From Candidatus Methanofastidiosum methylothiophilum (GTDB taxonomy: Archaea; Methanobacteriota_B; Thermococci; Methanofastidiosales; Methanofastidiosaceae), in contig LNJC01000012.1 in NCBI GenBank assembly GCA_001587575.1, forward strand, positions 1-37,986: a stretch of DNA of 37,986 nt, given 5' to 3'. A program made the translations under genes and the position numbers. Shown piece by piece: positions 1 through 37,986 of the stretch; the first letter of the stretch is position 1, and each line of letters starts with the position of its first letter. The notes beneath the pieces are model-generated. The model had not been told where the DNA came from. It saw only the letters and a program-made list of their open reading frames with translations, and ran no database searches.

Positions 1-60
1 TTACTTGGAAACTTCATAGAACTTTTAGAAAAGGAGGTAGAAAACTATGAAGCGAAATAA
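1..60 (+). CDS. 3' end of an unidentified upstream gene
   Basis: The first frame is open from base 1 to a TAA at 58-60 and reads as a plausible charged helical C-terminus (LLGNFIELLEKEVENYEAK). The same frame stays open after the stop for 23 more codons, to a second TAA at 130-132, directly before the sirC start. That extension has aromatic, protein-like content, so the true gene end could be 132 if the first TAA is an error or a recent mutation. A strong GGAGGT at 33-38 lies inside this tail. The family cannot be identified from so short a piece. Confidence 0.45.
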   Translation, partial: LLGNFIELLEKEVENYEAK

Positions 61-132
61 TTACCAGATAACACATATAAAGATTTTTGGGAAAAGATTT
101 ATAATATGTTTGCATTGTTTGTTCGTGATTAA

Positions 133-666
133 TTGTACTTTCCCATAATTCTTAATACAAATAAAGAAGTTCTAATTATCGGTGCAGGTAACGTATCTTT
201 ACGAAAAACTAAAAAACTTCTTGAATTCACAGACAAAATAAGAGTAGTTTCGACTGAATTTCACAAAGATTTTGATAATTTAAATATTAAAAAAATTGAA
301 ATGGAAGTAAATGAAGAAAATTTCTCAGATCTGATCACTGAAGAAACAAGTTTTGTAATATTATCACTTAATAATAAAGAGCTCAATAAAAAGCTAGCCA
401 TCATTTGTAAAAATAATAAATTGCTTGTTAATGTAGTTGATGACAAGGATTTATCAGATATTATTTTTCCTGCAGTAATCGAAAGAGATAATCTCTTAGT
501 TGCAATATCCACTAAAGGGGAATGTCCATTCTATTCCAAAAAACTTAAAGATGAACTAACTGAGTTTATCGATAGAAAGCAGAAAGAAGCAAAAATCTTA
601 ATTGATGCTAGAAAAAAAGGAGATATTCTTGAAGATACTTATGAAAAAATTAAAAGAGGATTCTAA
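133..666 (+). CDS. sirC: Precorrin-2 dehydrogenase / siroheme synthase N-terminal type (SirC/Met8-like)
   Basis: A 177-residue cytosolic protein of the family that uses NAD+ to oxidise precorrin-2 to sirohydrochlorin, the substrate of nickel chelation in F430 synthesis. The N-terminus MYFPIILNTNKEVLIIGAGN is the typical start of the family, with a Rossmann glycine motif (GAGNVSLRK, about residues 17-25). The central VVDDKDLSDIIFPAVIERD and ISTKGECPFYSKKLKDEL match the conserved core. The start is TTG at 133, because the family Met falls exactly there and the frame has a stop at 130-132. The nearest RBS-like sequence is only GTGAT at 125-129. The gene abuts hemA with no gap (TAA then ATG). Whether it also chelates metal, as Met8 does, cannot be told. 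Confidence 0.88.
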   Translation: MYFPIILNTNKEVLIIGAGNVSLRKTKKLLEFTDKIRVVSTEFHKDFDNLNIKKIEMEVNEENFSDLITEETSFVILSLNNKELNKKLAIICKNNKLLVNVVDDKDLSDIIFPAVIERDNLLVAISTKGECPFYSKKLKDELTEFIDRKQKEAKILIDARKKGDILEDTYEKIKRGF

Positions 667-1890
667 ATGTTCCTGCTAAATTATAAAATTACATACCAAA
701 ATGCTCCAGCACATGTGAGGGAGAAATTTTCCTTTTCTAAAAAACATAGAAATAAACTAATGAGACAAATTTGTTCTGAAACTGGAGTAAAAGGATGCGT
801 CATTCTCAATACGTGCAACAGAACAGAGATCTATACGGTAGCAGATAGGGGAGAATCCATAGAAGGAATAATACTTCTTTTGAAGGACATATCCCCCGAT
901 GTGGAGAATTATTTAGAAATATCTAGCGGAAATGAAGCTATAAGACATTTATTTAGAGTTGCATCAGGTTTAGAGTCTCTAATAATTGGTGAAAATCAGA
1001 TTTTAGCTCAAGTTAAAAATAATTATTTTGAATGTAAGGATGAATGCTCAACTGATTCATTATTAGATATAATTTTTAATCAAGCTATAAGAGTCGGGAA
1101 ACTTGTAAGAACAAATACAGATATTTCAAAAGGTGGGGTTTCAGTTGGAAGCGCAGCAGTTAAGCTTGCTGAAAAAATATTTGGTTCTTTAAATGGCAAA
1201 AAAATACTAATAGTTGGAGCAGGAGAAATGAGTTGCCTTATTGCTAAATCACTTTCATCAAAAGGTGTGGAAGGAGTATATGTTTCTAACAGAAATTACG
1301 AAACTGCAAAAAATATAGCAGAAACTATTGGTGGTCAGGCATTGAAGTTTGACTATTTAAATGATCATATTAAATTTACTGACCTTGTTATAACTGCAAC
1401 TTCTGCACCCCATACTATAATTCATGCGAGAGACCTTAAAGAGGTAATAAAAGAAAGAAATAAAGATTTAGTAATAATAGATATTGCAATACCTAAAGAT
1501 GTTGATGAATCTGTTAGAGAAATTGAAGGTGTGCATCTTTATAATATTGATTCTCTTTCAGAGATAGCCAAAGAGAATATGGAAATACGAAGAGAAGAAG
1601 CGGAAAAGGCTTCATTGATTGTTGAAGAAGAATTAAAAAAACTTGAGGTCAATCTCAAAGGAATGTTTGTAGAACCTTATATAGCTGACGTATGGTTAAA
1701 AGCTGAAAATATCAGAAAGTCAGAACTTGATAGAGCTTTAAGAATGCTAAATTTAGAGAATGAAAAAGATAAAATGATCATAGAGGATTTAACAAAGTCA
1801 ATTGTTTCTAAAATTCTCCACAAACCTGTTAGAGATCTAAGAGAAAAAGTATATAATAATTTGGAGGCGGTAGAATCTTTCCAGAAGTAA
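667..1890 (+). CDS. hemA: Glutamyl-tRNA reductase
   Basis: A 407-residue enzyme that reduces glutamyl-tRNA(Glu) with NADPH to glutamate-1-semialdehyde, the first step of C5-pathway tetrapyrrole synthesis. The catalytic cysteine lies in the conserved NTCNRTEIY (Cys50). It is followed by the substrate-domain motif [15 protein letters not shown] and the NADPH-binding motif [10 protein letters not shown] (about residues 178-187). The C-terminal helical dimerisation segment runs to the end. A GAGGA at 656-660 sits 6 nt before the ATG. The gene starts directly after the sirC stop, and its last 16 nt overlap the inferred start of hemB, so the three genes form one unit. Length is normal for the family. 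Confidence 0.95.
1863..1877 (+). promoter_or_regulatory. Shine-Dalgarno site and ATC start codon of hemB
   Basis: GGAGG at 1863-1867 is followed after 7 nt by ATC at 1875-1877. This is ideal spacing for initiation, and the next codons read [14 protein letters not shown], the usual first residues of HemB after Met. The frame has a stop at 1857-1859 and no ATG, GTG or TTG before 2016. The site lies within the end of hemA. Confidence 0.6.
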
Positions 1891-2831
1891 GATTAAGAAG
1901 ATTAAGAAAAAATGAAAAACTTAGAGAATTACTTAGGGAACATGATGTCAATTCAAATGATTTAATTTATCCTATCTTTGTTCATGAAAAAAATAAAATT
2001 GAAGAGATAAAATCTATGCCTGGACAGTTTAGATATCCTATTTCTAGTCTAAAGGAAATAACTAAAAGAGTAGAAGGCCTTGAGATACCTGGGGTATTAC
2101 TATTTGGTATGCCGGAGAAAAAAGATGATTTTGGAAGTGAAGCATATCACGACAAAGGAATTGTTCAAAAGGCTATAAGGGCTGTAAAAGAAAATACTGA
2201 CCTTCTTGTAATTACAGATATTTGCCTGTGCCAGTATACTTCGCATGGACACTGCGGAGTTGTATGCGATGGAATTGTAAAAAATGATGATACATTGAAA
2301 TTATTATCTAAAATTGCATTGTCTCATGCAAAGGCAGGAGCGGATATAGTAGCCCCATCTGACATGATGGACGGAAGGGTTAAAGCAATTAGAACTGAAT
2401 TAGATAATAATTCTTTTGAGGATATTTTGATTATGTCTTATGCCGCGAAATTCTTATCTTCTTTCTACGGACCATTTAGGGAAGCAGCTAATTCTGCCCC
2501 TAGCTTTGGGGATAGAAGAACTTATCAAATGGATCCAGCGAATATATTGGAAGCACTTAGAGAAGTTGAGTTAGACATTAAAGAAGGTGCAGATATAGTA
2601 ATGGTTAAGCCTGCTTTGTCCTATCTTGATGTCATATTTAGGGTAAAAGAAAAATTTGGATTACCTACTGCAGCATATAACGTTAGCGGAGAATACTCAA
2701 TTATTAAGGCTGCATCAAAGATGGGCTGGATCGATGAAAAAAAGGTCGTAAAAGAATTACTTTTAGGGATGAAGCGTGCAGGAGCAGATTTCATAATATC
2801 GTACTTTGCATTGGAGTACTCATCTCTATGA
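1875..2831 (+). CDS. hemB: Delta-aminolevulinic acid dehydratase (porphobilinogen synthase), apparent ATC start
   Basis: Condenses two 5-aminolevulinates to porphobilinogen. The 318-residue reading from 1875 has the normal family length. The three-cysteine metal site is in [14 protein letters not shown]. The catalytic lysines are expected in [15 protein letters not shown] and in [10 protein letters not shown], and PSDMMDGRV is also conserved. The first canonical start is ATG 2016, which would remove 47 residues that clearly belong to the protein ([23 protein letters not shown]). The conserved initiator position is occupied by ATC with a well-placed GGAGG, so either ATC is used or an ATG has been lost or misread. 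The stop overlaps the next gene as ATGA. hemA and hemB are consecutive steps. Confidence 0.93.
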
Positions 2832-3499
2832 ATAGCTTTCAGATATACACTATTTTAAGATATCATTTTGGAGAAGTTGGAAGCTGGTGGCCTAAAGAAA
2901 ATCCTTTTGAGGTTATTATTGGCTCCATACTAACACAACAATCAAGTTGGACTAATGTAGAAAAGGCATTAATAAATTTAAAAAAAGCAAATGTTATGAC
3001 TCCAAAAGATATAGCTATTATGCCTATAGAAGATCTAAAGCAGATCATTAAGCCGAGTGGATTCTTTAATCAAAAATCAGAAAGACTTAAAGACATTTCA
3101 AAATATATCTTAGAAAAATATGAAGGAGATGTCTCATTATTAATTAAAAATGATAAAAAATATCTAAGAGAAGAACTCCTAAAATTAAAGGGAATTGGCA
3201 GAGAAACTGCAGATAGCATCATTCTCTATGCGGCAGAACAAGATGAATTTGTAGTAGATGCTTATACAAAAAGAATATACTCAAGATTAAAAATAGTTCG
3301 AGAAGATATTGGTTATGAAGATTTAAAAAAACATATAACAGAAGAGATACCAAAAGATCTAATAATTTATCAGGAGTTTCATGGGCTTATTGTACTTTTA
3401 GGGAAAAACTATTGTAAAAAAAATAATCCTATTTGTAAAGACTGCCCACTACATTTAAAATGTGATTTCTCAATAAGTAATAGTGTTAACTTTTGTTAA
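2828..3499 (+). CDS. Endonuclease III-related DNA glycosylase, MagIII-like
   Basis: A 223-residue helix-hairpin-helix GPD glycosylase with a C-terminal [4Fe-4S] site (Cys-X6-Cys-X2-Cys-X5-Cys in [17 protein letters not shown]). The hairpin [10 protein letters not shown] is at about residues 120-129 and the catalytic aspartate is Asp144 (VVDAYTKRI). In true endonuclease III the hairpin reads GRKTA, with a lysine needed for lyase activity. Here it is Glu126, as in the MagIII subgroup of 3-methyladenine glycosylases, so a monofunctional alkylbase glycosylase is more likely than an AP lyase. The N-terminus ([26 protein letters not shown]) also resembles that subgroup. It overlaps hemB by ATGA, and its 3' end overlaps the convergent TPR gene by 14 nt. 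Confidence 0.82.
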
Positions 3500-4649
3500 A
3501 AACTTTTTTATATATACTTTTTGCACTATCAGAGAATCTCTTTGAATCTTCAGTTCTTCCTTGAGATTCGTACATCTCTGCAAGATTTAACATTGCCATT
3601 GCCACATCTGGATTACTACTGCCAAAAGCTTTCTCTAGGATAATAATTCCTTTCTTGAAATAAAACTCTGCTTCCTCATATCTTTCTCTTGCCCGGTATA
3701 ATCCTGCAACATTATTTAAGTAAGTAACTAGAGAAGGATGCGTTTCCCCTAAAGTATTCTGGGATATTTTAATTGCTTCTTTAAAGTACCTCTCTGCATC
3801 ATCATATTTTCCTATTCCTTCTTTTACTAAAGCTATGTTGTTAAATGTCATTGCATTGTAATGGTGATTTCTCCCATAAGTTTTCTCATCAATTTTTAAT
3901 ACTTCTTTGTATAGTTTTTCAGCTGCTTCATAGTTCCCTTCAAGATAATAAACACCTGCAATGTTATTTATTGCGGTGGCAAGGTTGGGATGATCGGGCC
4001 CGTAAGAAATTTTCCATATTTCAAAAGCTCTTTTGTATAACTTTAATGAATCATCATATTGGCCCTTGATTTTGTATATTTCTGCAAGATTATTAAGTGC
4101 AGATCCGATGTTTGGATTTTTTAGTTCTTTATTATGCTCAAATATTTCTATAGCTTTTCTGTAAAAAGATTCTGCTTCATTAAATTTTTTCTCTAAACGG
4201 TAAAGGTCTGCTAAATTATTATAAGATATTGCAGTTTCAAGATGATCCTGACCAAAAGCTTTTAGTTTAATATCTAAAGATCTTGTGTATAGTGGCTCAG
4301 CTTCTTTGTATTTCCCCCTCGATACGTATATACCTGCAAGATTATTCAAAGATGCGGCTACATCTGTATTATCAGGGCCCAAAGTATTTTCCCATATTTC
4401 TAATGCTTTTACAGAAAGAGATTCGGCCTCTTCAAATTTTCCCTGAACTTCATAAATAAGAGAAAGATTATTCATAGAAATAGCAACTTTAGTACTATCA
4501 TTTCCGTAAACTTTTTTTGCAATGTCAATAGAAAGTTTTGCAAGCTCTGCCGCTTCTTTGTATTTTCCTTCCCGATAATTTGTTATTGCTTTGTAGGTAG
4601 TATTATCCCAAAGTACGTCATAAGCTTTTTCTTGATTATTATGGCCCAT
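3486..4649 (-). CDS. Kinesin-light-chain-type tetratricopeptide repeat protein
   Basis: A 387-residue protein made almost entirely of about nine 42-residue TPR units. Each unit carries a NNLA(G/E)IY helix, a (K/R)YEEAE helix and a loop of the type YGPDHP(N/S)LA. No signal peptide, membrane segment or catalytic domain is visible, so it is probably a cytosolic protein-binding scaffold. The start is the ATG at 4649 with GGAG about 8 nt upstream on the minus strand. It lies 26 nt downstream of the response regulator gene and is probably co-transcribed, which suggests the pair acts together in signalling. The partner is unknown. Confidence 0.88.
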   Translation of the reverse strand: MGHNNQEKAYDVLWDNTTYKAITNYREGKYKEAAELAKLSIDIAKKVYGNDSTKVAISMNNLSLIYEVQGKFEEAESLSVKALEIWENTLGPDNTDVAASLNNLAGIYVSRGKYKEAEPLYTRSLDIKLKAFGQDHLETAISYNNLADLYRLEKKFNEAESFYRKAIEIFEHNKELKNPNIGSALNNLAEIYKIKGQYDDSLKLYKRAFEIWKISYGPDHPNLATAINNIAGVYYLEGNYEAAEKLYKEVLKIDEKTYGRNHHYNAMTFNNIALVKEGIGKYDDAERYFKEAIKISQNTLGETHPSLVTYLNNVAGLYRARERYEEAEFYFKKGIIILEKAFGSSNPDVAMAMLNLAEMYESQGRTEDSKRFSDSAKSIYKKVFNKS

Positions 4650-4675
4650 TTTATTACTCCTATGGATAAATAAAA

Positions 4676-5026
4676 CTAAATAGTCTTATATTTTTCTATA
4701 ATCTCTTTTAGTTCATTGAATCTAATAGGTTTTCTTAAGACTTCTTTAACGCCGGCTTCTAATGCTTTAGAGCCTATGGTAGATCCATAAGCAGTGATGG
4801 CAATTATCTTTGCCTTCGGATCAATTATTAGTATTTCCTTAGTAGCCTCTATGCCACTTTTTTTTGGAAGTTGTAAGTCCATGAGAACCATGTCTGGTTT
4901 ATGTTCTTTGTAAAGAGAAACTGCTGCTTCTCCGTCCGAAGCAGTAAATAAAGTATCTTCCTCTAGTAACTCCTGATAAAATTCAGATAAATCTTTGTAA
5001 TCCTCGACAATTAAGATTTTTGACAT
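4676..5026 (-). CDS. Stand-alone response regulator receiver domain protein
   Basis: A 116-residue CheY-like receiver with no output domain. The acidic pocket is Glu8-Asp9 (LIVEDYKDL), the phospho-acceptor is Asp50 (LMDLQLP), the switch threonine is Thr78 (AITAYG) and the conserved lysine is Lys99 (LRKPI). All catalytic positions are intact, so it should accept phosphate from a histidine kinase. No kinase gene is nearby. It is the first gene of a minus-strand pair with the TPR protein and is divergent from the cfb operon, sharing the 5027-5232 control region. Output is probably through protein contact, perhaps with the TPR protein. Confidence 0.92.
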   Translation of the reverse strand: MSKILIVEDYKDLSEFYQELLEEDTLFTASDGEAAVSLYKEHKPDMVLMDLQLPKKSGIEATKEILIIDPKAKIIAITAYGSTIGSKALEAGVKEVLRKPIRFNELKEIIEKYKTI

Positions 5027-5106
5027 AAAACCACACTATTTTTAAAATATCTACTTTCTTTATGTATTTAGCTTATAAAAACTTTATTATGAAAAAACGA
5101 TAAACT

Positions 5107-5150
5107 TTTAATAGATGCCAGTTTAGGCCAGTTGGAACTTATCTATTAAA
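5107..5150. promoter_or_regulatory. Perfect 10-bp inverted repeat enclosing two GCCAGTT direct repeats; candidate operator
   Basis: TTTAATAGAT (5107-5116) and its exact reverse complement ATCTATTAAA (5141-5150) flank 24 bp that contain GCCAGTT twice, at 5117-5123 and 5127-5133, exactly 10 bp apart. It lies between two divergent genes (response regulator and cfbA), just upstream of a TATA-like TTTAAAAAT at 5158-5166. A transcription factor site is more likely than a terminator because no transcript ends here. Confidence 0.55.
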
Positions 5151-5157
5151 CAAAACC

Positions 5158-5219
5158 TTTAAAAATAATGAAAATTAAGATAAGTAACACATAATATAAA
5201 TAAAGTAACACGATAATAT
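5158..5219 (+). promoter_or_regulatory. cfb operon promoter region with a tandem direct repeat
   Basis: Two TATA candidates are visible: TTTAAAAAT at 5158-5166, and TAATATAAAT at 5192-5201. A direct repeat covers the second: AAGTAACACATAATAT (5182-5197) and AAGTAACACGATAATAT (5203-5219), about 21 bp apart with one inserted base. Such spacing, two helical turns, suits a dimeric regulator bound over the core promoter. A TGAGGTG ribosome binding site follows at 5220-5226, ahead of the cfbA ATG at 5233. Confidence 0.5.
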
Positions 5220-5232
5220 TTGAGGTGTAACT

Positions 5233-5616
5233 ATGAAAGGTGCAATTTTAGTTGGACATGGAAGTAGGCTAAATTACAACAAAGAGCTTCTAATAAAGTT
5301 ATCAGAAACTTTTAAAGAGTATTTCGATGGCAAAATAATTGAAATAGGATTCATGGAAATGAACACTCCAAAAATAATGGATGCAATTAGAAGTGCTGTT
5401 AAAAAAGGTGCAGATGAATTGTACATAGTTCCAGTATTTCTAGCAAAAGGTATACACACGACAGAAGATATTCCAAATGAAGTGGGAGGTTTCCAAAGTG
5501 GAAAAAGCTTCATGGATTTAGATGGGAAAAAAGTAAAGCTAATCTACTGCGAACCTATCGGACCTGACAGAAGAATTGCGGAAATTCTTTGGGATAGAGT
5601 AAAGGAAAAATATTAA
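5233..5616 (+). CDS. cfbA: Sirohydrochlorin nickelochelatase (small CbiX type)
   Basis: Inserts Ni2+ into sirohydrochlorin, the first committed step of coenzyme F430 synthesis. The 127-residue length is that of the short, homodimeric archaeal CbiX/CfbA form. The metal-binding histidines are His9 (LVGHGSR) and His75 (GIHTTEDIP). No histidine-rich loop is present. The family can also insert cobalt, but four other F430 genes follow without gaps, so nickel insertion is the likely role. TGAGGTG lies 6 nt before the ATG. The stop overlaps the cfbE start (TAATG). Confidence 0.93.
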   Translation: MKGAILVGHGSRLNYNKELLIKLSETFKEYFDGKIIEIGFMEMNTPKIMDAIRSAVKKGADELYIVPVFLAKGIHTTEDIPNEVGGFQSGKSFMDLDGKKVKLIYCEPIGPDRRIAEILWDRVKEKY

Positions 5617-6887
5617 TGAACAAATTTATTGTTCTTGATATAAATCATGGGGGAGATTATCTAGCAGCTATTTTAAAAAATAGAGGCTACGAAGTAATTG
5701 TCTATGATATATATCATAAGGGAGGAGAGAAAAAACAAAAACTCAATGAAAAAAACATTAGAGTTTTTGAGGATATAAGGGGAGACCATTTAGATTATAA
5801 TATTGCATATCCTGTCCATTGCCCTGAACAATTTTTTTCTTTATTTCCAAATAACAATAAAATTACTCATCATGAATTAGTAAAATTTCTTTTTAATCAT
5901 AGAAAAAAAATAATTGAGATAACTGGATCAAAGGGTAAAACTACTACTGCAAATCTATTGGCTTTTCTTTTATCATTTGAAGAGGAGATTTTATTAAATA
6001 ATTCAACTGGATTTCAGAGTTTTATAAATGGTAATTCAAAATTAATAGATAAAGAAAATTCTATATCTGCAGGTTATACTGCTAAAATATTGTCCCAAGA
6101 GTATAATAAATTTCATGTTCTCGAAGAAAGCCTTGGAGTGTGTGGAGTTGGTGATGTATCTATTCTAACAAGTATGAATCCTATTTATAATATTAAAGCA
6201 GGAAACGGAAATTCAGTTGATGCAAAAAAGCAGCTTTTCAAATTATCGGAAAATAAGATTATAATTGACTCAAAAGATAAAATTGCAAATAATATAGCAA
6301 ATGAATATAAAAAAGAAGTATTCCGAATAGGAGAAGATATTAATATTATTACCCCGGACACATTAGAAGTCGGAAAAGATGTTAATTCAACTATTTATAT
6401 CAAAGATTTAGAATTAATATCTAAGTTTAAGGGAAGCTATCTTTTGGCAGGGTATGTCAATCCTATCTTATTTAGCGTTATGTCTCTTAAGATACTTGAT
6501 AAAGACTTAGAAAACGTTATTTCGAATTTATCTAGGTTCGATGGAGTCAAAAATAGATTGTCAGTTATAATTGAGAACAGTATTACTAAAATCATTGATA
6601 AATCTGGAGGATTTTCTGAGGCCAGTCTAAGATATTTATTATCTCTTCTAAAAAGACACTATGATATTTATTATAAAAACATTAATTTATTAATTGATTT
6701 AAATAATGTATCGCATTGTCAACAGATAGATCTGAATGCATTAGATGCTGTAATTGGAGAATTTGGTAATCTTGTAGACAATGCATTTTTAGTAGGTAAC
6801 TACGATTTTGAAAGATTTAAATATCTAAAAAATAGTTCTGAGCTTATTACACAAAAAGGGGATCTTTTAATAGAATGTGGTAAGTGA
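5616..6887 (+). CDS. cfbE: Coenzyme F430 synthetase (Mur ligase-like)
   Basis: Catalyses the last F430 step, ATP-dependent closure of the six-membered carbocyclic ring from the seco-F430 acid. The protein has 423 residues and a Mur-ligase layout: an N-terminal Rossmann-like region, the ATP-binding loop TGSKGKTTT (about residues 103-111), a central domain with LEESLGVCGVGDVSILTSMNP, and a C-terminal ligase domain. Peptidoglycan synthesis genes are absent from the neighbourhood and the gene lies between cfbA and cfbD, which supports F430 rather than cell-wall function. It starts one base inside the cfbA stop and ends 1 nt before the cfbD ATG. Confidence 0.92.
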   Translation: MNKFIVLDINHGGDYLAAILKNRGYEVIVYDIYHKGGEKKQKLNEKNIRVFEDIRGDHLDYNIAYPVHCPEQFFSLFPNNNKITHHELVKFLFNHRKKIIEITGSKGKTTTANLLAFLLSFEEEILLNNSTGFQSFINGNSKLIDKENSISAGYTAKILSQEYNKFHVLEESLGVCGVGDVSILTSMNPIYNIKAGNGNSVDAKKQLFKLSENKIIIDSKDKIANNIANEYKKEVFRIGEDINIITPDTLEVGKDVNSTIYIKDLELISKFKGSYLLAGYVNPILFSVMSLKILDKDLENVISNLSRFDGVKNRLSVIIENSITKIIDKSGGFSEASLRYLLSLLKRHYDIYYKNINLLIDLNNVSHCQQIDLNALDAVIGEFGNLVDNAFLVGNYDFERFKYLKNSSELITQKGDLLIECGK

Positions 6888-6888
6888 T

Positions 6889-7968
6889 ATGATGAATATT
6901 TTAACTCCAAGACCAAATCCAATCGTTGCGGCCTTGTATACATTAAGGGATCTTGATGTTGATGTTGCAGTATTACATGGGCCTTCAGGATGCGGATTTC
7001 GAGCGGCTAGATTACTAGAAGAAGATGGAATGAAAGTTGTTACGACTTCAATGTCTGAAGAGGACCTAATTTTTGGTGCAAGTGATAAACTTATAGAGGT
7101 CTTAAAAGAAATTGATGAACTTTTTTCACCTAAGACTATAGGTGTTGTTGGATCATGCGTTAGCATGATAATTGGTGAAAATGTAAAAAAAGCGATAATA
7201 GATTCAGGTTTGAAAGATAAAGCTTTCTTTGTAGAAATACATGGGTGCATGGGGGCAAATACAAGAGGGGCTATAGAAACACTGAAAGCTGCAATGGACT
7301 TTGGTTTAATTGATGAAAATGAATTTCAAAGACAAGAAAAGATGCTTCTTTTAGCTACGGAAGTAGAATCAAATAGTGGTATGGCAAAGTCAAAATATAC
7401 AAGACCTTCAAGAGGAGCTGATCTTAGAACTGTTGCAGAATATATTGTCAATCTATTAAAAGACAAAAAAAAGATAGCAGTAGTATTAAATGCGAAAAAA
7501 GAAACTGCGTATCTTTTTGCAGATATTCCTCTAGCTATAAATCTAGCTTCTAAGAAATATGGGGGATCTATTATTAATGTTTGCAATCTTTCTAAAATTG
7601 TCGGCCTATCAAGAATAAAGCGATATGCGGGAGACATAATTAATAACTATGACTCTAATGGAATCACTATTGATTATATCTCTGGAGGATTAGATGAGTA
7701 CCCCATAGCAGGTAAAAATGCGATAGAATATCTTAAAGATAAGGATTTTGATCTTCTAGTGGCAGTAGGTATACCTCAAGCTTTGCCAATTCTTAATAAA
7801 GAATCAATTGCCGTTACAAACGGACCTAGGGAAGTGCATCCACTTGAAGATGCAGGCTATAAATATGTAACAGTTGAGATAGCATCACATTCAACTGTAA
7901 TGGGTATACGAGATATTGTTCTAAGTGAACTTGGCGAAGTAATAAGGGATGTTGCAGGGATTCAATGA
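6889..7968 (+). CDS. cfbD: Ni-sirohydrochlorin a,c-diamide reductive cyclase, catalytic subunit (NifD-like)
   Basis: With CfbC it carries out the six-electron reduction and lactam ring formation on Ni-sirohydrochlorin a,c-diamide. It is related to nitrogenase NifD and to the dark-operative protochlorophyllide reductase. With the start at 6889 it has 359 residues. Cluster-binding cysteines are placed at Cys35 (GPSGCGFRA), Cys90 (VGSCVSMI) and Cys120 (EIHGCMGAN). A GTG at 6877 would add four residues and a second ATG sits at 6892. I prefer 6889 because AGTGAT directly precedes it and it follows the cfbE stop. The stop overlaps cfbC by ATGA. Confidence 0.92.
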   Translation: MMNILTPRPNPIVAALYTLRDLDVDVAVLHGPSGCGFRAARLLEEDGMKVVTTSMSEEDLIFGASDKLIEVLKEIDELFSPKTIGVVGSCVSMIIGENVKKAIIDSGLKDKAFFVEIHGCMGANTRGAIETLKAAMDFGLIDENEFQRQEKMLLLATEVESNSGMAKSKYTRPSRGADLRTVAEYIVNLLKDKKKIAVVLNAKKETAYLFADIPLAINLASKKYGGSIINVCNLSKIVGLSRIKRYAGDIINNYDSNGITIDYISGGLDEYPIAGKNAIEYLKDKDFDLLVAVGIPQALPILNKESIAVTNGPREVHPLEDAGYKYVTVEIASHSTVMGIRDIVLSELGEVIRDVAGIQ

Positions 7969-8756
7969 AACAGATTGCTATATACGGAAAAGGCGGGATA
8001 GGTAAATCCTCAATATCTTCAAATCTTTCAGTTAATTTAGCTTCTGAGGGGTATGAGGTTTTACTAATTGGTTGTGATCCTAAAAGTGATAGCACTATTA
8101 ATCTCTTTGGAGGAAGGAGAATCGATACTGTTTTAGATTTATATAAAAAAGGTATTACAGATCCAAATAAATTAATTTTTGATGGTTATAAAGGAGTAAA
8201 AGGTGTTGAAGTGGGTGGACCTGCTGCTGGTGTTGGCTGTGCAGGTAGAGGAATTCTTGTAGCCTTAAAAACTCTTAACAAAGATTATTATCTAGAAAAA
8301 GGGTTTGACATTGTAATATACGATGTTCCAGGAGATGTTGTTTGTGGTGGATTTGCGGGACCTGCAAGAGAAGGGTATGCAGATGAGGTGTACATAGTCA
8401 CTAGTGGAGAGTATCTTTCAATTTATGCTGCAAATAATATTGTAAAGGGATTATTTAATTTGAATGTAAAAATGGGCGGGATAATTGGAAATATGAGAAA
8501 CATAGTAAATGAAGAACAAAAAATCGAATCTTATGCAAAAGAGATAGGTTCACAGTTAATCACGGCTGTTGAAAGAAATTCAAAAATACATGAGAGTGAA
8601 ATTGAAGGTAAAACTGTTCTTGAAAAATATCCAAATGACCCTCTAAATTTGAAATTCAAAGAAATTGGCAATAAAATACTTGAGAATAAAAAATCTAAAG
8701 TTCCAAATCCTACGACTGATGAGAAGATTAGATCTATACTTGGAGGGCTGTATTGA
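7965..8756 (+). CDS. cfbC: Ni-sirohydrochlorin a,c-diamide reductive cyclase, reductase subunit (NifH-like)
   Basis: A 263-residue NifH-type ATPase that passes low-potential electrons to CfbD. The deviant Walker A is GKGGIGKSS (residues 8-16), and the bridging [4Fe-4S] cluster would be held between subunits by Cys92 (GVGCAGRG) and Cys127 ([11 protein letters not shown]). The switch II motif is [11 protein letters not shown]. No nitrogenase nifD/nifK or molybdenum cofactor gene is near, so nitrogen fixation is not supported. It overlaps cfbD by ATGA and cfbB by TTGA, so translational coupling is likely. Confidence 0.94.
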
Positions 8757-10111
8757 AGATACCTAGAGTAGTAATTGCAGGCACTGCATCTGGTGTGGGT
8801 AAAACTTCCATTTCGTGTGGGATAATGAAAGCTTTGTCAAAGAAGAAAAATATTGCGCCATTTAAAGTAGGCCCAGATTTTATTGACCCGATATATCATA
8901 GATTTGCTACAGGAAATTTCTCGAGAAATCTTGATACTTTTTTTATGGATAAAGATGCTCTAACTGAAAACTTTCTAAGAGGAGCAGAAAAAAAAGACAT
9001 TGCAATTATAGAAGGAGTAAGAGGTCTTTATGAAGGAATTGATCCAATAGAGGAAATAGGTTCAACGTCACATGTTTCGAAGATTTTAAGGACGCCAGTA
9101 ATCCTAGTTATGAATACTCGTTCATTGACAAAAAGTGCAGCTGCATATATTAAGGGATTTCAATCACTAGACCCTGAAATCAATATAAGAGGGGTTATTC
9201 TAAATCAAGTTAGAGATGATACTCATTTTAAAAAATTAGAAAAAGCGATAGAAACTTTTACTGATGTAGAAATCGTGGGAAGTGTCCAGCGTGGTGCCAT
9301 ATCTCTTAGTTCAAGGCATCTTGGACTTGTACCTTTAATTGAAAGAGAGGATAGAGAAAAAGTTATGGATGACTTGGGAAAAGAGATAGAAAGTTCCATT
9401 GATCTTGACAAGATAAAGGAAATAGCAAATGAAGCTGCAGATTTAGAAGAAAAAGAAGGAAAGTTGTTTCAAGTTAATTCAGAATTAAAAAATAATAAAA
9501 TAACGGTAGGTATTCCTTTTGACAAAGCATTTAGCTTCTACTATAAAGAAAATATTGAAGCATTAGAAGAAAATGGTGCTAAAATCAAATATTTCAAGCC
9601 TACAGAAGGAGAAGGTTTACCTGATGCAGACAGCTATTATATCGGAGGCGGATACCCTGAGATATACCCAGATTATATCTCCAATAACAAATGTTTTTTA
9701 AATGATTTGAAATCGGCTTTTGAAGAGTCTAAACCAATATATGGCGAATGCGGCGGACTTATGGTATTATCTAAATTCATAGAAGTTGAAAAAAAGAGAT
9801 ATCCTATGGCAGGAATATTTGATGAAGGAACCTTAATGAAAAAAAGCAAGCAAGGATTAAGTTATGTTATCGCACAGCCAACGGAAAAACATTTCTTCTT
9901 GAAAGACGAAGTAAAAGGTCATGAATTTCATTATTCCAAAATGGAGCCTCTACCCCAAAATAAAGATTTTGCATATAGAATTCTTAGAGGTAAAGGAATT
10001 AATAGTGGTATGGATGGCCTAATTAAAAATAGATGTATTGGATCGTATTTACATATACATGTTGGAGGCGCCCCTTCTTGGGCATCCTCATTTCTAGAAA
10101 GCGTTTGTTAG
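8753..10111 (+). CDS. cfbB: Ni-sirohydrochlorin a,c-diamide synthase (CbiA-like)
   Basis: A glutamine-dependent amidotransferase that converts the a and c acetate side chains of Ni-sirohydrochlorin to amides. It has 452 residues: an N-terminal ATP-binding domain with [10 protein letters not shown] (residues 10-19) and a C-terminal class I glutaminase domain with nucleophile Cys333 ([11 protein letters not shown]) and conserved histidines in GHEFHYS and SYLHIHVGG. The homologue CbiA does the same for cobyrinic acid, so this copy could serve both cofactors if no second one exists. The start is TTG at 8753, overlapping the cfbC stop, with GGAGGG at 8742-8747. It is the last gene of the operon. 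Confidence 0.92.
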
Positions 10112-10115
10112 AATA

Positions 10116-11471
10116 TTACATTTCAAAACCAGGGGGCATCATTGGCATTTTTCCCTTCATTCCCCTTAGCTGCCTTTTATTCATTCCTTTTAAGAACTTC
10201 TTAATCATTGAATACTGATTTAACAACTCTTTGACATCACCTTGATTTGTGCCCGAGCCTCTTGAAATTCTTCTTATACGTTCATGATTAATTATCTTAG
10301 GATTTTTCTTTTCCTGCATAGTCATTGAATCCATTATTATTCTAAACTTAGTAAGCTTCTCCTCTCCAACTTCAACCATATCGGTAGGAAGATTTGCACC
10401 CATTCCTGGTATCATAGATAGTACTTGTTTCAGTGGGCCCATTTTGCTAACCATTTCAAGTTGGCTGTACATATCAAAGAGATCAAATTTTCCAGAAAGA
10501 ATTTTATCTTTATCCAGTTTAGAGGAATCCTCTGCTTCAGAGGCTTCTTTAACTTTTTCAAGAAGAGTCTCAAGATCCCCAAGCCCTAATAAACGTGAAA
10601 CAAACCTTTTTGGATCAAATGGTTCAATCGAATCAATTCTTTCTCCAGTCCCTATAAATTTGATAGGGGCGCCAGTAGCGGCAGCTGCAGATAGAGCTCC
10701 TCCTCCCTTTGCTGAACCGTCTAGTTTTGTCACTATTATTGAACCGACATTAGTGGCATTTGCAAATCCTTCGGCTTGAACAAAAGCCTGCTGCCCAATT
10801 GTGCCGTCTATAACAAGAGTCACTTCATCAGGATTAATTGTATTAGAAATCTCCTTCATTTCGTCTATTAGGCCTTTTTCTTCCCTATGTCTTCCAGCGG
10901 TATCGACGAGTATTATGTCAGATACTTTTTCCTTGAAGAATTTTACCCCTTCTCTTGCTAGCTTAATACTGTCTTTTTCTTTAGGATCCCCAAATACAGG
11001 GATATTGTTCTCTGCACAGAACTGTTTCAACTGCTCAAATGCTCCTGGCCTCCATGTATCGGCTCCAACTACCCCAACTTTAAAGCCTCTTTTTTGATAG
11101 AATCTAGCAAGTTTTCCAGTAGTAGTAGTCTTTCCACTGCCCTGAATACCTATCATTAGGACTACTTTTCCCTTTTTGTCTGGAAGGTGTTCTTTTTTGG
11201 TATCAGAGCCCATAAACTTAGAAAGCTCTTCATACACTATTTTTATTATGTGTTCTTTTCTTGACACACCTTTAGGCAATTTTTCTTCCATTGCTCTTGA
11301 TTCTATGTTTTTTGATAATTCAAAAACTAGTTTTACATTAACATCAGATAATAAAAGTGCTTTTTGGATATCTTTAACAAGCTCTTTTATTAAGGATTCG
11401 TCAACTACTCCCGCCTTTGTTAGCTTTCTCAAAGCACCGCTTAAAGCGCCTGAAAGGGAATCTAAGACCAT
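10116..11471 (-). CDS. srp54: Signal recognition particle 54 kDa protein
   Basis: The GTPase subunit of the signal recognition particle, which binds signal sequences and 7S RNA and targets ribosomes to the Sec translocon. The 451-residue chain has the N-domain helices and the G-domain with GIQGSGKTTTTGKLA, DTAGRHREEKGL, TKLDGSAKGGG and a conserved GTGERIDSIEPFDP. The methionine-rich M-domain has RIRRISRGSGTN and ends in a Met/Pro-rich tail. The start ATG has GTGAT just upstream. It is convergent with cfbB, with 4 nt between the stops. Confidence 0.97.
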   Translation of the reverse strand: MVLDSLSGALSGALRKLTKAGVVDESLIKELVKDIQKALLLSDVNVKLVFELSKNIESRAMEEKLPKGVSRKEHIIKIVYEELSKFMGSDTKKEHLPDKKGKVVLMIGIQGSGKTTTTGKLARFYQKRGFKVGVVGADTWRPGAFEQLKQFCAENNIPVFGDPKEKDSIKLAREGVKFFKEKVSDIILVDTAGRHREEKGLIDEMKEISNTINPDEVTLVIDGTIGQQAFVQAEGFANATNVGSIIVTKLDGSAKGGGALSAAAATGAPIKFIGTGERIDSIEPFDPKRFVSRLLGLGDLETLLEKVKEASEAEDSSKLDKDKILSGKFDLFDMYSQLEMVSKMGPLKQVLSMIPGMGANLPTDMVEVGEEKLTKFRIIMDSMTMQEKKNPKIINHERIRRISRGSGTNQGDVKELLNQYSMIKKFLKGMNKRQLRGMKGKMPMMPPGFEM

Positions 11472-11510
11472 ATAATCACTAACTTAAAACATTAATTTTC
11501 TTATAAAAAA

Positions 11511-12434
11511 CTAATGGTCAATTTTCTTCTTTAAAGTAATAACAAAAGTCCTGCCAACAGGCTCTCTTTCGATTAACTCCTTCTTTTCAAGATTTGTAAG
11601 GATTTTAGTAATTTTTGCTTTTGAAAAGCCTGTTAAACTAGATAGTTTCTTTTGTTTTATTATTCCTCCTTCATTTTTTATTATATCGCATATAGTCATT
11701 TCATCTTCTGAAAGAAGCGATGGAGGAATTTTAACTTCTAGCTCTTTTTTATTTGTGAATCTATATAATAAAAATATTCCTAATGAAATAAATAATATTA
11801 AAATAATGGCGAATGAGACCAAAATATTCATGTCAACACCATTATTAGTTACCAAAGAATTATATTTTATCTTAAACATCATTGGAGTCTTAGGAGATTT
11901 CATTTCCCAAAGAACAATAATTCTTTTTCCATCACTTTGTAAATATGTTGGCTCTGGAATAATTGCAGAGATATCCTCACTATTAATACCATATGCAGGT
12001 GGGAGTTTTATTCTAAATATGAGATTTTTAACATTAGAGTATAATAGTTCCCTCATATAAATGAAATCATTTTTCTTTCCTTCTACTGCACCTGCAATAA
12101 AATAACTTATCTTTATGCTGTTTAATTCATTTGAAGCTAATTTTATTATCTGGGTTATTGAAGGATCAAGTTTTTCATCATTGTATATTATCTCCAAATT
12201 TCTGTAATTCTTTGGGAGATAAAGATTAAAATCCATCTCTTCTTTTGGATAGATAATTATGTCAACTGATTCCCTTAAGGAAAGATCTTCCATTATTTCT
12301 ACATCTATTCTGAGATAGGTAATTTCAAATTCAGCTTCTGCAGAAGTGGTTATGGCTGAAACACAAAATAACGCAAAAAAGAATAACAGTACGATAAATG
12401 ATAATTTAAGTTCTATTTTCAGTTCTTTTACCAT
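11511..12434 (-). CDS. Membrane-anchored winged-helix regulator
   Basis: A 307-residue protein with an N-terminal hydrophobic segment (LSFIVLLFFFALFCVSAI), an external beta-rich region, one transmembrane helix (ILVSFAIILILFISLGIFLLYRF) and a cytosolic C-terminal winged helix. In the last, QKKLSSLTGFSKAKITKILTNLEKKELI matches a MarR-type recognition region. This order is typical of archaeal one-component membrane sensors of unknown ligand. The start at 12434 is chosen over an upstream TTG at 12446 because GGGTAATATT directly precedes the ATG. A perfect short palindrome 30 bp upstream may be its own operator. Both membrane segments argue for sensing outside the cell, but no ligand or target is known. 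Confidence 0.75.
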   Translation of the reverse strand: MVKELKIELKLSFIVLLFFFALFCVSAITTSAEAEFEITYLRIDVEIMEDLSLRESVDIIIYPKEEMDFNLYLPKNYRNLEIIYNDEKLDPSITQIIKLASNELNSIKISYFIAGAVEGKKNDFIYMRELLYSNVKNLIFRIKLPPAYGINSEDISAIIPEPTYLQSDGKRIIVLWEMKSPKTPMMFKIKYNSLVTNNGVDMNILVSFAIILILFISLGIFLLYRFTNKKELEVKIPPSLLSEDEMTICDIIKNEGGIIKQKKLSSLTGFSKAKITKILTNLEKKELIEREPVGRTFVITLKKKIDH

Positions 12435-12463
12435 AATATTACCCAAAGCTAAAGATTGATGAA

Positions 12464-12483
12464 TCCTTATACAATTATAAGGA
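12464..12483. promoter_or_regulatory. Perfect 8-bp palindrome upstream of the membrane winged-helix gene
   Basis: TCCTTATA (12464-12471) and TATAAGGA (12476-12483) are separated by CAAT. It ends 30 bp before the ATG of the minus-strand regulator at 12434, a good position for an autoregulatory operator overlapping the promoter. Confidence 0.45.
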
Positions 12484-12607
12484 TAAGTTAAAATATAACA
12501 TTTTTTGAGCCAGAATTATATATAAGGTTTTAGATAAATTAATATTTCTTAGAATTCAATATTAAATCTTAAAAAATTCTTGAATATTCCTTAAATTAAA
12601 ATTTTTT

Positions 12608-12697
12608 AGAACCGGTCATCAATAAAACTGCTTAAGAATACCACCAATTTTTATAGATTCCATGTAATAAAAATATAATATTATTAAGACCGGTTCT
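12608..12697. repeat. 90-bp segment bounded by a perfect 10-bp inverted repeat
   Basis: AGAACCGGTC at 12608-12617 and GACCGGTTCT at 12688-12697 are exact reverse complements, and both contain the palindrome ACCGGT, which is GC-rich compared with the surrounding AT-rich sequence. A run of seven T follows on the plus strand. The segment lies between two minus-strand genes, just after the stop of the Lrp-type gene. It may be a regulator site, a stem closing a small RNA, or part of a terminator. Confidence 0.5.
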
Positions 12698-12701
12698 TTT
12701 T

Positions 12702-12929
12702 TTATAGAGCAATCATTGTTGAAGTCATTTGAACCCCATCGATGTTCCTAATCTTTTCAGTAAGGAACGGATCAAGGTCTTTTAACTGTTCCACGTTTAC
12801 TTTAACAACAATGTCATACTCGCCGTATACAATATACGCTTCTTCAACTTCTTTCATATTTTTAAGACTCTCAAGAATCTTCTTTTCTTTTCCTGCATCC
12901 CCCACTATAAGGGCAAAAGCAACAACCAT
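12702..12929 (-). CDS. Stand-alone Lrp/AsnC ligand-binding (RAM) domain protein
   Basis: A 75-residue protein consisting only of the alpha-beta effector-binding domain of the Lrp/AsnC family (VVAFALIVGDAGKEKKILE, EEAYIVYGEYDIVVKVNVE, DGVQMTSTMIAL). It lacks the DNA-binding helix-turn-helix. Such proteins form ring-shaped oligomers and may bind amino acids or modulate full-length Lrp proteins. The start at 12929 is set by GGTGAT at 12933-12938, three bases before the ATG. An in-frame ATG at 12941 lies upstream of that site and is less likely. Confidence 0.85.
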   Translation of the reverse strand: MVVAFALIVGDAGKEKKILESLKNMKEVEEAYIVYGEYDIVVKVNVEQLKDLDPFLTEKIRNIDGVQMTSTMIAL

Positions 12930-12984
12930 TATATCACCCATTACAATTATGGATTTTAGATATTTAAAACTTTTTATGGATAGT

Positions 12985-13542
12985 CTAGAAGTTCTTGATT
13001 ATTTCATGAATTAGTTTTACGAAGTTTTCAGGAGCAAAATCTAACTCTATAAATAAGCCACCTGTAAATGCAAATATTAGTAAAGAAATTGAACCTATCT
13101 CTATGGCTTTGTTAGCGAATGAATTGTCATAGCTTAATCTGCCTCCAATCAAAGGAAAATGAACGTGTTTTCTTTTACCAAATGGATAATACAATGGCAC
13201 GCCAGAAGAAGTTAGGCTGTCTGCAAGTGTGTGTGAAAGAACTGCAACAGACGCAACTAAAGCGGAGTCCCATGTAAAAAAACTTGAAATAATTTCTTCA
13301 TTTTTGATTATTGAAAGAGATAGAATAACAAGTAAAATTAAAAATGAAGTAAATATGGAATGGCTAAGCCCATTCCTGTGTTTTCTAAAAATGACATCAC
13401 TATCTGGTAGAATCCCAAATAGTCCTCCGACTAACATTAGATCCCCAAGTCCCAATTCTGGTTTTAAGCCAAAAGTAATTAAAAAAATAGTAATTAAGCC
13501 TGCGGATAATATACCTAAGGCTAAATGAGTCCTTCTTCTCAT
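12985..13542 (-). CDS. DUF457/YdjM-like membrane-bound putative metal-dependent hydrolase
   Basis: A 185-residue membrane protein with MRRRTHLALGILSAG at the start and the signature GILPDSDVIFRKHRNGLSHSIF. SHTLADSLTSSGVPLYYPFGKRKHVHFPL follows as two conserved pieces. The His/Asp set (His6, the DSD pair, HRNGLSHS, SHTLADSLT) fits the YdjM/LexA-binding membrane hydrolase family, whose substrate is unknown. Four or five hydrophobic segments are visible. The frame stays open upstream, but homology begins at 13542 and the rest would overlap the divergent gene. Confidence 0.85.
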   Translation of the reverse strand: MRRRTHLALGILSAGLITIFLITFGLKPELGLGDLMLVGGLFGILPDSDVIFRKHRNGLSHSIFTSFLILLVILSLSIIKNEEIISSFFTWDSALVASVAVLSHTLADSLTSSGVPLYYPFGKRKHVHFPLIGGRLSYDNSFANKAIEIGSISLLIFAFTGGLFIELDFAPENFVKLIHEIIKNF

Positions 13543-13586
13543 AATAATAAATTTAACAATTTTTTTATATAATTTGTGCGAAACAC

Positions 13587-13603
13587 TTTTTAAACTATAT
13601 AAT
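13587..13603 (+). promoter_or_regulatory. TATA-box region of the 13616 gene
   Basis: TTTTAAAC (13587-13594), centred about 26 nt before the ATG at 13616, and an overlapping CTATATAAT (13595-13603). The first spacing would place transcription start at or next to the ATG, so a leaderless mRNA is likely. Confidence 0.4.
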
Positions 13604-13615
13604 TTTATATCATTC

Positions 13616-14101
13616 ATGAAAATAATGATTCCTATTTTACTCTTATTGATAGTTATTTTTCCGATTTCTTGCGAATTGACTTCATTGATAGTTCCATTAA
13701 ACGATAGTGATATACCAAAGGAAATAAAACCATTTCTAAAAGAAGGATATCGGATATATTTCCAGGATTTTGAAGAAAATTTAATTGAATTCATATGTTA
13801 TGATGAAATATCAGCTTCATTATTATTAAACGAATTCATAAACTCCAGAGGGGGTTATAGTATTAAAGATTATAAAGAGTATTCTTACAGAGGTATAGCT
13901 GGATACTCTTTTACTTCTACTTGGGGAAAAGGGTACGTTTTAAAAGATAAGAATAGAATATATGTTTTCAATTCTCCTTCAGAAAACATCGAAAATCTTA
14001 AGCGCCTCTTAGAAAATAAATTTGGAAAAGAATTTCCTTATGGTTATTTGGCCTTATTATTAATACCTTTAGGCCTAATTGTCTATAAAATTATGAAATA
14101 A
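13616..14101 (+). CDS. Small membrane protein of unknown function
   Basis: A 161-residue protein not recognised as a known family. The N-terminus (MKIMIPILLLLIVIFPISCE) is a signal peptide or anchor, possibly lipoprotein-like with Cys at the end. The middle is an external domain with DYKEYSYRGIAGYSFTSTWG and KGYVLKDKNRIYVFNSPSENI. The C-terminus has a second hydrophobic helix (YGYLALLLIPLGLIVYKIM). The start at 13616 is preferred because the signal sequence begins there and TATA elements lie upstream. It is divergent from the YdjM-like gene and convergent, with an 11-nt overlap, with the DegT-like gene. Confidence 0.7.
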   Translation: MKIMIPILLLLIVIFPISCELTSLIVPLNDSDIPKEIKPFLKEGYRIYFQDFEENLIEFICYDEISASLLLNEFINSRGGYSIKDYKEYSYRGIAGYSFTSTWGKGYVLKDKNRIYVFNSPSENIENLKRLLENKFGKEFPYGYLALLLIPLGLIVYKIMK

Positions 14102-14951
14102 TCTTTTCTATCTTTTCAGATATTTCTTTTACCACTTCTTTTTTCATGCCAAAAAGTTTGATAGTCTCAATAACAAAACCTTTTTCTTTTATTCGGTCAT
14201 ACCTTGGGCATTTTGTAAAAAGTGATTTCCCATTTTTTGGAATTATTTTTTTGTTAAGAATGTCTAGGGATTTATTTGGATTATCATCCCTTACAAAAAC
14301 AGATATCGATTTCGGATCCTTATAGGGAATATTAAGGGAGGATTTCTGGAATATGTTCGCCATCTCCCTTAATTTATTTAATTTATTTTGAGAATTCTCA
14401 ACTTCGTCTACTAGTTTAAAGAAATAACTATCAGGCATCTTTGAGAAAGATAATACTTTTTCTGATTCTTCAATGTTTATATCCTTAGTAATACCAACGA
14501 AACCTCCATAACCGCATTCTAATATCTTTGGGCTTCCTGTAGAGCATAGAACTATATCAGACCAGCCAAAATCCTTATCAGAAAATACTCCTGATATATC
14601 TTCAATAGATACTATTCCTTTATCCATTAATTCCCTACATATTTCTTTGGAGGGATTTGATCTTAGGTGCCCAGAAAGGGAAGTAAATAAAAATGTGTCA
14701 AATTCTTTTTTAAATTTGGGAATAACAATTCCATTATCTGTGGGAATTTCAATATATCTTTTTTTTAGAAGTTTTGGAATCTCAATGAAACCCTTAAATC
14801 CCCCTTGGTCGGGTATTCCAATCTTAGATATATTTGAATCAAATAAGATAGAAAAAAGACCAAATGTGGCGGAATTAACAAAAAATAAATTGTAATCTTT
14901 ATTTAGATATTGCAATATCTTTTTTCTTAGTGTCGGAATAATCTCTTCCAT
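14091..14951 (-). CDS. DegT/DnrJ-like PLP-fold protein, reduced form
   Basis: A 286-residue protein resembling fold-type I PLP aminotransferases of the DegT/DnrJ/EryC1 group but shorter than their usual 360-400 residues. Visible landmarks are the early NSATFGLFSIL, the PLP-aspartate region SIEDISGVF, and STGSPKILECGYGGFVG, where the lysine of SPKIL is in the Schiff-base position and GYGG follows as in the family. The sugar-binding C-terminal part is much reduced. GGTGG about 9 nt before the ATG supports the start, although it overlaps the upstream WYL gene by 53 nt. It is probably the last gene of the RamA-WYL operon. Substrate unknown. Confidence 0.6.
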   Translation of the reverse strand: MEEIIPTLRKKILQYLNKDYNLFFVNSATFGLFSILFDSNISKIGIPDQGGFKGFIEIPKLLKKRYIEIPTDNGIVIPKFKKEFDTFLFTSLSGHLRSNPSKEICRELMDKGIVSIEDISGVFSDKDFGWSDIVLCSTGSPKILECGYGGFVGITKDINIEESEKVLSFSKMPDSYFFKLVDEVENSQNKLNKLREMANIFQKSSLNIPYKDPKSISVFVRDDNPNKSLDILNKKIIPKNGKSLFTKCPRYDRIKEKGFVIETIKLFGMKKEVVKEISEKIEKIIS

Positions 14952-16947
14952 ATTTCTTCCACCAATTTTTTACTGTGAAGTTATCGGGCCTTATAAATTC
15001 ATTATTTTCTATAGAAATATCAGATATGACATCAATTCTCAAAGCTTTAATGCATTTTTCTGCAGTATCATACCCTACAAGATATCTCTTTTCGGCTACG
15101 ACAACCCCTAGCGGATTAATTCTTGAAGTTCTAGATACTTTATCATCGAGGTCAAAATAAGAGAGTAGGACGGACTTTTTCCTTTTTGATGCTTCTATTA
15201 AATCTCTAGTTATGTTGGGCCTAATATCCATACTTCTTTCATAACCTTCTTCTCTAAAGAAGTATTCTGTGTCCTCCTTCTTTAATCCCGTCAAGTACCC
15301 TTCTTTAATTGATTTAATTTCTGATTTTAAATCAATATTTTCAGAAGATTTTTCTAGGAAGGATTCTTTCTTTTCATCGTATCCTTCTATATGAATCTGG
15401 ATAAATATTCCATTCTTTTCTAATATCTCTCTTACCTTTGGAATATTCTCTTCTTTTATCATGATTATATTTGGCTCAATTGATTGTTCAATGTAATTTT
15501 GTAGCCTCTTGTTTATTTCTAAGAATAAAGGCATGTCATTTACAACAATAAATATTCCTTTAAAGGCCCTTACTTTGCCGTATTTAGAAGCCCAGTCTCT
15601 AAGCTGATAAATTACATTTTGAGGTATATCGTTAGAAGAATATTTTTTCAAAAAGCTTATGATTCTATCGAGAGAAAATCCTGATTCAATACCTTTCATT
15701 ATAGTTTCAGAAGTAATAGTATACAAACTTACAATATCTGCTTTTTCAATATCTGCAAATCTATTAAGATCAAAGAGTGCAATTTTATCAATTTCTTCAG
15801 ATAAAACCGAGATTTCAAAGTTTGGAGTCATGAAAAGAATCTTTTTCTGCTCCATTTTTTTACTCTTATCTAGGTATATGGTTGGTTCCTTTGATACTTT
15901 TCTTTCAGATGTCAAAAGTTCCTTGCCAAATTCAGTGAGGGAAAAGGATACCATTTTTCCGTCTTTGAATCCACCATCAACTATTCCAAGCCATAATAGA
16001 TAGTCAGAAATTACTTTTTCAAAGAATTTATCATCGAAATAAATCCAACGATTTTCATCCTTTTCATCGAATAGCATATTTTGTAATTTTTTAATGAAAG
16101 ATTTAATGTAAATATTTTTTCCAACTTCTATCTTTTTTATTGCATCGAGAGTTATCCTAATGTTTAGCTCATTTACTCTACTTATGAAGATTTCTTTCCT
16201 CTTGAACCCCTCAATGCTTTCTAAGCCGAAGAATATGTACTTAAAGAATAATCTTATTAAATCCTCATCGGTAATGGGAAGAATTTCATTGATTTTGTCT
16301 GTGAGGATGTATTGATCCCCCGATATCTTAATTAAACCAAAATCAAGTGCAAGACTCTCAATAAACTGAAATCTTGATTCATTTTTGATGTGAAGTTTTT
16401 CAATTAATCTCTCTTGATCTTTTTTGGATATCTCTTTTTTTGCTGTAAGTTTTAACTCTTCCTTTGCAACAAATGATAGAAAAATAATAAGATCTGAGAT
16501 AAGAAGATTTTTGTCTTTTCTAACCTGTAAGTTGTCTAAAGTAATCTCTTCAGGAATCTTCTTGAAAGTATTGATCAACCTATCTTTTAATGTAGGATTG
16601 ACAATATAGGTCTTAATAACTCCGTCCATTCCCTCCAGAACTAACAAATTAGTTTCAAGAGTTTTAATAACTTCTTCAAATGTCCAGAAACTATATTTCT
16701 CAATGAATATATTCTGGGCGTCTTGTTGCTTTTTTACTCCTCCTGCCATAAGCAAGATGCCCAAAAATTCTTTTTCTTTGAGGGATAAGGAATTAAAAAC
16801 AGATTCAAGATTATTATCATTTTCCATAGCCATTTTTAGAGAGTCAATAACCTTTTCTCTAGGCGTCGTAATATCGACACCCCAAACTTTAAGGGTGTTT
16901 TCTATCTGTTTACTTGATAACTCTTTTACTTTCTCCCACGTATCCAA
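14899..16947 (-). CDS. Helicase-associated (XPB/Ssl2 N-like) and WYL domain protein
   Basis: A 682-residue protein. The first 350 residues are helical, probably several winged-helix units. Residues about 368-475 match the helicase-associated domain (LFMTPNFEISVL, ALFDLNRFADIEK, YTITSETIMKGIESG, WASKYGKVRAFKGIF). Residues about 580-660 are a WYL domain (SVLLSYFDLDDKVSRTSRINPLGVV, EKRYLVGYD, KALRIDVISDIS). WYL domains bind nucleic acid or nucleotide ligands in regulators and defence proteins. No helicase motor is present. The start is TTG at 16947, because AGGTGA (minus strand, 16957-16952) sits 4 nt ahead and overlaps the end of the RamA gene. A longer reading would run into RamA. The role is unknown; regulation of the methyl-corrinoid system is possible. 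Confidence 0.75.
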   Translation of the reverse strand: MDTWEKVKELSSKQIENTLKVWGVDITTPREKVIDSLKMAMENDNNLESVFNSLSLKEKEFLGILLMAGGVKKQQDAQNIFIEKYSFWTFEEVIKTLETNLLVLEGMDGVIKTYIVNPTLKDRLINTFKKIPEEITLDNLQVRKDKNLLISDLIIFLSFVAKEELKLTAKKEISKKDQERLIEKLHIKNESRFQFIESLALDFGLIKISGDQYILTDKINEILPITDEDLIRLFFKYIFFGLESIEGFKRKEIFISRVNELNIRITLDAIKKIEVGKNIYIKSFIKKLQNMLFDEKDENRWIYFDDKFFEKVISDYLLWLGIVDGGFKDGKMVSFSLTEFGKELLTSERKVSKEPTIYLDKSKKMEQKKILFMTPNFEISVLSEEIDKIALFDLNRFADIEKADIVSLYTITSETIMKGIESGFSLDRIISFLKKYSSNDIPQNVIYQLRDWASKYGKVRAFKGIFIVVNDMPLFLEINKRLQNYIEQSIEPNIIMIKEENIPKVREILEKNGIFIQIHIEGYDEKKESFLEKSSENIDLKSEIKSIKEGYLTGLKKEDTEYFFREEGYERSMDIRPNITRDLIEASKRKKSVLLSYFDLDDKVSRTSRINPLGVVVAEKRYLVGYDTAEKCIKALRIDVISDISIENNEFIRPDNFTVKNWWKKYGRDYSDTKKKDIAISK

Positions 16948-16951
16948 TAAC

Positions 16952-18580
16952 TCACCTATCAAGAGATTCTGTAAGTTTTTCAAATTTAAATACTTTATAT
17001 GGACATGAAGATTGACATTTAAGACATGCCTCGCCATTACATCTTTCAGATAGTATTCTTATTTTGAAATACCCTTCCCCTATTTCTTCTACCTTTAAAG
17101 CTCTTTCGGGGCAAACTCTTTCGCATTTTGCACATCCCTGGCAATTTTCAAATTCTGCAAATAATTCAACGCCAATGTGATCTATTACTTTTAATTCTTC
17201 TCCTATATCAGGTATATCTCTCTTAACAATCTTATTAATTTGTAAATCTCCCTTGACATTAGGCAACGGTTGAATATTTTTCAATGCCAGCATTTGGTTA
17301 TATTTTTCTAACGACATTCCCTGCTCCCAATAAGCAAGTTCTTGTACGTAGATATCAGTAAATATTTTCGATGTGGCAAACATTATGTGTTTACTTCTTA
17401 TTTTATCGGCTAGTTTTTGTAATTCTTCTAAAGAATAATTTCCAACTAAAACATCATATGCTAAAAGTAATGATGTATTTCCTACCTGATATACTTTTTC
17501 TATAGTTGGAGGTATTAATCCTATCTTTCTTGATTTCATCGCATCGACATAAGTTCCGGATGCGCCACACATGTACATAGTCTTAACTTCTTCTAGATTT
17601 ATCCCTGCTTCTTGAGCAAGAGTAAGATGGCCCGCTCTGATAGCACCAATTGCTTTTCCTGCTTCTTTGAGGTCGTCTTCAGTGAAGAAAATATTCTCAT
17701 CAAGTTTTAATCTTCCAGTTTTTGTATAAATGTAGGGAAGTTCAATGACTCCAGTCTCAAGCCCGGCATATATTACAGAAACTACTCCAGTACCAGTAAT
17801 TCCTATTGCCTCGACGTTAGATAACTTCTTTCCTCTAAATTCTTCTTTCCATAAGTCTAATACCCTAACACTTTGCGGCAACATATTTTGATCAAGAACT
17901 AATGTATGCCATCCAAAATCTAGAACAATGTCAGATATAGCTCCCGGTGAAGCTAACATCCCACAGGATACTTCTTGGCCTTCAAGTGCAGGCCCAGATG
18001 CTGCGGAACCTGTGAATATTTTATCTCCAACTTTTAGCGCCATTTCTGCATTAGTTCCATAATCTGTTACTAGAGAAATTTCCTTATTATCAAGAAAATT
18101 GCTCTTAAGCATCATTGCAAGTGCGTCTGCACCAATTTCATGTTTAATGGCAGGCGGAATGAAAATATCCGCATCCATGCCTTTAATCCCTACGTCTTGT
18201 GATGAAATTACTTTAGCATTTCTTGACTGTGTCTCAATTTTTTCAGCTTCAAGATATTTTGGATCAGCGTATGCTAAGTCCTTGATACTAATGCCTTCAA
18301 ATAATGAAAGTTGTATTGGATTTCCGCAAATAGCAATCTTTTCAATTCTATCACGGTTAATATTCATCTGATCTAGTATTCTCTCAAATGCGTCAATCAT
18401 TAATTTGTGAGCTATATCTTCGCTAACTTTTATTGCAAAGTTAAGGTGATCCATTACGTTTGCACCAGGTAATGGATGTCTTAATGTTATTGCAGTTCTC
18501 AAAACTTTCTTAGTGCTTAGATCAACAAGCTGGACCCTAAACCCACTAGTACCTATATCAAATGCGATGCCCATTGACAT
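16952..18580 (-). CDS. ramA: RamA-like corrinoid protein reductive activase (ASKHA plus 2[4Fe-4S])
   Basis: An ATP-dependent protein that re-reduces inactive Co(II) corrinoid proteins in methyltransferase systems. It has 542 residues, like methanogen RamA. It begins with the ASKHA fold (GIAFDIGTSGFRVQLVD phosphate loop, VTDYGTNAEMAL second loop, MYMCGASGTYVDAM) and ends with a two-cluster ferredoxin domain at about residues 470-535: C-X2-C-X2-C-X3-CP and C-X4-C-X2-C-X3-CP. No corrinoid or methyltransferase gene is in the window, so the methyl donor is not determined. The start has GAGATGAT just upstream. It is first of a minus-strand set with the WYL and PLP proteins, and divergent from the GlcD gene. 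Confidence 0.88.
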   Translation of the reverse strand: MSMGIAFDIGTSGFRVQLVDLSTKKVLRTAITLRHPLPGANVMDHLNFAIKVSEDIAHKLMIDAFERILDQMNINRDRIEKIAICGNPIQLSLFEGISIKDLAYADPKYLEAEKIETQSRNAKVISSQDVGIKGMDADIFIPPAIKHEIGADALAMMLKSNFLDNKEISLVTDYGTNAEMALKVGDKIFTGSAASGPALEGQEVSCGMLASPGAISDIVLDFGWHTLVLDQNMLPQSVRVLDLWKEEFRGKKLSNVEAIGITGTGVVSVIYAGLETGVIELPYIYTKTGRLKLDENIFFTEDDLKEAGKAIGAIRAGHLTLAQEAGINLEEVKTMYMCGASGTYVDAMKSRKIGLIPPTIEKVYQVGNTSLLLAYDVLVGNYSLEELQKLADKIRSKHIMFATSKIFTDIYVQELAYWEQGMSLEKYNQMLALKNIQPLPNVKGDLQINKIVKRDIPDIGEELKVIDHIGVELFAEFENCQGCAKCERVCPERALKVEEIGEGYFKIRILSERCNGEACLKCQSSCPYKVFKFEKLTESLDR

Positions 18581-18818
18581 AATATATCATCTCAAATTAT
18601 TATAATTCAAATCTCATGAATTAATTATCCCTTTTTTAATCTTTCGGAATAATCGAATGATAAAGATATTTTAATAATATATTGGTATTAAGAAATAACA
18701 AATTATTTGAAATGAACAATTTTCAAAAATTATTAATTAAATATACCTTTAGATTAAATAAATATTCATTATTTAAATTTATTACTAATAAAATATTAAG
18801 GATTCTAACATTTAACAC

Positions 18819-18833
18819 CGAAAAATATATAAA
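18819..18833 (+). promoter_or_regulatory. Strong BRE/TATA promoter of the GlcD-HdrD-like operon
   Basis: CCGAAAAATATATAA combines a purine-rich BRE and a consensus TATA box. Transcription should start near 18850-18858, leaving a leader of about 55 nt before the TTG at 18909. Confidence 0.65.
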
Positions 18834-18854
18834 TGGTCCTTTAAAATGACAATC

Positions 18855-18886
18855 GGATAAGGTTAAGTAAATTTTAAACCTTGTCT
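18855..18886 (+). promoter_or_regulatory. Leader hairpin ahead of the GlcD-like gene
   Basis: GATAAGGTT (18856-18864) can pair with AACCTTGTC (18877-18885), 9 bp with one G-U pair, and one further G-U at 18855/18886. The 12-nt loop is AT-rich. It lies at or just after the predicted transcription start and 10 nt before the Shine-Dalgarno site, so it may protect the 5' end or adjust translation. Confidence 0.4.
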
Positions 18887-18908
18887 AATTAATCCAGGAG
18901 GAATCTTT

Positions 18909-20348
18909 TTGGACAAAAAGGATAGAATATACAAAGTATTGACTCAAATAGTTGGCGACGAAAAATGGGTTTCTAACAGTCCTGTAGACTGTTGGTGTTA
19001 CTCATACGATATGTCTTTTGTCAGACCAAAGATGCCACAGTACGTAGTTCTTCCACAAACAGTTGAAGAAATACAATCAATAGTAAGACTCGCAAATGCA
19101 GAGAAATTACCAATAGTACCATTTACAGCCGGTACAAACATTGGTGGACTTTGCATTCCAGAGCAAGGTGGTATCATAATCGATCTCAAGAGAATGAACA
19201 AGATTCTAAAGATAGATACGGAATCTAGATATGCCATAATTGAGCCAGGAGTTAGTCATGCCGAGTTGGCACAGGAATTATACAAAGTAAAAGCAAGATT
19301 TGGATGGCCAGTAGGCCCGCCATCTGCATCAGTACTTGCAGCCGCAATTAATCACGGTATTGGAGGTATTACAGGCAGATACGGACTTAACAGTCAGCAG
19401 ATTACAAGTATGGAAGTAATTCTCCCAACAGGAGAAACAGCTAGAGTGGGTTCATGTGCTATTAGACCTGACGCCTGGCACAGCTTGTTACCATTACCAA
19501 GACTTGACGGATTATTCCAAGGATGGCTTGGGACTACCGGTATAGTTACAAAACTTGGTATTTTTATACCGCCAGTACCTGACTATGTACATATTGGAAC
19601 CTTCTCTGCACAGAACTTAGTTGATATGGAAAAGTTCATGAGAAATTTCAGTAAGTACGAATACCATGATGACTTTACCGCAATTTCATGGTGGCTAAGT
19701 CAAGTACCAATTCCTTATCCATTTGTTGAAAAGCCAAAAGGTGCTGCAGAATGGAACGGATACTGTGTCATGTACGGATTCACTGAAAAGGAATTAGAAA
19801 ATAAGGTTGACACATTCAATAAAGTAATAGCTAGTGAAAGAAAGTCTGGAAACACAATAGACGCAACTGACGTTCCTGAAGAATCAAAGAGAGGAAGAAC
19901 TCAACTGCCATCTCAGATTGTAGGTTCAACAAAGAACTACTGTAAGATGGGGGGAGGAGGAATTTCTTGGCCAGGTACTTTTACACCATCCAACAAATGG
20001 GCACTTGTCTATGATCAGTGGAAAGATATCTACATGAACAAACTAAGCCCAGCGCTATCACCCGCAGTTAGGGTTACAATGTACAGAGGAACACACTACG
20101 GTATGTTAAGACTTATGACACCATTCCCAAGAGACAGACCAGCTGAAGAAGCTAACGCCGCTAACGGAATTGTAGAATGTCTCAAAGTACTTCTTGATGC
20201 AGGAGGTATTCCATACAAGCCACCAGTAGCATACCAGAGAGAGATTAACCAGAGAGCTGACCCAGGATATGTAGACCTTATAATGAAGGTTAAGGATATG
20301 CTTGACCCCAACCATATCATGAATCCAGGTAAATACCAGGTAAGGTGA
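18909..20348 (+). CDS. FAD-binding oxidase, GlcD/D-lactate dehydrogenase family
   Basis: A 479-residue flavoprotein with a PCMH-type FAD-binding N-terminal domain: YVVLPQTVEEIQSIVRLANAE, PFTAGTNIGG, IIIDLKRMNKIL, the central PSASVLAAAINHGIGGITGRYG and LGTTGIVTKLGIF. An FAD-oxidase C-terminal domain ends in MLDPNHIMNPGKY. The family oxidises alpha-hydroxy acids such as lactate or glycolate; the real substrate is not evident. The start is TTG at 18909 with AGGAGGA at 18896-18902. C-ending codons (TAC, AAC, GAC, ATC) are much more common here than in neighbours, which in an AT-rich genome suggests selection for high expression. The next gene, 5 nt downstream, encodes its iron-sulfur partner. Confidence 0.85.
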   Translation: MDKKDRIYKVLTQIVGDEKWVSNSPVDCWCYSYDMSFVRPKMPQYVVLPQTVEEIQSIVRLANAEKLPIVPFTAGTNIGGLCIPEQGGIIIDLKRMNKILKIDTESRYAIIEPGVSHAELAQELYKVKARFGWPVGPPSASVLAAAINHGIGGITGRYGLNSQQITSMEVILPTGETARVGSCAIRPDAWHSLLPLPRLDGLFQGWLGTTGIVTKLGIFIPPVPDYVHIGTFSAQNLVDMEKFMRNFSKYEYHDDFTAISWWLSQVPIPYPFVEKPKGAAEWNGYCVMYGFTEKELENKVDTFNKVIASERKSGNTIDATDVPEESKRGRTQLPSQIVGSTKNYCKMGGGGISWPGTFTPSNKWALVYDQWKDIYMNKLSPALSPAVRVTMYRGTHYGMLRLMTPFPRDRPAEEANAANGIVECLKVLLDAGGIPYKPPVAYQREINQRADPGYVDLIMKVKDMLDPNHIMNPGKYQVR

Positions 20349-20353
20349 AGAAA

Positions 20354-21625
20354 ATGGAAAACTTTAAAGATCTAAAATGGTACTCACAATTCTTTAGAAA
20401 ATGCTCAAAGTGTGGAACATGTAAGTCTGCTTACTCATACGGTCCACCCCCCACATTTGCAACAATATGTCCACAGGGAGAATATTTCAAGTTAGACTCC
20501 TACTTTGGTTCAAGATCCAAGTCATTCCTTGGACATGCAATTCTTGAAAACAAAGTAGACTTGACAGACCCCGCCATACAGGAAGACATGCAAAAAGCAG
20601 TTTTCTCTTGTACAGTCTGTGGTGGATGTCAGAGCCAGTGTCTCCTTGACTACAAACCATGGATAGTCGACTATATTGAACAGATGAGAAATCACTTAGT
20701 CAACATGGGAATAGGACCAACAAAAGCAGAAAAGGCATACCAAGAAAAGGTTATAAAAGACCACAATCCATACGGTGAAACCCACTCTTCCAGATTTAAC
20801 TGGTTAAAAGATGTAAAAGACTTGAAAACAGACGGTAACACAGTTTACTTTGCAGGATGTACAGCGTCCTACAGAAGAACTGAAATTGCCAAGTCAACAG
20901 CCAGTGTTTTATCAAAACTTGGTGAAGACTGGGCAGTTATGGGAGAAAATGAATACTGCTGTGGTTCACCCCTTCTAAGAGCTGGTCTAAGAGACGAGCC
21001 ACAGAAGCTTGCTGAACATAACGTCGATTACATAAATGACCAAGGATTCAAGACAGTTGTTACTGCTTGTGCAGGATGTTACAAGGTTCTTTCCAAAGAA
21101 TACGAAAAATGGTGGGGCTTAAAGCTAAAAGCAAAAGTCTTGCACACATCACAATATCTTGAAGAAAAGATGCAAAAGGGCGGACTTAAATTAAACAAGG
21201 TAAATGCCACAGTCACATACCACGACCCATGTCACATGGGAAGACACATGAACCACTATGAAGTAGACATGGAAGGAAAGAAACAATGGAAAGGGTCATT
21301 CATCCAGATTGACAAAGTAGGCCTATACGAAACACCAAGAAATGTTCTTAAAGCTATACCCGGTGTAGAATTTAAGGAAATGTACAGAAACAGAGACAAT
21401 TCCTTCTGCTGCGGTGCGGGTGGAGGTATAAAATCATCCTACCCAGACGTAGCTCTTGAAACTGCAAAGACAAGAGTGCAAGAAGCAGAGAAGATACAGG
21501 GAGTACAGAAAATTGTATCCCCATGCCCATTCTGTGTCACAAACCTTGGTGACGGTGCAAAGGCACTTGGTTCCAAGATGGAAGTTGTTGACCTTATCCA
21601 GTTGGTTGACCAGGCGCTAAAATAA
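20354..21625 (+). CDS. HdrD/GlcF-like iron-sulfur protein with two CCG domains
   Basis: A 423-residue electron-transfer or disulfide-reducing subunit. Near the N-terminus are two ferredoxin-type cysteine groups (CSKCGTCKSAY...CP and CTVCGGCQSQC), though the second lacks the usual CP proline. Two complete CCG domains follow: FAGCTASY, YCCGSPL and ACAGCY, then HDPCHMG, FCCGAGGG and PCPFC. HdrD uses CCG domains to reduce CoM-S-S-CoB at a [4Fe-4S] site. GlcF uses them in glycolate oxidase. Pairing with a GlcD-like protein allows either. ATG 20354 is preferred because AGGTGA at 20343-20348 precedes it by 5 nt; a GTG at 20345 is in frame. Codon use suggests high expression. Confidence 0.85.
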   Translation: MENFKDLKWYSQFFRKCSKCGTCKSAYSYGPPPTFATICPQGEYFKLDSYFGSRSKSFLGHAILENKVDLTDPAIQEDMQKAVFSCTVCGGCQSQCLLDYKPWIVDYIEQMRNHLVNMGIGPTKAEKAYQEKVIKDHNPYGETHSSRFNWLKDVKDLKTDGNTVYFAGCTASYRRTEIAKSTASVLSKLGEDWAVMGENEYCCGSPLLRAGLRDEPQKLAEHNVDYINDQGFKTVVTACAGCYKVLSKEYEKWWGLKLKAKVLHTSQYLEEKMQKGGLKLNKVNATVTYHDPCHMGRHMNHYEVDMEGKKQWKGSFIQIDKVGLYETPRNVLKAIPGVEFKEMYRNRDNSFCCGAGGGIKSSYPDVALETAKTRVQEAEKIQGVQKIVSPCPFCVTNLGDGAKALGSKMEVVDLIQLVDQALK

Positions 21626-21636
21626 GTTAAATAATA

Positions 21637-21660
21637 TTTTATTTTTTTATTTTAAATTTT
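21637..21660 (+). terminator. T-rich transcription terminator after the HdrD-like gene
   Basis: Runs of T (TTTTATTTTTTTATTTT and a further TTTT) begin 12 nt after the stop codon, with no hairpin. This is the usual archaeal intrinsic terminator form. Confidence 0.6.
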
Positions 21661-21679
21661 TAGGAAAATGAGGAATTTT

Positions 21680-22021
21680 ATGAAACCAGAACATTATGTA
21701 TTTATCCCTAATGAAGTTGATTCTTTTACTGACATCTACAATACAAAAATCTTAGACAATTATGTTAAGCTTGATTTAGAATTACATGATAAAGATGGGA
21801 AGTTAATTAACGGAGCAGAGCTCCACATACAAATACTATCCGAATTATATATGCCTCTCGTAGTAAAAAGATTCAATCCATTCGATGGAAAACTATCATT
21901 AACTATTGGAAATGAACATCTTGCAGGTTGCGACGCAATGTTTATTATAAGATTGAAATCAGATAACATAATAGATACAACTAAATCAAAAGTAGATATA
22001 GAATTTCTAAGTAATGACTAA
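21680..22021 (+). CDS. Small protein of unknown function
   Basis: A 113-residue soluble protein, not recognised. It reads as a beta-rich single domain (KLDLELHDKDGKLINGAELHIQIL, PFDGKLSLTIGNEHLAGCDAMFIIRL) without signal peptide or membrane helix, and resembles a small Ig- or C2-like beta sandwich only in general pattern. ATG 21680 is chosen because GAGGA at 21670-21674 is 5 nt upstream, whereas the earlier ATG at 21668 has its purine run too close. It follows the HdrD-like gene after a T-rich terminator. Confidence 0.65.
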   Translation: MKPEHYVFIPNEVDSFTDIYNTKILDNYVKLDLELHDKDGKLINGAELHIQILSELYMPLVVKRFNPFDGKLSLTIGNEHLAGCDAMFIIRLKSDNIIDTTKSKVDIEFLSND

Positions 22022-22044
22022 AAGAAAAAAGTTTATTTTTTTAA

Positions 22045-23277
22045 TTAAATTTTGTCAAGTGCAGATTTTAAGTCATTAATAAGATCTTGATAATTTTCGA
22101 TTCCAACTGATAATCGTATCATACTGTCAGTTATCTCTGCATCTTTTAGAGTTTCTTCGTTAACTTCTGAATGTGTCATTGCTTTAGGATGCTCTATTAA
22201 GGATTCAGTCCCCCCTAAACTGACTGCGAGTTTACAAATTTTTACACTATTTAGAAATTCGAAAGCTTCTTTTTTACCTCCTTTTATATAAAAGGATATT
22301 AGAGACCCTGGCCCTTTACATTGCTTTTTGTATATTTTGTATTGTTCACTTTTCTTGTCATATAATTCTGGGTAAACAACTCGTTCAACTTTTGGATGCT
22401 TTGACAAAAATTCTGCGACCTTTGTAGCATTTTCCATCTGCCTTTGCATTCTAATGTGTATTGTTTCTAATGATCTCGCCATTAGCCATGAATCAAAAGG
22501 ATTTCCATTTGTTCCAATCATTCCTCTTATACCCTTTATTTTAGAGATATTTTCCTTTGATCCAAGAGCAGCTCCTGCAATTACATCAGAATGCCCCCCA
22601 ATGAATTTAGTTGCAGAATAAATAATTATATCAACTTTCTGTTCAAGGGGAGATTGAAATATGGGGCCCATAAAAGTATTGTCTGCAATGACTTTTGCAT
22701 TTATGCCTTCCTTGACTAGTTTATCTTTTATTTTTACTATTGCTTCTATGTCAATCATTACGTTATTAGGATTTGCAGGTGTTTCAATGTATAAAATAAC
22801 TGTTTTTCCTTTAAAGTTTGTTTTGTGTGAATTAATCTTATCCTCCATTAACTTTGGAGTTTCTGAACCAGCCTTAACATGTATTGTTGAAATACCCATC
22901 TTTTCAAAGAATTCCTTGAAAAGAAATTCAGTTCCTCCGTATACTGGATTAGTATAAAATATGTAATCCCCATTTTTTACAAAAGCCAGTAAGGTTGAAG
23001 TAATTGCAGCCATCCCGGAACCAAATATGGCTGCAGACTCAGCCCCTTCTAATAAAGAAAGCCTCTCTTCTACAATATCAAAGTTTGGATTTGCAAATCT
23101 AGAATATACAAATCCTTCTTCGCCTTTATCAAGCCCAAGCGCAACTCTAATAAATGATTCCCCTTCCTCAGCACTTTTGAATTTATATGTACTTGTAAGG
23201 AAAATAGGTGGTTTAACTGCCCCGTTATACTTTAATGGGTCATATCCTTTGCTAATAACAACAGTTTCTTTTTCCAT
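22045..23277 (-). CDS. Cys/Met metabolism PLP enzyme (methionine gamma-lyase or cystathionine gamma-synthase family)
   Basis: A 410-residue fold-type I PLP enzyme. The Schiff-base lysine is Lys224 in YSATKFIGGHSD. Asp199 (VIADNTF) binds the pyridine nitrogen, and SRFANPNFD, PVYGGTEFLF, IETPANPN and SLGGTESLIEHP are family landmarks. Members either eliminate thiol from methionine or cysteine, or form cystathionine. I cannot separate these with certainty. Methionine gamma-lyase activity would release methanethiol, a possible methanogenic substrate here. Start 23277 is where homology begins; an upstream reading would cross the gar1 start. It is divergent from gar1. Confidence 0.85.
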   Translation of the reverse strand: MEKETVVISKGYDPLKYNGAVKPPIFLTSTYKFKSAEEGESFIRVALGLDKGEEGFVYSRFANPNFDIVEERLSLLEGAESAAIFGSGMAAITSTLLAFVKNGDYIFYTNPVYGGTEFLFKEFFEKMGISTIHVKAGSETPKLMEDKINSHKTNFKGKTVILYIETPANPNNVMIDIEAIVKIKDKLVKEGINAKVIADNTFMGPIFQSPLEQKVDIIIYSATKFIGGHSDVIAGAALGSKENISKIKGIRGMIGTNGNPFDSWLMARSLETIHIRMQRQMENATKVAEFLSKHPKVERVVYPELYDKKSEQYKIYKKQCKGPGSLISFYIKGGKKEAFEFLNSVKICKLAVSLGGTESLIEHPKAMTHSEVNEETLKDAEITDSMIRLSVGIENYQDLINDLKSALDKI

Positions 23278-23300
23278 TAAATCACTCTCAACATTATTCC

Positions 23301-23314
23301 AAATATTTATAAAG
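23301..23314. promoter_or_regulatory. Shared bidirectional TATA box between the PLP enzyme gene and gar1
   Basis: AAATATTTATAAAG is near-palindromic and reads as a TATA box on both strands. Its centre is about 27 nt from the gar1 ATG (23336), the distance for leaderless transcription, and about 32 nt from the PLP enzyme ATG (23277). Confidence 0.5.
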
Positions 23315-23335
23315 AACATTATAAAAGTTTCTTTT

Positions 23336-23563
23336 ATGAAGTCTTTAGGGAGGGTCATGCATTCAATTGGCCCTCTTTTCATATTAAGATCAAAAAAAAT
23401 TAAAATTAGAGATATCGGAGCCGAGGCTTATATTGGAGATAAAAAAATTGGCAAGATTATAGAACTATTCGGTCCGGTTGACGATCCATATGTTAAAATA
23501 GTCTCTAGAAGAGACTTGAAAGATAGAAAGAGTTTTGTTGGAAAGGATGTTTCAATTAGATAG
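23336..23563 (+). CDS. gar1: H/ACA RNA-protein complex subunit Gar1
   Basis: A 75-residue protein with the Gar1 beta-barrel pattern: MKSLGRVMHSIGPLFILRSK at the start, then GAEAYIGDKKIGKIIELFGPVDDPYVKIV, matching the conserved GK(V/I)xDxFGPVxxPY core. Archaeal Gar1 binds Cbf5 and assists pseudouridylation of rRNA guided by H/ACA RNAs. It is short but normal for archaea. No RBS is visible and a TATA box sits 27 nt before the ATG, so the mRNA is probably leaderless. The secreted-protein gene starts 17 nt after its stop. Confidence 0.85.
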   Translation: MKSLGRVMHSIGPLFILRSKKIKIRDIGAEAYIGDKKIGKIIELFGPVDDPYVKIVSRRDLKDRKSFVGKDVSIR

Positions 23564-23580
23564 AATTTTTGAGGTCTTTT

Positions 23581-26079
23581 ATGAATAATATCGTAAAGAC
23601 ATTATTAATAATTTCCTTGCTTGTCTCTTCATTTTCAGGGTTCAGTCCTGTTTCAAGTCAAAGCAGCGGATATTCTATAGAAATATTGCCTTCTTTTTCG
23701 ATAGCAACTCAAGAAGATATACCCCGAATTGTAGATCTTGCTTCTAGAAATAATGTTAATACGATATTCTTACATGTTAAGAGGGGAACTGGTACCAATC
23801 CTTCACCAGGAGTAGTCTTCTATAATAGCAGAATAGCTCCAACTTTTTATAATTTTGATGTGCTTTCATTAATGGTTGAAGAAGCCCATGAAAAAAATAT
23901 GAAGATATATGCTGTTGTTCCAGTTTTTTATGATGTAATTGCCGCCAATAGAGGGTTTGCTTCTGAAGGCCCTCAATCAGATGGCTGGGTATGCCCACAG
24001 ACCGGATTTAACTATGAGAAGAGCATAATTGATGAGATAACAAATGGGTATAAAGTTGATGGAATAGTTCTAGAGTATTTTGGATATCCAAATAATCTAA
24101 ATTGTCAATGCCCAGATTGTATCAAAGAATTTGCAAGAAGGTATGGCGTATCGGCAGATCGACTGAATCTAGAAACAGAAAAACAGAACAATTCCGAATT
24201 ATGGATTAAGTGGAATATATTCAGGGCAGATGAACTTGCTAAACGTTTGGGCATTTTATCTCAAGACATAAGAAATAACAAAAAAATGAAATTAGGCATT
24301 ATTATACCTCCAACTACATATAGGGATTATTTTGAAAACACTGATTTTGGAATTGATGTCAAAAAAATAGGAGATTACGTTGATTTATTAATATTTAGGC
24401 GTCAAGGATTACCTCTAGAATACGTTCCAGATGCCACAAATGGTTATAGTCTCCAGTATGATGGAGAAATCTACGTCACTGTAGAAAATAAAGATATAGG
24501 CCTTCTAAACTTAGTTTATTCTGGTTCGCAATACACTTCTGGAATTATTTATTTTCAGAGAGAGCCTTGGACTGACAAGAGCTTTTCAAGAATAACCAAA
24601 TCAAGAGCCGAATCTACAAATATCTGGGCTATTAGAGTCGACTCAAGAGAATACTTTAATATTGATCTAGATTCTTACATACCTGTTTGGAAAAATAGCA
24701 ATATTAACACAGTGATTATAAGTGCCGGTAGACCTTATTGGATTAATTTTAGATGGCCAGGACATGAAAAAGAATACAGTTCCCTTGTTCAATTGTCAAC
24801 TGGTGATCCGCTAGAAAGAATGATTAGTAAATTGAAAAGTGAAGGTTTCAGAGTTGTAGTTTCTTTCAGTTTAAATAGTCCAGAGTATATACAGGCAAAT
24901 CCAAGTTCTGCCGCTCTTGATTATGTATTCTCAAGAAGCTCTTCTAAGGTTTCGATGGTTGAGATATCACAAGGAGATTATGGCAAGTACTATATTGATA
25001 CCGTTGAACATATTGTAAAAAATTACGATGTAGATGCTATTCTAGTAACAAATGGAGATTTTTATGAATATAGTTTTGACTCTAAATCTGAAGCAGAGTA
25101 CCTAAAATATATGAACTCAAGAGGGATTGTAGCATATGAATGGCCTAAGAGAAATCTGATAGTTAATATTGATGATAGTACCATTACCAATTGGCAAAAC
25201 TTTGAGATGGAGAAATTTTATTCAGCACTTAAGAATAGAGTTGTGAACTATGAAGTTGAATTGTGGGTTTCTGCTAGAACTGATGAGAAAGATCCCAATA
25301 ATTTGTCAAGGAAATATGGCCAAGACCTAAACATGTTGAACAATTATGCGACCAGGGTTGTTGTTACTGCCCCTCTTACAGAAGATATTGCTGGGAAGAA
25401 TAGAAACTTAGCTGACAATTTACGTGAATCTGGAATCTCATATGTATTAGAAGTTCCTCTGATAAGGGGCAGCGTTACACCTGTAACAAAAGAAGAAGTA
25501 GAAATCATAATGCAGAATTCAATAGACGGCGGAACAAAGTATACTTTAATATCCTCCAATTACTTATTAAATGAAGATATGTGGGACTCAGTACTAAAAC
25601 TATCCCTATATAAAGAAATATCTGGTATAGATGATGCCCAACTATTGAATCTTTATAATTCTGGGCAATATGAGTTCTTAAAAACTAGAGTCCAAGAAAT
25701 AAAACAGATTAAAGAAGAAGAAATTACAAATTTGAGAAATCAGTCAAAAACAAAAATTAGGAATTTGGATAAATTAGTACAAGGTATTGATTCAAAATAT
25801 ACTCTTACAACTAATTTAGGATTTGATTCTTCAGAAGTTATAGATAAGTTAGATTTTGGCAAGAGAGAGTATGGAATAGCTAAAAATTCTTTTATAGAAG
25901 GAAGATACAAAGAAGCGCTTGAAAGATCTGATAATGCTGAAATAGTGTTAGGTCAAGTGAACTATGCCCTCCAAATAGAGATAGATAAAGTTTATTCCTC
26001 ACGAATGTTTATTGGATTTACTGTAATCATTGTATTTGTTATATTTATGTTTCTTATTTATTATTCGAACAGAAAATAA
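23581..26079 (+). CDS. Secreted, C-terminally anchored glycosyl hydrolase-like protein with two barrel domains
   Basis: An 832-residue exported protein: signal peptide (MNNIVKTLLIISLLVSSFSG), a large external part and a C-terminal transmembrane helix (MFIGFTVIIVFVIFMFLIYY) with a short basic tail. The first half resembles family-10-like hydrolases (GHL10/DUF4015): NTIFLHVKRG, MKIYAVVPVF, DGIVLEYFGYPNN and a CQCPDC cysteine group. The second half repeats the plan in weaker form (NTVIISAGRPY, FRVVVSFSLN, VDAILVTNGDFY), suggesting duplication. A helical coiled-coil-like segment (about residues 700-790) precedes the anchor. Start 23581 follows GAGGT by 5 nt; a TTG at 23569 is also in frame. Substrate unknown, perhaps cell-surface polysaccharide. 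Confidence 0.7.
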   Translation: MNNIVKTLLIISLLVSSFSGFSPVSSQSSGYSIEILPSFSIATQEDIPRIVDLASRNNVNTIFLHVKRGTGTNPSPGVVFYNSRIAPTFYNFDVLSLMVEEAHEKNMKIYAVVPVFYDVIAANRGFASEGPQSDGWVCPQTGFNYEKSIIDEITNGYKVDGIVLEYFGYPNNLNCQCPDCIKEFARRYGVSADRLNLETEKQNNSELWIKWNIFRADELAKRLGILSQDIRNNKKMKLGIIIPPTTYRDYFENTDFGIDVKKIGDYVDLLIFRRQGLPLEYVPDATNGYSLQYDGEIYVTVENKDIGLLNLVYSGSQYTSGIIYFQREPWTDKSFSRITKSRAESTNIWAIRVDSREYFNIDLDSYIPVWKNSNINTVIISAGRPYWINFRWPGHEKEYSSLVQLSTGDPLERMISKLKSEGFRVVVSFSLNSPEYIQANPSSAALDYVFSRSSSKVSMVEISQGDYGKYYIDTVEHIVKNYDVDAILVTNGDFYEYSFDSKSEAEYLKYMNSRGIVAYEWPKRNLIVNIDDSTITNWQNFEMEKFYSALKNRVVNYEVELWVSARTDEKDPNNLSRKYGQDLNMLNNYATRVVVTAPLTEDIAGKNRNLADNLRESGISYVLEVPLIRGSVTPVTKEEVEIIMQNSIDGGTKYTLISSNYLLNEDMWDSVLKLSLYKEISGIDDAQLLNLYNSGQYEFLKTRVQEIKQIKEEEITNLRNQSKTKIRNLDKLVQGIDSKYTLTTNLGFDSSEVIDKLDFGKREYGIAKNSFIEGRYKEALERSDNAEIVLGQVNYALQIEIDKVYSSRMFIGFTVIIVFVIFMFLIYYSNRK

Positions 26080-26154
26080 AAGGATTAGTTTTAAATATAC
26101 GTCAATTTTATTGAGTATAAATATCAATAAGTAAAAATTTTTTTAGTGATTATA

Positions 26155-27438
26155 ATGGTAAAAGATATTATTTTTGGCTTGACAGAAAAAAAATACAGAT
26201 GGATTCTTTTACTAACAATTGCTCTGGTATATTTTTTTGTTTATTTCCATAGAGTTTCATCTGCAGTTATATCGAAAGATTTGTTACATGAATTTGGAGT
26301 GTCTGCACTATCATTAGGACTTTTGTCCTCAATGTATTTCTATTCATATTCTTTATTTCAGATACCGGTAGGCATATTTTCTGATACAATTGGACCAAGA
26401 AAAACAATTGCTTTCCTAACCATATTCTCCGCTATTGGTTCTTTTCTATTTGGAATTGCATTGAACTTTAACATGGCTTTATTTGCTAGGCTAATAATAG
26501 GTGTTGGAGTATCGGGGGTATGGATACCTGCTCTAAAATTATTTTCTGTTTGGTATTCTAAGAGAGAGTATGCCACAATGGTAGGGGTATTACTAGCAGT
26601 TGGTAATGTAGGCGCTATTTCTGCTTCATACCCTCTAGCCTTAATTGTGACTGATTTTGGGTGGAGATATGCATTTTACGTAATAGGCATAATAGCAATA
26701 TTTTTGGCTTTGATATCTTGGATATTCATAAGAGATTCTCCTGAACACTACTTAAATAAAAATAAAGAAACAAAAGCATCTGCTTCAGCCCCTAAGAAAC
26801 AATACCTTTCAAAAGAACATGTCAAATTGATCTTTAGAAATAAGGATGTCTGGATACTTTCAATATGGCTATTTGTAGTTTATGGGGCCCTACTAGCATA
26901 TCAGGGTTTATGGGCTTACCCATACTTTAGAGACGTCTTTAATCTTTCAAAAGCCACTTCTGGATTCATCTTGATGTTTGTCAGTATTGGGATGCTCATA
27001 GGTTCACCTTTCGTAGGGTACTTTTCAGATAAGATTATGAAAAGCAGAAAGAAAGTAATAATAATCTGGCTTTCTCTATTTCTATTACCTTGGATTTTAA
27101 TCTCATTTTTTACAGCAAGAGTAAATGTGAGCCTTCTATACCTACTTTCATTTTGGATGGGATTCTTTGGATGTGGAAATGTTGTAGTATTTGCAATTAT
27201 TAAAGAACAGTTCCCTCTAGAAATAACTGGAACAGTCCAGAGCATAGTGAATGTTTTCCCATTCGTTGGTGCAGCGTTCTTCCAAACATTTCTTGGATTT
27301 ATTCTTGATATGGTGGGTGGATTTGATGGTGTTTATCCTGTAGAAGCTTATAGTTTGGCATTTAAATTTGTTTTTGCCTTTGTCGTTATAGTATATTTAA
27401 TGTCATTTTACGTTAAAGAAACATTGGCTAATAATTAG
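26155..27438 (+). CDS. Major facilitator superfamily transporter
   Basis: A 427-residue, twelve-helix permease. The first helix is RWILLLTIALVYFFVYFHRV. The MFS loop 2-3 signature is GIFSDTIGPRKTIAF, and a shorter copy after helix 8 is GYFSDKIMKSRKK. The central loop (NKNKETKASASAPKKQ) is lysine-rich. Helix 1 with YFHR and the general layout resemble the organophosphate/anion or nitrate branches, but the substrate cannot be assigned. ATG 26155 is preferred, with GTGAT at 26146-26150; GTG 26146 is in frame. The M20 amidohydrolase follows after 17 nt, so the carrier may bring in its substrate. Confidence 0.88.
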   Translation: MVKDIIFGLTEKKYRWILLLTIALVYFFVYFHRVSSAVISKDLLHEFGVSALSLGLLSSMYFYSYSLFQIPVGIFSDTIGPRKTIAFLTIFSAIGSFLFGIALNFNMALFARLIIGVGVSGVWIPALKLFSVWYSKREYATMVGVLLAVGNVGAISASYPLALIVTDFGWRYAFYVIGIIAIFLALISWIFIRDSPEHYLNKNKETKASASAPKKQYLSKEHVKLIFRNKDVWILSIWLFVVYGALLAYQGLWAYPYFRDVFNLSKATSGFILMFVSIGMLIGSPFVGYFSDKIMKSRKKVIIIWLSLFLLPWILISFFTARVNVSLLYLLSFWMGFFGCGNVVVFAIIKEQFPLEITGTVQSIVNVFPFVGAAFFQTFLGFILDMVGGFDGVYPVEAYSLAFKFVFAFVVIVYLMSFYVKETLANN

Positions 27439-27455
27439 ATTTCAGGGAGACCCAT

Positions 27456-28679
27456 ATGAAAGTCAACGCGAAAAGAATTGAAAAGGATATAGAAGAAATT
27501 AATAAATTTAATTCAACACCCGGCCAAGGGATTAGTAGGGCAACTTTCACTCAGGAGTATATGGGGGCAATTGGATACATTTTCAAAGAGCTTGAAAAGA
27601 TAGGTGCTGAAATAAAAATTATGAGAGGGGGGAACATTAGAGCAAGACTAGAAGGAACTGTAAAAGATGCCCCTTCCGTTATGATAGGTTCGCATATTGA
27701 TAGCGTGTTTCAAGGCGGGAAGTTTGACGGTGTTGTAGGCACTGTAACATCTTTAGAAGTTATTCGTACTATTTCTGAGAATAAAGTCTTCCATAAAAAT
27801 CCTATTGATTTTGTAATATTTGTAGAGGAAGATGGATCTAGATTCTCATCGGTATTGCTAGGGAGCAGAATATGGACCGGAAAAGTAAAGGAAGAAGAGA
27901 TTTCAAAAATAATAGATAAAGAGGGCATAAGCTATAGAGAAGCTATGACCGAATCAGGATTAATTCCAGAAGATAATTCTATTCTCGAGGGTAGAAAGAT
28001 AAAAGCTATGATTGAACCACATATAGAACAGAGCTTAGTCCTTGAGAGTCAAGGTCTTTCAATAGGGATTGTTGAAACTATTGCAGGTATAAAACAGTTA
28101 GAAGTGACTATTGAAGGGGTGTCAAATCATGCGGGTGCAACTCCGATGAATTTAAGAAATGATGCATTATGTGGGGTTGCAGAAATAATTTTGAATGCAG
28201 AAATGATTGCGTCACAGAATAGGACATCTGTGGCCACTGTTGGACTTGTAGAAGTTACTCCTGGAAAAACTAATATTATCCCTGGAAAAGTAAGGTTTAC
28301 TCTAGATATTAGGGATAAAGACGATGTTACTCTAAATGAAATATCTGATAAAATACTTAAATCTATAGAAGTTAGTTGCAAGAATAGAGGGCTTTCTGAC
28401 ACCATAAAACTAGCCTCTTATACAAAACCAGTTCTTTTATCTAAAAAGATAGTTGAAATAATAGAAAATTCTGCTAAAAATCAAGGCATTGATACATTGA
28501 GAATGATAAGCGGTGCAGTACATGATTCATCTGTTATTGCAGAATTGACTGATGTTGGAATGATTTTTGTTCCAAGTAGAGGGGGTAGAAGTCACTGCCC
28601 TGAGGAGTACACTCCTCTAAAAGATATTGAGATAGCTGCAAACATTCTATTGGAATCTGTAATAGAACTTTCAAAATAA
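27456..28679 (+). CDS. M20-family amidohydrolase (N-carbamoyl-amino acid hydrolase / allantoate amidohydrolase type)
   Basis: A 407-residue di-metal hydrolase. The first metal ligands are in GSHIDSVFQGGKFDGVVG (His and bridging Asp), followed by EEDGSRF, with the later ligand His in GRSHCPEEYT. The dimerisation domain carries GVSNHAGATPMNLRNDA and DIRDKD. Relatives hydrolyse N-carbamoyl amino acids, ureidoglycine/allantoate or N-acyl amino acids; pyrimidine or purine salvage cannot be separated here. GGGAG lies about 7 nt before the ATG. It follows the MFS gene closely and is convergent with the broken AEC gene, whose end is 2 nt away. Confidence 0.88.
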   Translation: MKVNAKRIEKDIEEINKFNSTPGQGISRATFTQEYMGAIGYIFKELEKIGAEIKIMRGGNIRARLEGTVKDAPSVMIGSHIDSVFQGGKFDGVVGTVTSLEVIRTISENKVFHKNPIDFVIFVEEDGSRFSSVLLGSRIWTGKVKEEEISKIIDKEGISYREAMTESGLIPEDNSILEGRKIKAMIEPHIEQSLVLESQGLSIGIVETIAGIKQLEVTIEGVSNHAGATPMNLRNDALCGVAEIILNAEMIASQNRTSVATVGLVEVTPGKTNIIPGKVRFTLDIRDKDDVTLNEISDKILKSIEVSCKNRGLSDTIKLASYTKPVLLSKKIVEIIENSAKNQGIDTLRMISGAVHDSSVIAELTDVGMIFVPSRGGRSHCPEEYTPLKDIEIAANILLESVIELSK

Positions 28680-28681
28680 AT

Positions 28682-29616
28682 CTAAAATATTATTTCTAGA
28701 ATATATAGCCACATATTTAAGTAGAATACAGATAGAAGTGCAGATATAAGATTTAAAGAAGCTATTGTTTCTTTGAAGAAGTCATACCTTTCACTGAGAA
28801 CCATTGATGAAACTGCAATTGGCATGCCATGCATCAATACAATAATAATACTTTCAAATGATGGAATAACAAATACGAATTTCAAAATAGTTATTGCAAT
28901 TAAAGGCAAGAAAATTATTCTTAAAAGACTTAGACCAAAGGCCATTTTTAGATTTCCATAATTTCTACCATAAAAGAATAGCCCAAGCATAAAAATAGCA
29001 ATTGTTGAAGTTGTACTACCTAATCCATGTAAAGTCGTCGAAAGAAAAATAGGGACTTCAAATCCGATTAAATTAATAGATACGCCTAGCAATGTCGAAA
29101 GAATTAATGGATTTTTTGAAAATCTTTTCACGAGCACCTTTATTCTAGAACTATTCTCACCATCAAGTTTGTATAGCTCTAACACAGAAGTTGCAGTTAT
29201 AACACTGACAAAACTTATTGTGGATGCGAAAAGCGCAGCTAATCTCTCTGGTTCTCCCGTTCCATATGCAAATACAACGAAAGGTATCCCAAAAAAAGCG
29301 AGACTGCCAAAAACAGATGTGACAATTAGCAGGTACAACGTCTTTTTATCTTTGACTATTTTTAGTAAGAATAAAATAATTAAAAATGCAAGTGCGACAA
29401 ATGTAGTGTAACTCCTGCAATAACATATCTTGCAATCTCTCTCGAGAACTCAACTTCATAGATGTTGATGAAAAAGAGAGATGGAAGGGCAAAGTAGTAT
29501 ATGTAAGAACTTAGAACTTTTTCATCACCTTTCTTTAAAATTCCATATCGTCTAGATAAGTACCCTAGTGCGATTAGAAGAAGAATTGGAACAGAAGTTC
29601 TTAAGATAACGCTCAA
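28682..29616 (-). pseudogene. AEC (auxin efflux carrier) family transporter with a frameshift
   Basis: Two parts in different frames together make one normal carrier of about 310 residues. The N-terminal part starts at TTG 29616 (GAGGGA upstream) and runs SVILRTSVPILLLIALGYLS to IARYVIAGVT, then stops at 29380. The C-terminal part continues as TFVALAFLIILFLLKIVKDK and extends to 28682 with helices LMLGLFF-like and PLIAITILKFVFVI. The switch is at 29401-29412, near an ACAC dinucleotide; loss of one base or gain of two would explain it. No slippery run is present. Recent inactivation or a sequence error are both possible. Confidence 0.75.
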
Positions 29617-29680
29617 TGTATCCCTCTTGACTTCTTATTTATTAGATTTGGTTTAAAATCTTTTGTATTTTATTTTAAAA

Positions 29681-29704
29681 ACTTTTAAATTCAATAATAT
29701 AAAT
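29681..29704 (+). promoter_or_regulatory. uvrC promoter region
   Basis: ACTTTTAAATTC (29681-29692) is centred about 30 nt before the uvrC ATG, and AATATAAAT (29696-29704) lies nearer. No Shine-Dalgarno is visible, so a leaderless or very short leader transcript from the first box is likely. Confidence 0.4.
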
Positions 29705-29715
29705 CCAATATTGTT

Positions 29716-31440
29716 ATGAGAGATGATTTATACATTAAAAAAAATTTCCCAGAAGAGCCGGGCGTTTATGTGATGAAGGACTCAGAGGGAAATGTTCTTT
29801 ATGTTGGAAAGGCTAAATCTCTAAAGAAGAGATTAGCCTCTTATTTTCAAAAAAATATCCCGGATAGAGTATCATTTTTAATGAGTAGGGTCGAAGATAT
29901 AGAATATATTGCCACTGATAACGAAACAGAAGCACTCTTGCTTGAATATAATTTTATCAAAAAATACAAACCAAGGTATAATATCCACTTTAGAGACGAT
30001 AAGAAATACCCTTATATAAAAATAACAAATGAGGATTTCCCGAGGATAATTGTTTCTAGAAAGATTGAAGAAGATGGAGGATATTATTTTGGACCTTATT
30101 CTGATGTTGGATCTGCAAGGAGAATGCTTGCTTTAGCAAGAAATATTTTCAAGATAAGAAGCTGTAATAAAATGAACAGAATTCCTTGTCTTAATTTTTA
30201 CATAAAAAGATGCACTGCGCCCTGTTCTAATCCAAATTCTAAACAAGAATATAATAAAAGAGTAAATGAACTATTGATGTTCTTTGAAAATAGAGGGGAA
30301 GAGCTAATATCAAAATTAACTAACGAAATGAACTATTATTCAAAGAATCTAGAATATGAAAAAGCATTAGGGATTAGAGATAAAGTAGATGCAATAAAAA
30401 AATCAATGGAACAGCAGAAGATCTTTTTAGATACCCCAATAAATAAAGATATTATTGGATACTATGACAAAGATTCTATTTGCATCTGTATTGTCATGGT
30501 AAGGGGTGGAGTCCTAACTGGGACTAAAAATTATCCAATAGATGAGGCTTTGTTTGAAAAAGAAGATACTTTATCATCGTTTCTAAAGCAGCATTACAGA
30601 GAAGACTTTCTACCAAACAAAATTATCCTACCCTTTAGTATACCAGATAGAAAAGAGATTCAAGACTTTTTATCTAATGGTAACTCTGATTTAATAATAA
30701 CTCCTGCGCTATCACCAAGGGAAAAAGAGGAAGTCCTACTTGCAACAAAAAATGCCGAGCTTTATTTATCTTCAAAAAAGAAATCACCATTAGAAGGCCT
30801 TATGATTTCTCTTAGTCTTGAAAATCTCCCGCGAAGGATTGAAGGTTACGATATTTCAAATATAGGTCCAGAAATAAAGGTAGGATCTCAAGTGACTTTC
30901 ATTGACGGTAAACCATCTAAGGAAAACTATAGAATCTATAAGGTGAAAACTGTTTCGGGCCAGGATGACACATCTTCACTCAGAGAGGTATTAAGCAGAC
31001 GTTTTAAGCACCAAGAATCATTGCCAGATCTGATATTGATTGATGGTGGAAAAGGTCATTTGAATACCGCCCTAACTGTACTGGAATCATTTGGGCTTGA
31101 AATACCTACTTTGGCCCTAGCGAAGCAAGAAGAGGACATATATTTTGAAGATGATCTTAATCCTATGATAGACTCTGATTCTAAAAATCTCTTAATTAGA
31201 ATAAGAGATGAATCACATAGATTTGCAATAAAGAATCTAAGAAACATGAAAAGAAAAGCAAGTATGCACTCACCCTTAGATGACATAATGGGCCTTGGAC
31301 CAAAAAGAAAAGCAAAGTTACTTGAAAGATTTGGAACTATTGAAAATCTAAAGAAAGCAAGCCCGGAGGATATTAACCAAGTAATAAAGAATCAATCTCT
31401 CTCTGAAGCTATTTATAATTTTCTTAGGGCTTTGAAATAA
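29716..31440 (+). CDS. uvrC: Excinuclease ABC subunit C
   Basis: The dual-incision nuclease of UvrABC nucleotide excision repair, 574 residues. The N-terminal GIY-YIG nuclease (PGVYVMKDSEGNVLYVGKAKSLKKRL, about residues 15-40) makes the 3' incision. A UVR motif region for UvrB binding lies at about 195-235. The RNase H-like C-terminal nuclease includes RRIEGYDISNIG and PDLILIDGGKGHLNTAL. A terminal helix-hairpin-helix pair (LDDIMGLGPKRKAKLLERFG) ends the protein. UvrABC in archaea was acquired from bacteria; uvrA and uvrB are not in the window. Four cysteines (CNKMNRIPC, CTAPC) may bind a cluster, as in some UvrC proteins. Confidence 0.96.
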   Translation: MRDDLYIKKNFPEEPGVYVMKDSEGNVLYVGKAKSLKKRLASYFQKNIPDRVSFLMSRVEDIEYIATDNETEALLLEYNFIKKYKPRYNIHFRDDKKYPYIKITNEDFPRIIVSRKIEEDGGYYFGPYSDVGSARRMLALARNIFKIRSCNKMNRIPCLNFYIKRCTAPCSNPNSKQEYNKRVNELLMFFENRGEELISKLTNEMNYYSKNLEYEKALGIRDKVDAIKKSMEQQKIFLDTPINKDIIGYYDKDSICICIVMVRGGVLTGTKNYPIDEALFEKEDTLSSFLKQHYREDFLPNKIILPFSIPDRKEIQDFLSNGNSDLIITPALSPREKEEVLLATKNAELYLSSKKKSPLEGLMISLSLENLPRRIEGYDISNIGPEIKVGSQVTFIDGKPSKENYRIYKVKTVSGQDDTSSLREVLSRRFKHQESLPDLILIDGGKGHLNTALTVLESFGLEIPTLALAKQEEDIYFEDDLNPMIDSDSKNLLIRIRDESHRFAIKNLRNMKRKASMHSPLDDIMGLGPKRKAKLLERFGTIENLKKASPEDINQVIKNQSLSEAIYNFLRALK

Positions 31441-31478
31441 GATTATCGGTAGACGAAAGTGGAAACCCAAAACAAAAA

Positions 31479-31489
31479 CTATATATATG
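31479..31489 (+). promoter_or_regulatory. TATA box of the DHH phosphoesterase gene
   Basis: ACTATATATAT is centred about 19 nt before the ATG at 31503 and 25 nt before an in-frame ATG at 31509. The second distance fits leaderless initiation better, so residue 3 may be the true start. Confidence 0.5.
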
Positions 31490-31502
31490 GTACGCTTAAA
31501 TT

Positions 31503-32897
31503 ATGGATATGGATTCTGAATTCAGTGAACTTTTAAAAGATGCAAAGAACAAAATTATTCAATCCAAAGGTTCTAAAATTAAAATAATTTCTCATATTGA
31601 TGCTGATGGTATTTCCTCTGCATCTATTCTTTCTCTTGCATTGGATAGACTTAATATAACTCATGATGTGCATTTTACTTCTCTTGATGGTATACCTTCA
31701 TCCCATTTAGGAGATCTCACTATATTTCTAGACATGGGTAGTGGACAGATTGATTACCTAATGTCAGAACATGAAAATAATGACATAATAATACTAGACC
31801 ACCACCAAGGAGACTATCCAGAAACTCCTTTCTTGGAAGTGAACCCAAATAAATTTGGATACAGTGGATCAGAAGAAGTAAGTGGTTCTGGATTATCTTA
31901 TCTTTTATCTTTAGAACTTGATGATAATAATAAAGACTTATCTTCAATTGCGATAGTTGGTGCCGTTGGAGATATGCAAGGTTCTTGGGGAGGATTAAAA
32001 GGATTAAACAGAGATATCCTTCTTGATAGTATTGAAGCCGGTTTAGTAAAGGCCCAGGAAGATTTACTTTTGTATGGTCGTTCGACGCGACCAATTTACA
32101 AATCACTCCAGTATTTTTCTGACCCGCCCATTCCTGGCGTTACAGGAAGCGACTCAAATGCGATGGCGCTTCTAAATAGTTTAGGGATACCTTGCTATGA
32201 AGGGGACTGGAGAACTGTATCTGATATGACTTGTGATGAGAAGAGAAAGCTAGCAACAGAGATAATAAGAAAAACGATAGTGGCAGTTCCACAAGAATAT
32301 GTCTCTTTTATACCCCAGATGATCATGGGAGAATCCTATTCCCTCTTAAATGAAGAAGAAAGAAGCCCACTTAGAGATGCTTCAGAGTTTGCAACTTGCC
32401 TTAACGCATGTGGAAAAAATGGCAGACCAGAAGTAGGATTTTATGTGTGTAAAGGCAACAGAGGGGTATATTATGACATATTGCTTGGACTTCTTAGAAA
32501 GCATAGACAGAACATTGCTAGAAGTATGAATCTTGTTGAAAGTAGAGGCGTTGTCATGAAAGAAAAGTTCCAGTACTTTGATGGAAGTGGGATAAATGAT
32601 ACTATTGTAGGTACTGTGGCAAGTTTAATTCTAGGGAATAGAGATACTGACCCTTTTCTACCAATAGTTGCTTTTACGACACTAGCGAATGACCCAAATG
32701 TTTATAAAATCTCTGCACGCTGCTCAAGATTGTTGGTGCTTAAAGGTTTAAACTTAGGGAAAGAAATAAAGAAAAGTGCAGAACTGGTAGGGGGTAAAGG
32801 AGGAGGCCACCCGCCTGCATGTGGAGCCTACGTGCCGATAGAAAAATTAACAGAATTTTTAAATATATTTGAAGAGAACATAGCAACGTGCATCTAG
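31503..32897 (+). CDS. RecJ-like DHH/DHHA1 phosphoesterase
   Basis: A 464-residue manganese-dependent nuclease-fold protein. HIDADG (residues 31-36), FLDMGSG (about 75-81) and LDHH (98-101) are the DHH motifs. The DHHA1 domain ends with GGKGGGHPPACGAYV near the C-terminus. Archaeal relatives of this layout include GINS-associated nuclease and RecJ exonucleases of the replication complex; which one is meant cannot be settled from sequence. A run of TATA lies upstream. If the transcript is leaderless the protein may begin at Met3. The PEP carboxykinase gene starts 10 nt after its stop, so they may share a transcript. Confidence 0.88.
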   Translation: MDMDSEFSELLKDAKNKIIQSKGSKIKIISHIDADGISSASILSLALDRLNITHDVHFTSLDGIPSSHLGDLTIFLDMGSGQIDYLMSEHENNDIIILDHHQGDYPETPFLEVNPNKFGYSGSEEVSGSGLSYLLSLELDDNNKDLSSIAIVGAVGDMQGSWGGLKGLNRDILLDSIEAGLVKAQEDLLLYGRSTRPIYKSLQYFSDPPIPGVTGSDSNAMALLNSLGIPCYEGDWRTVSDMTCDEKRKLATEIIRKTIVAVPQEYVSFIPQMIMGESYSLLNEEERSPLRDASEFATCLNACGKNGRPEVGFYVCKGNRGVYYDILLGLLRKHRQNIARSMNLVESRGVVMKEKFQYFDGSGINDTIVGTVASLILGNRDTDPFLPIVAFTTLANDPNVYKISARCSRLLVLKGLNLGKEIKKSAELVGGKGGGHPPACGAYVPIEKLTEFLNIFEENIATCI

Positions 32898-32907
32898 AGT
32901 GTTTTTT

Positions 32908-34695
32908 ATGAGTAGTTTTAATATTTCTAAAAATCTTATCCTTCCAAAAGAAAGAATTTTTCTGAATCCATCAGATGAATTTTATATTAACTATCTAAAA
33001 CCTTATTATGTGATCACAAAAGACGGACAATATCTTTTTGCCTCTACTCAAAAAGGAAGAAGGCCAGATCAAGTCCATTACATGGTTCCAAAAGAATATA
33101 AACTAGGATCTGGTCAAAAAGGTTTTGACATTGATATTGGAAAAGAAGTTTATAGAATAGTTATGGAGTACCTGAGAGAAATCCCTAATGTTATTGTGTC
33201 TGATGGAATTCAAGGAGAAAATGGATATGAAGTTGGAATAAGGTCAGTTGTGAGTATTGAAAATCCACACAGCGCATATATTTCCTGGATGGGTAAAATG
33301 ATGGTATTTCCCCCTAAAGAAGAGGTGGAACCTAGCTGTTATAATTTTATAATCCCTGAAAAACTCCCTGAAGAATATTCTTCCAGGATAAAAAAGGTCT
33401 GGCCCGATTATAATGAGAACGAACCACTATCTCTTTACGATTTTACTGAGATGGAAAATGACATCAGATGTGTTATAAATCTCGGAATTGACTATTTTGG
33501 TGGAGCCTTCAAAAAGCCTAATTTAACTATGGTTTGGAACAAGGGCGAATCTGACAATATGATATCTTTCCACGCAGGTCTTTTAGAAAGCTCTGTTATA
33601 ATAGGCCTAAGTGGTACAGGGAAAACTACCCTAACGGTCGGCCCAAATCTTGAACAGGACGATGCTGTTTTAGGAAAAGTTATTAAAAAAGACGATAAAA
33701 TTGTTGATGTAAAATTAGTTGGCCTTGAAGCTGCAAGTTTTGCTAAATCTGAGGGGATGTCAGAAAAAAGCCCAGAGTATCCAGGTTTGATGAAATCGAG
33801 AGATAGAAAGCATATAGTGTTGGCAATGAATATAGACTGCGAAGGTGTAGATTATGTTAAAAAGAACATTAATGGATACGATGTTGAAATCCCTGTTCCA
33901 ACTAGCAACGTAGGCTCATTACTTTGTAAGAGTTACGAAAAGAGCAAAACGACTAATGGCAGATTCATATTCCTTTTCAGCGATTTAAACTCTTCTTGGG
34001 GAAAAATGGACAAATATTTGAGAAATTTTGTTTTGAGCTTTAAGAGATACGATATCTTTAATCCTATTGTTAAGGTTACTAATCCACTTATGGCTGTTGC
34101 GTTTGACAGCGCTTGTGAAAGTATTATAACCTCTGCGATTTCGGGCAAGGTTCCTGGAACTCGAGTTAGATCCTATTCTGCTACGGATTTTATGGCAAGA
34201 GAGCAGGCTGAACAAGCAGTTCTAAAAAAGAAAGTTTTTAATGACATGGGGCTTGGACAGGATGGAAAAATAAACTTTTTAATTATTAATACCGGTTTTG
34301 TTGGAGAGTTTGATCTAAATGGGAAATCAATTGGTGGAGAAAAAATTACAGTTTCAGACTCAAAAACTCTTCTTAAACTTTCAACTCATGGTCTTATTAA
34401 AAACTGGATAAAAGATCCTGTATATGGGTACTTAATTCCTTCGCCTAAAGAACTTAGCGAAGTTCATGGAATGAAGAACTTTGGAGAAAGATTCAATCCC
34501 CTTAACTACTACTCGCCTCATGATTATTTGGAATTTGTAAAGATCGATATAAAAGAAAGAAAAGATTTCTTATACAAAATATTTGCGTCTCAAAAGAACT
34601 ATCCAAATCTAGAAGATGTAATTGGAGTATGGGATGAAATCTTATTGCCTTCTCCAAAAGAAATCAAAAAATTCTATGATACTTACTACTCATGA
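32908..34695 (+). CDS. Phosphoenolpyruvate carboxykinase, ATP-type, divergent
   Basis: Interconverts oxaloacetate and phosphoenolpyruvate plus CO2, a gluconeogenic or anaplerotic step. The 595-residue chain has the kinase P-loop GLSGTGKTTLT (about residues 233-243), the metal-binding Lys region YFGGAFKKPNLTM and a SFHAGL histidine, plus EQDDAV where the ATP family has GDDEHGW. It lacks the GTP-family P-loop signature, so ATP is the likely nucleotide. Several motifs are unusual and the protein is longer than typical ATP-type PEPCK (about 530). The start is ATG 32908, since GTG 32899 has no better RBS. The tRNA-Tyr gene follows. Confidence 0.8.
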   Translation: MSSFNISKNLILPKERIFLNPSDEFYINYLKPYYVITKDGQYLFASTQKGRRPDQVHYMVPKEYKLGSGQKGFDIDIGKEVYRIVMEYLREIPNVIVSDGIQGENGYEVGIRSVVSIENPHSAYISWMGKMMVFPPKEEVEPSCYNFIIPEKLPEEYSSRIKKVWPDYNENEPLSLYDFTEMENDIRCVINLGIDYFGGAFKKPNLTMVWNKGESDNMISFHAGLLESSVIIGLSGTGKTTLTVGPNLEQDDAVLGKVIKKDDKIVDVKLVGLEAASFAKSEGMSEKSPEYPGLMKSRDRKHIVLAMNIDCEGVDYVKKNINGYDVEIPVPTSNVGSLLCKSYEKSKTTNGRFIFLFSDLNSSWGKMDKYLRNFVLSFKRYDIFNPIVKVTNPLMAVAFDSACESIITSAISGKVPGTRVRSYSATDFMAREQAEQAVLKKKVFNDMGLGQDGKINFLIINTGFVGEFDLNGKSIGGEKITVSDSKTLLKLSTHGLIKNWIKDPVYGYLIPSPKELSEVHGMKNFGERFNPLNYYSPHDYLEFVKIDIKERKDFLYKIFASQKNYPNLEDVIGVWDEILLPSPKEIKKFYDTYYS

Positions 34696-34706
34696 ATACC
34701 GAAAAG

Positions 34707-34716
34707 CTTTAAAATA
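34707..34716 (+). promoter_or_regulatory. Box A promoter of tRNA-Tyr
   Basis: CTTTAAAATA is centred about 26 nt before the mature 5' end of the tRNA, the standard archaeal distance. Confidence 0.6.
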
Positions 34717-34737
34717 AGTTCATTTAACTTCATGTAG

Positions 34738-34812
34738 CCCGGCGTGGCCTAGTCTGGTTAGGGCAGTGGACTGTAGATCCACGGATCGCTGGTTCAAATC
34801 CGGCCGCCGGGA
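34738..34812 (+). tRNA. tRNA-Tyr (anticodon GTA)
   Basis: A 75-nt, intron-less tRNA. The acceptor stem CCCGGCG pairs perfectly with CGCCGGG, giving the C1-G72 pair typical of archaeal tRNA-Tyr. The anticodon arm is GTGGA-CTGTAGA-TCCAC. The T arm is GCTGG-TTCAAAT-CCGGC, and the discriminator base is A (34812). CCA is not encoded. tRNA genes are frequent integration sites, and a foreign-looking replication gene begins within 1 kb downstream. Confidence 0.96.
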
Positions 34813-34826
34813 CTTTTATGCTTTTT
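34813..34826 (+). terminator. T-rich terminator after tRNA-Tyr
   Basis: Two short T runs (CTTTT and CTTTTT) directly follow the discriminator base, the usual form for archaeal tRNA genes. Confidence 0.4.
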
Positions 34827-35010
34827 CTGAGGGTTGATTTAGGAATAAAGCGCAATTTGGCCTTATTTTTCATTTGGATTTTTGAAATCGCTAGATCGGT
34901 GGACAGTTGTCCTATTTTTACCTCAATATTTACGTCCTGGAATGTATTAAAATGTTCTCATCAAGCAGAGATAAAAAATAAAATAATTTGTATTTCATTT
35001 GGCCCTAAAC

Positions 35011-35370
35011 TTAAGACTCTATTTTTTGGGAATTATCGATATCGTAAATCATTTTGCTCTTCCATATGGACTGGATCATGACCTTTGTATCTGTAGCAGT
35101 CTTGTTAAGTTCAGTGTCGTTCTCTTTGCACAGATCATCAAAAACTGGCCTTATATCTGAAAGGTTGTCTGAGACATATAGAACTATGGCACTATCCCAA
35201 GATGGGTCTTCCCCGCACTCAAGGATCGCATACTTTCCCTTATTCCCCCCTCTACTATTCATGACTTCACCTTCTTCAGCTTCAGCCAAGGTATAGCCGT
35301 ATACTTTCCTTACATTGGGCATTGATTTATCCCCAACATAAGCCCGATATCTGATTAGATTTTTTGGCAT
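35011..35370 (-). CDS. Unknown small protein of the tRNA-linked element
   Basis: A 119-residue protein, not recognised. It is polar, without membrane helix or signal peptide, with an alternating pattern in LIRYRAYVGDKSMPNVRKVY and KYAILECGEDPSWDSAIVLYV. The sequence before the start on the minus strand contains GGAGGTAAGAAA and then ATG, a good ribosome binding site. Its GC content is between that of the host genes and the replication gene. It lies downstream of the replication gene in the same direction, separated by the inverted-repeat region. A DNA-binding or copy-control role would fit the position but nothing in the sequence shows it. Confidence 0.65.
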   Translation of the reverse strand: MPKNLIRYRAYVGDKSMPNVRKVYGYTLAEAEEGEVMNSRGGNKGKYAILECGEDPSWDSAIVLYVSDNLSDIRPVFDDLCKENDTELNKTATDTKVMIQSIWKSKMIYDIDNSQKIES

Positions 35371-35405
35371 TTTCTTACCTCCTACTATTACCGATATTCT
35401 TTTAA

Positions 35406-35506
35406 TGACACTTATGACGGTTTTATAGTGATTTTAGTAAAAGTCCTATAATCTATATCATATAGGGAGTTTTATGGAAAAGGCAAGATAACCGTCATAT
35501 GTGTCA
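35406..35506. repeat. 17-bp near-perfect inverted repeat with nested 6-bp palindrome; candidate origin or control site
   Basis: TGACACTTATGACGGTT (35406-35422) and AACCGTCATATGTGTCA (35490-35506) are reverse complements at 16 of 17 positions. The 67 bp between them contain a second inverted repeat, CCTATA (35445-35450) and TATAGG (35461-35466), 10 bp apart. It sits between the end of the replication gene and the start of the next minus-strand gene. It could be a replication origin, an operator pair, or a long hairpin. Confidence 0.6.
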
Positions 35507-35516
35507 CAGTCAATAA

Positions 35517-37646
35517 TCACCAGTTGCTACCCCTGTAGCTTTTCCTCATTCTCTCCACCTGATCTGATATCAATTCAATTCCTTCCCAATACCTGTTGCT
35601 GCCATCTCTAGTTTTTTTTAGGCCAATCTGGGATAGCCTCCTGCCGAAGGCCTGCTGGGATATTGGCGTTGCTTTTATGAAGCTGCAATACTCCTTGTAG
35701 GCCTCGTAAAGATCACCCGCAAGCGTCTTTTCTAGCACTCCCATCTTGCAAAGATCATCCAGGAAATCCTTTAGAGGGTCCATCTCTCCCTTGTACTCCT
35801 CGGTGGCATCGACAACAATTGAAGGCGGAGCTAATCCTTCCCTTTGCCAATTAAGGCACCCTTCTATGATCCAGTTCAAAATGCCGGCCTTCTCTTGTTT
35901 GAGTTTTGTTGCAAGTTCTCTGTCCTGCCTTTCCTCGGGGATTGTCACTGCAAATGGGACGAGCCTTATCCTTCGCCAGATGGCATTTTCCGCCCCTTTT
36001 ATCTCTGGTTTGTTGTTTGCAGCGATCCAGATCTTAAAATTAGGAACAAACTCAAATCCTTCAGAATAGAGGAATCTTGCATAGATCTTATCCTGGCCTG
36101 TCAGCTGCTTGACTAAATTTTCTGCAAGCTGCTTTCCCTCCTCCACTTCAACGGAGCAGACAAGCCTTGCGCCTTTTAATCTTGCAATATCATTTCTAGG
36201 GCCAGTATCATTTTTTTTGATCACAAAAGTTGAGAAGTCTGTCTGCCTGGAATAGTCGCCCATTAGATCCCTTATTACCTCCAGAAATGTTGTCTTGCCG
36301 TTGGCACCTGTGCCGTGAAGAAAGAATAGAACCTGCTCTCTGGTGTCTCCTGTAAGGCTATAGCCTACTGCCTTTTGGATATATGCTATTAGTTCTTCAT
36401 TGCCATCAAATATCTCTTCCAAAAACTTTGCCCACTGAGGACATTCAGAAGAAGGCTCAAAGGAGACATTTGCCATCTTTGTGATGAACTCTTCCTTCCT
36501 GTGATCTTGCAGGAAAAGCCCTGTCCTAAGATCTATTATTCCATTTTCAACGTTTAGAATCCAGATGTTGTGGTCAAGCTCATCTGGTGAGACAGGTACA
36601 AAAGAAGCTGCAAGCTTTATCATAGACTCTATTCTGTTTGAGCTCTCTGAAGTTATTGCCCACTTTGAAAGAGCCATCTTGTTCTCCTGGTCATTTTCCT
36701 TCATGGACTCAATATGAATTGTCCTTGCCGTATCCATGGCAATCCTGTAGATGTCCCTCCGATCGTCTACTCTCCATATTTTTCCATTCCAGATCAACCA
36801 CCTGTTTAATGGGGGGCTGAATCTTATGCTATCGCCAAAGTACAGAATCATCCTCTCGGCGTTGCCTATGTCGGTCATTGAGATCTTGTTTTGAGAGAAA
36901 TTAGTCGTTATCTTTCCGATCTCACCCTCCCCTAGGGGATCCCTGCATCTTTCTTGATTTATGACCTTTAGGGCTTCCTTGACCATGTCAGGCGATAGTC
37001 CTCTATTCCGAAGGGTGCCAGATATTTTGGTAAGCTCTGTGTTTCTTTGCCCAGTCTCTATTATCCCTCTGTCCCTGGTATCCATTACTTCATTTTTTTC
37101 ATCTATTATACGCCAGAGCCAATCAGGTATTTCGATTAAGTGATTTCCATAAATTTTATTCTCCCATTTATATCTCTTGCCGGAAGGGTGAATGCTTGGA
37201 GGTGCCACGACGTAGCCTCCGTTGGCCTTAATATCAAGCCCAGGGTAAATTGATGGTATGGAATCAATGTCGCTTCCTCCCGTCCAGAAGTAGAAATGTT
37301 TGCCTCTTGAAGTTCTGACTATTGGCGTGTCTGGGATCTTACCTTTTGATAGTATTCTAAAAGATTCTTTTCCCTCCTCGCCATCAATATCAAGGACCAG
37401 GAGCTGGCTTATAGTTCCTGTGACCACACCTATGTTCGCATCTGGCCACTGCCCCCACCACTTTTTGACTAATTCGGATGTAACTTCCTTTGTCTGATAT
37501 TCCTTCCAGCTGATAAGGGGTCTTTTGTCCCTTGGAACTAATGGTATAGGATTAAGGCCAAAGACAACAAGGTAGTCCATGGCTATTGCTTTATTTGGAG
37601 GAAGCTCCCCCTCCCACGCATCATCATGATCTTGGTCGATACTCAC
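35517..37646 (-). CDS. Prim-Pol / D5-like SF3 helicase replication protein
   Basis: A 709-residue protein that combines a primase-polymerase and a replicative helicase, as in plasmids and viruses. The archaeo-eukaryotic primase domain (about residues 15-180) has Asp86 and Asp88 (VLDIDG), His117 (TSRGKHFYFW) and Asp138 (GLDIKANGG). A D5-type linker follows at about 270-420. The SF3 helicase has Walker A GTGANGKTT (445-453), a Walker B-like SVEVEE (about 498-503), sensor WIAANNKP (540-547) and an arginine pair at RRIRLVPF. A C-terminal winged helix ends the chain. The start is GTG at 37646, with GAGGTG 5 nt upstream inside a palindrome. GC content and codon use differ from the host. Confidence 0.92.
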   Translation of the reverse strand: MSIDQDHDDAWEGELPPNKAIAMDYLVVFGLNPIPLVPRDKRPLISWKEYQTKEVTSELVKKWWGQWPDANIGVVTGTISQLLVLDIDGEEGKESFRILSKGKIPDTPIVRTSRGKHFYFWTGGSDIDSIPSIYPGLDIKANGGYVVAPPSIHPSGKRYKWENKIYGNHLIEIPDWLWRIIDEKNEVMDTRDRGIIETGQRNTELTKISGTLRNRGLSPDMVKEALKVINQERCRDPLGEGEIGKITTNFSQNKISMTDIGNAERMILYFGDSIRFSPPLNRWLIWNGKIWRVDDRRDIYRIAMDTARTIHIESMKENDQENKMALSKWAITSESSNRIESMIKLAASFVPVSPDELDHNIWILNVENGIIDLRTGLFLQDHRKEEFITKMANVSFEPSSECPQWAKFLEEIFDGNEELIAYIQKAVGYSLTGDTREQVLFFLHGTGANGKTTFLEVIRDLMGDYSRQTDFSTFVIKKNDTGPRNDIARLKGARLVCSVEVEEGKQLAENLVKQLTGQDKIYARFLYSEGFEFVPNFKIWIAANNKPEIKGAENAIWRRIRLVPFAVTIPEERQDRELATKLKQEKAGILNWIIEGCLNWQREGLAPPSIVVDATEEYKGEMDPLKDFLDDLCKMGVLEKTLAGDLYEAYKEYCSFIKATPISQQAFGRRLSQIGLKKTRDGSNRYWEGIELISDQVERMRKSYRGSNW

Positions 37647-37665
37647 ATTTTCACCTCAAAATGTG
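37644..37665 (-). promoter_or_regulatory. Palindromic ribosome binding site of the replication gene
   Basis: On the minus strand CACATTTT, GAGGTG and AAAATGTG form a perfect 8-bp inverted repeat with the Shine-Dalgarno GAGGTG as the 6-base loop. The GTG start codon forms the 3' end of the stem. An ATG overlaps it and is followed at once by TGA, a two-codon start-stop. Folding would expose the SD but hide the start, or the palindrome could bind a repressor. Confidence 0.55.
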
Positions 37666-37957
37666 TATTAGGTTTTAAGCCGATACTTAATGAGGTTTAG
37701 ATGAGAAGAATTTTAGATTAGAAAACAAATAAAAAAATAAAAAAGAAATTAATTTAATTTTAAGGCCTACACTAAACTAATAATTACTGCAAAGGGGATA
37801 TTTTTCCATATTAATTATACTTGCATAATGAGAGCTAATTTTTAAGGCCAAATTTAGGGTAGCAGGGGGTTAGGGACAAATTTGATATGGAAAAGCAATA
37901 GTTTATATATTGGAAAAGACAATAGTTGCAATATAATTCTTAGAGGTGGAAATATTA
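37647..37957. other. Gene-free region upstream of the replication gene
   Basis: 311 bases, strongly AT-rich, with no convincing gene. On the minus side it holds the palindromic RBS and presumably the promoter of the replication gene. On the plus side it holds a TATA box and a direct repeat ahead of the partial gene at 37958. A further GC-containing patch (AAGGCC) occurs twice at 37761-37766 and 37844-37849. Confidence 0.55.
37888..37927 (+). promoter_or_regulatory. Direct repeats flanking a TATA box
   Basis: TGGAAAAGCAATAGTT (37888-37903) and TGGAAAAGACAATAGTT (37911-37927) are the same motif with one inserted base. The TATA box TTTATATAT (37902-37910) lies between and slightly overlaps the first copy. 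Transcription should start near 37932 and the ATG is at 37958. Confidence 0.55.
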
Positions 37958-37986
37958 ATGAAAAAGAAAATTATTTTTACTCTTTC
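37958..37986 (+). CDS. 5' end of a probable exported or membrane protein
   Basis: Only MKKKIIFTL plus a partial codon is inside the window. Three lysines followed by hydrophobic residues look like a signal peptide. GAGGTGG at 37943-37949 is 8 nt before the ATG and a TATA box with flanking repeats is upstream, so this is a real gene start. Product unknown. Confidence 0.55.

Follow-up and report, generated by a model that had tools for sequence, protein, structure and literature searches.

The inverted repeats directly downstream of the PrimPol-D5 primase-helicase gene of Candidatus Methanofastidiosum methylothiophilum very probably form the origin from which an integrated mobile element replicates, a site that the element's own PrimPol-D5 protein would bind and use. 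The best reading is an iteron origin of the SaPI/PICI kind in an element integrated in tRNA-Tyr. The window, by which we mean the whole stretch analyzed (37,986 nt of contig LNJC01000012.1), carries the PrimPol gene, then a gene for a 119-residue protein, then tRNA-Tyr (Table 1).

Table 1. Features around the predicted origin, in window positions.
Feature	Position	Strand	Remarks
tRNA-Tyr	34738..34813	+	Its final 45 nt (34769-34813) form the att core, of which a second copy lies at the far element end
Gene for 119-residue protein, no family	35011..35370	-	Homologues found solely beside class A origins
Putative iteron replication origin, whole device	35406..35506	.	Kept behind 13/13 PrimPol-D5 genes of the genus with an assembled 3′ end
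Origin arm 1	35406..35422	+	Iterons TGACACTTA (35406-35414) and TGACGGTTT (35415-35423)
A+T-rich spacer, presumed melting region	35423..35489	.	67 nt, 73% A+T
Inner CCTATA/TATAGG palindrome	35445..35466	.	Almost concentric; most relatives do not conserve it
Origin arm 2, opposite orientation	35490..35506	-	Iterons TGACACATA (35506-35498) and TGACGGTTA (35497-35489)
PrimPol-PriCT-D5/SF3 helicase (P4-family primase) with C-terminal winged helix, presumed initiator	35517..37646	-	Pfam, TIGR01613, structure model and fold comparison

The inverted repeat begins 10 nt past the PrimPol stop codon, and arm 1 (TGACACTTATGACGGTT) is complementary to arm 2 at 16 of 17 positions. This confirms the initial annotation, which described a 17-bp inverted repeat with one mismatch around AT-rich DNA but missed that each 17-nt arm consists of two ~9-bp direct repeats. 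In 100 dinucleotide shuffles of the 160 nt past the stop codon, no equal to the repeat arose; when the whole 38-kb window was shuffled ten times, one shuffle reached the same score (spacers of 50-80 nt). The earlier statement that chance is very unlikely therefore holds locally but not for the window as a whole, and because of the latter result the case for an origin must rest on comparison. The second, 6-bp palindrome noted inside the repeat is present (CCTATA at 35445-35450, TATAGG at 35461-35466) and unusual in the window copy (2/500 shuffles). For eight other origins tested, the inner dyad stood at 95 to 398 of 500 shuffles in six cases and at 21 and 23 in two. We rejected the inner palindrome as a conserved part of the origin, since the spacer dyad clearly beats shuffles solely in the window copy.

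The PrimPol gene (709 codons) encodes the Pfam domains Prim-Pol, PriCT_1, D5_N, DUF5906, and Pox_D5, and matches NCBIfam TIGR01613 (phage/plasmid primase, P4 family) with 312.3 bits against a curated cut-off of 108.7. At its C-terminal end the structure model (mean pLDDT 87.8) shows a winged helix, with the order helix-strand-helix-helix-strand-strand at residues 626-692. Residues 256-703 fit the SaPI5 primase-helicase (7ola_C; Z 30.7, 380 residues, rmsd 3.5), the PrimPol domain (residues 15-190) fits ORF904 of pRN1 (Z 14.6), and in fold comparison the helicase core also fits other SF3 helicases, including papillomavirus E1.

PrimPol homologues are present in six of the ten genomes of the genus. 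Repeats next to homologous Prim-Pol genes had been proposed as the check, and their absence as a refutation; a device of ~100 bp lies just downstream of every PrimPol-D5 gene with an assembled 3′ end (13 of 13). Left out of the 13 are G001:C33, which has a PrimPol domain without the D5 helicase, and G007:C19 and G008:C31, where the contig edge lies 11 and 5 nt past the match. The layout is one of inward-facing arms, made of ~9-bp direct repeats, that flank an A+T-rich spacer. In the 12 copies measured, the first arm starts 2-39 nt past the stop codon, the spacer is 60-68 nt long and 66-84% A+T, and the whole unit spans 95-107 nt.

Across four clades the repeat sequence varies and the layout is constant. 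Class A has TGACGGTT-type repeats (window, G007:C37, G006:C36, G007:C35), class B GTGACATCA-type repeats (G000:C2, G003:C152, G006:C13), class C ATGTAGG-type repeats (G006:C43, G007:C60, G006:C8, and G001:C41, with a variant at G000:C33), and class D TACACGGTT (G001:C2). The G001:C41 sequence contains N and its reading frame overruns the first arm, so that this origin was located by pattern. Iterons are clear in class B, where the plain inverted repeats are weak (12, 4, and 98 of 100 shuffles); conservation lies in the iterons. Searches of the ten genomes with arm patterns found class A in five places, class C in four, and class B in three; 11 of these 12 places are directly behind PrimPol, and reversed-pattern controls gave no matches. 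A search with the origin DNA returned close copies and chance matches. Between the window and G007:C37, identity is 98/101 in the origin, 1820/2063 in PrimPol, and 264/367 in the stretch with the 119-residue gene.

Some of the genus loci deviate from this pattern. No such structure was found behind the PrimPol domain gene of G001:C33; on this locus (L037, oriented 3496-5641) two adjacent genes open with a nearly identical PrimPol domain and have no D5 helicase. In two G007 PrimPol copies (L025:5545-7674 and L029:1-2114) the reading frame is split or interrupted by an in-frame TGA. Either the elements are decaying or the assembly is at fault there; some elements may thus be dead. A class A origin on G008:C116 (L242, 5102-5207) has no adjoining PrimPol. 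It lies between a restriction-type gene of 916 codons (named by eye) and small genes with a 406-codon recombinase-like gene, which shares 25% identity (E 6e-11) with the integrase of contig G000:C22 discussed below. This origin may be a remnant or belong to an element copied in trans.

Outside the genus, single-sequence searches of genome_contigs and viral_contigs found no relatives. An alignment query retrieved them, and we used the best 80 loci of 248 and the best 80 of 541. The 164 matching loci come from bacterial genomes, IMG/VR, plasmids, and phages; 158 of them, partly redundant and including a few Methanofastidiosum contigs from the genus set, reach the C-terminus and a further 150 nt or more. 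Among these best-match loci, an inverted repeat with a 15-120-nt loop that is stronger than all 25 shuffles follows the gene in 101 of 158. As controls, other long reading frames on these loci were put to the same test, and 22 of 320 passed. A score of at least 14 was reached in 73 of 158 versus 3 of 320 controls, and in the last 220 coding nucleotides in 2 of 158. The structure was not found there in 57 of the 158, including two Methanolinea loci, a Thermaerobacter plasmid, a Parageobacillus plasmid, and phage Wrath. Medians over a non-redundant set of 46 of these wider relatives are 57.5 nt for the loop and 21.5 nt for the distance past the stop codon. A significant direct repeat occurs in 31 of 50 non-redundant arms, with a period of 9 in 21, 8 in five, and 10 in five.

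Streptococcus phage Sfi21 (NC_000872) served as a positive control. Its annotated origin (34487-34784), directly 3′ of the primase gene, has the arms CTTTAGTTACTTAGTTAC / GTAACTAAGTAACTAAAG, separated by 71 nt of A+T-rich sequence, a structure equaled by none of 200 shuffles. The initial annotation had suggested an origin, and the coincidence of the device with an annotated one supports that suggestion. The Sfi21 origin shares with ours the position, the facing arms of two repeats, and the A+T-rich spacer, and differs in belonging to a bacterial phage and in its GTTAC-type iterons, 8-bp repeats, and 71-nt spacer.

The repeats could instead act in RNA, as a hairpin in the PrimPol 3′ untranslated region that serves as a terminator or stability element. 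Four copies, when folded as RNA, indeed exceed shuffles in stability by a wide margin (z -3.6 to -6.2). We nevertheless consider this improbable: a loop of 60-68 nt makes no terminator, and the arms are composed of direct repeats with periods of 8-10. The class C iteron variants are in swapped order between the arms, so that outer and inner iterons match across arms at 9/9 positions and outer with outer at 8/9 only. In class D, one arm has a decayed outer iteron and no compensating change.

The way the repeats co-vary with the protein supports a replication origin. With helicase identity held, arm similarity correlates with the identity of the last 100 residues (partial correlation 0.162, 0/300 permutations); with the C-terminus held, the correlation with helicase identity is 0.070 (42/300 permutations). 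The set comprises 50 non-redundant origins of 96 with an inverted-repeat score passing 11, Methanofastidiosum duplicates removed; since loci without a clear inverted repeat are left out, the correlation speaks only for loci that have one, and over distant pairs it is small. The 11 pairs with more than 50% C-terminal identity average 11.5 and 13.3 matching bases, versus 5-6.5 elsewhere. Within the genus, the window shares 67-69% of the helicase and 53-55% of the C-terminus with class B, and 57% and 58% with the class A locus G006:C36, identities that do not neatly separate class A from B. The partial correlations support the view that the repeat sequence tracks the C-terminal winged-helix domain of the initiator rather than the helicase. 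The repeats are predicted to be a site bound by the replication protein, as the initial annotation had proposed.

The known systems that this resembles most are those of SaPI and PICI. SaPI-type initiators recognize, with their C-terminal domain, an iteron origin directly downstream of their own gene, according to PMC7581432. PICI origins are described in PMC6092414 as always having two iteron sets that flank an AT-rich region, and the same source gives the pri-rep-ori of a PICI as driving plasmid replication. Opposite repeats load two head-to-head hexamers in the system described in PMC9894130. As these sources (PMC6092414, PMC7581432, PMC9894130) present the SaPI/PICI rep-ori, it shares with ours an origin that adjoins the 3′ end of the initiator gene, two opposite iteron sets around an A+T-rich stretch, and an SF3 primase-helicase initiator with a C-terminal DNA-binding domain. 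All our measurements fit this scheme, and binding and replication are inferred.

Unlike SaPI and PICI, our system has an archaeal host, iterons of ~9 bp, usually two per arm, and a fixed 95-107-bp unit; no phage-satellite genes were recognized in the assembled part. The likeness to ORF904 of the archaeal plasmid pRN1, a primase-polymerase, lies in the fold of the PrimPol domain. Phage P4 uses two separate origin sites. Its alpha protein is described as a P4-family primase-helicase with a winged-helix origin-binding domain (PMC10516667), and in both respects resembles ours.

In the mechanism we propose, the C-terminal winged helix of PrimPol-D5 would bind the ~9-bp direct repeats that make up the arms. 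Owing to the facing orientation of the arms, two head-to-head hexamers would be loaded across the A+T-rich spacer, which would melt; the SF3 helicase would then unwind outward and the PrimPol domain would prime, so that the element could replicate autonomously. As the origin is directly 3′ of the initiator gene, initiator and origin would travel as one cassette.

The 119-residue gene starts 35 nt beyond the origin arm, and homologues of its product occur beside four class A copies of the device. The repeats could accordingly be an operator of this gene, bound by the 119-residue protein or by a host regulator. We give this reading about as little weight as the hairpin, because in classes B, C, and D the device is also behind PrimPol, yet what comes next is a different gene, a convergent gene, or no gene. 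The initial annotation had named the 119-residue protein as a possible binder of the repeats; this is not borne out, since its homologues are limited to the four class A loci and the device also occurs with other genes or with none. The protein has no family in PHROGs or NCBIfam, and Pfam gave noise alone. A structure model (mean pLDDT 43, one sequence) was unusable, and a 148-residue class D look-alike (E 0.12) is not claimed as a homologue. In the homologues on L025, L027, and L029, ATA aligns with the ATG of the window gene, which points to either an unusual start codon or a start further in.

The element is integrated in tRNA-Tyr. The second att copy (G000:C22:12371-12415) adjoins a tyrosine recombinase gene and a transporter gene (named by eye); the recombinase gene (L229:11491-12399) matches Pfam Phage_integrase at 2.4e-35. 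Empty sites, with tRNA-Tyr and the transporter gene together on one locus, occur in G001, G002, G004, and G005. In G003 the two element ends are on separate contigs and the integrase is 96% identical. Although the origin is a dyad-symmetric site inside an integrated element with a tyrosine recombinase, a role as that enzyme's recombination or attachment site is the least probable reading of all, given that the att core maps to the 45 nt of tRNA-Tyr duplicated beside the C22 integrase and that four genomes have empty sites.

The source genome is a 61-contig assembly, and the window contig (C12) ends 340 nt past the PrimPol gene. If both contigs belong to one element, it runs on C12 from 34814 to the end and on C22 to the att copy, and is at least ~15.5 kb long. 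The first C22 genes resemble, by eye, genes upstream of PrimPol in G007:C37. Ten C22 proteins were scanned from this incompletely assembled element; they include the integrase and beta-propeller, TPR, and zinc-ribbon proteins, and no packaging or repressor family was found among the ten. Eight of 14 other PrimPol loci scanned contain tRNA genes. The end of the window contig (37754-37986) matches the start of contig G000:C54 with 86% identity, and this recurrence is probably why the assembly breaks there. On G000:C54, small genes resembling those of an element extend as far as a tRNA-Thr.

Among the open-licence papers listed for origins, iterons, satellites, and archaeal elements, none describes an archaeal origin of this kind, as judged by title and abstract. 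The device is present in archaeal integrated elements and behind most of the broadly sampled P4-family primase genes, and so has the look of a general initiator-origin module. A broader idea, that a fixed ~100-bp double-headed cassette with an iteron-to-winged-helix code is common to archaeal and bacterial elements and gave rise in Methanofastidiosum to the origin-only G008:C116 as an element copied in trans by the initiator of another element, seems rather doubtful to us. Since iterons differ among the four archaeal clades and geometry does not, the winged-helix recognition code is directly testable, and the origin-initiator pair is a candidate for replicating vectors in methanogens.

A separate motif, TTTGGCC[CT]TA / TA[AG]GGCCAAA, is dispersed in the window (34856, 34998, 37843) and on loci L006, L007, L011, L028, L031-L033, and L036. 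The window contains six half-sites of this motif, whereas each of 20 shuffles had 0-1. Beside PrimPol loci the motif recurs as full palindromes such as TTGGCCCTAATTTTAAGGCCA.
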